Assembly (NCBI RefSeq): GCF_013403915.1
Contig: NZ_JABFDI010000017.1
Location: forward strand, 1 to 64,000
From: Winogradskyella pacifica
GTDB lineage: Bacteria > Bacteroidota > Bacteroidia > Flavobacteriales > Flavobacteriaceae
DNA: 64,000 nt
Reading direction: 5' to 3'
In this document: piece by piece, positions 1 through 64,000 of the stretch
Layout of the letters: each line of letters opens with the position of its first letter
Position numbering within the stretch: the first letter of the stretch is position 1
The notes under the pieces: model-generated
The model's input: only the letters and a program-made list of their open reading frames with translations
What the model was told of the DNA's origin: nothing
Database searches by the model: none
Program-made: the position numbers and the translations under genes

Positions 1-45
1 AAGATACGAAAATCAATGCTTCTTTGAAAATATAAAATATAAAAA

Positions 46-78
46 AAGAGACTGCCTTTTTAGACAGCCTCTTTTTTA
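46..78. terminator. Terminator-like hairpin
   Basis: An imperfect stem (GAGACTGCC opposite GACAGCCTC) is flanked by an A-run on the left and a T-run on the right, so it could end transcription from either side. No gene is visible in the 45 bases to its left, so the gene it serves probably lies outside the window. Confidence 0.5.
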
Positions 79-146
79 TATGGTGCGCTCACTCATTTAA
101 ATGTACCATTCACGCATTGTCCGTTTTTTTACTTTTAACTTCTGAG

Positions 147-154
147 TAGGTTTG
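147..154 (+). promoter_or_regulatory. Bacteroidetes -7 promoter element
   Basis: TAGGTTTG matches the Bacteroidetes primary-sigma -7 consensus TAnnTTTG and lies 25 bases before the ATG at 180. No convincing -33 TTG is seen at the expected distance. Confidence 0.45.
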
Positions 155-179
155 GTATATCAACCAAAACCAATTACTC

Positions 180-839
180 ATGAAAAAAATTACAATCTTA
201 ATCCTTGCATTATGTTTTACAGTGACTTCAATAGCGCAAATTTTAGTAACAGGAGTTGTTTCTAATGATTCTATTACTTTAGAATCAGCTAGTATACTCA
301 TTAAAAATTCTACCAAAGGAATTGCAACGAACAGTAAAGGTCAATTTAAAATTGAAGCTAAGCCAGGAGATACGTTGTCTGTTTCTTATATCGGATATGA
401 AAACAAAGAGATAGTCTTAAATAAAGATAAACATTTAGAAATTAAATTGATTGAAGGTGGCAAGCTTAAAGCGGCTGTTGTTAATGGCTTTTTAAATGAT
501 CGTAAGTCTATTTGCAGAGCTGTTTGTTATAGTGAGACACGATGTGGAGTTGGCATTGAAACATCTGTTAATTATAAATTATTGTCAAATCAAGTACGTC
601 CTAAACTCTTCCCAAACCCATCTTCAAATGGTGTTTTTCAATTAAAGTTGAATGAAGATTATGATGAAGTGAAAATTTCAATAGTCAATAGTTCTGGTCA
701 AATCATTCAAAATTCAACACATCAAAAGTTTGGAGAAAAAGTGACTATTGATGTATCGCAATTTGCTTCTGGAATTTATATTATAAACATTATAGCCGAT
801 GGAAAACAGCTAGAATCCATAAAAGCGATAAGAAGTTAA
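180..839 (+). CDS. T9SS type A sorting domain protein with carboxypeptidase-regulatory-like domain
   Basis: A 219-residue exported protein. Residues 1-20 are a signal peptide ending in SIAQ. Residues about 22-95 resemble the CarboxypepD_reg-like fold (VTGVVSNDSITLESA, then an IGY motif), often found at the N-terminus of Bacteroidetes surface proteins. A short Cys-containing linker at about 115-130 (ICRAVCYSETRCG) follows. The last 75 residues begin with LFPNPSSNG and contain the FASGIYIINI signature of the type IX secretion type A sorting domain. It is therefore probably carried across the outer membrane by T9SS and processed or anchored there. There is no catalytic domain and the role is unknown. 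It is probably monocistronic, with a -7 element upstream and a weak hairpin downstream. Confidence 0.85.
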   Translation: MKKITILILALCFTVTSIAQILVTGVVSNDSITLESASILIKNSTKGIATNSKGQFKIEAKPGDTLSVSYIGYENKEIVLNKDKHLEIKLIEGGKLKAAVVNGFLNDRKSICRAVCYSETRCGVGIETSVNYKLLSNQVRPKLFPNPSSNGVFQLKLNEDYDEVKISIVNSSGQIIQNSTHQKFGEKVTIDVSQFASGIYIINIIADGKQLESIKAIRS

Positions 840-844
840 GGAAA

Positions 845-873
845 TGGCTTGTATATTATGCGAGCTTTTTTGT
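845..873 (+). terminator. Weak hairpin terminator
   Basis: GCTTG pairs with CGAGC around a 9-nt loop and is followed by six T. It sits directly after the T9SS protein gene and before rsgA. Confidence 0.35.
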
Positions 874-905
874 TCCATTAAACAATAATGACCATCTTTG
901 TTGTA

Positions 906-1856
906 ATGACAGGAACAGTATATAAATCTACAGGCAGTTGGTACACTGTAAAAACCCTAAACGGTAAATTCTATGAATGTAGAATTAAAGGCCGATTTAG
1001 ATTGGCGGGTATTAAAAGTACCAACCCAATTGCTGTTGGCGATAAAGTAGAGTTTGAACTAGAAACAAAAAACAACATGGATACAGGTGTAATTCATCGC
1101 ATTGAAGAGCGTAAAAACTACATTGTTCGTAAGTCAGTAAACCTTTCTAAGCAAACGCATATTATTGCTTCAAACATTGATCAGGTGTTTTTATTGGTGA
1201 CTATAGATAATCCACCGACATTTACCACTTTTATCGATCGGTTTTTAGTGACGGCGGAAGCCTACTCTATTAAAACAGTGTTATTATTTAATAAAGTAGA
1301 TACTTATGATGAAGACACTTTTTTAGAGGTAAAATATCTCGCTAGTGTTTACAGAGCGATAGGTTACGAGTGTATTGGTATTTCTGCAACCACAAGGAAA
1401 AATATAGATCAGGTTAAAACCTTAATGGAAGGTAAAGTAAGTATGTTTGCTGGTCATTCTGGGGTTGGTAAATCTACTTTAGTAAATGCTATTGAACCGT
1501 CCTTAGATCTAAAAACTAAAGCCATTTCCTCGCAGCATAGCCAAGGACAGCATACCACAACATTTGCAGAAATGTTTGATCTTAGTTTTGATGCTGTTAT
1601 TATTGATACTCCAGGTATTAAAGGATTTGGAGTTGTTGATATGGAAAAAGAAGAAGTTGGCGATTATTTTCCTGAGTTTTTTGCTTTAAAACAAGATTGT
1701 AAGTTTAATAATTGTATTCACCTCAACGAGCCAAAATGTGCTGTAAAGGACGCTTTAGAGGCTAATGAAGTTTCCTATTCAAGATATAAAAGTTATGTTC
1801 AAATTTTAGAAGGAGAAGATGAACATTACAGAACGGACAATTGGGACGAGGCGTAA
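906..1856 (+). CDS. rsgA: Ribosome small subunit-dependent GTPase A (RsgA/YjeQ)
   Basis: A circularly permuted GTPase that acts in late maturation of the 30S subunit. The order is an N-terminal OB-fold (about 1-75), then G4 (FNKVD), then the P-loop GHSGVGKST, then G3 (DTPG), then a C-terminal zinc knuckle with CKFNNCIHLNEPKC. This G4-before-G1 order is diagnostic. I chose the ATG at 906 (316 aa, MTGTVYKSTGSWYTV) over the upstream ATG at 888, because family members start at this point and the extra six residues have no counterpart. A CATCTTTG sequence at 892-899 is close to a -7 element, which would also make the 888 start impossible and give a very short leader. Confidence 0.95.
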   Translation: MTGTVYKSTGSWYTVKTLNGKFYECRIKGRFRLAGIKSTNPIAVGDKVEFELETKNNMDTGVIHRIEERKNYIVRKSVNLSKQTHIIASNIDQVFLLVTIDNPPTFTTFIDRFLVTAEAYSIKTVLLFNKVDTYDEDTFLEVKYLASVYRAIGYECIGISATTRKNIDQVKTLMEGKVSMFAGHSGVGKSTLVNAIEPSLDLKTKAISSQHSQGQHTTTFAEMFDLSFDAVIIDTPGIKGFGVVDMEKEEVGDYFPEFFALKQDCKFNNCIHLNEPKCAVKDALEANEVSYSRYKSYVQILEGEDEHYRTDNWDEA

Positions 1857-1901
1857 TCGTTTCTTTTTTGTTGTAGTAAGGTTGAATTAAGTTATCAATT
1901 T

Positions 1902-2354
1902 ATGAAAATAGTTATACAAAGAGTTTCTGAAGCTTCAGTTGTCATAAATAATTCTGAAGTCGCAACCATTCAAAAAGGGCTTTTAATTTTATTGGGAATC
2001 GAAAATGAGGATACTCAAGAAGACATTGATTGGCTCTGTAATAAAATAGCTAATCTTCGTGTTTTTCCGGATGAGGATGGTGTAATGAATATCTCCCTAA
2101 AAGCTTCCGAAGGAGATGTTATTTTGGTAAGTCAATTCACGCTTCACGCTAGTACAAAAAAAGGAAATCGCCCAAGTTATATTAAAGCAGCAAAACCAGA
2201 TATTGCCATTCCTTTATATGAAGGCTTTATTAAAACCCTTCAAGCTACATTAGGTAAATCTATACAAACTGGTGAGTTTGGTGCCGATATGAAAGTGCAT
2301 TTGGTCAATGACGGGCCTGTGACTATACTTATTGACTCAAAAAATAAAGAGTAA
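1902..2354 (+). CDS. dtd: D-aminoacyl-tRNA deacylase
   Basis: A 150-residue cytoplasmic enzyme that hydrolyses D-amino acids (and glycine from tRNA-Ala) off mischarged tRNAs. The family signature SQFTLHA with its active-site Thr is at about 79-85, and the Gly-cisPro region appears as VNDGPVTILID near the C-terminus. The length is the usual 145-150 residues. It lies 45 bases after rsgA on the same strand and 53 bases before a MazG-like gene. Co-transcription with rsgA is likely but not shown. Confidence 0.96.
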   Translation: MKIVIQRVSEASVVINNSEVATIQKGLLILLGIENEDTQEDIDWLCNKIANLRVFPDEDGVMNISLKASEGDVILVSQFTLHASTKKGNRPSYIKAAKPDIAIPLYEGFIKTLQATLGKSIQTGEFGADMKVHLVNDGPVTILIDSKNKE

Positions 2355-2407
2355 AAACCTATAAGTTGATTTTTAGGGAACACTTCTAAATAATAAAAAA
2401 TTTAAAC

Positions 2408-2734
2408 ATGAATATCAAAAACGCACAAAAAGAAGTTGACGATTGGATTAATGAACACGGTGTACGTTACTTTAATGAACTTACAAATATGGCACAGCTA
2501 ACCGAAGAAGTTGGTGAAGTGGCACGTATTATAGCCAGACGTTACGGAGAACAAAGTGAAAAAGAAAGCGATAAAGATAAAGATCTAGGAGAGGAGTTAT
2601 CTGATGTAATGTTTGTGGTATTGTGTTTGGCAAATCAAACAGGTATAGACTTACAAACTGCTTTCGATAAAAAAATGGATAAAAAAACAAAACGAGATCA
2701 TAACAGACATCACAATAATGATAAATTAAAGTAG
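2408..2734 (+). CDS. MazG-like nucleotide pyrophosphohydrolase
   Basis: A 108-residue single-domain MazG-type all-alpha NTP pyrophosphatase. The metal-binding helices are visible as EEVGEVARI at about 30-38 and EELSDVMFVVLCLA at about 62-75, which give the EExxE and ExxD acidic pattern. Such small proteins hydrolyse nucleoside triphosphates, often non-canonical or damaged ones, to monophosphates. The natural substrate cannot be read from sequence. It lies between dtd and aroA with short gaps, and the His/Asn/Lys-rich tail is probably disordered. Confidence 0.9.
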   Translation: MNIKNAQKEVDDWINEHGVRYFNELTNMAQLTEEVGEVARIIARRYGEQSEKESDKDKDLGEELSDVMFVVLCLANQTGIDLQTAFDKKMDKKTKRDHNRHHNNDKLK

Positions 2735-2767
2735 TTTTGTCATTCATTTTTATTTTAAAGCTTTCTT

Positions 2768-3994
2768 ATGGACATTAAAATCCAAAAATCACAACTTCAT
2801 AATCACCAAAAGGTTCAAATTACAGGATCTAAAAGTGAATCTAATCGTCTGTTATTGCTCCAGGCGTTATATCCTCAGGTTAGTATCAGTAATGTGTCTA
2901 ATTCGGATGATTCAGTGCTAATGCGAAAAGCATTGTCTTCAGAGGAGGAACTTATGGATATTCATCATGCAGGTACGGCCATGCGATTTTTAACAGCTTA
3001 TTTTTCAATTCAGAAAGGTAGAGAAACGATTATCACTGGGTCACCTCGTATGAAAGAACGACCTATTAAAATATTGGTTGATGCTTTAAGTACATTAGGT
3101 GCCGAGATTACGTATTTAGAGAATGACGGATTTCCACCCTTAAAAATAATAGGTAAAGAACTGACGGAAAATAAAGTTACTTTGGCGGCTAATGTAAGCA
3201 GCCAGTATATTTCGGCTTTATTATTAATTGCGTCTAAATTTGAAAAGGGATTAGAGTTAACATTAGAAGGGAAAATAACTTCGGTGCCATATATTAATAT
3301 GACGTTGAGCTTATTAAATAGTGTTGGCGTCGAAACCAGTTTTGTTGAGAATATCATTACTGTAAAACCCAATACAACTGATATAGAACCTCAAACGCTT
3401 ACGGTTGAATCTGATTGGTCATCAGCATCTTACTTTTATGGTCTAATTGCTTTAAGTGATGTCGGTACAGAAATTACTATCGGATCTTACAAAAGTGAAA
3501 GCTTGCAAGGAGATTCTGTATTGGCAGATATTTATGAGAAATTTGGAGTTACTACGACGTTTTTAAAGGAGTCAATTACACTTCGGAAATCATCGAATAT
3601 TGATATTAATTCTATTGTTGAGCTAGATTTAAAAAATGCTCCAGATATTGCGCAAACCATAGCTGTAACAGCATTTGGTTTAGGATTAGAATGTTATATG
3701 ATAGGTTTACATACCCTTAAAATAAAAGAAACAGACCGCTTGGTTGCGCTTAAAACTGAATTAGAAAAGTTAGGTGCAGAAGTAATCATTACAGACCTTT
3801 CTTTACATTTAAAACCATCAAAAACAGTTAATAGTAATATAACAATAGCAACATATAATGATCATAGAATGGCTATGGCTTTTGCACCTTTAGGTTTAAA
3901 AGTGCCAATTGTTATTGAAAACGCTGATGTGGTGAGTAAATCGTATCCTCAATTTTGGGAAGATTTCAAAACGATTGGTTTCAATTTAAAATAA
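2768..3994 (+). CDS. aroA: 3-phosphoshikimate 1-carboxyvinyltransferase (EPSP synthase)
   Basis: Sixth step of the shikimate pathway: transfer of enolpyruvyl from PEP to shikimate-3-phosphate. In 408 residues the expected sites appear in order: SKSESNR near the N-terminus (Lys, Ser and Arg contacts), HAGTAMRFLTAYF for the PEP loop, GSPRMKERPI, IKETDRLVALKTELEKLG and YNDHRMAMAFA near the C-terminus. The PEP-loop triplet reads HAGTAMRF where most enzymes have GNAGTAMRP, a departure that recurs in Bacteroidetes as far as I remember. It starts 33 bases after the MazG-like gene and is probably in the same transcription unit. Confidence 0.95.
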   Translation: MDIKIQKSQLHNHQKVQITGSKSESNRLLLLQALYPQVSISNVSNSDDSVLMRKALSSEEELMDIHHAGTAMRFLTAYFSIQKGRETIITGSPRMKERPIKILVDALSTLGAEITYLENDGFPPLKIIGKELTENKVTLAANVSSQYISALLLIASKFEKGLELTLEGKITSVPYINMTLSLLNSVGVETSFVENIITVKPNTTDIEPQTLTVESDWSSASYFYGLIALSDVGTEITIGSYKSESLQGDSVLADIYEKFGVTTTFLKESITLRKSSNIDINSIVELDLKNAPDIAQTIAVTAFGLGLECYMIGLHTLKIKETDRLVALKTELEKLGAEVIITDLSLHLKPSKTVNSNITIATYNDHRMAMAFAPLGLKVPIVIENADVVSKSYPQFWEDFKTIGFNLK

Positions 3995-4006
3995 ACCCTT
4001 ATTTAC

Positions 4007-4038
4007 TTGACAAGGCCTATGTTGAGATTGTATATTTG
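4007..4038 (+). promoter_or_regulatory. queA promoter
   Basis: TTG at 4007-4009 (-33) and TATATTTG at 4031-4038 (-7), with 21 bases between them, fit the Bacteroidetes promoter layout. The predicted transcript starts about 20 bases before the queA ATG. Confidence 0.55.
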
Positions 4039-4063
4039 CAATTCGAAAAAATAAAACAGATAC

Positions 4064-5113
4064 ATGAAATTATCACACTTTAGTTTTGACCTTCCAGATG
4101 AATTATTAGCTGAACATCCTGCAGAACACAGAGATGAATCTAGACTAATGGTTCTTGATAGAGCAAAACAAACTATCGAGCACAAACAGTTCAAGGATAT
4201 TATCGATTATTTTGATGAAGGTGATGTGATGATAATGAATGATACCAAAGTGTTTCCGGCACGCTTATTTGGTAATAAAGAAAAAACAGGTGCACGTATC
4301 GAAGTGTTTTTACTACGTGAATTAAACCAAGATCAACGTCTTTGGGATGTATTAGTAGATCCGGCTCGTAAAATAAGAATTGGTAATAAATTATATTTTG
4401 GTGATGATGAGACTTTAGTTGCTGAAGTAATAGATAACACCACCTCTAGAGGTAGAACATTACGTTTCCTTTATGATGGTTCTTATACAGACTTTAGAAC
4501 AAAATTAACGCAACTTGGTGAAACACCATTACCAAAGTATATCAATAGAGAGGTAGAGCCAGAAGATGAAGAGCGTTACCAAACGATTTATGCAAAAAAT
4601 GAAGGAGCTGTAGCAGCACCAACAGCAGGTTTGCATTTTTCTAAACATTTATTAAAACGTTTAGAGATAAAAGGTGTTAAAACAGCAGAAGTAACTTTAC
4701 ATGTAGGTTTAGGTACATTTAACCCAGTTGAGGTTGAAGATTTATCTAAGCACAAAATGGACAGTGAAGAGATTGTAATTAAGAAAAGTGCTGCAGATAT
4801 TGTAAATGAAGGTATAGAAAAGAAAAAACGTGTGTGTGCTGTAGGTACAACATCAATGCGTACTATTGAAAGTTCGGTATCCTCAAACGGAAGATTAAAT
4901 GAATTTGAAGGTTGGACAAACAAATTTATATTTCCCCCATACGAGTTTAGCATCGCTAATTGTATGATTACTAACTTCCATACACCAAAATCTACGTTGT
5001 TAATGATGACATCAGCTTTTGCTGGTCATGATTTTATGAAGAAAGCCTATGAAGAAGCAGTAAAAGAAAAGTATAAATTCTATTCTTATGGTGATGCGAT
5101 GTTAATCATCTAA
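4064..5113 (+). CDS. queA: S-adenosylmethionine:tRNA ribosyltransferase-isomerase
   Basis: A 349-residue enzyme that transfers and isomerises the ribosyl group of SAM onto preQ1-tRNA to make epoxyqueuosine. Family features seen are [16 protein letters not shown] at the N-terminus, [13 protein letters not shown] at about 55-67, [10 protein letters not shown] in the middle and [13 protein letters not shown] near the C-terminus. The length is typical. It has its own promoter and is followed by a terminator, so it appears monocistronic. Confidence 0.97.
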
Positions 5114-5137
5114 GCATTCAAAAATTATAAAGTTTTA

Positions 5138-5167
5138 AAAAAGTCTCTTCATTGAGGCTTTTTTTGT
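5138..5167 (+). terminator. queA terminator
   Basis: AAGTCTC pairs with GAGGCTT (one G-U pair) around TTCATT and is followed by seven T. It lies 27 bases after the queA stop. Confidence 0.7.
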
Positions 5168-5179
5168 TTTTAATATTTT

Positions 5180-5440
5180 GGCGTTACCCAAGGGGCAGGC
5201 TGTTCGCTGCAAGTCCTCGCAATTTGGATAAAAGATCCAAATTTCTGTGGGCTTTCCACTATAGCTAAGTTGAATATGTATTTTGGTATAAATAAATTGA
5301 ATTATTTTTAGATTAATAGAAACGAAAAAATCTTAGCATAGCCTGTGTTACGGTACTATTTTTTTGTAAAAAGTAAGCTAAAAAGAAACGATTTATGACA
5401 ACATTACATGTTTAATTTGGCATTTATCCTTAACGCGCCA
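5180..5440 (+). repeat. GGCGTTAC...CTTAACGC element, copy A (long form)
   Basis: This fills most of the 451-base gap between queA and rlmN. It starts GGCGTTACCCAAGGGGCAGG and ends ATCCTTAACGCGCC, so the ends are inverted (GGCGTTA against TAACGC). It has an internal perfect hairpin with 9-bp arms at 5221-5243 (AATTTGGAT, loop AAAAG, ATCCAAATT) and the segment GGGCTTTCCACTATAGC, shared with the shorter copies at 23265, 33708, 41280 and 46088. No coding sequence is seen. It could be a MITE-like remnant or a conserved 3'-UTR element. Confidence 0.5.
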
Positions 5441-5559
5441 TCCGATGTGCAATTGTCACATCAAACCAAATATGATACTCTAAATCGATATCAGTTGAGA
5501 TTTTTATCTTTGCAGCATAGCGACTTTACGAGAAGCCTCAATTTTAATAATACATTCAC

Positions 5560-5567
5560 TACTTTTG
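5560..5567 (+). promoter_or_regulatory. rlmN -7 promoter element
   Basis: TACTTTTG fits TAnnTTTG and ends only 6 bases before the ATG at 5574, so the predicted transcript would begin at or next to the start codon (leaderless). A second candidate, TATCTTTG at 5505-5512, would give a leader of about 55 nt. Confidence 0.4.
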
Positions 5568-5573
5568 CAAAAT

Positions 5574-6614
5574 ATGGAAACTAAGAAAAAAGACGTAAGA
5601 GCACTAACCAAAGACCAATTAAGAGATTTCTTTGTGTCACAAGGAGATAAAGCTTTTAGAGGTAATCAGGTTTACGAGTGGTTATGGCAAAAGTCAGCAC
5701 ATAGTTTTGAAGATATGACTAACGTATCTTTAGAAACACGACAAATGTTAGAAGCTAATTTTGTAATTAACCATATCAAAGTAGATCAGATGCAACGTAG
5801 CTCTGATGGTACTATTAAGAACGCTGTAAGGCTTCACGATGATTTAATTGTAGAATCCGTGCTTATACCAACAGCAACCAGAACAACGGCTTGTGTGTCG
5901 TCTCAAGTAGGTTGTAGTTTAGACTGCAGGTTTTGTGCGACATCGCGATTAAAACGTATGCGGAATCTTAATCCAGATGAAATATACGACCAGGTTGTTG
6001 CCATTGATAACGAAAGTAGATTATATCATAACAGACCTTTAAGTAATATCGTTTTTATGGGAATGGGTGAACCTTTAATGAACTATAATAACGTGCTTAA
6101 AGCTATCGATAAAATCACATCACCAGAAGGTTTAGGAATGTCTCCAAAACGAATTGTGGTGTCAACCTCTGGAGTACCAAAAATGATTAAGAAAATGGCT
6201 GATGATAATGTGAAGTTTAAGTTAGCGGTGTCTTTACATTCTGCAATAGACGAGATACGCACCTCCATAATGCCGTTTAACGCTACGTTTCCATTAAGCG
6301 ATTTGAGAGAATCTCTTCAATATTGGTATGCAGCAACCAAGAATAGAATTACTTACGAATATGTAGTTTGGGATGGTATAAATGACCAACGAAAAGATGC
6401 TGAAGCTCTAGTTGAGTTTTGCAAATTTGCTCCCAGTAAAGTCAACCTTATTGAATACAACCCTATTGATGATGGCGAATTTCAACAAGCCAGCTCAAAA
6501 GCTATAGATATGTACGTTTCTGTTCTCGAAGCTAATAATATCACTGTAACGGTAAGGAGAAGTAGAGGTAAGGATATTGATGCGGCCTGTGGACAGTTGG
6601 CTAATAAAAGTTAG
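5574..6614 (+). CDS. rlmN: 23S rRNA (adenine2503-C2)/tRNA (adenine37-C2) methyltransferase RlmN
   Basis: A radical SAM methyltransferase of 346 residues from the ATG at 5574. A TTG nine bases upstream at 5565 is also open, but it overlaps the likely -7 promoter element, so I reject it. The radical SAM cluster motif is CSLDCRFC at about 113-120. The two further catalytic cysteines are visible, one in the ACVSSQVGC segment and the resolving one in DIDAACGQL at the C-terminus. NIVFMGMGEPLMNY is the typical GEP region. The gene is convergent with the secreted protein at 6681. Confidence 0.97.
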   Translation: METKKKDVRALTKDQLRDFFVSQGDKAFRGNQVYEWLWQKSAHSFEDMTNVSLETRQMLEANFVINHIKVDQMQRSSDGTIKNAVRLHDDLIVESVLIPTATRTTACVSSQVGCSLDCRFCATSRLKRMRNLNPDEIYDQVVAIDNESRLYHNRPLSNIVFMGMGEPLMNYNNVLKAIDKITSPEGLGMSPKRIVVSTSGVPKMIKKMADDNVKFKLAVSLHSAIDEIRTSIMPFNATFPLSDLRESLQYWYAATKNRITYEYVVWDGINDQRKDAEALVEFCKFAPSKVNLIEYNPIDDGEFQQASSKAIDMYVSVLEANNITVTVRRSRGKDIDAACGQLANKS

Positions 6615-6635
6615 ATTACTTTATATTAAGACATA

Positions 6636-6663
6636 AAAAAAAGCGGCAATTGCCGCTTTTTTA
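6636..6663. terminator. Bidirectional terminator between rlmN and the 6681 gene
   Basis: A perfect palindrome AAGCGGCAATTGCCGCTT flanked by A- and T-runs lies between two convergent genes and can serve both. Confidence 0.85.
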
Positions 6664-6680
6664 AATTTATATAATAGATA

Positions 6681-7922
6681 TTAGCTCTTAACGAATTTGA
6701 TCGTTTTAGAATTACCATTAATAGTTACTTTAGCTATATAAACGCCATCTGTTAAAGAAGAAACATTAATAGCTTCAGAAGCATTAGATAAAGACTTAGA
6801 TAATACTTGTTGTCCAACTAAAGAATAAATTTCAACACTTGTTAATTCTGTATTAGCAGATTCTAAGTTAAGTGTCTGAAGATTCTTATTATAGTTATGA
6901 CTGAAATTATTTTGTTCAAAATCATTTACACTAAGCGTTGAGCTAATTGATAAGTCCATTAACATAAACACATCGCTACCAGAAACCGGAGTCGTAGCAT
7001 GTATCCCAACATGAAAATCACCAGATGTAGTAGGTGTATATGTAACTGTACTTGTATAAGCTTGAGTAATTAAATCATTCCCAGTCGTATCTCCGAATGT
7101 TCCGCTTTGTGTAATGTCAGTATAAGAACCAAGAATAGTTTGAGTTGTTGCTGAAGATGAAGGAGCATCTAAAACTGCAATCTCAAATGTTTCGTTTGCT
7201 AATCCATTTACATTTACACCATTATATACTACTGTTATTTGATATGCTGTTCCAGCTTCACCAGGTAATGCAGTAGTGAATATCCAATCATCTTTAGGAG
7301 TTAATGCATCTTGAGGAAACACGTTTGCAATAGGATCTAAGGTGCCATTACCATCTAAATCATTAATAGAATTATATGTCCAAGTTAGACCGTCATTGTT
7401 AGAATCTTCAACTGTGTAACAAACTTGATACCTTGTAGCATCAGTCCAATCTTCTGAATAAGGAAAAGAATTATCGCAAGAATAAGCTGTTTCACTTATT
7501 TCAAAATCAAAGCCTGCACCACTCCAACGATTATCAAATGCAATATAATAAGTAGTACCTGTTGATATTAACCACACCGCTTCAGATAAATAGCTTGTAG
7601 CTACATCGTCATTGCCGCCAACACAAGTAAGAGCACCACATGCACCAGAGTAAACGTGTACTCGTGTGTCACCACCAAAATTTGCTGCTAAATCGGTAGT
7701 TACGGTTGCTATACCATCTGTAGTAGCTGTAAAAGAATACCATTCACCAGAAGTGGCTCCTATTCCATTGGCAGCACAAGTTGGGTCTGGTACATCAGTT
7801 CCATCTACTGCCGCAACTGTATGAGTTCCTGCTGTTACTATTGCTGCTGTCGCACAAGTGTCTTGAGCGTAATTAAATTGAAAAGCTGCTAAAGCTAATG
7901 CTAATAAAGTAATTTTTTTCAT
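6681..7922 (-). CDS. Secreted T9SS type A sorting domain protein
   Basis: A 413-residue exported protein of unknown function. Residues 1-19 are a signal peptide (ending FNYAQ). Residues about 20-130 look like a pre-peptidase C-terminal type beta-sandwich (DTCATAAIVTAGTH..., then YYIAFDNRWSGAGFDFEI). A second beta-rich domain at about 140-330 contains DLDGNGTLDPIAN, a possible calcium loop, and the DWIF...AYQITVVYNG pattern of Bacteroidetes choice-of-anchor modules. The C-terminal 75 residues (VEIYSLVGQQVLSKSLSN, then LTDGVYIAKV) form the T9SS sorting domain. No catalytic residues are recognisable, so adhesion or glycan binding is more likely than enzymatic activity. Confidence 0.82.
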   Translation of the reverse strand: MKKITLLALALAAFQFNYAQDTCATAAIVTAGTHTVAAVDGTDVPDPTCAANGIGATSGEWYSFTATTDGIATVTTDLAANFGGDTRVHVYSGACGALTCVGGNDDVATSYLSEAVWLISTGTTYYIAFDNRWSGAGFDFEISETAYSCDNSFPYSEDWTDATRYQVCYTVEDSNNDGLTWTYNSINDLDGNGTLDPIANVFPQDALTPKDDWIFTTALPGEAGTAYQITVVYNGVNVNGLANETFEIAVLDAPSSSATTQTILGSYTDITQSGTFGDTTGNDLITQAYTSTVTYTPTTSGDFHVGIHATTPVSGSDVFMLMDLSISSTLSVNDFEQNNFSHNYNKNLQTLNLESANTELTSVEIYSLVGQQVLSKSLSNASEAINVSSLTDGVYIAKVTINGNSKTIKFVKS

Positions 7923-8030
7923 TTGTTTGTTTTTTTAACGATTAGTAGGTATAAAGTTACAAATTATTTTGAGGAGTAAAAGTTAAAATTCTATAATTCC
8001 CATTTTATGAATAAATAATAATAGAATTTG

Positions 8031-8038
8031 TAATTTCG
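8031..8038 (+). promoter_or_regulatory. Possible -7 element of the polyprenyl synthetase gene
   Basis: TAATTTCG is one base off TAnnTTTG and lies 18 bases before the ATG at 8057. Confidence 0.3.
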
Positions 8039-8056
8039 CAATGATTTAAATAAAAA

Positions 8057-9034
8057 ATGAAAATAACCGAACAAATAAAATTACCGATTGCCTACGAGAT
8101 GGATCTTTTTGAACAAAAGTTTCAACTCTCTATGGCGAGTAAGGTGGCGCTTCTTAACCGAATTACACATTATATAGTGAATAGGAAGGGAAAACAGATG
8201 CGACCAATGTTTGTGTTTTTGGTGGCTAAAATGATGAATAATGGTGAAGTTAGTGAACGCACTTATAGAGGTGCTTCGGTAATAGAGCTCATTCATACAG
8301 CAACTTTGGTTCATGATGATGTGGTAGATGATAGCAACCGAAGACGTGGATTCTTTTCAATTAACGCCCTTTGGAAAAATAAAATTGCGGTTCTTATAGG
8401 GGATTTTCTACTCTCCAAAGGTTTGTTACTTTCTATAGATAACAATGATTTTGATTTACTAAAAATTATCTCTGTCGCTGTACGCGAAATGAGCGAAGGA
8501 GAATTACTTCAAATTGAAAAAGCCAGACAACTAGATATTACAGAAGATATTTATTACGAAATTATCCGACAAAAAACAGCAACTTTAATTGCAGCCTGTT
8601 GCAGTTTGGGTGCTGCTTCCGTAAAACCGAATTCACCAGAAGTAGAAGCGATGCGTAAATTTGGAGAGTTAATTGGTATGGCATTTCAAATAAAAGATGA
8701 TTTGTTCGATTATGGTAAAGAGGCCATCGGCAAACCAACAGGTATAGATATTAAGGAACAAAAAATGACACTTCCACTTATTTATGTACTTAATAAGTGT
8801 ACTAAGAAAGAAAAGTCATGGTTGATTAATTCGGTTAAAAATCACAATAAAGATAAAAAACGAGTTAACGAGGTCATTGCTTTTGTTAAAGACAATGGCG
8901 GCTTGGATTATGCGGTTTCTAAAATGAAAGCTTTTCAAGAAGAGGCCTTAATTATATTGGGAAATTACCCTGAGTCACCATACAAAGCTTCTCTAAAGCT
9001 TATGGTCGATTATGTTATTGATAGGAAAAAATAA
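8057..9034 (+). CDS. Polyprenyl diphosphate synthase (trans-isoprenyl synthase)
   Basis: A 325-residue all-helical prenyltransferase that condenses isopentenyl diphosphate with allylic diphosphates to make a long-chain polyprenyl diphosphate, most likely the side chain of menaquinone. The first Asp-rich motif is LVHDDVVDDSNRRRG at about 90-104 and the second is QIKDDLFDYG at about 213-222. The chain-length region upstream of the first motif has no bulky aromatic blocks that I can assign with certainty, so product length is an inference from the family (octaprenyl/heptaprenyl type, IspB-like). The stop is 2 bases from the stop of the convergent gene at 9037. Confidence 0.9.
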   Translation: MKITEQIKLPIAYEMDLFEQKFQLSMASKVALLNRITHYIVNRKGKQMRPMFVFLVAKMMNNGEVSERTYRGASVIELIHTATLVHDDVVDDSNRRRGFFSINALWKNKIAVLIGDFLLSKGLLLSIDNNDFDLLKIISVAVREMSEGELLQIEKARQLDITEDIYYEIIRQKTATLIAACCSLGAASVKPNSPEVEAMRKFGELIGMAFQIKDDLFDYGKEAIGKPTGIDIKEQKMTLPLIYVLNKCTKKEKSWLINSVKNHNKDKKRVNEVIAFVKDNGGLDYAVSKMKAFQEEALIILGNYPESPYKASLKLMVDYVIDRKK

Positions 9035-9036
9035 AA

Positions 9037-10302
9037 TTAAAGTAAGTCTAAGTTGACTATACTTTCATCATTTGGTAAGTATCCATAGCATCGCCAGAAA
9101 TTGACTCCTTGGCCATTATATTTCCATACAATTTCATGATCGGGTGTAACTTCCCATAAACCATAGTCTCCTTCAGCAATTAATGTGTTTCCGTTTTTTA
9201 AACGTACAGCACCAGAAATTCTGCCAAAAAATAAATTCGGATCTGTAAAACTCCATACTATTGATGGTTCATTATCAGTATTTGGTAAAAGAGAAAAATC
9301 ATTTGGTATATCTAACTCAAAGACTGTCGATTGATTAATGTCGTTGCCATTTCCATAGACTAGAACATTTCCGGCGCCAGGTTCATCTCCTTCTAGTAAA
9401 TTTGGAAAATGATTGTTATAGAATAAACGTTCTCCTTCAGTGTTTTTATAGGCTTCAGGGTTTCCAAATCTATAGAGTAAATCTCCACCTTTATTGTAAT
9501 TTCCTCCGGAATTTGTAGCTGCTTCAGCAGTAGTGGTACTATGGTCTATTACCCAAACTTCATTATAATAATTTATACTTAAATAAATGACATCCTTTTC
9601 AGCGTCATAATCAATACCATTGGCATGCATAATATCACCATTGTCAACAATATTGTAATTAATATCTATGAGTTGAGGATTATCGCTTACATTTCCATAA
9701 GTTGCCAGTGTATCATATCTATCTTGTATAATATGGTCAAAACTATGCCATTCCCAAACTGTTTGATTAGTGTTTGGATTTATTTCAATTAAAACTTCAG
9801 GAAATATAGCTACAGTTGTATCAGCACCTGCCTGAGAAGATGAAATATTTCCTATTCTTTCCCAGGCAATAAATAGTACATTTCCATTGGGTAATAATTC
9901 AACATCATGATGAGCAATTGAAGTCTCAGATGCATAAATGTATTCCCAGTCAGTCGTACCATCAGAATTCAGAATTCTTAATATTCCTCCAAATCCACCA
10001 AACGCTATTTCTGGACTACTAGATTTAAATATTCCCAATAACTTGCCATTTGGAAGAATTTCCAAATCGTTTCCTAAATTATCTTCAAATGTCCATTCAT
10101 GTATTTTTAAACCTTCTTTATTTAATAAATAAGATGTGTTACTGCCATGTTCAACAGCTAAAACATATCCATTTTCAATAAGGTCACCATTGTACACTTC
10201 AACATTATCGGATAACGTGATAGGCGTATTCGATTGACTATCATCGTCGCTACAACTCAGGATTATAGCTCCAAAAAGGAATAGAAATGGAAAGTGTTTC
10301 AT
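9037..10302 (-). CDS. Arylsulfotransferase-like (ASST family) lipoprotein
   Basis: A 421-residue protein with a lipoprotein signal: a hydrophobic stretch ends in IILSC, with Cys17 as the lipid site and an acidic SDDDSQ tail typical of surface-exposed Bacteroidetes lipoproteins. The rest is a beta-propeller with recurring DLEILPNGKLLG, HHDVELLPNGNVLF and DIMHANGIDY blades. The histidines in these blades match the conserved active-site and propeller positions of the arylsulfotransferase family as I remember it. Members transfer sulfate between phenolic compounds, but many Bacteroidetes homologues are uncharacterised, so the reaction is inferred. No sulfur-metabolism genes are adjacent. Confidence 0.75.
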   Translation of the reverse strand: MKHFPFLFLFGAIILSCSDDDSQSNTPITLSDNVEVYNGDLIENGYVLAVEHGSNTSYLLNKEGLKIHEWTFEDNLGNDLEILPNGKLLGIFKSSSPEIAFGGFGGILRILNSDGTTDWEYIYASETSIAHHDVELLPNGNVLFIAWERIGNISSSQAGADTTVAIFPEVLIEINPNTNQTVWEWHSFDHIIQDRYDTLATYGNVSDNPQLIDINYNIVDNGDIMHANGIDYDAEKDVIYLSINYYNEVWVIDHSTTTAEAATNSGGNYNKGGDLLYRFGNPEAYKNTEGERLFYNNHFPNLLEGDEPGAGNVLVYGNGNDINQSTVFELDIPNDFSLLPNTDNEPSIVWSFTDPNLFFGRISGAVRLKNGNTLIAEGDYGLWEVTPDHEIVWKYNGQGVNFWRCYGYLPNDESIVNLDLL

Positions 10303-10664
10303 AGCAGTTTTCTTGTAAAATTAAGCGTATTAATTACAAGGGCAAATTATATAAAGTTTATTTTACTAGTTATTATTTTAAATCGTAGGCAGACTTATGG
10401 TCTGAAATCTTTTAAAGGGAGGCCTTTTTACGAGATGTTCTTAATGGTTTTAGAGAATTATTTAGGACTACTCTACTATACACCGCTAAAGTGGAAGGTG
10501 TATTGCTTAATTTATAAAACAAAAAAATAAATTTCAAACACCTTGAATTCAGTCGGTTAAAAATTATTTTAATTATTTCTAGCTTCCCAAGCAACCCTTG
10601 GCTGTAAATTTGCGTCTTTATAAATAGAAAGGCATCTGAACGTCATCAGAATTTAAACCCAACC
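10303..10664. other. 362-base gap without a convincing gene
   Basis: The only open frame (10294-10530, 78 aa) starts inside the 5' end of the lipoprotein gene on the other strand and resembles nothing I recognise. A hairpin ATACACC...GGTGTAT lies at about 10478-10503. Near the right end is the -7 element of the sigma factor gene. I see no RNA gene. Confidence 0.5.
10605..10612 (+). promoter_or_regulatory. -7 element of the ECF sigma operon
   Basis: TAAATTTG matches TAnnTTTG, 52 bases before the sigma factor ATG. It looks like a housekeeping-type promoter. An additional self-recognised ECF promoter was not found by eye. Confidence 0.45.
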
Positions 10665-11228
10665 ATGAAAGTTATTCAACTTCATAAAAATGAAACAAAA
10701 CTTATAGAGCGCGCTGCGAAACAAAATCGCGAAGCACAACATGTATTGTACGAATTACACGCACCAAAAATGTTGAGTGTTTGTAGGTACTATATAAAAG
10801 ATGTTTATCAAGCAGAAGACGTAATGTTGAATGGTTTTTTTAAAGTGTTTAAATACTTGAAAACGTATAAACATGAAGGCAGCTTTGAAGGTTGGATAAG
10901 ACGAATTATGGTGAGAGAATCCATATCTCATTTAAGGCAAAAGAAGACGATTGAATTTGCAGTTGAAGATGATTGTTTAGATCAAGGTTCTGCAAACAAC
11001 ATTAATACAAATATCGAAGTTGCAGAAATACAACACCTCATAGATAGTTTGCCAGAAGGATACCGAATGGTTTTTGTAATGTATGCGATAGAAGGGTATA
11101 AGCATAATGAAATTGCTGAGTTATTAAAAATATCTGAAGGCACTTCAAAATCGCAATTATTTAAAGCAAGACAGATGCTTCAAAAGAAATTAAAAGAATT
11201 AAATAACAACAGTTATGGCACCAATTAA
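10665..11228 (+). CDS. RNA polymerase sigma factor, ECF (sigma-70 family)
   Basis: A 187-residue ECF sigma factor. Region 2 is seen at about 25-95 (YYIKDVYQAEDVMLNGFFKV, then GSFEGWIRRIMVRES), and region 4 with its helix-turn-helix at about 125-180 (LPEGYRMVFVMYAIEGYKHN, then EIAELLKISEGTSKSQLFKAR). There is no region 3, as expected. The stop overlaps the start of the next gene by 14 bases, so the two are translationally coupled, the usual layout of an ECF sigma factor with its membrane partner. The target regulon is unknown. Confidence 0.93.
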   Translation: MKVIQLHKNETKLIERAAKQNREAQHVLYELHAPKMLSVCRYYIKDVYQAEDVMLNGFFKVFKYLKTYKHEGSFEGWIRRIMVRESISHLRQKKTIEFAVEDDCLDQGSANNINTNIEVAEIQHLIDSLPEGYRMVFVMYAIEGYKHNEIAELLKISEGTSKSQLFKARQMLQKKLKELNNNSYGTN

Positions 11229-12000
11229 GTTTGAAGAAAATATAAAGGATAAGCTAGAGAAGCGAACCTTGTCGCCATCATCAGAAGGTTGGTCTAAGTT
11301 ATCTGAACGTTTAGATGCAGAGGATAACAAATCTAAAAAACCAATGTTTTGGTGGTTAAGTATAGCTGCAGGTATATTGATTATGATTGCCATATCAATA
11401 CCGTTTTTTAATACACCAGATTCGGAAATGGTGTTACCTCAAATCGTTGAAGAGGACGTTATAGAGCAACAATTAAATAATCAAATCTTAAAACCAAATC
11501 AAAAAGAATCCATTAAGGTTGTCGTTGAGGATAAAAGCGTAGAAGATAAAAAAGAGGATTTAGCATCAGATAACAAGTCAAATAAAACAGACTATAAAAA
11601 AGCGGTAAATAAAAAGTCTGAGTCTCAAGGTCAATTGGCAAATATGGGTGAGCTAAAGAAGAAACGTATTCTTCTAAATGAGGAAGAGCTATTGAATAAT
11701 GAAGTACAACGTCTTTTAGAAGAGGCAAAATTAAAAATTGCAGTAGCAGATGCTATTGTAGCATTAAAGTCTGAAAAAATATCGGTTACAGATAGAGAAA
11801 TAGATTCATTATTAAAAATGGCGAGTAAAGAATTGTTTAAGCAAAACATTCAGAATGAATCATCAAGAACAGTAGATGCAAATAATTTATTAATGAGCGT
11901 TGAAGATGAAATGGGGCAATCCTTTAGAAGTAAGGTTTTTGAAGCTTTAAAGGAGAGTTACGGAACGGTTAAAACTGCTGTTGCAAATCGTAATAATTAA
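11215..12000 (+). CDS. Single-pass membrane protein, putative anti-sigma factor
   Basis: A 261-residue protein with a cytoplasmic N-terminal segment of about 43 residues, one transmembrane helix (FWWLSIAAGILIMIAISIPF, about 45-65) and a long charged, largely helical periplasmic part rich in Lys, Glu and Asp. It overlaps the ECF sigma gene by 14 bases. Topology and position suggest it binds and holds the sigma factor at the membrane, but no zinc anti-sigma motif (HxxxCxxC) is present, so this role rests on context. The following gene encodes a likely outer-membrane protein, so the unit may sense envelope state. Confidence 0.7.
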   Translation: MAPIKFEENIKDKLEKRTLSPSSEGWSKLSERLDAEDNKSKKPMFWWLSIAAGILIMIAISIPFFNTPDSEMVLPQIVEEDVIEQQLNNQILKPNQKESIKVVVEDKSVEDKKEDLASDNKSNKTDYKKAVNKKSESQGQLANMGELKKKRILLNEEELLNNEVQRLLEEAKLKIAVADAIVALKSEKISVTDREIDSLLKMASKELFKQNIQNESSRTVDANNLLMSVEDEMGQSFRSKVFEALKESYGTVKTAVANRNN

Positions 12001-12079
12001 ATCAATAATCAAATTAGTTTGGTTGCTAGCGTAGCCGAAGTAAACATCAATAATCAATAAATCAAAAAAACGAACAGTT

Positions 12080-13177
12080 ATGAACAACATTACAAGATTG
12101 GTAGTGTGCTTAGTGATAGCACTAGCATTTACAACAGTACAAGCACAAGAAACAAGGGTTGATAGCACTAAAACGTCAGCGAATCACTTGAAAATTGAAT
12201 CACTTAAAAACCTTAAAATTAACATTGAAAAAGAAGAAAGAGATTTTTTAAAGTCCGAAATAGCAGCGATTAATCAACGCTTAGATGACGGTAAAATAAC
12301 AGCAGCTGAGGCAGAAAATCTAAAAAAAGAAGCTGCAAAAAACAGAGCTTTAAATATTGAAAATCGTTTAGCGATCATAGATAATAAAATCGCATTATTA
12401 AACAGAAACGATGATACTTATAATGTTGAAGATGGTGAAGGGGATGGATTTGTATTTAGAATAGGATCCGGAGAAGAGGACAAAGAAAGCTTTGTTTATT
12501 TTGGGGAAAAATCTAAGGATAAGCCTAGAAAATACGATAGACGTACAACTACAAATGTTGTCTTTGCGTTAGGATTTAATAATGCCATAATCGAAGGACA
12601 AAGTTTAACTGATTCACCATATAAAATTGGAAATTCTAATTTCTATGAATTAGGCTATGCATGGAAAACAAGACTTTTTGAAGATACCAATTTTTGGAGA
12701 TTAAAATACGGTTTCTCTTTTCAGTGGAATAAATTTGAAATAAAGGACAATAACTACTTAGTGAATACTGATGGCGAGATTTCACTTCAAGAATTTCCTT
12801 CAGATTTAAACAAGGCAAAGTTTAGAACGACCAATTTAGTATTTCCGATGCACATAGAATTTGGACCTTCTAAAAAGATTGAAAAAGAAGATTATTTTAG
12901 ATATTCAACATACAAAAAATTAAAAGTAGGTTTAGGTGGTTATGCTGGTCTAAATATTGGAAACATGCAAAAATTAAAATACAAAGATGATGGTGATAGA
13001 ATAAAAAATAAACAACGTGGTGGATTTGAGGTTAACGAATTTGTATACGGTTTAAGTGGCTACGTAGCATTGGGAGAGATTGCTTTGTATGTAAAATATG
13101 ACCTTAACCCAATATTTAAAAACCAAGTGGTAGAACAAAATAACATATCAGTAGGAATACGTTTTGATATGGATTAA
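12080..13177 (+). CDS. Outer-membrane beta-barrel-like protein
   Basis: A 365-residue exported protein. The signal peptide is residues 1-22 (LVIALAFTTVQAQ). A charged coiled-coil-like segment follows at about 35-110 (KNLKINIEKEERDFLKSE, then repeated AAEAENLKKEAAKNRAL). The C-terminal 200 residues carry alternating aromatic beta strands typical of porin-like barrels (FALGFNNAIIEGQ, YELGYAWKTRLF, KVGLGGYAGLNIG, LGEIALYVKYDL, ISVGIRFDMD with a terminal hydrophobic strand). It follows the sigma/anti-sigma-like pair by 79 bases and is probably in the same operon and the same envelope response. The precise function is unknown. Confidence 0.65.
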   Translation: MNNITRLVVCLVIALAFTTVQAQETRVDSTKTSANHLKIESLKNLKINIEKEERDFLKSEIAAINQRLDDGKITAAEAENLKKEAAKNRALNIENRLAIIDNKIALLNRNDDTYNVEDGEGDGFVFRIGSGEEDKESFVYFGEKSKDKPRKYDRRTTTNVVFALGFNNAIIEGQSLTDSPYKIGNSNFYELGYAWKTRLFEDTNFWRLKYGFSFQWNKFEIKDNNYLVNTDGEISLQEFPSDLNKAKFRTTNLVFPMHIEFGPSKKIEKEDYFRYSTYKKLKVGLGGYAGLNIGNMQKLKYKDDGDRIKNKQRGGFEVNEFVYGLSGYVALGEIALYVKYDLNPIFKNQVVEQNNISVGIRFDMD

Positions 13178-13191
13178 ATCAATCAATCAAT

Positions 13192-13199
13192 TAACTTTG
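13192..13199 (+). promoter_or_regulatory. -7-like element immediately before a terminator
   Basis: TAACTTTG matches TAnnTTTG. Transcription from it would begin near 13206 and run straight into the hairpin at 13211-13246, giving an RNA of about 40 nt or no product. It may be a chance match. Confidence 0.25.
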
Positions 13200-13210
13200 C
13201 AGTGTTAGAG

Positions 13211-13246
13211 AGCCTTAATCGCGTTTTAGATTAAGGCTTTTTGTTT
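13211..13246 (+). terminator. Terminator of the sigma factor operon
   Basis: Perfect 10-bp stem AGCCTTAATC / GATTAAGGCT with an 8-nt loop followed by TTTTGTTTTT, located 34 bases after the beta-barrel gene stop. Confidence 0.85.
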
Positions 13247-13363
13247 TTACATAATCAATCTGCCAATGCGAAGTCCTTTAACTAAAATCAAATTAGTTTT
13301 TGCGAATAGCTTTTAATACAAATTGTTTTATCTTAAATTTACAGACTTGCTAAAACACTAAAA

Positions 13364-15355
13364 TTGATCTCACAAAATTCCATTGCACAAGTATTTGAAA
13401 CCGCTCGCGTAGAAGAGGTAATTGGCGATTTTGTACAGTTAAAAAAAGCGGGTACAAACTATAAAGGCTTAAGTCCTTTTAGTGAAGAACGTTCTCCGAG
13501 TTTCGTAGTGTCGCCAGTTAAACAAATTTGGAAGGATTTTTCGAGTGGAAAAGGTGGTAATGCTGTCACATTTTTAATGGAGCACGAACATTTTACATAT
13601 CCTGAGGCTATAAAATACTTAGCTAAAAAGTACAATATTGAAATAGAGGAAACCGAACGTACCGACGAAGAAAGAGCACAAGCGGACAACCGTGAGAGTT
13701 TGTATTTGGTAAGTGAGTATGCGAGTAGTTATTTTCAGAATGTACTACATAAAACAAATCCAGGTAAAGCAATTGGTTTAAGCTATTTTAAGGAGCGGGG
13801 CTTCACAGAAGAAACCATAAAAAAATTCGATCTTGGTTATTCCTTGGACGAGTGGCAAGGTTTTACAGATGATGCTCTGGGTAAAGGGTATAAGCTTAAT
13901 TTTTTAGAGCAAACAGGTTTAACTATTGTTAAAGGCGAAAAACGTTTCGATCGATTTAAGGGCAGGGTGATGTTTCCTATTCATAGTATGAGTGGGCGTG
14001 TTCTTGGTTTTGGTGGACGTATTTTAACTAACGATAAAAAAGCAGCGAAATATCTAAATTCACCAGAGAGTGAAATTTATCATAAAAGTAAGATATTGTA
14101 TGGCCTATATCATGCCAAGCAAACGATAGCAAAAGAAGATAATTGTTATTTGGTAGAAGGTTATACTGATGTTATTCAGTTTCATCAAACAGGTATTACC
14201 AACGTAGTGTCTTCTTCTGGTACAGCGTTATCGCCAGACCAAATTCGACTAATTAATCGTTTAACAAATAATATTACCGTGCTTTTTGATGGCGATGCCG
14301 CAGGAATTAGAGCATCCATTCGAGGTATCGATTTAATATTAGAGCAAGGTGTAAATGTTAAGATTTGTACGTTTCCTGATGGTGAAGATCCAGATAGTTT
14401 TTCTAAATCAAACACCTTAGAAGAGCTTACGGCTTATCTTGAAGGGAATGCCAAAGATTTTATTCAGTTTAAAGCCTCGCTTTTAGTTAAGGAGGCTAAT
14501 AATGATCCGATTAAAAAAGCGGAGACCATTCGCGAAATCGTGAACAGCATTGCTAAGATTCCAGATCAAATCAAACGTGAAATTTACATTCAAGAATGTG
14601 CGCGTATTATGGATATTAGCGAGAATGTTCTATTTACAACTTTAGCACAAATTAATAATAAACAGGCTCAGGATAATAATAAACCCAAGTCTTATATTTC
14701 ACCTAGTTCTTCTGATCCAAATGAACCTCCATTTGAAGTTTTTAGGAATGAAGAGCCTAGTCGTAAGCCAAAAGTTGATATTCAATATGAATTAGAAAAA
14801 AAAATTATTGAAATTTTGATGCTTTATGGTGATAGAACAGAGCAGTTTGAGGACTTAATTCTACAAGAGGATGAGACCTCAGGGGAGTTGCTTTTAGAGC
14901 CAACAAAACATGAAGCGCGTGTATTTGAGAAAGTATATTTAGATCTTCAAGAGGATGAAATGCAATTTTCTAATCCACAATTTAAAGCACTTTATTATTC
15001 TATTATTGATAAATTGAATCAAGAGGAAGGGTTTTCAACCAAAAATTTTATCAATCAATTAGATCAAGATGCTGCAAGTACAGTTACAAGTATTTTAATG
15101 GAGGATGAGCGCTATAACCTTCACGATTGGGAGCGTAATCTAATTATACCTAAAGAAAAGAAAGATTCTGTGTCACAGCTGGTGAGTCAAACTATTCTAA
15201 GTTTACGTTGTCATTTAATTGATCAAAAAGTAGCCGAATATAAAAATGAAACCTTAAAAGAAAATGTCGATCTACGTGTTATAATGGAAGATGTAAAAGA
15301 CTATGTTGGCCTTAAGATGTTGTTATCTCGTAAGTTAGGTAAGGTTTTGGGTTAG
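13364..15355 (+). CDS. dnaG: DNA primase DnaG
   Basis: Primase of 663 residues that makes RNA primers at the replication fork. I chose the TTG at 13364, since ISQNSIAQVFETARVEEVIG is the conserved beginning of the protein and no ATG lies close by. The N-terminal zinc-binding domain (1-95) is recognisable but has none of the usual ligands: CPFH is SPFS (in GLSPFSEERSPSF) and the CFGC knuckle is DFSS (in KDFSSGKGG). The TOPRIM catalytic core is intact, with LVEGYTDVI and LFDGDAAGIRA at about 262-325. The C-terminal 190 residues form the DnaB-binding region. The zinc-less domain appears to be a lineage trait, not a sequencing error, since the surrounding fold residues are kept. Confidence 0.95.
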   Translation: MISQNSIAQVFETARVEEVIGDFVQLKKAGTNYKGLSPFSEERSPSFVVSPVKQIWKDFSSGKGGNAVTFLMEHEHFTYPEAIKYLAKKYNIEIEETERTDEERAQADNRESLYLVSEYASSYFQNVLHKTNPGKAIGLSYFKERGFTEETIKKFDLGYSLDEWQGFTDDALGKGYKLNFLEQTGLTIVKGEKRFDRFKGRVMFPIHSMSGRVLGFGGRILTNDKKAAKYLNSPESEIYHKSKILYGLYHAKQTIAKEDNCYLVEGYTDVIQFHQTGITNVVSSSGTALSPDQIRLINRLTNNITVLFDGDAAGIRASIRGIDLILEQGVNVKICTFPDGEDPDSFSKSNTLEELTAYLEGNAKDFIQFKASLLVKEANNDPIKKAETIREIVNSIAKIPDQIKREIYIQECARIMDISENVLFTTLAQINNKQAQDNNKPKSYISPSSSDPNEPPFEVFRNEEPSRKPKVDIQYELEKKIIEILMLYGDRTEQFEDLILQEDETSGELLLEPTKHEARVFEKVYLDLQEDEMQFSNPQFKALYYSIIDKLNQEEGFSTKNFINQLDQDAASTVTSILMEDERYNLHDWERNLIIPKEKKDSVSQLVSQTILSLRCHLIDQKVAEYKNETLKENVDLRVIMEDVKDYVGLKMLLSRKLGKVLG

Positions 15356-15367
15356 GTAAATACCGAA

Positions 15368-15997
15368 TTAAGTTAAATTGTGGTGCTTTGCTTGATGAAT
15401 TAAATCTACAATATTTGTTACATTTAACTTCTTAAACAATCGAGCTTTATACGTGCTAACGGTTTTTTCGTTAATATCTAACTCTTGCGCTATTTCTTTA
15501 TTTTTACGACCTATAGAGAGTAGTTTTAAAACTTCAACCTCTCTAGTAGATAGCTTTTTAAACATGCGACTTCTGCTTTTGCGCGTGTCTTCATAACGGA
15601 AATGCTTATCCATTTTTTCGCTTAGAGATGTTTCTCCAGCGCTAATTTTTCTAATGGCAGTTTCTATTTCGTCAACGCTAGCTCCTTTATTTAAATAACC
15701 AGAAGCACCTGCTTTAATCGTGCTTATAGCGTATATTTCTTCAGGTTGATGACTAAACATTAAAACCTGAACAGCTTTATTTTCTTTTTTTATGGCTCTC
15801 AGTGCAGTAATTCCGTTAAGTTCTGGTAAGTCGATTTCAGATATAATAACGTCAACTTTATTGCGTCTTACAAATTCAAATATCTCAATTCCACTTCCTA
15901 AACTACCGATGACTTTAAAATTTGCTTTACTGTTTAAGAATAGTTCTAATCCTGTCCTTACAATAGGATGACTATCTACAATCAGAATATGTATCAT
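15368..15997 (-). CDS. NarL/FixJ-type response regulator with atypical receiver
   Basis: A 209-residue two-domain regulator. The receiver (1-120) starts MIHILIVDSHPIVRTGL and the LuxR-type helix-turn-helix is at about 143-205 (LSTREVEVLKLLSIGRKNKE, then INEKTVSTYKARLFKKL). The receiver departs from the canon: the usual Asp-Asp acidic pair is Asp-Ser, and the residue in the phosphoacceptor position, four before the Pro of LPELNG, is Glu instead of Asp (SEIDLP). The switch Lys (YLNKGAS) is kept. Such a protein is unlikely to be phosphorylated normally and may be permanently active or controlled otherwise. No histidine kinase gene is adjacent; it lies convergent to dnaG. Confidence 0.88.
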   Translation of the reverse strand: MIHILIVDSHPIVRTGLELFLNSKANFKVIGSLGSGIEIFEFVRRNKVDVIISEIDLPELNGITALRAIKKENKAVQVLMFSHQPEEIYAISTIKAGASGYLNKGASVDEIETAIRKISAGETSLSEKMDKHFRYEDTRKSRSRMFKKLSTREVEVLKLLSIGRKNKEIAQELDINEKTVSTYKARLFKKLNVTNIVDLIHQAKHHNLT

Positions 15998-16136
15998 GAT
16001 AATTGTATTTTGGTATTTGGTTAGGGTTAATTATGGCTTTATAAAATGTTAATTTCTAAAACTTTGTGGGTGCTTATTGAGTAAAAATAGTTAAAAATTA
16101 AATAATTTAGCTAAATTGTTTTATAAAATGCAATAA

Positions 16137-16925
16137 TTATTTTAAATTTTTAGGAATTTCACAAACCGGTATTGGGTTCATTTTGTGTTTGTTGGATGAA
16201 TTGTAGCGTGAGTAGATCTCAATTACTTCGCGTTTTCTTCCTTCATAATCGCTAGCAGTCTTACCTTCTTCTGTAACTTGCATTGCCCATTCCAATTCTG
16301 GGTAAGATGCGCCAATTTGATCTTCGTCGCTACGAGCATCTCCAAAGAGACCATCGCTAGGAGCAGCTTCTATGATTGATTTTGGTACGTTTAAATAGTT
16401 TCCAATAGCATACACTTCTGATTTCATTAAATCGGCAATAGGACTTAAATCAACTCCGCCGTCACCATATTTTGTGTAAAACCCAACACCAAAATCTTCA
16501 ACTTTATTACCTGTGCCAGCAACCAAAAGACCTAAGAGTCCTGCGTGGTAGTACAGCGTTGTCATTCGCAAACGAGCTCTGGTGTTAGCTAAAGCCATAT
16601 CAACCGTGGCTTGTTTACCTTCTAAGCTGACTTCGGTTTTAAATTCTTCAAATACGGGAGTTAAGTTTACAACCGTGTCTTTTACATTAGGATACTGGCT
16701 TTTTAAGAACGAAATATGTTCTTGGGCTCTTGTTACGTGGCTTGGAGCTTGGTGAATTGGCATTTCTATGCATAGAACGTCAAAACCAGTTTTTGCACAT
16801 AGAGTAGAGGTTACTGCAGAATCAATTCCGCCAGAAATTCCAACAACAAAACCATTTACTTTGGCTTTTGTAGCATAGTCTTTTAGCCAATTTACAATGT
16901 GATCTACTACGTTTTCAGTTTGCAT
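16137..16925 (-). CDS. nadE: NH3-dependent NAD+ synthetase
   Basis: A 262-residue enzyme that amidates nicotinic acid adenine dinucleotide to NAD+ with ATP and ammonia. The N-type ATP pyrophosphatase P-loop is GISGGIDSAVTS at about 28-39, and the second conserved region is GTGNKVEDFGVGFYTKYGDG, followed by VDLSPIADLMKSEV. There is no N-terminal nitrilase-like glutaminase domain, so it depends on ammonia. It is divergent from gldB with overlapping promoter regions. Confidence 0.95.
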   Translation of the reverse strand: MQTENVVDHIVNWLKDYATKAKVNGFVVGISGGIDSAVTSTLCAKTGFDVLCIEMPIHQAPSHVTRAQEHISFLKSQYPNVKDTVVNLTPVFEEFKTEVSLEGKQATVDMALANTRARLRMTTLYYHAGLLGLLVAGTGNKVEDFGVGFYTKYGDGGVDLSPIADLMKSEVYAIGNYLNVPKSIIEAAPSDGLFGDARSDEDQIGASYPELEWAMQVTEEGKTASDYEGRKREVIEIYSRYNSSNKHKMNPIPVCEIPKNLK

Positions 16926-16953
16926 AATTTTTAATTTTTAAAACAAAGAAGTG

Positions 16954-16974
16954 TACCTTTGCACAACAAAAATA
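16954..16974. promoter_or_regulatory. Divergent -7 elements of gldB (+) and nadE (-)
   Basis: TACCTTTG at 16954-16961 on the + strand fits TAnnTTTG for gldB. CAAAAATA at 16967-16974 reads TATTTTTG on the - strand for nadE. The two elements are only 5 bases apart, so the promoters must compete or be co-regulated. Confidence 0.45.
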
Positions 16975-17009
16975 ACGCAATCGAGTTAGGATTAAAAATA
17001 TTTTACCAG

Positions 17010-17978
17010 ATGCAGATAAGAATTTACTTTATTTTATTAATAGTGTTTACAATGTTTTCTTGTGATGAGGAATCTAAAATTGAACAAGAAATCGCTAAAA
17101 TTGAAGTAGATTTTAATGTAGAACGTTTCGATAAAGCATTTTATGAGGCAACACCTAAGGATTTAGGACAGCTAAAAATGGAGTATCCATTTATGTTTTC
17201 TAAACAAACGCCAGATTCTATTTGGGTGAATAGAATTAACGACACTTTGCAGAATGAAATTCTACAAGAAGTGGATATTGCTTTTAAAGATTTTAAGGAG
17301 CCAAAGGAAGAATTGATTGCTATGTTTCAGCATATCAAATATTATGATAAAGTGTTTTCTGTACCAAGAGTTATAACCTTAACAAATGATGTACAGTATA
17401 GAGATAATGTTATTGTTACTGATAGTATTGCTTTGATAGCCTTAGATAATTATTTAGGAGAAACGCATCGCTTTTATGTAGATGGTAATATACCAGCATA
17501 TTTGGCTAAAAACTTTACACAAGAACAAATTGTGGTGGATTTGGCAGATGGTTATGCGAAGAAATATGTTTTTCAAGCCAACAGAAAAACCTTACTAGAT
17601 GAAATGATCTACTTCGGAAAGTTGCTCTATTTTAAAGATGTTATAATTCCGTTTAAAACAGATGCCGAAAAAATGGGCTATTCAGAACTGCAGCTAAAAT
17701 GGGCTGAAGCAAATGAAAGTCAAATCTGGAGTTATTTTATTGAGAAAGAATTATTATACAGTACAGACCCTAAATTGCCAAATCGTTTTATTGCAGACGC
17801 ACCGTTTACAAAGTTTTATCTCCAATTAGATAATGAGTCGCCAGGACGTTTAGGTCAGTATTTAGGCTGGCAAATTGTAAAAGCTTATGCAGAGACTACA
17901 GGAAAAGATATGATGAAAATTATGCAAACTGAACCTGAAGAAATATTTAGAAAATCAAAATTTAAACCAAAAAAGTAA
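17010..17978 (+). CDS. gldB: Gliding motility lipoprotein GldB
   Basis: An essential component of Bacteroidetes gliding and the T9SS machinery as known from Flavobacterium johnsoniae. I take the ATG at 17010 (322 aa), where MQIRIYFILLIVFTMFSC gives a proper lipoprotein signal with Cys18. The longer TTG-initiated frame from 16959 would bury the signal and overlaps the -7 element. The mature protein resembles the family throughout (VDFNVERFDKAFYEATPKDL near the start; NESPGRLGQYLGWQIVKAY near the end). Its stop overlaps the gldC start as TAATG. Confidence 0.92.
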   Translation: MQIRIYFILLIVFTMFSCDEESKIEQEIAKIEVDFNVERFDKAFYEATPKDLGQLKMEYPFMFSKQTPDSIWVNRINDTLQNEILQEVDIAFKDFKEPKEELIAMFQHIKYYDKVFSVPRVITLTNDVQYRDNVIVTDSIALIALDNYLGETHRFYVDGNIPAYLAKNFTQEQIVVDLADGYAKKYVFQANRKTLLDEMIYFGKLLYFKDVIIPFKTDAEKMGYSELQLKWAEANESQIWSYFIEKELLYSTDPKLPNRFIADAPFTKFYLQLDNESPGRLGQYLGWQIVKAYAETTGKDMMKIMQTEPEEIFRKSKFKPKK

Positions 17979-18313
17979 TGTCTAAACTTATAAAATCTAA
18001 AATAGTATTAAACGTTGAACTTGATGAGAATAGAGTTCCAGAAAAACTAAACTGGTCAGCTCAAGATGGAGGCGTAGATAACGAAGAGGCTAAAGCGATT
18101 ATGTTGTCTGTATGGGATAGTAATGCGCAAGAAACCTTAAAGATAGACTTGTGGACAAAAGATATGCCAGTAGATGAAATGAAACTTTTCTTTCATCAAA
18201 CATTAGTAACCATGAGCGATTCGTTCCTAAGAGCAACTCAAGACGAAAAAATGACTGGAGATATGAAAGATTTTTGCGATTATTTTGCGGAAAAGCTTGA
18301 GCTTAAAAAGTAG
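17978..18313 (+). CDS. gldC: Gliding motility protein GldC
   Basis: A 111-residue soluble protein, always paired with GldB in gliding Bacteroidetes. The start SKLIKSKIVLNVELDENRVP and the motif WSAQDGGVDNEEAKAIMLSV are family-typical. The ATG overlaps the gldB stop by one base, so translation is coupled. Its biochemical role is not established, and it has no signal peptide. Confidence 0.93.
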   Translation: MSKLIKSKIVLNVELDENRVPEKLNWSAQDGGVDNEEAKAIMLSVWDSNAQETLKIDLWTKDMPVDEMKLFFHQTLVTMSDSFLRATQDEKMTGDMKDFCDYFAEKLELKK

Positions 18314-18319
18314 AATATC

Positions 18320-19219
18320 TTATTTGCTGATGTGATTATGATCCGTTTTATAGTACGGAACTAGATTAAAGCTGTCCGATTCGATATTCATATAGTTTGT
18401 CTTGTTCTTTCTTTTGTGTTGCACAAAACCAGTTGTATTGTGGATTTGCCAAACAGTAAGCTCGTTTAATCGTCCTGAGAAAGTTCTCATATCAATCTCA
18501 TTTTTTTGAATCATACGATCAACAGTTTTCTGGTCTGCTATTTTTAAAACTTTTTCAGAACTAGATCCGTTGTTTATTTTATAAACTACCCAATAAGTAG
18601 AATTTACAGTATTAGTTGTAGAATGCTCTATCTTTTTTGGTGGTAGAATTGATTTTTGAAATGCGACACCTTCATTTTTATATAACTGAAGTTTGTTTTC
18701 TTTTTTGCTGATAGGAGTAGCTGTTTTTCCTGATAAATTTAAATCGGTTTTTCCGCTATTATTCTCAAATCCAAATGATTCTTCTTTAGCTGAAGCGACG
18801 ATGTTTTCTGTGTTTACTAAGTCTGTTTTTGAAGGATTTATGCCTTTACCTATAGGATTTGTAGGGGTAGCGAGTAAAGGAATTGGTTCTGGTAAATTGA
18901 AACTTTCATTTCGTAAGAGTGTAATAACAATAAGTTTATCAATAAGCACTGCTTCAACAGCGTAGCGCCCCACAGGTATGTCAGCAATTAGAATTTTTGC
19001 CTCTGTGTCTTTAACTTTAATGATACGTTCAAAATCATCATTAAAAATCATGATTTCGTAAATAGTACGCTCAGATTTAAAGATAATGCTATCTTCAGAT
19101 GTATTAAGGTGATGCTGTAGCTCTTTAGCTCTATTGTTTACATTTTGAATTAGTTCGGATTTTTGTCCGTAAACTAAAGATGATAAAAGGAACAATACGA
19201 TGAAGTATGGTTGTCTCAT
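18320..19219 (-). CDS. Secreted protein of unknown function, paralogue 1
   Basis: A 299-residue protein from the ATG at 19219. The longer frame adds 17 residues that would block the signal peptide PYFIVLFLLSSLVYGQ. The N-terminal half contains AKELQHHLNTSEDSIIF, and the C-terminal part contains VLKIADQKTVDRMIQKNE followed by LNELTVWQIHN. Both blocks recur in the neighbour at 19446-20216, so the two are tandem paralogues. This copy has an extra Ser/Thr/Lys-rich linker of about 60 residues. I know of no function. The protein is probably periplasmic or surface-exposed. Confidence 0.7.
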   Translation of the reverse strand: MRQPYFIVLFLLSSLVYGQKSELIQNVNNRAKELQHHLNTSEDSIIFKSERTIYEIMIFNDDFERIIKVKDTEAKILIADIPVGRYAVEAVLIDKLIVITLLRNESFNLPEPIPLLATPTNPIGKGINPSKTDLVNTENIVASAKEESFGFENNSGKTDLNLSGKTATPISKKENKLQLYKNEGVAFQKSILPPKKIEHSTTNTVNSTYWVVYKINNGSSSEKVLKIADQKTVDRMIQKNEIDMRTFSGRLNELTVWQIHNTTGFVQHKRKNKTNYMNIESDSFNLVPYYKTDHNHISK

Positions 19220-19445
19220 AATAAGTAGGTTTTTTGTTTTGGGAAACAATTTTAATACTAAGCAAAACAATTAGATGGCTTAAGTATTACTGACAAAGTT
19301 AGAAGCTTTTTGATGTACTGTCTTAAAATTCAGATACATGGTACATTTCTTTGATAATGTGTTGTGTTCACCGATATAACACATATAATATCGTGGAAAG
19401 TGTTGTTTATTCTATTTTATAATAGAGCTAATCATTATTAAAAAC

Positions 19446-20216
19446 TTATAAGTTCTGAATACTATTGGCTGTAGAATAATAAGGGGTATGGTTATACAAA
19501 TCGGTTGAAGATGAATACACAAATTCTGGGTTTGAAACCTGATTTTCCATAAATGCTCCTTTGTTATAAACTTCCCAAACAGTCAACTTGTTTAGTTTGC
19601 CAGAATCACTGTTTATTTCAAGTTTATGTCTATGAATCATTTTGTCTACTGATTTCTGATCTGCTAATCTCATCGTTTTACTAGAGCCACTTTCATTAAT
19701 AATTTGTGTTTCTGTCCAGAAATATTTTTGATTTTCAGTGCTATGACTTTTAGTTTTTCCTCTGGTTAAAATAAATTCTATGCTTTTATTTGGGGAACTC
19801 TTAATGACTTTTAATTCTTCATCTAACATCATTCCTTTTCCTTCTATTATTTGTTCTAGGTTGGGATACAGACTAGAATGGGAAGCGTCATTGTAGTCGT
19901 CATGCTTTATTAGATCTATAGGTATTATCTTTTCGTCTAGCCTAGTTTCTATTATGTAATTTCCATTCGGAATATCTTTTAATGAGATTTGGATAGTGTT
20001 GGCGTCGACTATAATTAGTTGCTCGTAATTTTCATTAAAAATTTCAACTTTTAGAATTTTAGAATCACAAGACAACATTAAGCTGTCTTTAGTCGCGTTT
20101 AAATTGTGTTTTAATTCTTTAGCTTTTGGGTTTGTATTTTGAAGCAAAACGGTGTTTTGACCAAAACTAATTGAGGTCAAAAGTAGGACTAACAATATGC
20201 TAATGTTTTTAATCAT
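19446..20216 (-). CDS. Secreted protein of unknown function, paralogue 2
   Basis: A 256-residue exported protein (signal peptide ISILLVLLLTSISFGQ). It shares with the downstream gene a block AKELKHNLNATKDSLML near the N-terminus, a beta-sandwich-like segment ending IPNGNYIIETRLDEKIIPID, and a C-terminal block MRLADQKSVDKMIHRHKLE followed by LNKLTVWEVYN. The second and third blocks are the best conserved, suggesting one shared fold of two parts. It lies 226 bases upstream of its paralogue on the same strand. Function unknown. Confidence 0.7.
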   Translation of the reverse strand: MIKNISILLVLLLTSISFGQNTVLLQNTNPKAKELKHNLNATKDSLMLSCDSKILKVEIFNENYEQLIIVDANTIQISLKDIPNGNYIIETRLDEKIIPIDLIKHDDYNDASHSSLYPNLEQIIEGKGMMLDEELKVIKSSPNKSIEFILTRGKTKSHSTENQKYFWTETQIINESGSSKTMRLADQKSVDKMIHRHKLEINSDSGKLNKLTVWEVYNKGAFMENQVSNPEFVYSSSTDLYNHTPYYSTANSIQNL

Positions 20217-20444
20217 AACAATTATATTTTTAAGTTAGAGAACTTGCAAATAATCTGTTTTGGGACATCACTATTTGATTTGTGTTATACTAAGTTATAA
20301 TCATAAATTGATAGATAATTATTTTCAAGGTGTGTTGCGTTTTTTCTAGATAATACACTTAGGTCCTCGTTGTAAGGCAAATAAACAAGATTTAATTGCA
20401 CCTTGTTTCAGGTATTTTGAATTGTATTTTTCTTAAATTAGCCT

Positions 20445-21068
20445 ATGCGAAAAATACTATTTGGTGTTATCTTAACCTTAATTGTTGTATTTACTTTTAG
20501 GTATTGTAATGATAAACAGGAAGATAAAATTGTACTTAAAGAGAGTAGTGCTTTAATTCAGGAGCAAATTAAAAATGTTGGTAAACTCGTGGTTACCGAA
20601 GGGCATTTTAGTGAGGTGTTTACGTATAAGAATTCTAAAGGTGTTTTTGGGGATTTAATTTCAGCCGAAAAGAAAGCTGTAGTCATCGTAAATGCGGATG
20701 TAACTATTGGGTACGATTTAAGTAAAATTGAATATAAAATTGATGAAGCAACTAAAACACTTCAAATTCTAAGTATTCCGAAAGAAGAAATTAAAATCAG
20801 TCCAGATTTTGAATATTACGATATGCAAGCAGATTATCTTAATCCGTTTGAAGCCAAGGACTATAACAGTATAAAAGAGACGGTGAACAAGTCCCTAATG
20901 AAAAAGATTGAAGCATCTGACTTAAAATCGAATGCACAAAACAGATTAATTAGCGAATTGTCTAAGTTCTTTATGTTGACTAATTCTTTAGGTTGGACAC
21001 TAGAATATAACCAAAATCCTATTTCAGAATTAAGTGAGCTTAATAATCTAGAACGTATATTCGATTAA
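20445..21068 (+). CDS. DUF4230 domain protein
   Basis: A 207-residue membrane-anchored protein with one N-terminal hydrophobic helix (ILFGVILTLIVVFTFRYC, about 4-21) and the DUF4230 fold in the rest (KLVVTEGHFSEVFTYKNSK, then KAVVIVNADVTIGYDLSKI). The family is widespread in Bacteroidetes and Firmicutes without known function. The gene is convergent with the rhodanese gene, separated by 3 bases. Confidence 0.8.
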   Translation: MRKILFGVILTLIVVFTFRYCNDKQEDKIVLKESSALIQEQIKNVGKLVVTEGHFSEVFTYKNSKGVFGDLISAEKKAVVIVNADVTIGYDLSKIEYKIDEATKTLQILSIPKEEIKISPDFEYYDMQADYLNPFEAKDYNSIKETVNKSLMKKIEASDLKSNAQNRLISELSKFFMLTNSLGWTLEYNQNPISELSELNNLERIFD

Positions 21069-21071
21069 AAC

Positions 21072-21380
21072 TTAGCTCAACTTTCGTTGTAGGCTACTCA
21101 TGCCTCCGCCATTGATAGCATCAACACCTTTGGATTTTAGTAGGCTTGCTGCGCTGCCTGAACGCATGCCGCTTGCACAATAGGCTATAACAGGTTTGTT
21201 CAGTTTTTTCACTTCATTAAGTCTATCACCTAGTTCCTGAACCGGAATATGTAAAGCATTTTTAATATGACCGCCTTGGTATTCACTAGGAGTTCTAACA
21301 TCTAAAATAACAGCGCCTTTTTCAATATATTCTGCAACGTTATTAGTCGATTTTCCAAATAAAGCATTAAATAGTCCCAT
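21072..21380 (-). CDS. Rhodanese-like domain protein
   Basis: A 102-residue single rhodanese domain from the ATG at 21380. A GTG-initiated frame from 21458 adds 26 residues without family similarity. VILDVRTPSEYQGGHI is the CH2A-type region, and the catalytic loop is YCASGMRSGSAA with the active Cys. It probably transfers sulfane sulfur in the cytoplasm. It is divergent from the TetR-type regulator gene. Confidence 0.88.
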   Translation of the reverse strand: MGLFNALFGKSTNNVAEYIEKGAVILDVRTPSEYQGGHIKNALHIPVQELGDRLNEVKKLNKPVIAYCASGMRSGSAASLLKSKGVDAINGGGMSSLQRKLS

Positions 21381-21493
21381 GGTGTTTATTTTTAAGCAAA
21401 CTTCCGAAAAGTTAACAGAAGCCTTCGTAACCAAAGTTACATTAAAATTACGTTGCACTTAAAATTCTGACTATTTTAGTACTTTATAGCGCC

Positions 21494-22063
21494 ATGAAAC
21501 AAGAGACACGTCAAGAAGAAATTATAAGAGTTGCAGCCAAACTCTTTAAGGAAAAAGGGTACAGTGCCGTCACTATGCGAGATTTAGCTACGGCTATGAA
21601 CATCAAAGCTGCGAGTTTATACAACCACATCAATTCCAAACAAGATATATTAGAAAGTATCATTATTTCTATCGCGGAAAAATTTACGGTAGGCATGACC
21701 TCCGTTCTTGCAAGTAATGCTACCTGTATCGAAAAGCTAAAAGAAATCATTGCGCTTCATGTCGAAATTTCAAGTCAAAACATTTATGGTATGGCAGCTT
21801 TAAATCACGATTGGATGCATTTAGAATCACAATTAAATCATTACAAAAAGTTACGTAGTGATTATGAAAACGATTTTAAAACGATTCTTATCGAAGGTGT
21901 AAATTCAGGTGAAATCATAGATATAAAACCAGATGTAATGATGTTTTCCATCTTAACCACCTTACGTTCTCTTTATTTATGGATTCCCAAAAAGGAAGAT
22001 GTAAACCTTAAAGAACTCACCAATAACCTCAATGAAATTCTTATAAAAGGTGTTGTGAAATAA
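21494..22063 (+). CDS. TetR/AcrR-family regulator, probable regulator of the paa operon
   Basis: A 189-residue TetR-type repressor. The helix-turn-helix is in the first 50 residues (EEIIRVAAKLFKEKGYSAVT, then AMNIKAASLYNHINSKQDIL), and the all-helical ligand domain follows. The stop lies only 68 bases before paaE, and a 26-base dyad between them is a plausible operator. In other bacteria PaaR-type TetR proteins repress paa genes and release DNA with phenylacetyl-CoA; that role here is an inference from position. No matching dyad precedes its own start. Confidence 0.85.
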   Translation: MKQETRQEEIIRVAAKLFKEKGYSAVTMRDLATAMNIKAASLYNHINSKQDILESIIISIAEKFTVGMTSVLASNATCIEKLKEIIALHVEISSQNIYGMAALNHDWMHLESQLNHYKKLRSDYENDFKTILIEGVNSGEIIDIKPDVMMFSILTTLRSLYLWIPKKEDVNLKELTNNLNEILIKGVVK

Positions 22064-22079
22064 ATTTAAATTTATTTAC

Positions 22080-22087
22080 TAACTTTG
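22080..22087 (+). promoter_or_regulatory. paa operon -7 promoter element
   Basis: TAACTTTG matches TAnnTTTG. The predicted transcript starts about 22093, inside the dyad at 22091-22116, so a protein bound there would block initiation. Confidence 0.6.
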
Positions 22088-22090
22088 TCA

Positions 22091-22116
22091 AACAAACTAA
22101 CAAGTGTTAGTTTGTT
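22091..22116. promoter_or_regulatory. Operator-like dyad before paaE
   Basis: Perfect 12-bp arms AACAAACTAACA and TGTTAGTTTGTT separated by AG. The size and symmetry suit a TetR dimer, and the site overlaps the predicted transcription start. It is the most regular dyad in the window outside terminators and repeats. Confidence 0.7.
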
Positions 22117-22131
22117 AGTTCAACAACATCT

Positions 22132-23205
22132 ATGGCGCAGTTTTATAAGCTTAAAATTAAAGATATATATAAGGAAACCGAAGATACTTCAGTCATAACC
22201 TTTGAAGTTCCTTCAGAATTACACAGTGCATTCAAATTTCGTCAAGGTCAGCATTTAACTTTAAAAGCAGACATTAACGGAGAAGATGTACGTCGCTCGT
22301 ATTCACTTTGCTCAAGTCCATCAGACGGTCAATGGAAAGTTGCTGTAAAGCTGATTCCAGGTGGAAAATTTTCAACCTATATAAACGACGAATTAAAAAC
22401 CGGTGACCAATTAGAAGTAATGTCACCTAGCGGAACATTTGGAGTAGAAGTCAACGCGGAAAAAGCAAAGAATTATTTGTTTTTTGCAGCCGGAAGTGGT
22501 GTTACACCAGTTCTCTCAATGGTTAAAGCGCATTTGCAAGCAGAACCAAATTCAACTTGTAAATTATTTTACGTTAATAAAACCGCAAAATCTATTATCT
22601 TTAAAGAAGAACTAGAGCAGCTGCGAAACAAATATTTTGGAAGACTAGAAATCTATTATTTCTTAACTAAAGAACGAAGAGATATCGAATTGTTCAATGG
22701 ACGATTTGATGATGAAAAGATGCAGGTTTTAACAAAAACGTTCATTGATATTCCAGATACAAGTGAAGTGTTTTTGTGTGGTCCAGAAAAAATGGTCAAT
22801 TATGTCAGTGAATATCTCATCAATGCAGGATTACCAAAAGAGCTCGTGCATTATGAGTTGTTTGTAACCGGACTTTCAGATGAAGATATAAAAAGAGCAG
22901 AGCGTTTAGCACAGCAAAATGTAGAAGGAGTTGAGGTTACTATTGTCGATGGCGGAAAAGAATTCGTTTTCACCATGACCAAAGAATACGATAATATATT
23001 AGATGCCGCTTTAGGAGCAGGAGCAGATTTACCTTTCGCATGTAAAGGAGGCGTTTGTAGTACTTGTAAATGCCAAGTTATAGGTGGTGCGGTTGAGATG
23101 AAAATCAATTACGCACTAGACGAAAAAGAAGTATCACAAAATCTAGTATTAAGCTGTCAAGCTGTACCAACAACGGAAAAAGTGGTTGTCGATTTTGATG
23201 TGTAG
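22132..23205 (+). CDS. paaE: 1,2-phenylacetyl-CoA epoxidase reductase subunit PaaE
   Basis: A 357-residue electron-transfer subunit feeding the PaaAC oxygenase. It has an N-terminal FAD domain (RRSYSLCSSPSDG at about 58-70), an NAD(P)H domain (FAAGSGVTPVLSMVKAHL at about 120) and a C-terminal plant-type [2Fe-2S] ferredoxin domain with CKGGVCSTC and a distal LSCQA. It leads the paa operon behind an operator-like dyad, unlike E. coli, where paaE follows paaD. Confidence 0.95.
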   Translation: MAQFYKLKIKDIYKETEDTSVITFEVPSELHSAFKFRQGQHLTLKADINGEDVRRSYSLCSSPSDGQWKVAVKLIPGGKFSTYINDELKTGDQLEVMSPSGTFGVEVNAEKAKNYLFFAAGSGVTPVLSMVKAHLQAEPNSTCKLFYVNKTAKSIIFKEELEQLRNKYFGRLEIYYFLTKERRDIELFNGRFDDEKMQVLTKTFIDIPDTSEVFLCGPEKMVNYVSEYLINAGLPKELVHYELFVTGLSDEDIKRAERLAQQNVEGVEVTIVDGGKEFVFTMTKEYDNILDAALGAGADLPFACKGGVCSTCKCQVIGGAVEMKINYALDEKEVSQNLVLSCQAVPTTEKVVVDFDV

Positions 23206-23208
23206 TAA

Positions 23209-23239
23209 TCCTGCAAGGTTTCAAAAACCTTGTAGGTAT
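23209..23239. repeat. CTGCAAGGTTT...ACCTTGTAGG hairpin repeat, copy 1
   Basis: Starts four bases after paaE. CAAGGTTT and AAACCTTG form a stem, and about 29 bases are identical with the copy at 32374-32403, which lies after the metallopeptidase gene. It may act as an operon-internal hairpin or be a dispersed repeat. Confidence 0.65.
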
Positions 23240-23264
23240 GTAAGTTATTTAAAATAATGATTTC

Positions 23265-23349
23265 GGCGTTACCCAAAAGGGTCAGGCTTTCCACTATATC
23301 TTTTTTAAGAAAAATAAAAAAGGATGTCGTTGCAATCCTTAACGCGCCA
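23265..23349 (+). repeat. GGCGTTAC...CTTAACGC element, copy B
   Basis: 85 bases between paaE and paaA. It starts GGCGTTACCCAAAAGGGTCA and ends AATCCTTAACGCGCC, with an internal oligo-T/oligo-A dyad (CTTTTTTAAG, then AAAAAAGG). This is the most compact and regular copy and the best reference for the family. Confidence 0.6.
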
Positions 23350-23436
23350 ACAGCAAAAGGCCAACAACCAACAGCTAATAAAAAAATAAAGTTCAACCAG
23401 CTAAAGGCCAAAAGCCAATAGCTAATAGCTATAAAG

Positions 23437-24393
23437 ATGAGTGAAGAACAAATAAAAAATCTAGAAGAACAATTCGAAGCTCGTATCGCAAGAGACGAGA
23501 AAATCGAACCTAAAGACTGGATGCCAGAAAAATATCGTAAAACGCATATTCGTCAGATGTCGCAACACGCACATTCCGAAATTGTAGGCATGCTTCCAGA
23601 AGGCAATTGGATTACTAGAGCACCTTCGTTGAGACGAAAAGTGGCCTTGTTAGCTAAAGTTCAAGATGAAGCTGGTCATGGTTTATACCTCTATTCTGCT
23701 TGCGAAACCTTAGGTGTTTCTCGAGATGAGTTATATGAACAATTGCATTCTGGAAAAGCAAAATATTCTTCCATTTTTAATTACCCAACCATCACTTGGG
23801 CAGATATGGGAGCTGTAGGTTGGCTAGTTGATGGTGCTGCGATTATAAATCAAGTACCACTTTGTAATACATCTTATGGGCCTTACGCAAGAGCAATGGT
23901 TCGTGTGTGTAAAGAGGAAAGTTTTCATCAACGTCAAGGTTTTGAAATCATGATGAAGTTGGCAAACGGAGCACCTGAGCAAAAAGAATTAGCACAAGAT
24001 GCTTTAAATCGTTGGTGGTGGCCAAGTTTAATGATGTTAGGTCCAACAGACGCAGAATCTATACATACAGAACAATCCATGAAATGGAAATTGAAACGAA
24101 AATCGAATGATGATTTGCGTCAGCAATTTATAGATCAAACGGTTCCTCAAGCCGAATTAATTGGACTTACCATCCCCGATCCAGATTTAAAATGGAATGA
24201 AGAACGTCAAAGCTATGATTTCGGAGAGATTAACTGGGATGAATTCTGGCAAGTCGTCAAAGGTCATGGACCTTGTAATAAAGAACGAATGAAAGCAAGA
24301 GTTGGTGCATGGGAAGAAGGCGAATGGGTTAGAGATGCAGCTATGGCTTATGCCGAAAAGAAACAAGCAAGAAAACAAAAACAAGCAATTTAA
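23437..24393 (+). CDS. paaA: 1,2-phenylacetyl-CoA epoxidase catalytic subunit PaaA
   Basis: A 318-residue di-iron oxygenase subunit that epoxidises the ring of phenylacetyl-CoA. The iron ligands lie in two ExxH pairs, visible in [14 protein letters not shown] at about 78-91 and [12 protein letters not shown] at about 158-169. The length and sequence ([20 protein letters not shown]) match the family closely. A spacer of 231 bases with two repeat elements separates it from paaE. Confidence 0.97.
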
Positions 24394-24420
24394 GAAGTCG
24401 AAACTGAAACTGAAGTTGAA
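24394..24420. repeat. Period-6 GAANNN tract, left bracket of four-helix-bundle copy 1
   Basis: GAAGTCGAAACTGAAACTGA and so on, starting directly after the paaA stop. GAA recurs every six bases. It is the inverse of the TTCNNN tract that follows the broken gene at 24789-24823. Confidence 0.6.
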
Positions 24421-24422
24421 AA

Positions 24423-24772
24423 ATGAGCGACAGGAAATTTGATTTAACGGAAAGACTTGAAGATTTTGCTGCTACAATCATAATTTTATATGATAAAAAG
24501 CTTTGTCTTATGCAGGCGATTATCTAGCTAAACAATTGATAAGGTCGTCATGTTCTTCAGCTTTAAATTATGGTGAAGTTTTAGGTGCAGGAACCGATAG
24601 AGATAAAATAAATAAACTGAGAATTTGCTTAAAAGAGTTAAGAGAATCGCTAAGAAACTTAAATATTCAAACTAAAGCAAGGTTGTTTTCAGAAGAAGAT
24701 TTAAAAGGTCTGAAAGACGAAAATGACCAATTAATTAGAATAATAGTAACAAGAATTAAAAACATAGGTTGA
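24423..24772 (+). pseudogene. Frameshifted four-helix-bundle protein gene (copy 1)
   Basis: The sequence aligns along its whole length with the intact gene at 25157-25507. The first 26 codons (SDRKFDLTERLEDFAATIII and on) match, then one base is missing near 24501: AAGCCATTG in the intact copy is AAGCTTTG here. Frame 1 then stops at 24525, and the remaining 85 codons continue in another frame (SYAGDYLAKQLIRSSCSSAL) to the stop at 24772. It belongs to the S23/intervening-sequence four-helix-bundle family, whose function is unknown. A second change, GEVLGAG for GEALGAG, shows the copies have diverged slightly. It interrupts paaA and paaB. Confidence 0.85.
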
Positions 24773-24788
24773 ATTTTAGATTGATGTA

Positions 24789-24823
24789 TTTCAATTTCGA
24801 GTTCAACTTCAAATTCAATTTCA
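24789..24823. repeat. Period-6 TTCNNN tract, right bracket of copy 1
   Basis: TTTCAATTTCGAGTTCAACT and so on up to 3 bases before paaB, with TTC every six bases. It happens to be open in the paaB frame but is not part of the protein. Confidence 0.6.
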
Positions 24824-24825
24824 TA

Positions 24826-25110
24826 ATGAGTAAAAACTGGCCACTTTGGGAAATCTTCGTAAGAAGTAAAAATGGATTAGAACACCGTCATTTCGGAAGC
24901 CTTCATGCTGCAGATGCAGAAATGGCTTTAGAAAATGCAAGAGATGTGTACACAAGACGAAATGAAGGTGTGAGTATTTGGGTTGTGGAATCAGTAAATA
25001 TCACAGCATCAAATCCAGAACACAATGGTGAAATGTTTGAGCCTGCTCAAGATAAAGTTTATCGTCATCCAACATTTTACGATTTACCAGACGAGGTGAA
25101 GCATATGTAA
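24826..25110 (+). CDS. paaB: 1,2-phenylacetyl-CoA epoxidase subunit PaaB
   Basis: A 94-residue small structural subunit of the epoxidase complex. It starts MSKNWPLWEIFVRSKNGLEH and contains HFGSLHAADAEMALENARDV, both characteristic. The frame is open further upstream to 24769, but that part translates the period-6 repeat (FNFEFNFKFNF), so the ATG at 24826 is the start. Confidence 0.95.
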   Translation: MSKNWPLWEIFVRSKNGLEHRHFGSLHAADAEMALENARDVYTRRNEGVSIWVVESVNITASNPEHNGEMFEPAQDKVYRHPTFYDLPDEVKHM

Positions 25111-25155
25111 CAGTGAAATCGAAATTGAATCTGAATCTGAATCTGAATCTGAAAA
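25111..25155. repeat. Period-6 GAANNN tract, left bracket of four-helix-bundle copy 2
   Basis: After the paaB stop comes GAAATCGAAATT followed by five GAATCT units. The clean GAATCT run suggests recent slippage-type growth. Confidence 0.65.
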
Positions 25156-25156
25156 T

Positions 25157-25507
25157 ATGAATGGGATAAAATTTGATTTAACAGAACGACTTGAAGATTT
25201 TGCGGCTGCAATAATTATTCTGTATGATAAAAAGCCATTGTCTTATGCAGGAGATTATTTAGCAAAACAGCTTATACGCTCATCTTGTTCTTCAGCATTG
25301 AATTATGGAGAAGCATTAGGGGCTGGAACTGATAAAGATAAAATAAATAAATTGAGAATTTCTTTAAAAGAATTAAGAGAGAGCCAACGAAATTTGAATA
25401 TTCAATCTAAAGCTCAATTATTTTCAGAGGAAAGTCTTTCAAATTTAAAAGATGAAAATGACCAATTAATTAGAATAATGGTCACAAGAATTAAAAACAT
25501 TAATTAG
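25157..25507 (+). CDS. Four-helix-bundle protein (S23/23S rRNA intervening-sequence family), copy 2
   Basis: A 116-residue helical protein beginning NGIKFDLTERLEDFAAAIII, with the family-typical LAKQLIRSSCSSALNYGEAL at about 35-54 and a C-terminal KDENDQLIRIMVTRI helix. It is complete and lies between paaB and paaC, where no epoxidase cluster needs it. A near-identical but frameshifted copy lies between paaA and paaB. Family members are found as free-standing genes and inside 23S rRNA intervening sequences. No activity is established. Its period-6 brackets suggest a transferable cassette. Confidence 0.85.
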   Translation: MNGIKFDLTERLEDFAAAIIILYDKKPLSYAGDYLAKQLIRSSCSSALNYGEALGAGTDKDKINKLRISLKELRESQRNLNIQSKAQLFSEESLSNLKDENDQLIRIMVTRIKNIN

Positions 25508-25513
25508 ATTTTT

Positions 25514-25562
25514 TGATTTCGAGTGAGTTTTCAACTTCGATTTCAAGTTCAATTTCAATTTA
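25514..25562. repeat. Period-6 TTCNNN tract, right bracket of copy 2
   Basis: TTGATTTCGAGTGAGTTTTC and so on through TTCAAGTTCAATTTCAATT, ending just before the paaC ATG. It is inverted relative to the tract at 25111-25155. Confidence 0.6.
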
Positions 25563-25564
25563 AA

Positions 25565-26317
25565 ATGAAAGAAAACTTATACAACTATATACTTGGCATA
25601 GCAGACAACAGCCTAATTTTAGGTCAAAGACTAGGAGAATTAACAGGTCATGGTCCAAGTTTAGAAACAGACATCGCCTGCACAAACATCTCATTAGATT
25701 TGTTTGGCCAAGTGCGAAGCTATTTTCAATATGCTGCAAAAATAGCAGGTGACGATAGAACAGAAGACGATATCGCAATGCTTCGTAAAGAGCGCGAGTA
25801 TAAAAATGTATTGTTGGTAGAACAACCAAATACAAATTTCGCCTACACTATGGCGCGTCAGTTTTTATTCGATGTGTACCACTTAGAGTTTCTTGCCGAA
25901 TTACAAAAAAGTACCGATTTAACATTGTCTGCAATTGCGAATAAATGTATAAAAGAAGTGAGTTATCACGAACGTTTTTCTTCAGATTGGATAAAGCGTT
26001 TAGGTGACGGTACAGAAGAAAGTAAAGCAAAAATGCAAGACGCTATTGATGGTTTATGGACGTATACCGATGAGTTATTTCATCAAACCGAAGCAGATAA
26101 AGCTATGGTTGCAGAAGGAATAGGTGTTGATGTTACAAAACTGAAAGACGCTTATTATGCTCGAGTGAGTGCGGTTTTAGAAGAATCAACCCTTGAAACA
26201 CCTGAATCGAAGTGGTTTCAAAAAGGAGGTAAAGAAGGGATTCACACCGAACATTTAGGGTATTTATTAGCAGAGCTTCAATATATGCAACGTGCTTATC
26301 CTAATATGGAATGGTAA
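25565..26317 (+). CDS. paaC: 1,2-phenylacetyl-CoA epoxidase subunit PaaC
   Basis: A 250-residue structural partner of PaaA, from the ATG at 25565 (MKENLYNYILGIADNSLILG). The open frame extends upstream only through the repeat tract. The family sequence TGHGPSLETDIACTNISLDL is present, and the remnant di-iron fold is visible in DVYHLEFLAELQ and KEVSYHERFSSDWI. Confidence 0.95.
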   Translation: MKENLYNYILGIADNSLILGQRLGELTGHGPSLETDIACTNISLDLFGQVRSYFQYAAKIAGDDRTEDDIAMLRKEREYKNVLLVEQPNTNFAYTMARQFLFDVYHLEFLAELQKSTDLTLSAIANKCIKEVSYHERFSSDWIKRLGDGTEESKAKMQDAIDGLWTYTDELFHQTEADKAMVAEGIGVDVTKLKDAYYARVSAVLEESTLETPESKWFQKGGKEGIHTEHLGYLLAELQYMQRAYPNMEW

Positions 26318-26326
26318 AAAATAAAA

Positions 26327-26400
26327 GAAATTGAAATCGAACTTGAATTTGAAAGAAGAACACTTCAAATTCAGTTTCAACTTCAACTTCAAATTCAAAA
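26327..26400. repeat. Abutting GAANNN and TTCNNN tracts (empty bracket) between paaC and paaD
   Basis: GAAATTGAAATCGAACTTGA and so on, then about 10 bases, then CTTCAAATTCAGTTTCAACT and so on up to paaD. The same two inverted tracts bracket the four-helix-bundle genes at the two preceding junctions, but here nothing lies between them. As RNA the two halves could pair into a long imperfect hairpin. Confidence 0.65.
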
Positions 26401-26401
26401 A

Positions 26402-26902
26402 ATGACTACAACAGAACAAAACATAGACGAAATCTTAATTCCAATTTTGGAAAAAGTTTCCGATCCCGAGATCCCCGTATTATCCATCATGGATATGGGA
26501 GTGGTACGTTCTGCGGTTATAGAAAATAATATCGTTAAAGTCGAAATCACACCAACCTATAGTGGTTGTCCAGCAATGGATGTGATTGGCGATGATATAA
26601 AATCAGCATTAAAACAAGCCGGATACGAGTCTAAAGTAGAATTGATTTTACATCCAGCATGGACCACCGATTGGATTACACCAAGAGGAAGAAAAGCATT
26701 AGAAGATTACGGAATTGCAGCACCTTTAAGCGCAGAAGCAGATAAAGATGTATTGCTTAACGATAAAAGAATAGTTAAGTGTACCAATTGTGGTTCACAA
26801 AACACAAGATTAGTAAGTCAGTTTGGTTCCACAGCTTGTAAAGCGCAGTTTCAATGTGACGATTGTCAAGAACCATTTGATTATTTCAAGTGCTTAAAAT
26901 AA
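26402..26902 (+). CDS. paaD: Phenylacetyl-CoA epoxidase maturation subunit PaaD
   Basis: A 166-residue protein with an N-terminal MIP18/SufT-like iron-sulfur assembly domain (PEIPVLSIMDMGVVRSAVIE, then TPTYSGCPAMDVIGDDIK) and a C-terminal zinc-ribbon-like segment with CTNCGSQNTR, then CDDC and a final Cys. In characterised systems PaaD is needed for assembly or maturation of the epoxidase metal sites. Confidence 0.94.
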   Translation: MTTTEQNIDEILIPILEKVSDPEIPVLSIMDMGVVRSAVIENNIVKVEITPTYSGCPAMDVIGDDIKSALKQAGYESKVELILHPAWTTDWITPRGRKALEDYGIAAPLSAEADKDVLLNDKRIVKCTNCGSQNTRLVSQFGSTACKAQFQCDDCQEPFDYFKCLK

Positions 26903-26942
26903 AGTAAAAGTCAGATTTGAAACTAAAAATCTAAATCGAACG

Positions 26943-26973
26943 ATTGTCCCCTTGAGGGGACTTTAGGGGTGTT
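26943..26973 (+). repeat. GTCCCC palindromic repeat, copy a
   Basis: A 31-base unit: ATTGTCCCCTTGAGGGGAC plus a tail CTTTAGGGGTGTT. The core GTCCCCTTGAGGGGAC is a dyad with 7-bp arms, and the tail offers a second AGGGG that could pair with the same CCCCT. It lies between paaD and paaG. Seven related copies lie at 27793-41504. Confidence 0.75.
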
Positions 26974-26996
26974 TTAAATTAAAAATAAATTATAAA

Positions 26997-27776
26997 ATGA
27001 ACTCAATTCTTTTAAAAATAGAAAATAAAATAGCATACATAACGCTAAACCGACCAGAAGTATTTAATAGTTTCAATCGTGAAATGGCATTTTTATTGCA
27101 CGACACATTAGATGCTTGTGAAAAAAATGAAGAAGTGAGAGCTATTGTTTTAACCGGAAATGGAAAAGCATTTTGTGCTGGTCAAGATTTAAAAGAAGTG
27201 ACGGATCCAGATTTAAATCCTGGATTCAAAAAAATATTAGAAGAGCATTACAATCCAATAATTACTAGAATTAGAAATATTAAAAAACCAGTAATTGCAG
27301 CTGTAAACGGAGTAGCAGCAGGAGCGGGAGCAAACATTGCTTTAGCTTGTGATATTGTTGTCGCACATGAAAAAGTAAGTTTCATTCAAGCCTTTAGTTT
27401 AATTGGCTTAGTTCCGGATAGTGCAGGGACGTTCTTTTTACCAAGACTAATCGGTTTTCAAAAAGCATTAGCATTAGCGATGCTAGGTGATAAAATTGGA
27501 GCTGCAGAAGCTGAAAAAATGGGCATGATTTACAAATGTGTTCCGACAGAGGAATTTGAAGAAACGATTAATAAGCTAGCTTTGAAACTCGCAAACATGC
27601 CAACAAAAGCTCTTGGTATGATTAAAGAATTGTTTAATAAATCGATGACTAACGATTTAGAATCGCAATTAGCTTTAGAATCTAAATTACAAATAGAAGC
27701 CGCACAAAGTGACGATTACAAAGAAGGAGTCGCTGCATTTATAGAAAAACGTCAACCAAATTTTAAAGGAAATTAA
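26997..27776 (+). CDS. paaG: 2-(1,2-epoxy-1,2-dihydrophenyl)acetyl-CoA isomerase PaaG
   Basis: A crotonase-fold isomerase of 259 residues that converts ring-1,2-epoxyphenylacetyl-CoA to the oxepin. FCAGQDLKEVTDPDLNPG at about 60-77 and VNGVAAGAGANIALACDIVV at about 102-121 give the oxyanion-hole residues. SLIGLVPDSAGTFFLPRLIG is close to the PaaG version of this loop (an Asp where hydratases have Glu). The position in the operon supports PaaG over PaaF. Confidence 0.9.
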   Translation: MNSILLKIENKIAYITLNRPEVFNSFNREMAFLLHDTLDACEKNEEVRAIVLTGNGKAFCAGQDLKEVTDPDLNPGFKKILEEHYNPIITRIRNIKKPVIAAVNGVAAGAGANIALACDIVVAHEKVSFIQAFSLIGLVPDSAGTFFLPRLIGFQKALALAMLGDKIGAAEAEKMGMIYKCVPTEEFEETINKLALKLANMPTKALGMIKELFNKSMTNDLESQLALESKLQIEAAQSDDYKEGVAAFIEKRQPNFKGN

Positions 27777-27792
27777 AATTATTCATCCGAAT

Positions 27793-27823
27793 ATTGTCCC
27801 CTTAAGGGAGCTTTAGGGGTGTT
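27793..27823 (+). repeat. GTCCCC palindromic repeat, copy b
   Basis: A diverged copy with GTCCCCTTAAGGGAGC in place of the perfect dyad, in the same orientation as copy a. It lies 17 bases after paaG and is the first of two copies upstream of the DUF559 frame. Confidence 0.7.
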
Positions 27824-27903
27824 AAAACAGAATAGAAATAAAATGTAGATCTCATTGGAAACTCAAGAAACATTAATAAAGACAAAATAATACGCATCTG
27901 TGT

Positions 27904-27934
27904 ATTGTCCCCTTGAGGGGACCTTAGGGGTGTT
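27904..27934 (+). repeat. GTCCCC palindromic repeat, copy c
   Basis: Perfect dyad core with tail CCTTAGGGGTGTT, ending 11 bases before the GTG start of the DUF559-dehydratase frame. Confidence 0.75.
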
Positions 27935-27944
27935 AAAATAAAAA

Positions 27945-29276
27945 GTGAAAAATAAAATTATTCCATACAATCCAAAACTTAAAGAATACGCAAGAGAGCT
28001 AAGAAAAAATAGCACACTTGCAGAGGTTTTAATGTGGAAAGCTATTAAAAATCAAGCGCTAGATGTTCAGTTTCATAGACAAGTTCCGATGCTAAATTAT
28101 ATAGTAGATTTTTATTGTCACGAGCTTATGTTAGCTATTGAAATTGATGGTGATTCACACGGTTTTAGATATTTTGAAGATAAAAATAGACAGTGTGAAC
28201 TTGAAAAATTAGGTGTCGAGTTTATCAGATTCTCTGATTCGGATGTAAAAAATAATATGTTTAGTGTTTCTATGACTTTAGAAGAAAAAATTAAATCTTT
28301 AAGAACACCCCTCAAGTCCCCTCAAGGGGACAATCCATGCGATTTAAAACAAACCCTCATACAAACCCACAACCGAATAAAACCCTTTATTCACAAAACA
28401 CTTGTGTTAACATCGCAGTTGTTAAATGAAAAAGCAGGGTGTAACCTGTTTTTTAAGTGTGAGAACTTTCAAAAAATGGGTGCCTTCAAAATGCGAGGTG
28501 CTGCTAATGCCATTTTATCACTTTCAGAAGAAGAAAGACAGCGAGGAGTGGTGACACATTCGTCAGGTAATTTTGCTCAAGCGGTGTCATTAGCGGCGCA
28601 GAAATTAGGCGTTAAGGCATACATTGTAATGCCAGAAAATGCACCACAAGTCAAAAAAAATGCGGTTAAAACTTATGAGGGAGAAATCATAGAATGTGAA
28701 TCGACACCTCAAGCAAGAGAAGCAACAGCTAATAAAATTAAAGAAGAAAAAGGAGCATCATTTTTACATCCATCAAATCAAGATGAGGTGATTTATGGTA
28801 ACAGTACAGCAGCAATTGAGCTTTTAGAAGAACAACCAAATTTAGATATTATTCTAGCACCTGTTGGAGGAGGAGGTCTTATTGCAGGAACCGCTTTGGC
28901 AGCACATTATTTTTCAAAAAAATGTAAAGTGATTGGTGCTGAGCCTAAAGCTGTAGATGATGCCTATCGCTCATTAATTTCAGGTAAAATAGAAACAAAC
29001 ACTACGTTTGCAACTATTGCTGATGGACTAAGAACACATTTAGGCGATCGTAATTTTCCTATAATTCAAAAACATGTAGAGAAAATAATTTGTGTGGAAG
29101 AAGATGAAATCATTAAAGCTATGCAATTGATTTGGGAACGTATGAAAATTATTGTAGAACCATCAAGTGCTGTAGCCTTTGCTGCTGTGTTGAAGAATAG
29201 AAAAGAATTTGCAACTAAAAACGTAGGAATCATTTTATCTGGCGGTAATGTAGATGTGAGAAATTTACCGTTTTGA
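27945..29276 (+). CDS. DUF559/Vsr-like nuclease fused in frame to a serine/threonine dehydratase-like PLP enzyme
   Basis: One uninterrupted 443-codon frame from a GTG holds two unrelated parts. Residues 1-119 are a complete DUF559 domain of the PD-(D/E)XK/Vsr type: LRKNSTLAEVLMWKAI, QFHRQVPMLNYIVDFYCHEL, LAIEIDGDSHGF and GVEFIRFSDSDV. Residues 120-130 (RTPLKSPQGDN) are encoded by an inverted copy of the GTCCCC repeat. Residues about 132-443 are a fold-type II PLP dehydratase (KCENFQKMGAFKMRGAAN with the PLP lysine, SSGNFAQAV, APVGGGGLIAGTA, ILSGGN) of nearly full family length, similar to threonine dehydratase or serine racemase. The dehydratase part has no early ATG of its own in frame, and the nearest ATG at 28337 is out of frame. 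It is either made as the fusion or hardly at all. It lies between paaG and paaH and has no known role in phenylacetate breakdown. Confidence 0.85.
   Translation: MKNKIIPYNPKLKEYARELRKNSTLAEVLMWKAIKNQALDVQFHRQVPMLNYIVDFYCHELMLAIEIDGDSHGFRYFEDKNRQCELEKLGVEFIRFSDSDVKNNMFSVSMTLEEKIKSLRTPLKSPQGDNPCDLKQTLIQTHNRIKPFIHKTLVLTSQLLNEKAGCNLFFKCENFQKMGAFKMRGAANAILSLSEEERQRGVVTHSSGNFAQAVSLAAQKLGVKAYIVMPENAPQVKKNAVKTYEGEIIECESTPQAREATANKIKEEKGASFLHPSNQDEVIYGNSTAAIELLEEQPNLDIILAPVGGGGLIAGTALAAHYFSKKCKVIGAEPKAVDDAYRSLISGKIETNTTFATIADGLRTHLGDRNFPIIQKHVEKIICVEEDEIIKAMQLIWERMKIIVEPSSAVAFAAVLKNRKEFATKNVGIILSGGNVDVRNLPF
28304..28334 (-). repeat. GTCCCC palindromic repeat, copy d, inside the fusion frame
   Basis: Inverted relative to copies a-c and translated as part of the linker of the DUF559-dehydratase fusion. 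With copies b and c it brackets the nuclease domain by converging repeats. Confidence 0.8.
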
Positions 29277-29282
29277 TTAACG

Positions 29283-29313
29283 ATTGTCCCCTTGAGGGGA
29301 CTTTAGGGGTGTT
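29283..29313 (+). repeat. GTCCCC palindromic repeat, copy e
   Basis: Perfect core plus CTTTAGGGGTGTT, identical to copy a through the 31-base unit. It begins six bases after the fusion stop. Confidence 0.75.
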
Positions 29314-29429
29314 TAGACATTTTAGAATAAAGATTAAAAGAAAACGATGAATTAATTTCAATTTTTGTTGTTAGCATTAAAACAGCTTCAAACAAGTTGA
29401 AATCATAAAATATAGATGGAATATCAGGT

Positions 29430-30677
29430 ATGAGTGAAAATCAAAAATCAAAAATCGTTAATCCACAATCTCAAATCAATAGAGTTGGAATCATAGGAGG
29501 AGGAACCATGGGAAGTGGCATCGCACAAGTTGCTGCAACGTCTGGATGTAAAGTGAAATTATACGATACTAATCAAGCAGCTTTAGATAAAGCTAAAGGA
29601 AGTCTTGAAAAAATATTATTGCGTTTAATTGAAAAAGGAAGAATTGATACTTCTGAAAAAGATAGAATTCAAGCAAACATCGCTTACGTAAGCAACCTAA
29701 AAGATTTAGCAGATTCAAACTTGACTATTGAAGCCATTATTGAAAACCTTGACATCAAGAAAAAAGTGTTTTCAGAACTAGAGAGCTATGTCGCTGATGA
29801 TTGTATTATTGCATCAAACACATCAAGTTTGTCAATAGCATCTATTGCAGCATCACTTAATAAACCAGAGCGTTGTGTAGGGATTCACTTTTTCAATCCA
29901 GCACCTTTAATGAAATTGGTTGAGGTTATTCCTGCAATTCAAACTTCAACTGAAGTTCTTGAAAAAGCCATACAAACGATTAAAAATTGGAAAAAAGTTG
30001 TAGCAGTTGCTAAAGACACACCAGGATTTATAGTAAATAGAGTTGCTAGACCATTTTACGGAGAAGCTTTACGAATTTATGAAGAAGGATTAGCAGACTT
30101 TACAACCATAGATCATAGCTTAAAGTCTTTAGGTGATTTCAGAATGGGGCCATTTGAATTAATGGATTTCATAGGAAACGATGTGAATTATACGGTAACC
30201 GAAACCGTTTTTACAGCATTCTATTTCGACCCAAGATATAAACCGTCATTAACCCAAAAACGGTTTTCAGAAGCAGGTTATTTAGGACGTAAATCAGGAA
30301 AAGGTTTTTATGATTATGATAAAAATGGAAAAATAATTGAGACAAACCATGCAAATACAAAGACTTTTGAAACTTATGAAGACGAAGAGTTTTTGAAAAA
30401 TAAAATTTTCGATCGTGTATTGGTAATGCTCATCAACGAAGCTGCAGATGCCTTATTTTTAAATATTGCATCAGCTGAGGATATAGACAATGCTATGACT
30501 AAAGGTGTCAATTATCCAAATGGATTATTGGCTTGGGCAGACGAAAAAGGAATCGATTGGTGCGTAAATAAAATGGATGAATTGTATAACGAATATCACG
30601 AAGATAGATACCGTTGTAGTCCGTTATTACGTAACATGAAAAAAACAGGTTTGAGATTTTTTGAAAACCAGGTTTGA
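29430..30677 (+). CDS. paaH: 3-hydroxyacyl-CoA dehydrogenase PaaH
   Basis: A 415-residue NAD-dependent enzyme that oxidises 3-hydroxyadipyl-CoA to 3-oxoadipyl-CoA. The Rossmann motif is GIIGGGTMGSGIAQVAA at about 19-35. The catalytic region includes GIHFFNPAPLMKLVEVI with the catalytic His, and DTPGFIVNRVARPFYGEA. The N-terminal 15 residues (MSENQKSKIVNPQSQ) are not conserved. It is shorter than E. coli PaaH (475) and has one C-terminal helical domain plus a second partial one. It is separated from the fusion gene by 153 bases. Confidence 0.92.
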   Translation: MSENQKSKIVNPQSQINRVGIIGGGTMGSGIAQVAATSGCKVKLYDTNQAALDKAKGSLEKILLRLIEKGRIDTSEKDRIQANIAYVSNLKDLADSNLTIEAIIENLDIKKKVFSELESYVADDCIIASNTSSLSIASIAASLNKPERCVGIHFFNPAPLMKLVEVIPAIQTSTEVLEKAIQTIKNWKKVVAVAKDTPGFIVNRVARPFYGEALRIYEEGLADFTTIDHSLKSLGDFRMGPFELMDFIGNDVNYTVTETVFTAFYFDPRYKPSLTQKRFSEAGYLGRKSGKGFYDYDKNGKIIETNHANTKTFETYEDEEFLKNKIFDRVLVMLINEAADALFLNIASAEDIDNAMTKGVNYPNGLLAWADEKGIDWCVNKMDELYNEYHEDRYRCSPLLRNMKKTGLRFFENQV

Positions 30678-30680
30678 GGT

Positions 30681-31058
30681 ATGAGAAAATCGAAGTATCA
30701 TTTTAAATTTGAAGATTTAGGAATATATGCCAAAGCCATGGAGTTTGGAGAAGTGGTAAATCGATTAGGAAAGAAATTTCCAAAAGAAGAACGATTTGAA
30801 CTTACCTCACAATTTAAAAGAGCAGCTGACTCTATAGCTTTAAATATAGCCGAGGGATCGAGTGGCACAGATAAACAATTCCACAACTATTTAGGAAATG
30901 CTTGGCACAGTGCACATGAATGTATTTCATGTAGTTCGAAAGCTCAAATGAGAAATTATATTACTGCTGAAGAAGACGAAGAAAATAGAAAATTAATAAC
31001 AGAACTATCAAAAATGATAACTTCCTTGAGAAGTGCAATTTTAAAAAGAATTAAATAA
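30681..31058 (+). CDS. Four-helix-bundle protein, copy 3 (divergent)
   Basis: A 125-residue member of the same S23-type family (HFKFEDLGIYAKAMEFGEVV, then FKRAADSIALNIAEGSSGTD), intact but clearly from another subgroup than copies 1 and 2. It starts 3 bases after the paaH stop and ends 6 bases before paaI, so it is transcribed with the operon. It has no period-6 brackets. Function unknown. Confidence 0.88.
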   Translation: MRKSKYHFKFEDLGIYAKAMEFGEVVNRLGKKFPKEERFELTSQFKRAADSIALNIAEGSSGTDKQFHNYLGNAWHSAHECISCSSKAQMRNYITAEEDEENRKLITELSKMITSLRSAILKRIK

Positions 31059-31064
31059 ATATTA

Positions 31065-31490
31065 ATGTCAACTAAAAGCAAGCCTATAGCCTCAAACCTC
31101 ATTCCTGAGCGGATGCTTTCCCAAGACGCCTACAGCACGTGGCTAGGCATAGAAATTCTAGAATGTGAAATCGGACGCTGTAAAGTCGGAATGACCATTA
31201 GAAAGGAAATGTTAAACAGCATGAATAAAGCTCATGGTGGAATAAGTTATTCCTTGGCAGATACCGCTTTCGGATTTGCAGCAAATACACATGGTAAATA
31301 TGCCGTGTCTATTGAAACGAGCATTAATCATATAGAAGCTTTAAATGATGGTGATTATATAGTTGCAGAATCTGTAATAGAATCTGTAAAAAATAGATTA
31401 GGCTTTAATATTATCGAAGTAAAACGGGGAGAAGAATTAGTGGCACTTTTTAAAGGAGTTGTATATAGAACTCAAAAAGATTGGGAATAA
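31065..31490 (+). CDS. paaI: Hydroxyphenylacetyl-CoA thioesterase PaaI
   Basis: A 141-residue hot-dog thioesterase. It releases CoA from dead-end aryl-CoA intermediates and so rescues CoA in the pathway. The active-site region HGGISYSLADTAFGFAANTH is at about 54-73. IETSINHIEAL and the C-terminal beta strands fit the family. Confidence 0.92.
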   Translation: MSTKSKPIASNLIPERMLSQDAYSTWLGIEILECEIGRCKVGMTIRKEMLNSMNKAHGGISYSLADTAFGFAANTHGKYAVSIETSINHIEALNDGDYIVAESVIESVKNRLGFNIIEVKRGEELVALFKGVVYRTQKDWE

Positions 31491-31507
31491 AATAAAAATA
31501 TTAAATT

Positions 31508-32368
31508 ATGAAATGGCAAGGTAGAAGAAAAAGCGGGAATCTTGAAGATCAACGCGGAATGGGAAACAAAGGCAAGTTAGCTGCAGGTGGAGGTGTTATT
31601 GCCGTAGTTGTAATTCTTTTACAACTTTTTGGAGGAGAAACTGGTCAGCAATTAGCGCCAATTATAGAGCAAGTAGCCAATAGTCAAACGACACAACAAG
31701 TTGAGCAACGCGAATTGACCAGCCAAGAACAAGAAATGGGTAATTTTATGGCAACTGTTTTGGCTGATACCGAAGATGTATGGAACCAAATATTTAGAGA
31801 TTACAATTTAGGAGATTATAAAGAACCAAAAATGGTATTATTCACGGATGCGGTTTCTACAGCTTGTGGAAGTGCAACGTCTGCTTCTGGACCGTTTTAC
31901 TGTCCTGGAGATCAAAAATTGTATATGGATTTAGCCTTTTTTGATGAATTACAAACACGTTTCGGAGCTAAAGGAGGTGATTTTGCAATAGCTTATGTCA
32001 CAGCTCACGAAGTTGGTCATCATATTCAAACCATTCTTGGAACCTCTAATAAAGTTAGACAGTTACAAAGTCAGACCAACCAAACCGAAGCCAATAAATT
32101 ATCTGTAGCACAAGAATTGCAAGCTGATTTCTATGCAGGAGTTTGGGCGCATCATAATAAAAAATATTTACAAGAAGGAGATATAGAGGAAGCCATGAGT
32201 GCTGCGAATGCTGTTGGTGATGATGCGATTCAAAAAAGAACAAGCGGAAGCGTCAATTCAGACAGTTTTACGCATGGCACATCACAACAACGTATGGAGT
32301 GGTTTATGAAAGGCTACAATACAGGAGATATAAGAAACGGAGATACATTCTCTGCTCTTATAAATTAA
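31508..32368 (+). CDS. YpfJ/KPN_02809-type neutral zinc metallopeptidase
   Basis: A 286-residue membrane-anchored metallopeptidase homologue. MKWQGRRKSGNLEDQRGM is the typical cytoplasmic start. One transmembrane helix follows at about 27-42 (LAAGGGVIAVVVILLQLFGG), then an extracytoplasmic domain with AHEVGHHIQ (HExxH) and AQELQADFYAG. No substrate is known. It sits within the paa operon, 17 bases after paaI and before paaJ, although it has no part in the pathway. Confidence 0.88.
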   Translation: MKWQGRRKSGNLEDQRGMGNKGKLAAGGGVIAVVVILLQLFGGETGQQLAPIIEQVANSQTTQQVEQRELTSQEQEMGNFMATVLADTEDVWNQIFRDYNLGDYKEPKMVLFTDAVSTACGSATSASGPFYCPGDQKLYMDLAFFDELQTRFGAKGGDFAIAYVTAHEVGHHIQTILGTSNKVRQLQSQTNQTEANKLSVAQELQADFYAGVWAHHNKKYLQEGDIEEAMSAANAVGDDAIQKRTSGSVNSDSFTHGTSQQRMEWFMKGYNTGDIRNGDTFSALIN

Positions 32369-32373
32369 TTAGT

Positions 32374-32403
32374 TCTGCAAGGTTTCAAAAACCTTGTAGG
32401 TAT
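32374..32403. repeat. CTGCAAGGTTT...ACCTTGTAGG hairpin repeat, copy 2
   Basis: Identical for about 29 bases to the element at 23209-23239. It starts five bases after the metallopeptidase stop. Confidence 0.65.
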
Positions 32404-32439
32404 TAAATAAGAATAGAAGTAAATAAAACATTAATTATG

Positions 32440-32486
32440 AAATAGAAGTTTCAATTATCGACTTCAATTTCAATTTCAATTTCAAA
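32440..32486. repeat. Period-6 TTCNNN tract before paaJ
   Basis: GAAATAGAAG followed by TTTCAATTATCGACTTCAAT and further TTCAAT units up to the paaJ start. It is mainly the right-hand half of the bracket seen in the paaA-D junctions. Confidence 0.55.
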
Positions 32487-32487
32487 C

Positions 32488-33699
32488 ATGGAAGCATACA
32501 TAATAGACGGCATTAGAACACCAATAGGAAACTACAAAGGCACATTATCTGCGGTAAGAACGGATGATTTAGGAGCATTAGTAATTTCAGAAATTGTAAA
32601 ACGAAATCCAAGCATCCCAAAGGAAGCGTATGACGATGTGATAATGGGTTGCGCAAACCAAGCAGGAGAAGACAATCGTAATGTTGCGAGAATGTCATCC
32701 TTATTAGCAGGTTTGCCATTTACCGTTCCTGGAGAAACTGTAAACCGTTTATGTAGCTCTGGATTATCAGCAATAATTCATGCAAATCGTGCCATAAAAG
32801 CAGGAGATGGAGACGTCTTTATTTCTGGTGGCGTGGAGAATATGACGCGCGGACCATACGTAATGGCAAAACCATCTACGGCATTTGGAGGCGATTCCAA
32901 AATGTACGATTCTACTTTCGGATGGCGTTTTATCAATCCGAAAATGCAACAAATGTACGGAACTGATGGCATGGGGAATACTGCCGAAAATCTTGTCGAA
33001 AAATATAATATCTCACGAGAAGATCAAGATAAGTTTGCACTTTGGAGCCAAATGAAAGCAACCAAAGCACAAGAAAACGGACGCTTAGCAAAAGAAATTG
33101 TAACCGTTGAAATTCCACAGCGTAAAAAAGATCCAATTCTTTTTTCTAAAGATGAATTTGTAAAACCAACATCATCTTTAGAAGTTTTAGGAAAACTAAG
33201 ACCTGCATTCAAAAAAGAAGGTGGAAGTGTAACTGCTGGAAATTCTTCAGGATTAAACGATGGAGCAGCAGCAACTATTATCGCTTCAGCAGATGCAGTA
33301 AAAAAATACAACCTAAAACCATTAGCACGCATAGTAAGTTCTGCAGTGGTTGGTGTCGAGCCAAGAATTATGGGGATTGGTCCTGTACAAGCTTCTAATA
33401 AAGCATTGGCAAAAGCAGGATTGACCATGGAAGATATGGATATTATCGAGCTTAACGAAGCCTTTGCAGCGCAAGCATTAGCGTGTATTCGCGCTTGGGG
33501 ATTGGCAGATAACGATCCGCGAATTAATCCAAATGGAGGCGCAATTGCTATTGGTCATCCGCTTGGTGTTACAGGTGCAAGAGTTGCTTATTCTGCAGCG
33601 TTAGAGTTGAAGGAAAAAAATAAAAAATATGCGTTGATTACTATGTGTATTGGTGTTGGTCAAGGTTATGCAGCAATTATTGAAAATGTAAGTAAGTAA
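32488..33699 (+). CDS. paaJ: 3-oxoadipyl-CoA thiolase PaaJ
   Basis: A 403-residue thiolase that cleaves 3-oxoadipyl-CoA to succinyl-CoA and acetyl-CoA, and in E. coli also acts on 3-oxo-5,6-dehydrosuberyl-CoA. The acylated Cys is in VNRLCSSGLSAI at about 89-100, the His in AIGHPLGVTGAR, and the second catalytic Cys in MCIGVGQG near the C-terminus. LNEAFAAQALACIR is the conserved NEAF block. The start MEAYIIDGIRTPIG is typical. Confidence 0.94.
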   Translation: MEAYIIDGIRTPIGNYKGTLSAVRTDDLGALVISEIVKRNPSIPKEAYDDVIMGCANQAGEDNRNVARMSSLLAGLPFTVPGETVNRLCSSGLSAIIHANRAIKAGDGDVFISGGVENMTRGPYVMAKPSTAFGGDSKMYDSTFGWRFINPKMQQMYGTDGMGNTAENLVEKYNISREDQDKFALWSQMKATKAQENGRLAKEIVTVEIPQRKKDPILFSKDEFVKPTSSLEVLGKLRPAFKKEGGSVTAGNSSGLNDGAAATIIASADAVKKYNLKPLARIVSSAVVGVEPRIMGIGPVQASNKALAKAGLTMEDMDIIELNEAFAAQALACIRAWGLADNDPRINPNGGAIAIGHPLGVTGARVAYSAALELKEKNKKYALITMCIGVGQGYAAIIENVSK

Positions 33700-33707
33700 A
33701 ATAATTT

Positions 33708-33798
33708 GGGCGTTACCTAAAGGTCAGGCTTTCGGCAGTCGCTTTTTTTGAGAAAAACAAAAAAGAGCTTCAACAAATACCTCAATCCTTAACGCACT
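33708..33798 (+). repeat. GGCGTTAC...CTTAACGC element, copy C
   Basis: Begins GGGCGTTACCTAAAGGTCAG 8 bases after the paaJ stop and ends CAATCCTTAACGC. Inside it a run of T, GAG and a run of A (CTTTTTTTGAGAAAAACAAA) form a hairpin. Confidence 0.55.
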
Positions 33799-33849
33799 TA
33801 GCCGCTAAGGTTAATGATAATTCTTAGTTGTAGTAAACAATAAAGTTTT

Positions 33850-33876
33850 GTCATTCCTGCGCAGGCAGGAATCCAC
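33850..33876. repeat. REP-like dyad TTCCTGC...GCAGGAA
   Basis: TCATTCCTGCGCAGGCAGGA with arms TTCCTGC and GCAGGAA, between paaJ and paaZ. From memory, this type of sequence recurs in intergenic regions of many bacteria. There is only one copy in this window. Confidence 0.5.
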
Positions 33877-33888
33877 TATAAAGTAAAA

Positions 33889-36393
33889 ATGATGAATAAA
33901 ATACAGCATTACGTTCAAGGACAATGGACAACAGGTAAAGAAGAAGGAACACCAATTCTAGATGCAGTTACTGGCGAAGCTTTTACTAGCATCGCTATTG
34001 AAGGATTAGACGTTCCAGAAATTCTAAACTACGGAAGAACAAAAGGAGGAGAGGTCCTTCGAAAAATGACGTTCCAAGAACGTGGAAATATGCTTAAAAG
34101 TTTAGCATTATATCTTACGAAAAGGAAAAATTCATTTTACGAATTAAGTTATAGAACGGGAGCAACCAAAGTAGATAGTTGGATCGATATCGAAGGTGGT
34201 TTCGGAAACTTGTTTGCAAACGCTTCCTTACGTAAACTTTTTCCAAATCAACCGTATCACGTAGAAGGTGATGCAATAGATTTATCTCGTGGCGGACGCT
34301 TTATGGCACATCATATTATGGTGCCTAAAAAAGGGGTTGCGGTACATATTAATGCCTTCAATTTCCCGGTTTGGGGAATGTTAGAAAAATGTGCCGTAAA
34401 CTGGATGGCTGGAGTTCCTGCTGTGGTTTTACCAGCACCTTCCACTTCTTATTTAGCCGAAGCTGTTGCCAAAGAAATAATCGCCTCCGGTATTTTACCA
34501 GAAGGCGCATTGCAAATTATAAACGGAACCGTAAAAACCATTTTAGATACGGTAGAGTCTCAAGATGTTGTCACTTTTACGGGTTCTGCAAAAGTAGGAC
34601 GTTTATTAAAAGCGCATCCGCAATTGATACAAGAATCTGTGCCATTTACCATGGAAGCCGATTCTTTAAATGCATCGATCTTAGGAGAAGATGCCGTTCC
34701 TGGAACACCAGAATTCGACTTGTTTATTAAAGAAGTCCGAAAAGAAATGACAGTTAAAGCAGGACAAAAATGTACTGCAATACGTCGAATTATTGTTCCG
34801 CAAAATTTAGTAGAAGATGTACAATCTGCCTTGTCAAAAGCTTTAGATAAAGTAACTATTGGAGATCCAAGATTGAAAGAAGTTAGAATGGGATCTTTAG
34901 TAAGTCATCAACAAGTACAAGCGGTTAGAGATTCTGTAAATGATTTATCCAAAGAAGCACAAATCGTTTATGGAAGTTTAGATCAAATAAACACCATTGG
35001 AGCAGATGTTAAAAAAGGTGCTTTTATTAGTCCGATTTTATTACGTTCTGATCATCCTTTTGAAAATACAATAATTCACGAACGTGAAGCCTTTGGTCCA
35101 GTAAGTACAATAATGCCTTATAAAAACTTAGATGAAGCGATTACTTTAGCTCAAATGGGTAAAGGGTCGTTAGTATCTTCAATTGCCACAAATGACGATA
35201 AGATTGCTAAAGAGTATGTAATTAACGCAGCATCTCATCATGGTCGTATTATGGTTGTTAATCGAGATATGGCAAAGGAAAGTACAGGTCATGGTTCTCC
35301 ATTACCATATTTAGTTCATGGAGGTCCTGGACGTGCTGGAGGAGGAGAAGAAATGGGAGGAATGCGTGGAATAAAACATTATTTACAACGTACAGCAATC
35401 CAAGGTTCGCCAACAACAATTACAGAAATTACTGGGATTTACCAGCAAAATGCAAAATATAAGGAAGCAGAAATGCATCCATTTAAATACCATTGGGAAG
35501 ACATCCAACCAGGGATGTCTATGAAAACCCACAGACGTACATTTACAGATACAGACATTATCAATTTTGCTAACGTCACTTGGGATCATTTCTATGCGCA
35601 TACAGATATTACATCTTTAGACGGAAGTATTTTTGAACAAAGAACTGCACATGGTTATTTTATTATTTCAGCTGCAGCAGGATTATTTGTATTTCCAAAT
35701 AAAGGACCAGTTTCAGCAAATTACGGACTAGAAGAATGCAGGTTTTTAAGGCCGTTATATCACAACGATACTATTTACGTACGTTTAACGTGTAAGCAAA
35801 AAGTAGATAGAGATGTCGCTTCAGCAGAACATCCTAGCGGAATTGTAAAATGGTATGCCGAAATTTTTGATGCAAATACCGATGAGAAAGTAGCATTCGC
35901 AACAGTCTTAACTATGGTTCAGAAAAAGCAAGAAGTTTTAACTGAAATGACTGAAGATAAAATCAACGCATGTCTTTATGCATTAAAAGAAGATGCAAAA
36001 CCTAAATGGGGAATTATGACACCTCAACACATGATTGAACATTTAGAATATACCTATAAAATTGCATCTGGTGAAATTCAAGATTTTGAAATTGCTACAC
36101 CGGAAAAGATTTTAGATAAAGTACATAATAGTTTATGGAACTTTGATAAGTTCCCAAAAAACTCTCAATTTCCACAATTAGAAAAAGATACTTTAGATAC
36201 ATTAAAGCATCCTGATTTAGCTGTAGCAATAGAAAAGTTTAAAGCACAAAGAGAAAAGTATTTAGCATATTTTAAAGAAAATCCAGAAGCTAAATTAAAG
36301 AATTTAGTTTTCGGAGAATTGAATAAATACGAATCGTATTTGTTAGAAAGAAAACATTTGAATCATCACTTTGAACAATTTGGATTAATATAA
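33889..36393 (+). CDS. paaZ: PaaZ: oxepin-CoA hydrolase / 3-oxo-5,6-dehydrosuberyl-CoA semialdehyde dehydrogenase with extra C-terminal domain
   Basis: An 834-residue bifunctional enzyme, about 150 residues longer than the 681-residue E. coli protein. Residues 1-525 are the aldehyde dehydrogenase: FTGSAKVG, FTMEADSLN with the general-base Glu, and VKAGQKCTAIRRI with the catalytic Cys. Residues about 535-680 are the MaoC-type hydratase that opens the oxepin ring (FANVTWDHFYAHTD, RTAHGYFIISAAAGLF). Residues about 690-834 are an added helical domain (KWGIMTPQHMIEHLEYTYKI) that resembles DUF1569/DinB-like proteins. The start is the first of two ATG codons; the second, three bases later, is equally possible. 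Confidence 0.92.
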   Translation: MMNKIQHYVQGQWTTGKEEGTPILDAVTGEAFTSIAIEGLDVPEILNYGRTKGGEVLRKMTFQERGNMLKSLALYLTKRKNSFYELSYRTGATKVDSWIDIEGGFGNLFANASLRKLFPNQPYHVEGDAIDLSRGGRFMAHHIMVPKKGVAVHINAFNFPVWGMLEKCAVNWMAGVPAVVLPAPSTSYLAEAVAKEIIASGILPEGALQIINGTVKTILDTVESQDVVTFTGSAKVGRLLKAHPQLIQESVPFTMEADSLNASILGEDAVPGTPEFDLFIKEVRKEMTVKAGQKCTAIRRIIVPQNLVEDVQSALSKALDKVTIGDPRLKEVRMGSLVSHQQVQAVRDSVNDLSKEAQIVYGSLDQINTIGADVKKGAFISPILLRSDHPFENTIIHEREAFGPVSTIMPYKNLDEAITLAQMGKGSLVSSIATNDDKIAKEYVINAASHHGRIMVVNRDMAKESTGHGSPLPYLVHGGPGRAGGGEEMGGMRGIKHYLQRTAIQGSPTTITEITGIYQQNAKYKEAEMHPFKYHWEDIQPGMSMKTHRRTFTDTDIINFANVTWDHFYAHTDITSLDGSIFEQRTAHGYFIISAAAGLFVFPNKGPVSANYGLEECRFLRPLYHNDTIYVRLTCKQKVDRDVASAEHPSGIVKWYAEIFDANTDEKVAFATVLTMVQKKQEVLTEMTEDKINACLYALKEDAKPKWGIMTPQHMIEHLEYTYKIASGEIQDFEIATPEKILDKVHNSLWNFDKFPKNSQFPQLEKDTLDTLKHPDLAVAIEKFKAQREKYLAYFKENPEAKLKNLVFGELNKYESYLLERKHLNHHFEQFGLI

Positions 36394-36395
36394 TT

Positions 36396-37154
36396 ATGTC
36401 AGAAAAGCAACCATACGTAACATTAGAAATAGAAAACGAAGTAGGATACATAGAGTTTTTCCATCCTGCACACAATTCCTTACCAGGAGATGTATTAGCA
36501 AAACTAGCGCAAACCATTACAGATGCAGGAACTAACGACGCTATTAAAGTTGTCGTTCTTAAAAGTGGAGGAGATAGAACTTTTTGCGCAGGAGCTAGCT
36601 TCGAAGAACTAATAAACATCAACGACGCAGCAACAGGGAAAGTCTTCTTTTCAGGATTTGCAAACGTAATTAACGCGATGCGTAAATGTCCGAAATTTAT
36701 TATCGGCCGTATTCAAGGAAAAACCGTTGGTGGTGGCGTTGGATTAGCAGCTGCAACCGATTATTGTATGGCTTCCAAATTCGCAGCTATTAAGTTATCC
36801 GAATTAAATATTGGAATTGGACCATTTGTAGTCGGACCAGCAATCGAGCGTAAAATGGGATTAAGCGCCATGTCGCAAATCGCAATAGATGCAAACACAT
36901 TTTATCCTGCAGAATGGGCAAAACAAAAAGGTTTATTCTCGCAAGTGTATGAAAGTACCGAAGAACTAGATGAAGCTGTAAAAACAACGGCAGAGCATTT
37001 ATGTACCTATAATACTGAAGCCATGGTAGAAATGAAAAAAGTATTCTGGCAAGGAACAGATCATTGGGATGCATTATTAGCAGAACGTGCCGCAACTAGT
37101 GGGAAACTTGTATTAAGTGATTTTACAAAAGAAAAATTAAAAGGATTTAAGTAG
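36396..37154 (+). CDS. paaF: Enoyl-CoA hydratase/isomerase, probable PaaF
   Basis: A 252-residue crotonase-fold enzyme starting 2 bases after the paaZ stop. FCAGASFEELININD at about 63-77 and GKTVGGGVGLAAATDYCMAS at about 109-128 form the oxyanion hole. SELNIGIGPFVVGPAIERKM is the second active-site loop, which lacks the usual Glu of hydratases at the expected position. By elimination it should hydrate 2,3-dehydroadipyl-CoA (PaaF). The symbol rests on context more than on sequence identity. Confidence 0.72.
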   Translation: MSEKQPYVTLEIENEVGYIEFFHPAHNSLPGDVLAKLAQTITDAGTNDAIKVVVLKSGGDRTFCAGASFEELININDAATGKVFFSGFANVINAMRKCPKFIIGRIQGKTVGGGVGLAAATDYCMASKFAAIKLSELNIGIGPFVVGPAIERKMGLSAMSQIAIDANTFYPAEWAKQKGLFSQVYESTEELDEAVKTTAEHLCTYNTEAMVEMKKVFWQGTDHWDALLAERAATSGKLVLSDFTKEKLKGFK

Positions 37155-37493
37155 ATGTTTCATTATAATGATAAAAAATTTAAAGCTGTAAAGAACACTA
37201 GCAATGGTGAGACTTCAGAGGAAACTATTTTTCATTATAAGCAAACAAATAATATAATAACAGCCACATATTCTGGAGGCCAAATTATAGAAGGTCATCT
37301 TATAGGTTTAGTTTCCAAAGATGGAGAAATAAATATGAGATACCATCAAGTGAATACGAATGGCGATTTAATGACAGGCGTATGCAAATCTATTCCAGAA
37401 ATGGGTTCCAATGGAAAAATTAGATTACATGAAACATGGCAATGGACCTCAGGAGATAAAAGTAAAGGCAATTCAATAATAGAAGAATTATAA
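37155..37493 (+). CDS. Small conserved protein, beta-rich, function unknown
   Basis: A 112-residue protein with no gap to the paaF-like stop and one base before paaY, so it is part of the operon. The sequence is a series of short beta strands (NIITATYSGGQIIEGHLIGL, then EINMRYHQVNTNGDL and IRLHETWQWTSGD). I recall homologues in databases labelled n-acetylglutamate synthase, but the size and fold do not support an acetyltransferase, so I give no function. There is no signal peptide or membrane helix. Confidence 0.75.
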   Translation: MFHYNDKKFKAVKNTSNGETSEETIFHYKQTNNIITATYSGGQIIEGHLIGLVSKDGEINMRYHQVNTNGDLMTGVCKSIPEMGSNGKIRLHETWQWTSGDKSKGNSIIEEL

Positions 37494-37494
37494 T

Positions 37495-38091
37495 ATGATT
37501 TACAGTTTTAAAGGCTACACACCAGTGGTTCACGAATCTAGTTTCGTGCATCCATTGGCTGCAGTAACAGGAAATGTCATTATTGGCAGAAACTGTTACA
37601 TTGGTCCAGGAGCAGCTATTCGTGGAGATTGGGGACAAATCATTTTAGAAGATGGCGTAAATGTTCAGGAGAATTGTACGGTACACATGTTTCCTGGAAA
37701 ATCTATTACACTTAAAGAAAGTGCACACGTTGGCCATGGTGCCATTATTCACGGTGCGAATTTGGGTAGAAATTGCCTAATTGGAATGAACACCGTAATT
37801 ATGGATGATGCCGAAATTGGCGACGAATCCATAGTTGGTGCGATGGCATTTGTAAAAGCGGAAACTAAGATTCCAAACCGAAGTTTAGTCGTTGGTAATC
37901 CTGCAAAAGTCATCAAGCAAGTTAGTGATGAAATGATTGCTTGGAAAACAAAAGGCACGCAATTGTATCAGCAATTACCAACAGATTGCCACGAGAGCTT
38001 AAAAGCTGTAGAACCGTTAAGAGAAGTGCCTGAGAATATGAAAATGCAGGACGATGTTTATAAAACACTTCGCGATACATTTAAAAAATAA
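37495..38091 (+). CDS. paaY: PaaY, left-handed beta-helix (gamma-carbonic-anhydrase-like) protein
   Basis: A 198-residue hexapeptide-repeat protein. In E. coli PaaY has thioesterase activity on toxic cyclic CoA adducts of the pathway. Hexapeptide turns are visible in VTGNVIIGRNCYIGPGAAIR and HVGHGAIIHGANLGRNCLIG. The metal-binding histidines (HxxxxH-like: HMFPGKS, AHVGHGAIIHG) are conserved. It closes the paa operon. Confidence 0.92.
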   Translation: MIYSFKGYTPVVHESSFVHPLAAVTGNVIIGRNCYIGPGAAIRGDWGQIILEDGVNVQENCTVHMFPGKSITLKESAHVGHGAIIHGANLGRNCLIGMNTVIMDDAEIGDESIVGAMAFVKAETKIPNRSLVVGNPAKVIKQVSDEMIAWKTKGTQLYQQLPTDCHESLKAVEPLREVPENMKMQDDVYKTLRDTFKK

Positions 38092-38163
38092 GGTGCTGTT
38101 ACTTCGAGTGATTCCGATTTTTATTGGAATTGTATTGAGAAGCTTTTTATTAATTTTTTATAT

Positions 38164-38640
38164 TTACAAAACAGCACTCAAATCAATCTCATTAGTTTCT
38201 TTACTTGTCGATAAAGCAATCAAACTTTGTACATTTCCTAGATAAGGAAGTAGCGTCAATTTTGAAATGATAAAGGTTTCATAAGCTTCAATATCTTCAA
38301 CGACGAGTTTCAATAAATAGTCAAAATTTCCACTGACCCTGTGGCATTCTACAACTTCCGGGAAGTTATTAATTTCCTTTACAAACTTTTCCAAATAGCT
38401 TCGGGTATGCCCTTGCAAGGTAATACCTATAAAAACAGTTAGCTTTAAACCGATTTTCTTATTGTTTAAAACGGCCACATATTTTTCAATATACCCTTCT
38501 TTTTCTAATTTTTTAATGCGTTCAAATATTGGTGAAGTGCTCATGCCGAGTTCTTCAGCAATACTCTTAGTCGTTCGATTGCTATTCTTTTGAAGTATAG
38601 TGAGTAGTTGTGTGTCTATTTTATCGAGTGTGTGTGGCAT
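38164..38640 (-). CDS. Lrp/AsnC-family transcriptional regulator
   Basis: A 158-residue regulator with an N-terminal helix-turn-helix (DTQLLTILQKNSNRTTKSIA, then LGMSTSPIFERIKKLEKEGY) and a C-terminal RAM ligand domain (VECHRVSGNFDYLLKLVV). It is transcribed away from the E2-ilvE-E1 genes, the arrangement expected for a BkdR-like regulator of branched-chain 2-oxoacid dehydrogenase that responds to branched-chain amino acids; this role is an inference. Confidence 0.9.
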   Translation of the reverse strand: MPHTLDKIDTQLLTILQKNSNRTTKSIAEELGMSTSPIFERIKKLEKEGYIEKYVAVLNNKKIGLKLTVFIGITLQGHTRSYLEKFVKEINNFPEVVECHRVSGNFDYLLKLVVEDIEAYETFIISKLTLLPYLGNVQSLIALSTSKETNEIDLSAVL

Positions 38641-38701
38641 GAGAAAATTAGTTGTTTTAAAGCGGTAAAATTAAGGATTAAAAGATAAATAATCTACAGT
38701 A

Positions 38702-38713
38702 TTATTTAAATAA
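38702..38713. promoter_or_regulatory. AT-rich palindrome between the Lrp-type gene and the E2 gene
   Basis: TTATTTAAATAA is a perfect 12-base palindrome in the 174-base divergent region. Lrp-family proteins bind AT-rich dyads, so it is a candidate operator, but AT-rich DNA gives such matches by chance. Confidence 0.3.
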
Positions 38714-38814
38714 AGAATATTATCCTTTTTAAAGGTAAATTAAAAGGTTTTAACAATTGTGTGATTCGATATGCATTATCTTTAATTCTTATAATCCTAA
38801 ACCATATTAGCTTG

Positions 38815-40140
38815 ATGATTTTTGAATTAAAGATGCCCAAAATGGGCGAAAGTATAACCGAAGGGACAATTATCAATTGGTTAATATCAGAAGGAGACTC
38901 TTTCGAAGAAGGAGATATTATACTAGAAGTAGCAACAGATAAGGTTGATAACGAAGTGCCAGCACCAGCATCAGGAACTTTAATGAAAACCATGTTTCAA
39001 GCAAAAGATGTTGTGCCTGTTGGAGAGGTTATGGCAATTCTTGAAGTTTCAGAAGAAAAGAAATCGAAAACGGATGTCATTTCGACAGAGCGAGGAACGA
39101 GTGACGAGAAATCTCATAGTCAAAAGAAAGAGAAATTTCAAAAAGGACCTAAGCCAGTTCAAAAACCTTCAGGTTCAACTTCAGTTTCAAGTTCATCTTC
39201 ATTTTCAACTTCAAACACCTTCTTTTCGCCATTAATTATTTCAATAGCCAAAGAACATCACATTAGTTTTGAAGAGTTAGCACGTATTCCCGCTACAGGA
39301 AACGAAGGCAGACTTCGTAAAAGCGATGTGTTTCAATATATAGACGAAGGACGACCTTACAAATTCGCACAACCAGTAGCCGAAAAAGATCCAACAGCTT
39401 ATAGAATTCCACAATTAAACTTCGATAAAGGCAAAGGAAAAGTAATCGAAATGGACAGAATGCGCCAAATGATTGCAGATCACATGGTGTACTCAAAACA
39501 TACATCACCTCATGTTACTGCTTATGTAGAAGCAGACATGACGAATATGGTAAATTGGAGAAACGCAAACAAAGTTGCCTTTCAAGAAAAGCATGGCGAA
39601 CGTTTAACCTTCACACCATTATTTGTAGAAGCTGTAGCGAAAGCAGTAAAAGATTTCCCAAACATTAATGCATCGGTAGATGGTAATAACATTATTGTAA
39701 AAGAAGATATTAATATTGGTATGGCAACAGCATTACCAAGTGGAAACTTAATCGTTCCTGTAGTAAAAAATGCAGATGCTAAAAATTTAAAAGAGATTGC
39801 TAGTAACGTAAACGAATTAGCAGGAAAAGCTAGAGAAAACAAACTAGCAGGAGACGATATAAAAGGCAGCACCTTCACAATTTCTAACGTAGGAACTTTT
39901 GGAAGTGTCATGGGAACACCAATTATTAATCAACCAGAAGTTGCCATTTTAGCATTAGGAATAATCAAAAAACGACCAGAAGTTATCACTACTGAGAAAG
40001 GAGACCAAATAGCTATTCGTAGCATGATGTACTTATCGCTCTCTTTCGATCATCGCGTAGTAGACGGATTCTTAGGAGGAAGTTTTGTGCGACGAGTAGC
40101 CGATTATTTTGAGCAATTTGATATTAATAGAGAAATATAA
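38815..40140 (+). CDS. Branched-chain 2-oxoacid dehydrogenase E2 (dihydrolipoamide acyltransferase)
   Basis: A 441-residue acyltransferase core. The ATG at 38815 is chosen because IFELKMPKMGESITEG is the start of the lipoyl domain; the longer frame from 38761 adds 18 unrelated residues. The lipoyl Lys is in VATDKVDNEV (about 39-48). The peripheral-subunit binding domain is at about 140-175 (PLIISIAKEHHISFEELARI). The catalytic domain fills the rest, with SLSFDHRVVDG holding the active His. The linker at about 80-140 is unusual: part of it (DVISTERGTSDEKSH) is coded by REP-like DNA and part (SGSTSVSSSSSFSTS) by a period-6 TTC tract like those between the paa genes. Specificity for branched-chain acids is inferred from ilvE and the fused E1 next to it. 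Confidence 0.9.
   Translation: MIFELKMPKMGESITEGTIINWLISEGDSFEEGDIILEVATDKVDNEVPAPASGTLMKTMFQAKDVVPVGEVMAILEVSEEKKSKTDVISTERGTSDEKSHSQKKEKFQKGPKPVQKPSGSTSVSSSSSFSTSNTFFSPLIISIAKEHHISFEELARIPATGNEGRLRKSDVFQYIDEGRPYKFAQPVAEKDPTAYRIPQLNFDKGKGKVIEMDRMRQMIADHMVYSKHTSPHVTAYVEADMTNMVNWRNANKVAFQEKHGERLTFTPLFVEAVAKAVKDFPNINASVDGNNIIVKEDINIGMATALPSGNLIVPVVKNADAKNLKEIASNVNELAGKARENKLAGDDIKGSTFTISNVGTFGSVMGTPIINQPEVAILALGIIKKRPEVITTEKGDQIAIRSMMYLSLSFDHRVVDGFLGGSFVRRVADYFEQFDINREI
39074..39118 (+). repeat. REP-like sequence inside the E2 coding region
   Basis: GTCATTTCGACAGAGCGAGG and on to GACGAGAAATCTCATAG. From memory, this matches the GTCATTTCGAC...GAGAAATCTCA intergenic repeats common in Bacteroidetes. 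It is translated as part of the E2 linker. Only one copy is in the window, so family membership needs a genome search. Confidence 0.5.
39160..39216 (+). repeat. Period-6 TTC/TCA tract inside the E2 coding region
   Basis: CCTTCAGGTTCAACTTCAGT and further NNNTTCA units, the same pattern as in the paa junctions. Here it is read in the frame TCA-NNN and gives alternating serines (SGSTSVSSSSSFSTS). Confidence 0.6.
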
Positions 40141-40147
40141 ATTCAGA

Positions 40148-40177
40148 ATTGTCCCCTGAGGGGACTTTAGGGGTGTT
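40148..40177 (+). repeat. GTCCCC palindromic repeat, copy f
   Basis: As copy a, but the dyad core is one base shorter (GTCCCCTGAGGGGAC). It lies seven bases after the E2 stop. Confidence 0.72.
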
Positions 40178-40203
40178 TTAAACACTCTAAAAAACATACA
40201 TAT

Positions 40204-41271
40204 ATGAAACCTAACATTTCAGTTACTAAAGTAGAAACATCAAAAGTTGATGCCTTAGACTTTAACAATATTCCATTAGGCACCACATTCACCGATCACA
40301 TGTTTATTTGCGATTACGAAAACGGAGAATGGGTTAATCCAAGAGTTATTCCTATGGGATTAATTCCAACGCATCCAGCAGCAATGGCTTTACATTATGG
40401 ACAAGCTATTTTTGAAGGGATGAAAGCTTACAAAGACACCGAAGGCACACCAATGTTATTTAGACCAGAAGAAAATGCCAAACGTTTAAATAAAAGTGCG
40501 GATCGTATGGGAATGCCTAATATTCTTGAAGATTTATTTGTAGAAGGACTTAAAGAATTAGTGGGCTTAGAGCACAATTGGATTCCTCCAACCGATGGAA
40601 GCGCACTCTATTTAAGACCATTTATGTATGCCGATGAGCCCTTTATTGGTATGCGTGCAGCAACACATTACAAGTTCATAATTATGGCATCACCAGCCGG
40701 TCCATTTTTTAGTAACCGTATTAAATTATGGGCAGAAAAGCAATTCATTAGAGCAGCACAAGGTGGAACTGGTGAAGCTAAAGCCGCTGGAAATTATGCA
40801 GCAGCCATTCGTCCAACAGAATTAGCAAAAGCCAAAGGTTACGACCAAGTATTATGGTTAGATGCCGCAGAACATAAGTATATTCAAGAAGTTGGTACCA
40901 TGAATATTTTCTTCAAAATTAATGGGGAATTTATCACACCAGAGCTCGACGGTTCTGTGTTGCATGGCATCACAAGAGCAAGTGTTATAGAGATGTTACG
41001 TGCTATGAATTTCACGGTAACAGAACGAAAGATCACTATTGATGAAATTAAAACAGCATCAGAAAACGGGACTTTAGAAGAAGCTTTCGGGACAGGAACA
41101 GCCGTTGGTATAGCGTACATTCAAGAGGTTGGATTAGAAGGCGAAACGATTCATGTTTCTGATGAAAGTCCAATTGGATTAGAAGTTAATGACACCTTGA
41201 ATGCTATTAAAACGGGCAAGCTAGACGACCAATTTAATTGGATGACTAAAGTAGAAAAGGAATTAGCTTAG
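40204..41271 (+). CDS. ilvE: Branched-chain amino acid aminotransferase
   Basis: A 355-residue fold-type IV PLP enzyme that interconverts leucine, isoleucine and valine with their 2-oxoacids. ALHYGQAIFEGMKAY at about 60-74, AAGNYAAAIRPTELAKAKG around the PLP lysine region and QEVGTMNIFFKINGE at about 232-246 are diagnostic. It lies between the E2 and E1 genes of the 2-oxoacid dehydrogenase, so here it probably serves catabolism. Confidence 0.95.
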   Translation: MKPNISVTKVETSKVDALDFNNIPLGTTFTDHMFICDYENGEWVNPRVIPMGLIPTHPAAMALHYGQAIFEGMKAYKDTEGTPMLFRPEENAKRLNKSADRMGMPNILEDLFVEGLKELVGLEHNWIPPTDGSALYLRPFMYADEPFIGMRAATHYKFIIMASPAGPFFSNRIKLWAEKQFIRAAQGGTGEAKAAGNYAAAIRPTELAKAKGYDQVLWLDAAEHKYIQEVGTMNIFFKINGEFITPELDGSVLHGITRASVIEMLRAMNFTVTERKITIDEIKTASENGTLEEAFGTGTAVGIAYIQEVGLEGETIHVSDESPIGLEVNDTLNAIKTGKLDDQFNWMTKVEKELA

Positions 41272-41279
41272 AGTTATTT

Positions 41280-41421
41280 GGGTGTTACCACAAGGGTCGG
41301 GCTTTTACTACTCGCTCTTTTTGAAAAAAGCAAAAAGGAGCTTCAACAAATTGTTTCAATTGCGAAGCAATCACGATTTCTTATTTATTAAATTAAGAAT
41401 GAACGAGTAATCCCTAACGCA
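41280..41421 (+). repeat. GGCGTTAC...CTTAACGC element, copy D
   Basis: Begins GGGTGTTACCACAAGGGTCG 8 bases after ilvE and ends GTAATCCCTAACGC. CTCTTTTTGAAAAAAGCAAA and AGGAGCTTCAACAAA are shared with copy C; about 50 bases of extra AT-rich sequence lie before the right end. Confidence 0.5.
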
Positions 41422-41423
41422 AC

Positions 41424-41504
41424 ACACCCCTAAAGTCCCCTCAAGGGGACAATAGTTCAAAGATTATTCAGAGGATTGTCCCCTTGAGGGGACTTCAGGG
41501 GTGT
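41424..41504. repeat. Head-to-head pair of GTCCCC repeats, copies g (-) and h (+)
   Basis: Copy g at 41424-41453 is inverted and copy h at 41475-41504 is direct, with 21 bases between them. Each has the perfect dyad core, and together they form a larger inverted repeat able to fold into one long hairpin, like the paired units of enterobacterial BIMEs. It lies 47 bases before the fused E1 gene, with an element of the GGCGTTAC family directly to the left. Confidence 0.75.
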
Positions 41505-41551
41505 AAAAGGAGAAACATTAAAAAAGATAACCGCTTTCGCGGTCACTAAAG

Positions 41552-43603
41552 ATGAAAAAAGAAACACTAGAAAAAGGATTTTCAAAACTCTGCACAGCAA
41601 AAGCAATGGCAGAATTATACGAAGCTAATTTTAAACAAGTTTCAAAATACGTACATGCAACATCTCGTGGACACGAAGCCATTCAAATAGCTTTAGGTTT
41701 ACAATTATTACCTCAAGATTATGCATTTCCATATTACAGAGACGATGCCATGTTATTATCGTTTGGTTTAGAGCCTTACGATTTAATGCTGCAATTACTA
41801 GCTAAAAAAGACGATCCATTTTCTGGAGGAAGAACATACTATTCGCATCCAAGTTTAAAGGATGACGATAAGCCAAAAATTCCACACCAATCCTCTGCAA
41901 CAGGTATGCAAACTATTCCAGCAACAGGAGTTGCTATGGGAATGCAGTATAAAGAATTACAAGGTTTAGACGATAAAACACTTAAAGATTTACCATTCGT
42001 GGTGTGTTCTTTAGGAGACGCATCTGTAACCGAAGGAGAAATAGCAGAAGCGTTCCAAATGGCAGCATTAAAGCAAATGCCAATCTTATATTTAGTACAA
42101 GATAACGGTTGGGATATTAGTGCCAATGCAGCAGAAACGAGAGCGCAAAATGCTTTCGAATATGCAGCAGGATTTAAAGGTTTAGAGGCGATCTCAATAG
42201 ATGGTGCAAACTTTACAGAAAGTTACGAAGCATTAGAGAAAGTCATAGAAACCATTCGTACAGAACGTAGACCATTTTTAGTACACGCAAAAGTACCGTT
42301 ATTAAATCACCATACTTCTGGTGTAAGAATGGAATGGTATCGCGATGATTTAGAAGAGGCACGTTCTCGTGATCCTTATCCAGTTATTAAAAAACAATTA
42401 CTAGATGCAGGATTTTCAGAACAAGACGTTTTAGACATTGAAAATTCCGCGAAAGCGAAAGTACAATCAGATTTCGAAAAAGCGTTAAAAGCCGAAGACC
42501 CAAAACCTGAAGATTTATTTACAAACGATTTTGTACCAACACCAATTACCGAGGAAAAAGGAACACGTTCACCAGAAGGCGCAGACAAAGTAGTTATGGT
42601 AGATTGTGCTTTATTCGCAGTAGAAGAACTGATGAAAAAGCATAAAGAATGTTTGCTCTATGGGCAAGATGTTGGAGGAAGACTTGGTGGTGTTTTTAGA
42701 GAAGCAGCAACATTAGCACAAAAATTTGGAGACGATCGTGTGTTTAATACACCAATACAAGAAGCTTTTATTGTAGGTTCTACAGTTGGTATGTCTGCTG
42801 TTGGATTAAAGCCCATTGTTGAGGTGCAGTTTGCCGATTATATTTGGCCTGGCTTAAATCAGTTATTTACAGAGGTAAGTAGAAGTTGTTATTTATCTAA
42901 CGGTAAATGGCCGGTTTCTATGATTCTTAGAGTGCCAATTGGTGCTTATGGAAGTGGAGGACCTTACCATTCATCTTCAGTTGAATCTGTAATTACAAAT
43001 ATTCGTGGTATTAAAATAGCGTATCCAAGTAATGGAGCCGATTTAAAAGGTTTAATGAAAGCAGCTTACTACGACCCTAATCCAGTTGTCATTTTAGAAC
43101 ACAAAGGGTTGTATTGGTCTAAAGTGCCAGGAACGCAAGGTGCAACATCTGTTGAGCCAAGTGAAGATTATGTATTGCCTTTTGGTAAAGCATGGGTTTT
43201 ACAAGAAATTTGGAAGCAAGAAAATGTAGAAACATTAACTATTGTTACTTACGGAATGGGAGTGCATTGGGCAATGAATGCATCGGAAGAATTAGGGATG
43301 CAAGACCAAATTGAAGTGATCGATTTACGTACGTTGTTTCCTCTAGACGAAGACACGATTATGACATCGGTTAAGAAAACAGGAAAGTGTCTTGTTGTAA
43401 CAGAAGAGCCTTCAAACAATAGTTTTGCAAGAGCATTATCTGGAAAAATTCAAGAAGAATGCTTTAAATATTTAGATGCGCCAGTAATGACTATTGGTAG
43501 TGAGAATATGCCTGCAATACCATTAAATTCTACTTTAGAGCAAACAATGATTCCTTCAACTGAAAAAGTGAAAGCTAAGATAGAAAAGTTACTAAACTAT
43601 TAA
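41552..43603 (+). CDS. Branched-chain 2-oxoacid dehydrogenase E1, alpha and beta subunits fused
   Basis: A 683-residue thiamin diphosphate enzyme that decarboxylates branched-chain 2-oxoacids and acylates the lipoyl group of E2. Residues 1-330 are the alpha part: SRGHEAIQIALGLQL, and the thiamin diphosphate motif GDASVTEGEIAEAF ending VQDN. Residues about 345-683 are the beta part (LLYGQDVGGRLGGVFREAAT, VEVQFADYIWPGLNQL). The fusion is common in Bacteroidetes. No E3 gene is present, so lipoamide dehydrogenase must be supplied from elsewhere. Confidence 0.93.
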   Translation: MKKETLEKGFSKLCTAKAMAELYEANFKQVSKYVHATSRGHEAIQIALGLQLLPQDYAFPYYRDDAMLLSFGLEPYDLMLQLLAKKDDPFSGGRTYYSHPSLKDDDKPKIPHQSSATGMQTIPATGVAMGMQYKELQGLDDKTLKDLPFVVCSLGDASVTEGEIAEAFQMAALKQMPILYLVQDNGWDISANAAETRAQNAFEYAAGFKGLEAISIDGANFTESYEALEKVIETIRTERRPFLVHAKVPLLNHHTSGVRMEWYRDDLEEARSRDPYPVIKKQLLDAGFSEQDVLDIENSAKAKVQSDFEKALKAEDPKPEDLFTNDFVPTPITEEKGTRSPEGADKVVMVDCALFAVEELMKKHKECLLYGQDVGGRLGGVFREAATLAQKFGDDRVFNTPIQEAFIVGSTVGMSAVGLKPIVEVQFADYIWPGLNQLFTEVSRSCYLSNGKWPVSMILRVPIGAYGSGGPYHSSSVESVITNIRGIKIAYPSNGADLKGLMKAAYYDPNPVVILEHKGLYWSKVPGTQGATSVEPSEDYVLPFGKAWVLQEIWKQENVETLTIVTYGMGVHWAMNASEELGMQDQIEVIDLRTLFPLDEDTIMTSVKKTGKCLVVTEEPSNNSFARALSGKIQEECFKYLDAPVMTIGSENMPAIPLNSTLEQTMIPSTEKVKAKIEKLLNY

Positions 43604-43642
43604 GTTTATAATAATCTTGCACACCTAGTTCTGTGTGTAATA

Positions 43643-43687
43643 AAAGGGATTCGTAATTGGAAAACAATTATGAATCCCTTTTTTTAT
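43643..43687 (+). terminator. Terminator after the fused E1 gene
   Basis: AAAGGGATTC pairs with GAATCCCTTT, extended by TAATTG/CAATTA around GAAAA and followed by a long T-run. It is strong and separates the bkd genes from the thiamin operon. Confidence 0.88.
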
Positions 43688-43800
43688 GACTTCAATTTGC
43701 TTCATTTTTATAGAAATAGATTTTAGTTAAAATATGTTTTTCCAAAAAAAGAGAATTCAAAAATAAATTGGAAAGCGTATGGAAGTCGTAAATAATCTTC

Positions 43801-43808
43801 TATATTTG
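43801..43808 (+). promoter_or_regulatory. thi operon -7 promoter element
   Basis: TATATTTG fits TAnnTTTG. It places the transcript start a few bases before or at the 5' stem of the TPP aptamer. Confidence 0.5.
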
Positions 43809-43815
43809 AGGTGTA

Positions 43816-43895
43816 AACTTTAGGAGTAGCTATTAAATTAGTTTGAGAAACATCCTTAGAACCTGATTTGGTTAATACCAACGTAGGAAAAAGTT
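43816..43895 (+). promoter_or_regulatory. TPP riboswitch (THI element)
   Basis: The aptamer core is clear: GTTTGAGAAA (the CUGAGA loop), CCTTAGAACCTGATTTGGTT and AATACCAACGTAGGAA. The closing stem pairs AACTTT at the left with AAAGTT at the right. It lies 58 bases before thiS. I do not see a terminator hairpin after the aptamer, so control probably acts on translation initiation of thiS, the usual mode where no intrinsic terminator follows. Confidence 0.93.
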
Positions 43896-43952
43896 ATGTT
43901 CGATAAGACATCGAAATACTACCATTCTGGTTTACAGTAATATTTTATAAAT

Positions 43953-44156
43953 ATGATTACTATAAAAGTAAACCAAGAAGACCACCACATTTTAGAACAC
44001 GTAACATTACAACAGTTTGTTGAAAATTTAAAAATTCAAACAAACGGCATTGCTATTGCTATAAATAATACTGTGGTTAAAAAAACAGATTGGTCTTCAC
44101 GATTACTTCACAATAATGATGATATTTTAATTATAAAATCTACTCAAGGAGGATGA
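43953..44156 (+). CDS. thiS: Sulfur carrier protein ThiS
   Basis: A 67-residue ubiquitin-like protein ending in the diagnostic Gly-Gly (STQGG), which is adenylylated by ThiF and then converted to a thiocarboxylate that supplies sulfur to the thiazole. It is first in the operon behind the TPP riboswitch. Confidence 0.95.
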   Translation: MITIKVNQEDHHILEHVTLQQFVENLKIQTNGIAIAINNTVVKKTDWSSRLLHNNDDILIIKSTQGG

Positions 44157-44168
44157 TTTTTATTTTAA

Positions 44169-46046
<1,878 letters not shown>

Positions 46047-46087
46047 AATTAGAAGGAAGTTCTCACGCTTTGAAAAAAAAGCGTGGG

Positions 46088-46244
46088 TGGGCTTTCCGTT
46101 ATATCTTTTGCTGGTTCTCGATACAAATTTATTCAGGCACAGCATAAATTTACTCGAACTGACAGCAAAAGAATGCCATTATAATTGTATAACACTCACG
46201 AGTTCCTATTTAATAAAATAGAATAACTGAGTAATCCCTAACTC
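46088..46244 (+). repeat. GGCGTTAC...CTTAACGC element, copy E (degraded)
   Basis: In the 271-base gap after thiC. The left end is only partly kept (GGTGGGCTTTCCGTTATATC, compare TCAGGCTTTCCACTATATC in copy B), and the right end is GAGTAATCCCTAACTC. The start GGCGTTAC is missing. An open frame across it (45982-46221) is not a gene. Confidence 0.4.
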
Positions 46245-46257
46245 AAAATCCAAGTAA

Positions 46258-46291
46258 CCGTCATTACGAGGAGGTACGACGAAGTAATCTT
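46258..46291. repeat. REP-like CGTCATT...GAAGTAATC sequence
   Basis: CGTCATTACGAGGAGGTACG followed by ACGAAGTAATC. From memory, close relatives of this sequence (CGTCATTGCGAGG...GAAGCAATC) are dispersed repeats in many bacterial genomes. Single copy here, between thiC and the thiE-like gene. Confidence 0.45.
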
Positions 46292-46317
46292 ATCTTTTAA
46301 TATTAAACTAAAAACCT

Positions 46318-46920
46318 ATGATAGTTCTTATCGCACCAGAAAACGATATTCCAAACGAAATAGAAATACTAAACCAATTATTTAGAGAAGGTTTATTGGT
46401 GTATCATTTGAGAAAACCAAAGAAAAACTACGAAGAACACGTTGCGTATTTAAACAAAATAGATAAAGAATATCATAACAGGATTGTGGTGCATTATTTT
46501 CATGAGTTAATAAACGATTTTAATTTAAAAGGTATTCATTTTCAAGAGCAAAAAAGAATTGACCATATAGATAATCCTGGTCAATATTTCAAAAACCTAA
46601 ATATGTTTGGTAAAACAATAAGCTCTTCATTTCATGATTTAGAAGTATTAAAAGCGTGTTATTTTGAATTCGATTATCATTTATTAAGTCCTGTTTTTTC
46701 TTCAATATCAAAAAAAGGTTATAAGGGAAAAGGTTTTGACGTTAACCATATTGATAAAACAATCATTGGTATGGGTGGTATTAATGCTGAAACGATAGAA
46801 GAAACTATAACATTAGGATTTAAAGGAATAGGTGTTTTAGGTGGTGTTTGGAATGCTGAAAATCCGTTAGAGGGTTTTATAAAAATAAAAGAATCATATA
46901 ATAAACACACCAGTAAATAA
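46318..46920 (+). CDS. Thiamin phosphate synthase-like protein (ThiE/TenI superfamily)
   Basis: A 200-residue TIM-barrel protein, distant from the second ThiE gene of this operon. The barrel end GMGGINAETIEETITLGFKG and the phosphate loop GVLGGVWNAENP are kept. The N-terminal HLRKPKKNYEE replaces the QLR.K pyrimidine-pyrophosphate motif, and GIHFQEQ replaces the GVHLGQxD motif. A TenI-like or regulatory role, or another activity on the thiazole, is possible. It may not be a true synthase. Confidence 0.75.
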   Translation: MIVLIAPENDIPNEIEILNQLFREGLLVYHLRKPKKNYEEHVAYLNKIDKEYHNRIVVHYFHELINDFNLKGIHFQEQKRIDHIDNPGQYFKNLNMFGKTISSSFHDLEVLKACYFEFDYHLLSPVFSSISKKGYKGKGFDVNHIDKTIIGMGGINAETIEETITLGFKGIGVLGGVWNAENPLEGFIKIKESYNKHTSK

Positions 46921-46959
46921 GTGTTTTTGAATAACCTATTGATGCTAAATACATAAAAA

Positions 46960-47727
46960 TTGAATCATAAAAACTACATCTTAACAATAGCGGGTTTAGA
47001 TCCATCGAGTGGTGCTGGAATTACGTCTGACATTAAAACATTTGAAGCGCATGGTTTGTACGGTTTATCCGTGTGTACCGCAGTTACTGTTCAAAACGAT
47101 ATAGATTTTAAAGACTGTATTTGGATAGAAAAAGAAATCATTTTAAATCAGATAGACCTTTTGTTTCGACGGTTTGACATTGCTGTAGTCAAAATAGGAA
47201 TCATCCAGTCTTGGGACGTTTTATTAGACGTTATTCAAACATTAAAAAAACTAAATCCAACTGTAAAAATAGTACTAGACCCTGTTTTAACAGCAAGTGC
47301 AGGTTTTAGTTTTCATAATAAACAAGATTTAAAAGTTTTAGAAGAAGTTTTAAAAAATTGCAATTTTATTACACCAAATTATGAAGAGATTGAAGCCTTG
47401 TTCCCTGAGAAATCTATAGAAGACACTATCGATTTTATTTCAGAAAGAACAAATATCTACTTAAAAGGAGGTCATAGAACAGATAAAAAAGGGTGGGACG
47501 AAGTCTATTACAGTAAAATAGTAAAACTAAACATTCCGCCAATTGCAGAAACCGTTTTTCAAAAGCATGGAAGCGGTTGTGTTTTATCGTCAGCATTGGC
47601 TTCTAATTTAGAAAAAGGAATGAACATAGAAGATGCTTGTAAAAATGTAAAATGGTATACCGAACAGTTTTTAAATTCAAACAACACCTTGCTAGGAACA
47701 CATAAATACACAGAAAATGCTAAGTAA
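46960..47727 (+). CDS. thiD: Hydroxymethylpyrimidine/phosphomethylpyrimidine kinase ThiD
   Basis: A 255-residue ribokinase-fold kinase that phosphorylates HMP and HMP-P. It starts at a TTG at 46960 (NHKNYILTIAGLDPSSGAGI). The typical LDPVLTASAG block lies in the middle and QKHGSGCVLSSALASNLEKG, with the anion-hole GSGC, near the end. Its 3' end overlaps the next thiE gene by 11 bases. Confidence 0.94.
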   Translation: MNHKNYILTIAGLDPSSGAGITSDIKTFEAHGLYGLSVCTAVTVQNDIDFKDCIWIEKEIILNQIDLLFRRFDIAVVKIGIIQSWDVLLDVIQTLKKLNPTVKIVLDPVLTASAGFSFHNKQDLKVLEEVLKNCNFITPNYEEIEALFPEKSIEDTIDFISERTNIYLKGGHRTDKKGWDEVYYSKIVKLNIPPIAETVFQKHGSGCVLSSALASNLEKGMNIEDACKNVKWYTEQFLNSNNTLLGTHKYTENAK

Positions 47728-48340
47728 ACTACATTATATTTCTCAAGGCAAAACACCGCAAGATCATCTAGAAAATATACAGAAAGCATGTGAAAACGGA
47801 GCAGAATTGGTACAGTTGCGTTTAAAAGAAATGGCACTAGATATCATTTTAGAAACTGCAGAAAAAGCTAGAGAAATCACCACTCAATTTAAAGTGAAGC
47901 TAATAATAAATGATCATTATAAAATAGCTAAAACCGTAAAAGCAGACGGTGTTCATTTAGGAAAAACAGATACATGTCCATTAATAGCTAGAGCCTATTT
48001 GGGAAAACAATATCTAATTGGAGGCACTGCCAACACTTTAGAGGATTGCAAAGTTCTAATAGAAAAGGAAGTGGATTATATTGGTTTAGGACCTTTTCAG
48101 TTTACAGAAACTAAAAAGAATTTAAGTCCAACTTTAGGAATTGAAGGTTACAAGCAGTTAATAGGAGCGTTAAAAACAGACACGCCTATAATCGCTATTG
48201 GTGGTATTTGCATGGAAGATGTTTCGGCAATTATAAACACAGGTATTTACGGAATAGCCGTTTCGGGAACAATAACTAAAGATTTTACAAGTATTTCTAA
48301 GTTTTATGAAATCTTAAATTCATCAGAAGTAAAAGCATAA
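47717..48340 (+). CDS. thiE: Thiamin phosphate synthase ThiE
   Basis: A 207-residue TIM-barrel enzyme that joins HMP-PP and the thiazole phosphate. ELVQLRLKEM (the QLR.K motif) at about 32-41, NDHYKIAKTVKADGVHLGKT at about 72-91, GGTANTLEDC, DYIGLGPFQFTETK and AIGGICMEDV are diagnostic. Overlap with thiD suggests coupled translation. Confidence 0.95.
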   Translation: MLSKLHYISQGKTPQDHLENIQKACENGAELVQLRLKEMALDIILETAEKAREITTQFKVKLIINDHYKIAKTVKADGVHLGKTDTCPLIARAYLGKQYLIGGTANTLEDCKVLIEKEVDYIGLGPFQFTETKKNLSPTLGIEGYKQLIGALKTDTPIIAIGGICMEDVSAIINTGIYGIAVSGTITKDFTSISKFYEILNSSEVKA

Positions 48341-48376
48341 GCAGTCTTATTCTAACATAGATTCAAAAAAGTAAAA

Positions 48377-49147
48377 ATGAATAACATATTAAAAATAGCA
48401 GATAAAGAATTTACCTCTAGATTATTCACCGGTACAGGAAAGTTTAGCTCTTCAGAATTGATGAAAGACGCTTTGTTGGCTTCCAAAAGTGAACTCATAA
48501 CAGTTGCTTTAAAAAGAGTCGATGTTCAAAATAATGAAGATGATATTTTAAGGCATTTAAAACATGCTCATATTAATTTATTGCCAAACACATCTGGTGT
48601 TAGAACCGCAAAAGAAGCTGTTTTTGCAGCAGAATTATCAAGAGAAGCTTTAGGTACTAACTGGGTTAAATTAGAAATTCATCCAGATCCTAGATATTTA
48701 TTACCAGACCCTATAGAGACTTTAAAAGCGGCTGAAGCATTAGTAAAATTAGGATTTGTAGTGATGCCTTACATTCATGCAGATCCTGTATTGTGTAAAC
48801 GGTTAGAAGATGTGGGAGTACAATGTGTTATGCCATTGGGAGCACCTATAGGAAGTAATAAGGGATTAAAAACGCAAGATTTTTTAGAGATTATTATCGA
48901 GCAATCTAATGTACCTGTTATTGTAGATGCAGGTATTGGCGCACCATCGCATGCAGCTTATGCCATGGAATTAGGTGCAGATGCTGTCTTAGTAAATACG
49001 GCAATTGCAGTGTCTAAAAATCCGGTAGCTATGGCAAAAGCTTTTAAAATGGCTGTGGAAGCTGGTAGAATGGCGTTTGAAGCCAAACTAGCACCTATTA
49101 AAAATAAAGCAGAAGCTAGTAGTCCGTTAACGAGTTTCTTAAACTAA
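48377..49147 (+). CDS. thiG: Thiazole synthase ThiG
   Basis: A 256-residue TIM-barrel enzyme that builds the thiazole ring from DXP, dehydroglycine and the ThiS thiocarboxylate. [12 protein letters not shown] starts the fold. The Schiff-base lysine is in [31 protein letters not shown] and [20 protein letters not shown] are conserved. A family name of 250-260 residues fits. Confidence 0.97.
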
Positions 49148-49150
49148 AAT

Positions 49151-50272
49151 ATGGCAAATTTCATAGAACTTTTCGATACTTATAATTGGGATAACACACT
49201 GAAAAGCATTTTCAGTAAAACGACCGTTGATGTAGAAAATGCTTTGGCAAAAGAAAAGCTGGATTTAGAAGATTTTAAAGCCTTAATTTCTCCTGCTGCA
49301 AAACCATTTTTGGAACGAATGGCACAAAAAAGTAGCAGGCTTACTAAAAAACGATTTGGGAATACTATACAGATGTACGCACCAATGTATTTAAGTAACG
49401 AGTGCCAGAATATTTGTACGTATTGCGGATTTAGTATGACTAATAAAATACCAAGACGCACATTAACCGATGCTGAAATTTTAAAAGAAGTGGCTTTTTT
49501 AAAAGCAAAAGGATATGACCATATCTTACTAGTGACAGGTGAAGCCAATAAAACGGTAGGCGTCAATTATATTAAAAACGCGATTAAAATAATACGTTCT
49601 CAATTCTCGAATATTACTATAGAAGTACAGCCTTTAGATCAAGATGAATATGAGTTGTTAATTGAAAACGGATTGTACGCCGTGTTGGTATATCAAGAAA
49701 CGTATCACAGAGAAGAATATAAGAAACACCATCCAAAAGGAAAGAAATCTAATTTTAATTACCGTTTAGATACACCAGATAGATTAGGGAAAGCAGGCGT
49801 TCATAAAATTGGATTAGGTGCTTTGTTTGGTTTGGAAGATTGGCGTGCAGATAGTTTTTTTACAGCCTTACATTTAAAATATTTACAGAAAACATACTGG
49901 AAAACAAAGTACTCCATTTCATTTCCAAGGTTGCGGCCGCATTCTGGAGGTTTAGAACCAAAAGTAGAAATGACCGATAGTGATTTGGTGCAGCTAATTT
50001 GTGCTTTTCGTTTGTTAGATGAAGATATAGAATTATCTATGTCTACAAGAGAAAACGAAATATTTAGAAATAATATTGTGCAATTAGGTGCCACTTCAAT
50101 TAGCGCAGAATCTAAAACAAATCCAGGTGGTTATACTGTAGAACCACAATCGTTAGAGCAGTTTGAAATTTCCGATGAAAGAAGTACAGAAGAGGTCGTG
50201 AAAATGTTGAAAAGTCAAGGATTAGAAGTAGTTTGGAAAGATTGGGAACATTTTGAGGAAATACAGAAATAA
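49151..50272 (+). CDS. thiH: 2-iminoacetate synthase ThiH
   Basis: A 373-residue radical SAM tyrosine lyase that supplies dehydroglycine to ThiG under low oxygen. The iron-sulfur motif CQNICTYCGFS (CxxxCxxC) is at about 84-94. YMYLSNEC-like PMYLSNECQ, ILLVTGEANK and SFPRLRPHSGG are family blocks. Use of ThiH instead of ThiO fits a lineage that can live at low oxygen. It overlaps thiF at the stop/start by one base. Confidence 0.96.
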   Translation: MANFIELFDTYNWDNTLKSIFSKTTVDVENALAKEKLDLEDFKALISPAAKPFLERMAQKSSRLTKKRFGNTIQMYAPMYLSNECQNICTYCGFSMTNKIPRRTLTDAEILKEVAFLKAKGYDHILLVTGEANKTVGVNYIKNAIKIIRSQFSNITIEVQPLDQDEYELLIENGLYAVLVYQETYHREEYKKHHPKGKKSNFNYRLDTPDRLGKAGVHKIGLGALFGLEDWRADSFFTALHLKYLQKTYWKTKYSISFPRLRPHSGGLEPKVEMTDSDLVQLICAFRLLDEDIELSMSTRENEIFRNNIVQLGATSISAESKTNPGGYTVEPQSLEQFEISDERSTEEVVKMLKSQGLEVVWKDWEHFEEIQK

Positions 50273-51321
50273 TGAGCCTTACCATAGAAGAAAGAAAGCT
50301 ATACAGTCGTCATCTTATTTTAGATGAAATAGGAGAAGTCGGACAATTAAAACTCAAGCAAGCAAAGGTTTTAGTTATTGGCGCAGGTGGTTTAGGTTGT
50401 CCTGTTTTGCAATATTTAACAGCGGCAGGTGTTGGAACTATTGGTGTAATTGATCATGATGTAGTTGATCAAAGTAATTTGCAGCGTCAAATTTTATATA
50501 CTATTAATGATATTGGTTTGTCTAAAGCTGAAACTGCTGCTAAGCGATTATCTCAATTAAATCCGTTTGTGCTTTTTAATACTTATAACGAAAAACTAAC
50601 ACGTGAAAATGCTATTGCTTTATTTACTAATTATGATATTATAATAGACGGAAGTGATAATTTTTCAACGCGATATTTAACAAATGATGCCGCAGTAATG
50701 ACTAACAAGCCTTTAGTTTATGGTGCTATTTTTAAATTTGAAGGACAAGTTAGTGTCTTTAATTATTTAGGAAGCGGAACTTATAGATGCTTATACCCAA
50801 CACCTCCAAAACCAGAAGATTCTCCCAATTGTTCAGAAATAGGAGTTTTAGGAGTGTTGCCTGGAATCATTGGGAGTTTACAGGTAAATGAAGCCATTAA
50901 AATTATTTGTGGTATTGGAGACGTGCTAACGAATAGGCTATTATTATTTGATGCTTTAAATCTGAATCAACAAATATTGGGTTTTGAAAAAGACGAAACT
51001 TCAGAAATTATGGCTTTAGAAAAAGATTACCATTTTTTCTGCGGAATTACTTCAACTAAAGAAATCACGCTAGATGAATTAAATAAAAACAAGGCAAATT
51101 ATAACTTATTAGATGTTAGAGAAATTCCCGAAAGAGAGAGGTATCATATTGGTGGACAACATATTCCTTTAGGGCAGTTATCAAAACGTTTTCAAGAAAT
51201 TGATATTACTTTACCTATTGTAGTTTATTGTAAATCAGGTAAAAGAAGTCATAGAGCCATTTCTTTTCTGAAAGAGCAATTCGATAAAGCTATTTTTTAC
51301 AATTTAAAAGAGGGGTTATAG
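50272..51321 (+). CDS. thiF: ThiF-type adenylyltransferase with C-terminal rhodanese domain
   Basis: A 349-residue protein. The N-terminal E1-like domain adenylylates ThiS: VIGAGGLGCPVLQYLTAAGV at about 37-56, DQSNLQRQ with the arginine finger, and NCSEIGVLGVLPGIIGS. The rhodanese domain (about 265-349) has LLDVREIPERERYHIGGQ and the active Cys in YCKSGKRSHRA, and probably passes sulfur to activated ThiS. The zinc site of the family is incomplete: the first pair is TYRC rather than CxxC, and only one Cys (HFFCG) is seen where the second pair should be. Confidence 0.88.
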   Translation: MSLTIEERKLYSRHLILDEIGEVGQLKLKQAKVLVIGAGGLGCPVLQYLTAAGVGTIGVIDHDVVDQSNLQRQILYTINDIGLSKAETAAKRLSQLNPFVLFNTYNEKLTRENAIALFTNYDIIIDGSDNFSTRYLTNDAAVMTNKPLVYGAIFKFEGQVSVFNYLGSGTYRCLYPTPPKPEDSPNCSEIGVLGVLPGIIGSLQVNEAIKIICGIGDVLTNRLLLFDALNLNQQILGFEKDETSEIMALEKDYHFFCGITSTKEITLDELNKNKANYNLLDVREIPERERYHIGGQHIPLGQLSKRFQEIDITLPIVVYCKSGKRSHRAISFLKEQFDKAIFYNLKEGL

Positions 51322-51471
51322 TCGAAAATTTAAAGCGTCGTTTTATTAAAACGTTATCTCGAAAAAATAGAAGAACTAACTATGGATATTCAGAAGTTAT
51401 GATAATTGGTAGTTCAAATAGGTCTACTGATCACTTTAAATAAATTCTAAAATGTATTTAACTATTGAACA

Positions 51472-51503
51472 TAAAAAAGCCTATCTAAAAGACAGGCTCT
51501 ATA
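51472..51503 (-). terminator. Terminator of the cold-shock gene
   Basis: On the - strand AGCCTGTCT pairs with AGATAGGCT (one G-U pair) and is followed by six T. It is 26 bases after the cold-shock protein stop. Confidence 0.7.
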
Positions 51504-51528
51504 CTTAAAAAGGTTGTAAGGTATATAA

Positions 51529-51720
51529 TTATATAACTTTTACATTAACTGCGTTTAATCCTTTTTTTCCTTCTGCTAAATCGAATTCTACATTATCACC
51601 TTCTCTAATCTCATCGACTAAACCAGAAATATGTACAAAATGCTCTTTGTTGTTCCCTTCTTCTGTTATGAATCCAAAACCTTTAGAGTCATTAAAAAAT
51701 TTTACTGTACCAGTACTCAT
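51529..51720 (-). CDS. Cold-shock domain protein (CspA family)
   Basis: A 63-residue single cold-shock domain that binds single-stranded RNA and DNA. RNP1 is KGFGFIT and RNP2 is HFVHIS. I chose the ATG at 51720 (MSTGTVKFFNDSKGFG); the upstream alternative adds nine residues of low-quality sequence and overlaps the leader. A -7 element lies 25 bases upstream. Confidence 0.95.
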   Translation of the reverse strand: MSTGTVKFFNDSKGFGFITEEGNNKEHFVHISGLVDEIREGDNVEFDLAEGKKGLNAVNVKVI

Positions 51721-51744
51721 ATTAAAATATATTAAATTAAGCTG

Positions 51745-51752
51745 CAAATATA
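51745..51752 (-). promoter_or_regulatory. -7 element of the cold-shock gene
   Basis: CAAATATA reads TATATTTG on the - strand, matching TAnnTTTG, and predicts a leader of about 20 nt. Confidence 0.5.
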
Positions 51753-51841
51753 AGGTAATTAATTGAAATTCAATTAATTTAATGCAGTTATTTTTTACGA
51801 TAGTAACTATCTCTGTTATTAATGTTTATCTGTTAAGAAAA

Positions 51842-53740
51842 TTAAACATTATACTCAGATAAAGGTCTTGTAAATTTTTCAGGATCAGCCGCTAAATGGT
51901 AACGTGGATCGTCGATAGCTTCAACGATAACATCTTTAAATTTAGGACTCGCTTTATACAGTAATATCTTACAATCTTCACTTAAGTGTTTTAGTTTGAT
52001 TGTTTTTCCTTCAGCCTGGTATTTTTCAACAATAATAAAAATGGCTTCAATAGCAGAGTGATCCGAAATACGAGCTTCAACAAAATCAATCTCTACATGA
52101 TCTGGATCATTTTTAATATCGAATTTCTCATTAAAAGCGGTTATACTTCCAAAGAATAAGGGGCCCCAAATTTCATAAGTTTTAGTTCCATCTTCTTGAA
52201 TACGCTTACGTGCTCTAATTTTCTTAGCATTTTCCCAAGCAAAAGATAAGGCAGAAATAATAACACCAACAAATACCGCAATGGCTAAGTCGAAGAAAAC
52301 AGTAACTACCGAAACAATAACAAGTACAACGGCATCTGATACAGGTATCTTCTTCATGATTCGGAAACTAGACCAAGCAAATGTTTCAATAACCATCATA
52401 AACATCACACCGACTAAAGCTGCAATTGGCACTTGCTCAATATATTTATCAGCAAATAGGATGAATGTAAGTAAGGTTATTGCCATCATTACACCAGACA
52501 AACGGCCTCTACCACCTGCATTAATGTTAATTACGGTTTGTCCAATCATACCACAACCACCAGTACCTCCAAAGATTCCGCTAAGCATGTTTCCAGAACC
52601 TTGAGCAATACATTCTCTATTTCCATCACCTCTTGAGTCTGTTAATTCATCTACAAGGTTCATGGTCATTAAAGTTTCAATCAAACCTACTGATGCCGCT
52701 AAAAAGGCATAAGGCGCAATGAATTTTAAAGTGTCTAAGTTAAATGGCAAATGACTCCAAAGTTCCGCAAGGTTGAGTTTGCTAGACAATTCATCAAAGC
52801 CATTTAAACCTGCGCCACCACCATCTCTAATAAAATCACCAACATTAATAGACTGAAGCCCTCCAAAAATGGAAATTAAAGTCACGATTAAAATCGCCGT
52901 CAATGCAGCAGGCATTTTTTTTGTTAATTTAGGTAGGCCCCAAATTATGAACATGGTTAGGAAAACCAAACCAATCATGATGTATAGTTTCTGACCTTCC
53001 ATAGTAGACTTTACAACTCCGTTGTCTCTTACAGAATAGAAGCCATCGTCTTTAATGTTAAAAACAACTTGTTTAGTATTTATATCGTAAACTTGATTGT
53101 CCGATATAATAAAAACGGCTTCACCTGTGCTGATATTGGTTATTGATTCTTCATTAATTGAAAATATTTTGGTATCAGAAATTAAATCTTTAACGGAATT
53201 ATCACTTAAATTGTAAACCCGTTCTTTTGAGACGGTTTTGCGCATGTTTTGTCCAAAAATATCCTTTGTATTTTCTTTAAACATCCCAAGTTGTGCCAAG
53301 AAAATGACAATAGCTAATCCGTTTACAAACCCTAACATTACGGGATGTGGAATTAAACGTACAAATTTACCAAGCTTAAAAACGCCTGCTAATATTTGAA
53401 TGAATCCCATTAAAACAACAGCGGCTAATAAATAGAAGTAGCCCATGTTATCCACAGGTGTATCAAATAAAAGACCTTTAGCGTGTCCTTCTTGAATCAT
53501 GTGAACAAAAATAACAGCAACCGCACCAGCCGCTCCAGAGATTAATCCTGGTCTTCCACCAAAAAGTGCAGAGATGATTCCAATTATAAAAGCACCAAAG
53601 AGGGCTACAATTGGACTAATTTGAGCAACAAAAGCAAAGGCAACTACCTCTGGAATCATTGCTAGTGATACCGTGATACCTGCAAGAATATCATTCTTAG
53701 GGTTTTGCGTAAAATTTTTAATGGTTTTTTGACCGAGCAT
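51842..53740 (-). CDS. SulP-family inorganic anion transporter
   Basis: A 632-residue membrane transporter. The SLC26/SulP core begins ILAGITVSLAMIPEVVAFAF and contains FGGRPGLISGAAGAVAVIFV, and NRECIAQGSGNMLSGIFGGT, with the STAS domain at about 530-620 (HVEIDFVEARISDHSAIEAI). It may move sulfate, bicarbonate or other anions; specificity is not readable. About 85 residues at 170-255 (NLSDNSVKDLISDTKIFSIN and so on) form a soluble insertion with no counterpart I remember in the family. A carbonic anhydrase is not adjacent. Confidence 0.9.
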   Translation of the reverse strand: MLGQKTIKNFTQNPKNDILAGITVSLAMIPEVVAFAFVAQISPIVALFGAFIIGIISALFGGRPGLISGAAGAVAVIFVHMIQEGHAKGLLFDTPVDNMGYFYLLAAVVLMGFIQILAGVFKLGKFVRLIPHPVMLGFVNGLAIVIFLAQLGMFKENTKDIFGQNMRKTVSKERVYNLSDNSVKDLISDTKIFSINEESITNISTGEAVFIISDNQVYDINTKQVVFNIKDDGFYSVRDNGVVKSTMEGQKLYIMIGLVFLTMFIIWGLPKLTKKMPAALTAILIVTLISIFGGLQSINVGDFIRDGGGAGLNGFDELSSKLNLAELWSHLPFNLDTLKFIAPYAFLAASVGLIETLMTMNLVDELTDSRGDGNRECIAQGSGNMLSGIFGGTGGCGMIGQTVININAGGRGRLSGVMMAITLLTFILFADKYIEQVPIAALVGVMFMMVIETFAWSSFRIMKKIPVSDAVVLVIVSVVTVFFDLAIAVFVGVIISALSFAWENAKKIRARKRIQEDGTKTYEIWGPLFFGSITAFNEKFDIKNDPDHVEIDFVEARISDHSAIEAIFIIVEKYQAEGKTIKLKHLSEDCKILLYKASPKFKDVIVEAIDDPRYHLAADPEKFTRPLSEYNV

Positions 53741-53765
53741 AATACTTTTTATTTGTAAAAGGCGG

Positions 53766-53773
53766 CAAAGGTA
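53766..53773 (-). promoter_or_regulatory. -7 element of the SulP gene
   Basis: CAAAGGTA reads TACCTTTG on the - strand (TAnnTTTG), 25 bases before the start codon. Confidence 0.5.
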
Positions 53774-53813
53774 GACTTTTTGAATTTAATCTAAAAAGCA
53801 GTAGTTTGTTAAA

Positions 53814-53847
53814 CAAAAAAAGCATCGGTGGATACCAATGCTTTTCT
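53814..53847 (-). terminator. Terminator of the DUF5522-hutU-DUF4136 operon
   Basis: On the - strand AAAAGCATTGGT and ACCGATGCTTTT form a stem around ATCC, followed by a T-run. It lies 22 bases past the DUF4136 stop. Confidence 0.8.
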
Positions 53848-53868
53848 ATTTGTTTTGTGTGCTATATA

Positions 53869-54420
53869 TTATTTTTCCTCTGGAGGAAACTGCTCTAACA
53901 TTTGAGATACAAATTCTTTTATACGTTCGTCTTTCTTATCTGGGTTACTAGCATTAAGATTTCCTGTACCTGAACCTTGCCAGATGAGTTCTTTTTTGTT
54001 CGCATCAATAAGATCTATAAATAGCATACCTTCAGTAGTGGTTGTGACTTGGTTATTGTTCCAGCCAGATCTCCAGCCCCAGCCACCATAACCGCCCCAA
54101 CCCCAAGCACCATTGCCCCAAGCATTGTTGTATACATCAACGCGTTGGTTAGATTTGGTAAATATACTCACTAGCATATTTGGATTTTCTGATTTGGTAT
54201 AACCTTTCGCCATTAGTTCCGCTTCAATGGCTCTTAGAATACGACGCTTATCAATGTCGTTGATTTCTGCCTTGTCAATTCCGGGTTTGAAAAATGCAAA
54301 GGTTTTATAATTGTCAAAATTTGCTTCTCTATCGTAATCAGCTGCAACTCGTACGGAGCTGCAAGAAGCTAATCCTATCAATAAGAGAAACATTGGTGTA
54401 AATTTTAATAGCTTTTTCAT
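53869..54420 (-). CDS. DUF4136 lipoprotein
   Basis: A 183-residue lipoprotein (FLLLIGLASC, Cys20). The DUF4136 body starts VRVAADYDREANFDNYKTFA and has a Gly/Trp-rich insert (NAWGNGAWGWGGYGGWGWRS) before the final strands. It is probably attached to the outer membrane and facing the periplasm. It starts 17 bases after the hutU stop on the same strand, so the two are likely co-transcribed, although a functional link to histidine breakdown is not evident. Confidence 0.85.
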   Translation of the reverse strand: MKKLLKFTPMFLLLIGLASCSSVRVAADYDREANFDNYKTFAFFKPGIDKAEINDIDKRRILRAIEAELMAKGYTKSENPNMLVSIFTKSNQRVDVYNNAWGNGAWGWGGYGGWGWRSGWNNNQVTTTTEGMLFIDLIDANKKELIWQGSGTGNLNASNPDKKDERIKEFVSQMLEQFPPEEK

Positions 54421-54437
54421 AATTTCTTTTTTTTTAA

Positions 54438-56438
54438 TTATACTTTATCTAATAAATTATCATCAACGAAATTAGGTAAGGTTATTTTTAAATTAGGTTC
54501 GACTTCCATAGCACGTTTTATTGCAAAAACGGCTCCTTCATTTCTAGCCCAACTTCGTCTTGAAATACCGTTATTAACGTCCCAAAACAGCATTTGTTTT
54601 AATTTTTTTGATGCTTCCTTAGTACCATCAAGAACCATACCAAATCCACCGTTTATAACTTCGCCCCATCCAACGCCTCCTCCGTTATGAATGCTTACCC
54701 ATGTGGCTCCTCTAAAGCTATCACCAATCACATTTTGTATAGACATATCTGCTGTAAAACGAGAGCCGTCGTAAATATTACTAGTCTCTCTGTATGGGGA
54801 ATCGGTTCCTGAGACATCGTGATGATCTCTTCCTAAAATAACAGTTTCAATTTCTCCATTCTTTATGGCTTGGTTAAAGGCTTCGGCAATTTTCATGCGT
54901 CCTTCTGCATCTGCATATAAAATTCTGGCTTGTGAACCTACCACGAGTTTGTTTTCTTGCGCACCTTTAATCCATTGAATATTATCAGCCATTTGTTGCT
55001 GAATCTCTTCAGGGGAATTCTTTTTAATGTCTTCTAAAACTTTACAGGCAATAGCATCTGTTTTTATCAAATCTTCCGGCTTACCAGAAGCACAAACCCA
55101 GCGAAATGGACCAAAGCCATAATCGAAACACATTGGTCCCATAATATCTTGAACATAACTTGGGTATCTAAAATCGATACCATTTTCTGCCATAATATCA
55201 GCACCAGCACGAGACGCTTCTAACAAGAAGGCGTTTCCATAATCGAAGAAATAAGTGCCTTTTGAGGTGTGCTTGTTTATAGCGTTTGTATGACGACGTA
55301 AGGTTTCTTGAACTTTCTCTTTAAATAATTCTGGTTGGTTCGCCATCATGTCGTTAGCATCTTCAAAAGAAATATCCGCAGGATAATAACCACCAGCCCA
55401 AGGATTATGAAGCGATGTTTGGTCGCTTCCTAAGTCAACATGAACATTAGCGTCATCAAATTTTTCCCATACATCAACAATGTTTCCGAGATAAGCGATT
55501 GAAATGGTTTCTTTATCAGCTTTAGCTTTTTCAACACGAGTAACAAGTTGATCTAAATCGGTTATTTTTTCATCGATCCAACCTTGATCTAATCGTACTT
55601 GCGTGATCTTAGGATTTACTTCAGCACAAACGGTAATACAGCCTGCAATGTTTCCTGCTTTTGGTTGTGCGCCAGACATGCCTCCTAATCCTGAGGTGAC
55701 AAATAAATTGCCTTTTGGTTCTTTTTTGATTTTCCTAAAACCGTTAAGCACTGTGATAGTTGTGCCATGTACGATGCCTTGTGGGCCAATATACATGTAG
55801 CTTCCGGCAGTCATTTGGCCGTATTGTGTAACGCCTAAAGCGTTGAATTTCTCCCAGTCATCTGGTTGGGAGTAATTCGGAATCATCATACCGTTAGTTA
55901 CCACAACTCTTGGTGCTTCTTTATGCGATGGAAACAATCCCATAGGATGACCAGAATACATGGTCAGGGTTTGTTCATCATTCATTTCTGCCAAATACTT
56001 CATGGTTAGTCGGTATTGTGCCCAGTTTGAAAACACGCCTCCATTACCACCATAAGTAATTAATTCGTGGGGATGTTGTGCCACGGCATAATCTAAATTA
56101 TTCTGAATCATTAGCATAATAGCGGCAGCTTGTGTTGATTTTGCAGGATATTCAGAAATTGGTCTGGCATACATTTTATAGTCTGGTCGTAAACGGTACA
56201 TGTAGATTCTGCCATAAGTATCTAACTCGTTTTTAAACTCAGGTAATAAGGTTTTATGATCTTTTTTGTCAAAATAACGCAAAGCATTTCTAAGCGCTAA
56301 TTTTTCTTCTTCTGCAGAAAGAATTGCCTTGCGTTTCGGTGCATGATTTATCGAAGTATCGTAAGGCTTTGGTTCTGGTAATATGTTTGGAATGCCTTCT
56401 AAAATTTGATCTTTAAACGAGAGTTTTGTAGTATGCAT
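54438..56438 (-). CDS. hutU: Urocanate hydratase
   Basis: Second step of histidine catabolism: urocanate to 4-imidazolone-5-propanoate, with NAD+ as a tightly bound cofactor. 666 residues from the ATG at 56438 (MHTTKLSFKDQIL), the longer Bacteroidetes form compared with about 555 in proteobacteria; the 22 extra residues of the longer frame overlap the DUF5522 gene. TSGLGGMSGAQPKAGNIAGC is the NAD-binding region, and FDYGFGPFRWVCASGKPEDL and GRDHHDVSGTDSPYRETSNI are conserved. No hutH, hutI or hutG is in the window. Confidence 0.94.
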   Translation of the reverse strand: MHTTKLSFKDQILEGIPNILPEPKPYDTSINHAPKRKAILSAEEEKLALRNALRYFDKKDHKTLLPEFKNELDTYGRIYMYRLRPDYKMYARPISEYPAKSTQAAAIMLMIQNNLDYAVAQHPHELITYGGNGGVFSNWAQYRLTMKYLAEMNDEQTLTMYSGHPMGLFPSHKEAPRVVVTNGMMIPNYSQPDDWEKFNALGVTQYGQMTAGSYMYIGPQGIVHGTTITVLNGFRKIKKEPKGNLFVTSGLGGMSGAQPKAGNIAGCITVCAEVNPKITQVRLDQGWIDEKITDLDQLVTRVEKAKADKETISIAYLGNIVDVWEKFDDANVHVDLGSDQTSLHNPWAGGYYPADISFEDANDMMANQPELFKEKVQETLRRHTNAINKHTSKGTYFFDYGNAFLLEASRAGADIMAENGIDFRYPSYVQDIMGPMCFDYGFGPFRWVCASGKPEDLIKTDAIACKVLEDIKKNSPEEIQQQMADNIQWIKGAQENKLVVGSQARILYADAEGRMKIAEAFNQAIKNGEIETVILGRDHHDVSGTDSPYRETSNIYDGSRFTADMSIQNVIGDSFRGATWVSIHNGGGVGWGEVINGGFGMVLDGTKEASKKLKQMLFWDVNNGISRRSWARNEGAVFAIKRAMEVEPNLKITLPNFVDDNLLDKV

Positions 56439-56599
56439 TACTTCTTTTTTAATGTGTTTTTGTTGAATCCATATGGACAATGTCTGCAGCCGCTTTCGCA
56501 ACAATAACCACGTTTTAAATGGTATTGCTCAGTAAAACAGCGGTAACCTTCTGGTGTTAGGTAGTAGTCACCGTCTTCAATGGGAATATATTTTTTCAT
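56438..56599 (-). CDS. DUF5522 protein (small Cys-rich)
   Basis: A 53-residue protein with IPIEDGDYYLTPEGYRCFTE and the cluster CCESGCRHCPYGF, which looks able to bind a metal. I chose the ATG at 56599; the longer frame to 56680 lies under the gene on the + strand. The stop overlaps the hutU start by one base (TAATG), which implies coupled translation. Proteins of this family are often next to hutU in Bacteroidetes as far as I remember. No function is known. Confidence 0.82.
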   Translation of the reverse strand: MKKYIPIEDGDYYLTPEGYRCFTEQYHLKRGYCCESGCRHCPYGFNKNTLKKK

Positions 56600-56606
56600 A
56601 TGTAAA

Positions 56607-56614
56607 CAAAGATA
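56607..56614 (-). promoter_or_regulatory. -7 element of the DUF5522-hutU operon
   Basis: CAAAGATA reads TATCTTTG on the - strand. Transcription would start within about two bases of the DUF5522 ATG, giving a leaderless or nearly leaderless mRNA. Confidence 0.45.
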
Positions 56615-56649
56615 ACGTAATTTGGTTTGATTTTTGAAACGAATAAAGC

Positions 56650-56979
56650 ATGATATTGATTTCGAAATATTTAGTGCCAAAAGGTTATCTGGGAATTACT
56701 ATTTTTCCTTTTATGTTTTTAAAGACTGAAGATTTAAAGCGTAATGCTGTACTAATAAATCATGAAAAAATTCATCTCAAACAACAGCTTGAGTTGTTGA
56801 TTCTTCCATTTTATGTGCTGTACACAATTGAATTTTTATGTCGATTAATTCAAAATAAAAAATGGGATTTAGCCTATAGGAATATTTCTTTTGAACGTGA
56901 AGCATATAGGCATGAAAAGGATCTCGACTATTTAAAATCGAGACCTTTGTATAATGTGTTTAAATTTATTAGAAATTAA
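56650..56979 (+). CDS. Small membrane-associated HExxH protein
   Basis: A 109-residue protein of unknown function. NHEKIHLKQQLELLILPFYV contains HEKIH, an HExxH zinc-peptidase-like motif directly followed by a hydrophobic helix, and FEREAYRHEKDLDYL contains a possible third ligand (Glu) further on. The spacing resembles a minimal gluzincin core of the M56/BlaR1 type but is far smaller than a true peptidase. It is divergent from the DUF5522 operon with a 50-base separation of starts. Confidence 0.65.
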   Translation: MILISKYLVPKGYLGITIFPFMFLKTEDLKRNAVLINHEKIHLKQQLELLILPFYVLYTIEFLCRLIQNKKWDLAYRNISFEREAYRHEKDLDYLKSRPLYNVFKFIRN

Positions 56980-57007
56980 TTATTGCGATTTTTTCTTCGC
57001 CATCAAC

Positions 57008-57015
57008 TAACTTTG
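57008..57015 (+). promoter_or_regulatory. -7 element before the ACC deaminase-like gene
   Basis: TAACTTTG fits TAnnTTTG and lies 20 bases before the TTG start at 57036. Confidence 0.5.
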
Positions 57016-57035
57016 TTGTTGTAAAAATAAAGCCG

Positions 57036-57941
57036 TTGTTAAATAATAGTACTCATAATCAGCATTTATCTCTTCCAAATACTTCTATTAAAATAGCAAT
57101 TAAGCGCGAAGACTTAATTCATCCGTTTATTTCTGGAAATAAGTATCGTAAGTTAAAATTCAATATTGAAGACGCTAAAGTGAATAATGTAAAAACCTTA
57201 TTAACCTTTGGAGGTGCATTTTCAAACCATATTGCTGCTGTGGCTTATGCCGGAAAAGAATATGGTTTTAATACGATTGGGGTCATAAGAGGGGAGGAGT
57301 TAAGGGAAAAGAAAGATTTAAACCCAACCTTAACGTTTGCAAAATCTTGTGGTATGCAGTTTGAATTTGTGTCTCGGGAGGTCTATCGAACTAAAACAGA
57401 CAGTGCTTTTATAAATAGCTTAAGAAATGAATTCGGGGATTTTTATTTAATTCCCGAAGGAGGTACAAATGAATTAGCAGTAAAGGGTTGTGAGGACATC
57501 CTAGAAGAAAACGATTCTAAATTTGATTATATCTGTTGTGCAGTAGGAACAGGTGGGACAATTTCAGGATTAATTAATTCATCTGAAAAGCATCAAAAAA
57601 TATTAGGCTTTCCGGCTTTAAAAGGTGATTTTTTACAAGAAGATATTCGTAAATTTGCAAATCAAGACAATTGGAAATTAATAACGGATTATCATTTTGG
57701 TGGTTATGGTAAAATAAAGCCCGAGTTGATTTCGTTTGTTAATACGTTTAAGAATGATTATAATATTCCATTAGATCCGATTTATACAGGTAAAATGCTA
57801 TTTGGAATATTTGATTTAATTGCTCTTGGATATTTTCCAGCGGATTCTAAAATACTTGTCATACATACCGGAGGTTTGCAAGGTATTGCAGGTGTAAATG
57901 ATATGTTGAAGCGTAAAAATCGCCCTTTAATTGAAATATAA
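57036..57941 (+). CDS. D-cysteine desulfhydrase / ACC deaminase-family PLP enzyme
   Basis: A 301-residue fold-type II PLP enzyme. IKREDLIHPFISGNKYRKLK carries the PLP lysine, LTFGGAFSNHIAAVAYAGKE the substrate site and CCAVGTGGTISGLINSS the phosphate loop. The family includes ACC deaminase and D-cysteine desulfhydrase; sequence does not decide between them, and the flavobacterial genes are usually only called 1-aminocyclopropane-1-carboxylate deaminase. The start is a TTG at 57036 because no ATG lies near the conserved N-terminus. Confidence 0.82.
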   Translation: MLNNSTHNQHLSLPNTSIKIAIKREDLIHPFISGNKYRKLKFNIEDAKVNNVKTLLTFGGAFSNHIAAVAYAGKEYGFNTIGVIRGEELREKKDLNPTLTFAKSCGMQFEFVSREVYRTKTDSAFINSLRNEFGDFYLIPEGGTNELAVKGCEDILEENDSKFDYICCAVGTGGTISGLINSSEKHQKILGFPALKGDFLQEDIRKFANQDNWKLITDYHFGGYGKIKPELISFVNTFKNDYNIPLDPIYTGKMLFGIFDLIALGYFPADSKILVIHTGGLQGIAGVNDMLKRKNRPLIEI

Positions 57942-57944
57942 AAC

Positions 57945-58787
57945 ATGAAGTTCAAATATTTAATCTTATTAGTTGCTGTATTTGCAATGAGTTGTGGTCC
58001 TAAAAAAGGTATTGTAACTAAAAAGAAACGAAGTAGTACGACTAAAACAGTTGTAGTAAAAGACAAAAAAGAGGAGGTTAAAACGGTTAAAACGGTTGAA
58101 ACAAATCCGTCAGCTGTAGAAGAAAATAAAGCTCCAAGTAGTGTTGAGGTTTATATTAGTTTATATGCTGAAATTTCTAAAAACAAAATGCGGACTCATA
58201 AAATTCCAGCGAGTATTACCTTGGCTCAAGGTATTTTAGAATCTGGTGTTGGAAAAGGACGTTTAGCGGTTAAGGCAAATAATCACTTTGGGATTAAATG
58301 CCACGGTTGGACAGGTGCTAAGATTTATCATGATGATGATCGTTCACAAGAATGCTTTAGGAAATATGATAAAGCAGAAATGTCTTACGAAGACCATTCT
58401 GAATTCTTAACAGGCCGTAGCCGTTATGCGAGTTTATTTGATCTAAGACCCGATGATTATAAAGGTTGGGCTAAAGGCTTAAGAGCGGCAGGTTATGCAA
58501 CAGATCGTAAATATCCTGAAAAACTGATTAGCTTAATTGAACGCTATAATCTTGATAAATATGATGATGAAGTCCTCAATGGAACAACTACTAAGTCATC
58601 GCGCAGATCAACCACTATAATAGAGGGGCCAAAGAAGGTGACGTCTAAAAAGCACACGGTGGCTAAAGGAGATACGTTGTATTCTTTATCTAGATTATAT
58701 AAAACTACGGTTGATGCTATTAAAGTTAAAAATAATTTAAAATCAAATGACCTTACTATTGGTCAAGAACTTATTATTCCAAATTAA
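57945..58787 (+). CDS. Glucosaminidase-LysM lipoprotein
   Basis: A 280-residue peptidoglycan hydrolase that starts 3 bases after the previous stop. The lipoprotein signal ends AVFAMSC (Cys17). A Lys/Thr/Val-rich linker follows at about 20-60. The mannosyl-glycoprotein endo-beta-N-acetylglucosaminidase domain is at about 65-210 (SITLAQGILESGVGKGRLAV with the catalytic Glu, then NNHFGIKCHGW and DHSEFLTGRSRYASLF). A single LysM module is at 232-279 (HTVAKGDTLYSLSRLYKTTV). It cleaves between GlcNAc and MurNAc and is anchored in the envelope. Confidence 0.92.
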   Translation: MKFKYLILLVAVFAMSCGPKKGIVTKKKRSSTTKTVVVKDKKEEVKTVKTVETNPSAVEENKAPSSVEVYISLYAEISKNKMRTHKIPASITLAQGILESGVGKGRLAVKANNHFGIKCHGWTGAKIYHDDDRSQECFRKYDKAEMSYEDHSEFLTGRSRYASLFDLRPDDYKGWAKGLRAAGYATDRKYPEKLISLIERYNLDKYDDEVLNGTTTKSSRRSTTIIEGPKKVTSKKHTVAKGDTLYSLSRLYKTTVDAIKVKNNLKSNDLTIGQELIIPN

Positions 58788-58790
58788 TTT

Positions 58791-60077
58791 ATGTTATATA
58801 AAAGAAGTAGTGCTTTGTTTCAAGACGCACAAAAGGTTATTCCTGGTGGTGTAAATTCACCTGTAAGGGCTTTTAATGCCGTTGGAGGAACACCAATTTT
58901 TGCTAAGTCAGCAAAAGGGGCTTATGTTTATGATGAAGATGGAAATCGTTTTATAGATTATATAAATTCTTGGGGTCCAATGTTACTTGGTCATGCATTT
59001 CCTCCTGTAGTTGATGCCGTTATTGAAAAAGCAAAACAAGGAACTTCCTTCGGGATGCCAACAGCTATTGAAACTGAGATCGCAGAATTAGCAGTTTCTA
59101 TGGTGCCAAATATTGATAAAATTCGTTTTGTTAATTCAGGGACTGAAGCGTGTATGAGTGCTATTCGTTTAGCTAGAGGTTTTACTAAAAAAGATAAGAT
59201 TATAAAATTTGCGGGTTGTTATCATGGGCATAGCGATTCGTTTTTAATTGCAGCAGGAAGTGGTGCTATAACCTTTGGAACACCAAATAGTCCTGGTGTC
59301 ACAGAAGGAACTGCAAAAGACACGTTATTGGCAAGGTATAATGATCTTGAAAACGTAAAGGAATTAGTCGAAGCAAATAAAGATGCTATAGCAGCAATTA
59401 TTATTGAGCCTGTTGCTGGTAATATGGGCTGTATTCCTCCGGTTGATGGATTTTTAGAAGGCTTGAGAGCTATTTGCGACTCTCATAATATCTTATTGAT
59501 TTTTGATGAGGTAATGACCGGTTTTAGATTGGCAAATGGTGGAGTACAAGCGCTTAAAAATATTAATGCAGATATCGTTTGTTTCGGAAAAGTTGTTGGT
59601 GGTGGATTACCTGTTGGTGCTTTTGCTGCTCGAAATGAAATTATGAACTATTTAGCTCCAATAGGTCCTGTGTATCAGGCAGGAACGTTAAGCGGCAATC
59701 CGTTAGCTATGGCGGCAGGTTTGGCAATGCTTAAAACTATTAATGCCGATAAAGGATTAATGAATAGGTTAGAGGAGAAAACAAAATACCTTCATAATGG
59801 TATTGCGGATGCGCTTAATAAGAATAATGTAACACATACTATCAATAGAATAGGGTCTATGATTTCTGTGCATTTTTCAGAAGATGCTGTCGTGGATTTC
59901 GATTCTGCTGCTAAAGGGAATAATGAAACGTTTAAAAAGTTCTTTCACGGCATGTTAAACAAAGGTATTTATATTGCACCAAGTGCTTTTGAAACTTGGT
60001 TTATAACAGATGCATTAAGCTATGAAGATTTAAACGAGACGATTGCAGCTGTCGAGGAGATTGCAAAAGATTTGTAA
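58791..60077 (+). CDS. hemL: Glutamate-1-semialdehyde 2,1-aminomutase
   Basis: A 428-residue PLP enzyme that makes 5-aminolevulinate for heme. [20 protein letters not shown] at about 115-134, [13 protein letters not shown] at about 235-247 and the PLP lysine in [15 protein letters not shown] are diagnostic. It starts 3 bases after the glucosaminidase stop and is followed by a strong terminator, so it belongs to the ACC deaminase-like/glucosaminidase/hemL transcription unit. Confidence 0.97.
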
Positions 60078-60079
60078 AC

Positions 60080-60115
60080 AAAAAAAAGTCTCGCACATGG
60101 CGAGACTTTTTTTAT
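60080..60115. terminator. Bidirectional terminator after hemL
   Basis: AAAAAAAGTCTCGC and GGCGAGACTTTTTTT form a stem around ACAT between convergent genes. Confidence 0.9.
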
Positions 60116-60129
60116 ATAAAAAATTGAGC

Positions 60130-60489
60130 TTAACTTTTTTGAAAACGTTTAAAGCGCTCAAATTGTACTTTGTTTAAAAGAACTTTCATCTTGCTATCAA
60201 GCGTTTCATTTGTGGCTGTTGTTCTAATGAATACTTCTTTTTCAGTTGAATTTTTTTCATTTTCAATGAAATATAAATCGCTAGTATGCTCTTTTATTGC
60301 TTTGTAGACTTCTGCTGTCTTGTCTTTTTCTAACTGAATAAATTTAATTAAACCTTTAGTTGTCTTAATAGCTTTAGCTTCTATAATAGCATTTGCTTCT
60401 TTGTCAGTATTGCTGTTTTGTGCAACAGCAGTATGGGTTCCTAAAAATAGTGCAAATACAAATAAACAGAGTGTGATAGTCTTTTTCAT
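60130..60489 (-). CDS. Small secreted protein, function unknown
   Basis: A 119-residue exported protein (signal LCLFVFALFLGTHTAVAQ). The mature part is helical and charged, with KTTKGLIKFIQLEKDKTAEV and LNKVQFERFKRFQKS near the end. The latter resembles the last helix of the Spy/CpxP-like protein encoded upstream (LNAEQYAKFEKMKPR), so both may be related periplasmic helical proteins. No enzymatic motif. Confidence 0.65.
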   Translation of the reverse strand: MKKTITLCLFVFALFLGTHTAVAQNSNTDKEANAIIEAKAIKTTKGLIKFIQLEKDKTAEVYKAIKEHTSDLYFIENEKNSTEKEVFIRTTATNETLDSKMKVLLNKVQFERFKRFQKS

Positions 60490-60536
60490 TATTAATTTTT
60501 AAATTCGACACTAAAATAACAATTTTATTCAATAAA

Positions 60537-60571
60537 AAGAAAAAGTATCACCGAAGCGATACTTTTTCTTT
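60537..60571 (-). terminator. Terminator of the Spy-like gene
   Basis: AAAAAGTATCACC and AGCGATACTTTTT pair into a stem with a T-tail on either strand, 20 bases after the 60591 gene stop. Confidence 0.8.
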
Positions 60572-60590
60572 AAAATAAGACGATTATATA

Positions 60591-61076
60591 TTAGTTTTCG
60601 TCTTGTTGTTTGTTGTGTTTTCCTTCGTGTTTTCCATCACGTTTTTTATGACGATCACCTCTTTTTTTATGATCTCTAGGCTTCATTTTTTCGAACTTAG
60701 CATACTGTTCTGCATTTAAGATTGTTTTCATTTCGCGCTTCATTTCAATCTGCTGATCTAATCTGGTATTTTGCATCTTAAGGAATTCTTCTTGAGAAGG
60801 TCTTTCTCTTTTTTCTCCTTCTGCAGCTTTATGTTTTTGCCTTAAACCTTCATTGGCTTTTGCTTCGCTTAATAAAATACTATGTACTTTTTTCTGCTGC
60901 GCATCGGATAAGTCTAGTTTTAAAGTTAATTTTTTTGATTTTAAATCTGCAATATCACTTGGTGTCATTTGCATTCTTAATTCTGATCTATCTTTGCGGT
61001 CCGATCTCTTTTCTTTTTCCTGTGCCATGCCATTTAGTGTAAATAGAGCTACGGCGATTACTAATAAATTTCTCAT
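60591..61076 (-). CDS. Periplasmic Spy/CpxP-like helical protein
   Basis: A 161-residue protein with a signal peptide (LLVIAVALFTLNGMAQ). The body is helical with LKSKKLTLKLDLSDAQQKKV and MKREMKTILNAEQYAKFEKM, the pattern of LTxxQ/Spy-like periplasmic chaperones, and a Lys/His/Arg-rich tail of about 30 residues (KKRGDRHKKRDGKHEGKHNK) that may bind metal. Role inferred only by similarity. Confidence 0.72.
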   Translation of the reverse strand: MRNLLVIAVALFTLNGMAQEKEKRSDRKDRSELRMQMTPSDIADLKSKKLTLKLDLSDAQQKKVHSILLSEAKANEGLRQKHKAAEGEKRERPSQEEFLKMQNTRLDQQIEMKREMKTILNAEQYAKFEKMKPRDHKKRGDRHKKRDGKHEGKHNKQQDEN

Positions 61077-61168
61077 GTCGTTTATGTTTTATGTTATACT
61101 TATTTAGACCTAGAGTCATTATTTAGGTTTAACGCTGGTTAGGCTTTTAACACGTATTTTAACATTTA

Positions 61169-62665
61169 TTACATTTTTATTAGCCTCAACGTTAATTGAA
61201 ATATATTTTCTTTTTCAGCCTTACTTTTTAGCCATGCATAGAAGCTTATTATAAAAATATCTTCTTTGTTTATTGTAGTCCACTCAAAAGTTAGTTCTAA
61301 TTTATTCAGGAATTCTGGTGTGCCTATGCTTTCAGGTTTTATGTAATACTGTTCGGCAAACTTTATAAAAGTTAGAATTCGGGGTTGTCCAATTTGTTTT
61401 AAGTAGCTTGAGTAGCGTCGCCTAAAACTTTTTAATCGCGAATAGAATAAATCATCTTCTTGTAATTCTATATATAATAGAAGTTCGGCAACGTTTTTTT
61501 TAATCACCCAATCTATACCTGCTTTTTCTTTATACCATCGGTCGGTATGATAAAATTTGGATGAAATGGATTTGGCTTTTGTAAAGTCTCCTTTTTGAAA
61601 GTAAAACATAAAGCATGTTAGCTGTAAGTCGAGTAAGGTTTCTGTGTCTTCATGTTTTTTATTAGTGAAACTTTCAATTAGTGTAATAGCGTCATCTTGT
61701 TCGTTACTATAGTTGAGGTTTAAAGCTTTGACTAAGGTTTTTTTTAATATGAAGGGTTTGTAATAGGCCCGTTTTTTTAGCTGCATGAGCTGTTCCATTT
61801 CATCGATGTAGCGTGTAGAAGCTTCAAATTTTTTATTCCTGAAAAGCGTGTTAGCAATGATATAAACGATTTCAATTTGATAAAAAAGTTGCTTGTCAGT
61901 TTCCTTCTTTTGTTTTAGAATGTCATAACTCTTCATTACAAAGCTTTCTATGGAATAATATTTTTTTGTGACTAAAGCCGAAATATTAGCAATCGCTAAA
62001 ATTTGATACAAGGATTTAAAGGAAAGCGACGTGTTAATTTCGATATTATGTACTTTTAGTAGGTGTTCTAGTTCTAATTCAAAATCAATGACGGTGCCTT
62101 CATAAGTGACGTCATTTAACATCGATTTTAATTTAGCATACACGATATTGAGTTCATCTTCTAATTGATGCTTTTTCTGGTTTTCTTTTTGTTTTACAAT
62201 TAAGTCATCTAATCCTGCTTTAGGGTAATTAGAGGCATATTGGATTTTGGTATGATAGATTTCGTTGAGTATTGGGAACATTAAATGCTCATCTGCTAAG
62301 CGTTCAGCCTTGTCTAAAACTTTATATGCTATCTCATATTTTTTTTGAAGTAAAAAGGTTCGTGATGCCAAAATGTACTTAATAACCTGTATGTCTATGG
62401 AGCTCTCATCTTCGAGGTTTTTATTCGCGGTAAAATCTATTAAGGATTGAAATAGGCGTTTTCTTAAGGCATGGTAAGCATTGCAGTTTTCTACTTTATA
62501 AAGTTGAACGCAAATGTTTTTAGAATCGTCATTAGAATATGCGAGTACCTTAAATAATTGAATGTTCTTGGTGTCCTTCCGCTTGTTCTTTTGTTGAAGG
62601 TAATTTACGAATTTCTGTTGCTCTTCAATTGTTAATGTATCAATTATAGATTTTAATGCTATCAT
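61169..62665 (-). CDS. TPR-like helical protein, function unknown
   Basis: A 498-residue protein with no signal peptide or obvious membrane helix. It is entirely helical, with spaced Tyr/Leu/Ala pairs typical of degenerate TPR repeats (FLLQKKYEIAYKVLDKAERL, then TLFRNKKFEASTRYIDEMEQ and MFYFQKGDFTKAKSISSKFY). The first 60 residues (LTIEEQQKFVNYLQQKNKRK) recur in flavobacterial homologues I have seen. Probably a protein-protein interaction scaffold. Confidence 0.7.
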   Translation of the reverse strand: MIALKSIIDTLTIEEQQKFVNYLQQKNKRKDTKNIQLFKVLAYSNDDSKNICVQLYKVENCNAYHALRKRLFQSLIDFTANKNLEDESSIDIQVIKYILASRTFLLQKKYEIAYKVLDKAERLADEHLMFPILNEIYHTKIQYASNYPKAGLDDLIVKQKENQKKHQLEDELNIVYAKLKSMLNDVTYEGTVIDFELELEHLLKVHNIEINTSLSFKSLYQILAIANISALVTKKYYSIESFVMKSYDILKQKKETDKQLFYQIEIVYIIANTLFRNKKFEASTRYIDEMEQLMQLKKRAYYKPFILKKTLVKALNLNYSNEQDDAITLIESFTNKKHEDTETLLDLQLTCFMFYFQKGDFTKAKSISSKFYHTDRWYKEKAGIDWVIKKNVAELLLYIELQEDDLFYSRLKSFRRRYSSYLKQIGQPRILTFIKFAEQYYIKPESIGTPEFLNKLELTFEWTTINKEDIFIISFYAWLKSKAEKENIFQLTLRLIKM

Positions 62666-62816
62666 TTAAACGTCATAAATATATTTAATTTATCCCTAAA
62701 TATAGGTAATTTTAAATGTAGTCCATAAAATATATCGTCAGTTCTGTTTGAATTGTGGTTTTATGCTTCTTCACTTTTATTCGAGATTTGCCTCATAATC
62801 ATTAAAACAAAATAGT

Positions 62817-63308
62817 ATGAATTATCAAACAACAGTGTCTTTAAAAGACGAAGAAAATTTAAAATCAAAAAAGAAAGAAAAGAAGTTATATAATCATAAG
62901 CCAACACCAGCATTTATTGGAGCCTCGTGGTCGGCCTTACTTATTGGTATGGTTGCTTATTGTATTGGACTTTGGAATGCAGAGATGATGCTTAACGAAA
63001 AAGGCTATTATTTTACAATTCTACTTTTCGGATTATTCTCAGTAATCTCAGTACAAAAAGCCGTTAGAGATAAACTCGAAAACATTCAGGTTACCGAAAT
63101 GTACTACGGTATCAGTTGGTTTACATCTATCGCATCCATAGTTCTATTAAGTATTGGACTTTGGAATGCAGATTTAGAATTAAGTGAAAAAGGCTTCTAT
63201 GCTATGTCATTTACTTTGAGTTTGTTTTCGGCTATTGCAGTGCAGAAAAACACCAGAGATGTAGCTTATATAAATAATGAATTGGAGACAAAAGAAGACG
63301 ACGATTAG
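62817..63308 (+). CDS. YiaA/YiaB-family inner membrane protein
   Basis: A 163-residue protein with an internal duplication. Each half has two transmembrane helices and the shared block IGLWNAEMMLNEKGYYFTIL / IGLWNADLELSEKGFYAMSF, followed by a charged end (VQKAVRDK / VQKNTRDV). Four helices in total. The family is found in many bacteria without known function. The first 30 residues are charged and cytoplasmic. Confidence 0.88.
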   Translation: MNYQTTVSLKDEENLKSKKKEKKLYNHKPTPAFIGASWSALLIGMVAYCIGLWNAEMMLNEKGYYFTILLFGLFSVISVQKAVRDKLENIQVTEMYYGISWFTSIASIVLLSIGLWNADLELSEKGFYAMSFTLSLFSAIAVQKNTRDVAYINNELETKEDDD

Positions 63309-63335
63309 TTTTGATGATCGGTTAATTACTAACCC

Positions 63336-63372
63336 AAAACCTTGCAGCATTCTTTGTGCTGTGAGGTTTTTA
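63336..63372 (+). terminator. Terminator after the YiaA/B gene
   Basis: AAACCTTGCAGCA pairs along 13 positions (two G-U) with TGCTGTGAGGTTT around TTCTTTG and is followed by TTTTT. Confidence 0.78.
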
Positions 63373-63468
63373 AAATGATTTAATATTGAGCATAATCAGT
63401 GTATTATTTTAGTTTACCTATTCCAAAAGACTATTGTAATATCTTTGGTTACTAATACTAAGAAACAA

Positions 63469-64000
63469 ATGGAGCGCACCACTAAAGTGATATTAAAAAA
63501 AAGACTTAAAAAGTTTATAATTGTATTTTTAAGCATATTTGTTATGATAGCATCCGCTCTTTATTTTTTGCAAGAAAAGTTATTGTTTTTTCCTAATACT
63601 TTAAAGCAAAATTATCAATACCAGTTTCAACATAATTTTGAAGAATTATTCTTTAAAACAGATGAGAATACCATTATAAACGCACTTCATTTTAAGGTTG
63701 AAAACCCAAAAGGAGTTATCCTTTATTTTCATGGAAACGCTGGCGATTTAAGTCGTTGGGGAACGGTTTCAGAATATTTTGTAGATATGGAGTATGATGT
63801 CTTAATAATGGACTACCGAACCTATGGAAAAAGTACAGGAAAACTAAGTGAAGTAGCTATATATAGTGATGCACAATATTGTTATGATTATCTTTTAAAA
63901 CAGTATTCCGAAGATGAAATCACCTTATATGGAAGATCTTTAGGTACCGGAATAGCTTCGTATTTAGCTTCAAAAAACAATGCAAAACAACTGATTTTAG
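63469..64000 (+). CDS. Alpha/beta hydrolase, N-terminal part (runs off the window)
   Basis: Open from an ATG at 63469 to the window end (177 codons, no stop). Residues about 17-35 are a membrane anchor (IIVFLSIFVMIASALYFL in this order: FIIVFLSIFVMIA, then SALYFL). The hydrolase fold follows: VILYFHGNAGDLSRWG with the oxyanion HGN motif, MDYRTYGKSTGKLSE, and the nucleophile elbow GRSLGTGIAS (GxSxG) at about 161-170. The closest type is the ABHD13/BEM46-like serine hydrolases. The His and Asp of the triad would be beyond the edge. Confidence 0.85.
   Translation, partial: MERTTKVILKKRLKKFIIVFLSIFVMIASALYFLQEKLLFFPNTLKQNYQYQFQHNFEELFFKTDENTIINALHFKVENPKGVILYFHGNAGDLSRWGTVSEYFVDMEYDVLIMDYRTYGKSTGKLSEVAIYSDAQYCYDYLLKQYSEDEITLYGRSLGTGIASYLASKNNAKQLIL

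Follow-up and report, generated by a model that had tools for sequence, protein, structure and literature searches.

DUF559 nuclease genes and GC-rich palindromic units as a putative REP-like mobile-element lineage in Winogradskyella pacifica and other bacteria

We propose that the DUF559 gene of Winogradskyella pacifica and the short GC-rich palindromes around it belong to a single mobile-element lineage, in which the DUF559 protein would have the palindromic unit as its cognate site; we put the probability of this reading at roughly 0.7. Its basis is the co-location of gene and unit, the pairing of unit type with nuclease clade, presence and absence at orthologous sites, in-frame insertion into other genes, the protein fold and the active-site residues, from which we infer recognition and cleavage of the unit and a copying step; our confidence in any exact route of copying is low. 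The window, by which we mean the whole 64-kb stretch analysed, is contig 8 of a draft genome of 4.02 Mb in 94 contigs.

The repeat, here termed unit A, is 30 nt long (ATTGTCCCCTTGAGGGGACTTTAGGGGTGT), and a search of the window allowing up to 8 mismatches finds eight copies, three at DUF559 and five others, all between 26943 and 41504 with none in the rest of the window; a preliminary description had likewise counted five further copies as far as 41.5 kb and none elsewhere. That description took the repeat to be a palindromic unit of 31 nt; a repeat it is, of 30 nt, but the palindromy does not extend beyond a 16-nt core (GTCCCCTTGAGGGGAC), and the GGGGTGT part belongs to a one-sided tail (TTTAGGGGTGT). 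Upstream of a crotonase-family gene lies a copy on the plus strand in which the hairpin is followed by its GGGGTGT tail (26943..26972). Two more plus-strand copies, at 27793..27822 (degenerate core, 3 mismatches) and 27904..27933, point their tails to DUF559, and the inverted copy at 28305..28334 (minus strand) is translated in frame as the linker TPLKSPQGDN. Another copy (29283..29312, plus) directly follows the DUF559-dehydratase fused gene, and a solitary one (40147..40176, plus) has a core short by one base. The last two form a tail-out inverted dimer with no gene inside at 41424..41504 (41424-41453 on the minus and 41475-41504 on the plus strand); this dimer is missing in the relative G032, and also in G048, where the flanks match more poorly. 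Scanned strictly for hairpins, the window as a whole yields seven, every one inside a unit A copy, and none of the mirror type. Genome-wide, the core occurs at 31 places at up to one mismatch, as compared to none for a reversed control pattern, and eight gene-free tail-out dimers of 81-149 nt were seen. The window also holds a pair of 60-nt direct repeats (33719-33778 and 41292-41351, 82% identity) with no relation to unit A, and tandem stretches of the TTCAAyTTCAA type at 26364-26400, 32451-32497 and 39162-39220.

The DUF559 (PF04480) part of the gene occupies 27945..28298 on the plus strand, with a GTG start and a domain match at 27975-28280 that scores 90.5 bits in the genome search and 87.1 bits with the curated Pfam model, against a cut-off of 20.6. 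Its bracketing by two direct upstream copies and one inverted copy stands as first described, but the protein does not end at the inverted copy: the frame stays open across it into a PALP-family dehydratase (28383..29273, plus; PF00291, 259.4 bits), which has lost the start codon of its unfused relatives, and the fused frame, 27945-29276, encodes 443 aa. The left flank is the plus-strand gene at 26997..27776, whose product we take to be of the crotonase (enoyl-CoA hydratase) family; in relatives that lack DUF559 a crotonase-family gene likewise neighbours the dehydratase. Among 60 congeners the dehydratase is present in 54, fused to DUF559 in 12 (frames of 444-468 aa) and unfused in 42 (311-334 aa). 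We inspected nine unfused and three fused loci; all nine unfused dehydratases begin MNKQTLI right behind the crotonase-family gene, and in fused loci that start codon is gone (e.g., DLKQTLIQTHNRIKPF), and all 12 fused proteins have linkers free of methionine (8 parsed, 4 by eye). The nearest unfused allele, that of G031, has a dehydratase 96% identical in the same gene order, without DUF559 and without unit A. We have high confidence that the window locus is an insertion between the crotonase gene and the dehydratase gene. In five loci without DUF559 (L384, L386, L387, L392 and L397) the same gap upstream of the dehydratase carries another palindrome, GTCATTCCTGCGAAGGCAGGAATC or a close variant.

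Elsewhere in this genome there are, counting that of the window, three clear DUF559 genes, together with one weak match of 22.7 bits within a 1549-aa frame. Two of the three clear genes are flanked by unit A on both sides, for which rough arithmetic (about 23 clusters of 1 kb each in 4 Mb) gives a chance of less than 1% per gene; the third has a different palindrome on either side, within a 121-nt direct repeat. The second clade-A gene of the genome (L003 / L086, contig 1) is apparently broken near its start, with its first codons in another frame. At L071 and L072, clade-A genes stand as tandem pairs about 1 kb apart with units at each.

That different DUF559 genes keep company with different palindromes is a regular feature of the genus. 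A tree of 52 DUF559 domains separates clade A, to which the window's gene belongs, from a clade B (which includes L097, L099 and L102) and from a group of copies inside other genes; L091, a clade-A fragment of 47 aa, is excluded from the counts. Searched at up to 7 mismatches within 600 bp, unit A adjoins all 26 clade-A genes and none of the nine clade-B genes, 23 in-gene copies or two genes of a fourth kind, and a second unit, B, is found at 7 of the 9 clade-B genes. Copy numbers follow the same pattern, with a median of 11 unit A cores in the 20 of 60 congeners that have a clade-A gene, whole or broken, versus a median of 0 in the other 40, of which 24 have none (Mann-Whitney p = 3e-7). The palindromes are therefore not as common in genomes lacking the nuclease, an outcome that had been named beforehand as one that would speak against a link. 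Sixteen of the 40 nevertheless hold some copies, and since eight of these 40 gene-less congeners hold 6 to 35, unit A can persist without a clade-A gene. We hold the clade-specific pairing of nuclease and unit within the genus with high confidence. In G006, a genome with no DUF559 match, unit A forms clusters at L295, L296 and L297, and in two of these three it is interleaved with a longer variant, ACACCCCTAATGAGCTACGCTCGGTAATTTC...CTCAAGGGGACA.

Unit presence varies between genomes. A comparison of strains at orthologous sites, as the preliminary description advised, covered eight gene-free unit sites of this genome. At six of them one or more relatives lack the unit, other DNA often occupying the place; at the remaining two all relatives inspected (one and two, respectively) still have it. 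Ten of 30 dimers have identical flanks of at least 3 nt, where about 4.9 would be expected, a clean target-site duplication was not found among these 30, and the junctions of intergenic sites are too blurred to place exactly.

The association of DUF559 with hairpins extends well beyond the genus and is more general than the preliminary description supposed; a lack of enrichment around DUF559 genes elsewhere had been named as a result that would refute the link, and the contrary was observed. We counted hairpins with a perfect 6-bp stem, an all-pyrimidine 5' arm containing at least 4 C and a loop of 0-9, within 300 bp of the gene, and found them in 195 of 222 rows, or 194 of 221 genes, one gene with the hairpin (L102 = L040) being counted twice. 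By comparison, mirror hairpins with a purine 5' arm lie within the same distance in 7 of the 222 rows, the same scan finds no pyrimidine-arm hairpin at control genes without DUF559 (recG, 0/30; the dehydratase, 0/23), and random placements within the same loci meet one in 14 of 210. The rows span the window's phylum, Proteobacteria and a Deinococcus. Within the genus the hairpin accompanies 21 of 26 solo genes, all 12 dehydratase fusions and 20 of 23 in-gene copies; in the phylum, 39 of 42 short and 23 of 27 long proteins; and beyond it, 70 of 80 loci from Proteobacteria and 10 of 12 chosen from a plasmid collection. These samples are not random: the 69 phylum loci comprise 29 from the phylum-wide search plus the first 40 others on its list, the proteobacterial set is the best 80 of 265 matches to one Azospirillum query (labelled from record titles, and including a Nitrospira MAG, L291), and the 12 plasmid-collection loci were hand-picked for spread out of 45 records. 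The strict scan leaves 27 rows with no pyrimidine-arm hairpin within 300 bp, among them the two plasmid-collection misses, Picosynechococcus and Novosphingobium; the former is the only cyanobacterial locus, and its GC hairpins have another arm type. In the genus, GC-rich hairpins number 5-9 per kb at up to 100 bp from DUF559 versus 0.12 per kb in recG loci. An earlier measure, counting any GC-rich stem, gave 41/42 and 24/27 against a control ("either side") of 0.326; because that background is high in GC-rich loci, we adopted the pyrimidine-arm measure with its mirror control instead. We hold the DUF559-hairpin association with high confidence. Function as a terminator or another local hairpin was considered as the main reading and rejected, because mirror hairpins and control genes are unenriched and because the unit sequence follows the nuclease clade.

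Escherichia coli offers a distant parallel. Its YcjD is a PF04480 protein (166.7 bits), and in one E. coli chromosome the pattern GGGAGAGGGTTAGGGTGAGGG has 33 matches at up to 3 mismatches, as compared to 0 for the reversed control; one of the 33 lies 206 nt past the ycjD domain. As in the window, a PF04480 gene thus has a unit nearby, but the unit is of different sequence; these E. coli units are presumably the boxC repeats. The ycjD copy examined is intergenic, and 3361 of 5426 genomes match at least 80% of the ycjD region. At hrpB-mrcB the unit pair is intact in two aligned sequences, carries an internal deletion in one and is missing in two; unit presence varies likewise between strains at lldD-trmL, and the unit at yjgR-lptG is missing from J53, a derivative of K-12. 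According to one report, the sapF-fabI gap holds either ycjD or the eef efflux operon, depending on the E. coli lineage, so that eef can occupy the place of ycjD in other E. coli (PMC12817139).

DUF559 is also inserted inside genes, a conclusion in which we have high confidence. In 14 of 60 congeners it lies in frame within recG, splitting the RecG profile at about position 384 with nothing lost, and at the junctions stand units in inverted orientation, their tails pointing outward. In four recG alleles the insertion site holds a linker of 20-21 aa, compared with 4 aa in empty alleles, and in one shortened allele (L109) both half units are still readable. On a recG tree built from 31 of 44 rows (the 13 others, which did not fit the parsing pattern, being all empty alleles) the filled state is patchy, with six changes, at least four of them forced by strong branches, which is compatible with one old gain and many losses or with several gains. 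Curated models name metH, leuS and hsdR above cut-off as further hosts of in-frame DUF559, leuS at two insertion sites as judged by the junctions; for all three genes, different genomes repeat the same junction peptides. Pfam domains point to a class I tRNA synthetase (ileS-like), a second hsdR site, a UvrD-type helicase and a type-ISP enzyme; matches to icmF and an hsdM-like gene fall below the curated cut-off, in loci that are cut, and in hisF-like and GATase_5 proteins DUF559 is an end fusion. DUF559 is the only extra domain in the in-gene proteins scanned. No intein family appears among the domain matches of 19 fused or in-gene proteins (E 1e-10 or 1e-8), and Rfam returns no match for window positions 26900-29400. 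Orientation of the nearest units differs between the two settings: at 172 intergenic DUF559 genes tail-inward prevails (50 in/in, 9 out/out), and at 50 in-gene copies tail-outward (14 out/out, 2 in/in). We read the in-gene form as a compact element, and any one mechanism must cover both the tail-inward intergenic and the tail-outward in-gene arrangement.

The protein itself resembles a small homing-type nuclease. Its AlphaFold (AF2) model has a pLDDT of 89. Of the relatives with solved structures, the best are an uncharacterised protein of N. gonorrhoeae (3hrl) and the homing endonuclease I-Bth0305I (3r3p); Vsr also appears as a structural neighbour, with a weaker match than I-Bth0305I. The domain was first noted as complete, with its acidic and histidine positions kept, and indeed D55, E66, D68 and H72 are invariant across 28 aligned sequences and the motif [DE]F...E.[DE]G..H is retained in 119 of 121 domains. 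A profile seeded with YcjD as a PD-(D/E)XK member picked up Vsr (PMC1189080). A domain scan of the window's fused protein lists PALP, PF04480 and a sub-threshold MTES_1575 only, with no HUH tyrosine transposase. Our confidence that DUF559 would cleave the unit is moderate. A role in phage defence was considered and set aside: PADLOC gives weak matches only (DpdF and mREase_II, E about 0.001-0.003) for the window protein and none for YcjD. One DUF559 query has three matches among 50,697 phage records.

We envisage the following scenario. DUF559 would act as a small PD-(D/E)XK, homing-endonuclease-like nuclease whose cognate site is the 30-nt unit, with its GC hairpin, pyrimidine 5' arm and C-rich one-sided tail. 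Most likely the base of its own hairpin type is where it nicks or cuts. Repair of the broken end, or its joining at another place, may then copy units, inverted pairs of units and occasionally a whole unit-DUF559-unit block to new sites. Gene-free pairs would represent a non-autonomous form, as REPINs do to a RAYT. In the window, such a block would have landed between the crotonase and dehydratase genes and replaced the start codon of the latter, giving the fused protein.

Alternatively, DUF559 might simply be a homing endonuclease that cuts the unoccupied allele, homologous repair copying the block in, which would let it spread in populations at one fixed site, with the palindromes merely its ends. 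I-Bth0305I is among its nearest solved relatives, the recG insertions share one site with filled, empty and shortened alleles, junction peptides in metH, leuS and hsdR are repeated from genome to genome, and disrupted DUF559 copies with stops exist. Homing at one site, however, leaves the dozens of gene-free units dispersed in a genome unexplained, as it does the tracking of nuclease clade by unit type, and we think it unlikely as the full account. DUF559 resembles I-Bth0305I and its relatives in fold, sequence relationship and patchy same-site insertion, but differs from them in being palindrome-flanked, in its dispersed gene-free copies and in that no intron or intein was seen with it.

Two other explanations would loosen the tie between gene and unit. 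DUF559 could be a housekeeping, Vsr-like mismatch nuclease, near which hairpins collect as ordinary repeats or terminators. Such a role would suit the structural neighbourhood of Vsr, weaker as that match is than the one to I-Bth0305I, and the phenotype of VsrA, a Caulobacter DUF559 protein linked to mismatch repair (PMC12907096). It sits poorly with the lack of enrichment of mirror-type hairpins and at control genes, with a patchy presence (counting weak matches, 43 of 60 congeners and 171 of 296 genomes across the phylum have PF04480), and with the location of DUF559 within housekeeping genes, so we give it little credence. Slightly less still do we credit the notion that the palindromes are moved by another enzyme, for instance some RAYT-like or other transposase, with DUF559 as cargo caught between them: the 16 of 40 congeners with units and no clade-A DUF559 would fit, but gene and unit are paired in several phyla, and specifically by clade within the genus, DUF559 is alone as an extra domain in the in-gene proteins scanned, and the active-site residues are kept in 119 of 121 domains.

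The reading of gene and units as one lineage invites comparison with known REP systems. REP/RAYT elements (REPtrons and REPINs; the GTAG superfamily) share with it a small gene beside dispersed palindromes of 20-40 nt, inverted dimers, clade-specific pairing, gene-free copies and units within genes, as described in PMC3733652, and DUF559 is, like a RAYT in its REPtron, a single gene flanked by palindromes dispersed genome-wide. They differ in that DUF559 is a PD-(D/E)XK enzyme and RAYT an HUH tyrosine transposase, that the tail of unit A is C-rich and the unit lacks GTAG, and that the DUF559 gene itself sits inside housekeeping genes. A simplified GTAG-stem pattern is found near DUF559 in few loci (4/80, 0/42 and 1/27; in the 80, 4 near and 2 far), numbers too small for enrichment to be assessed. 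Because enzyme class and tag both differ, we regard the system as one that works like RAYT-REP without being a member. The CGTC-tagged REPs, including Rickettsia RPE-4/RPE-6, resemble the units as palindromes with mostly tail-out dimers and intragenic copies, and apparently have no dedicated transposase according to a 2013 survey (PMC3733652); unlike them, unit A has no CGTC. The CGTC pattern is only slightly commoner near proteobacterial DUF559 (0.13 per kb) than at a distance (0.08 per kb), and at 6/80, 1/42 and 0/27 DUF559 loci; unit B contains the letters CGTC. As partners of the window's gene, CGTC and GTAG REPs are both rejected, unit A being without either tag. Among the open-access papers listed in our searches, none ties DUF559 to palindromes in its title or at the start of its abstract.

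The RAYT-like role first suggested for DUF559 is thus supported by the enrichment at DUF559 and the contrast in copy number; the clade pairing, a pattern not limited to one phylum, empty orthologous sites and in-frame housekeeping insertions take the case further. We lean towards a broader proposal, that a third REP-like superfamily, spread across bacteria and with clade-matched units, has its dedicated enzymes in the DUF559 proteins, and that its mobile block can insert in frame even into essential genes, where it is tolerated or spliced; examples of its C-tailed hairpins are CCCTCACCC-n-TCTCCC..GGGAGA. E. coli has both ycjD and such units, so the idea is testable in K-12. If true, a "domain of unknown function" would gain a purpose, the spread of many short GC palindromes, which are among the commonest bacterial repeats, would be explained, and there would be a second, non-HUH route to REP-like elements, while the insertions in leuS, metH and recG raise the question of how proteins carry a foreign nuclease.
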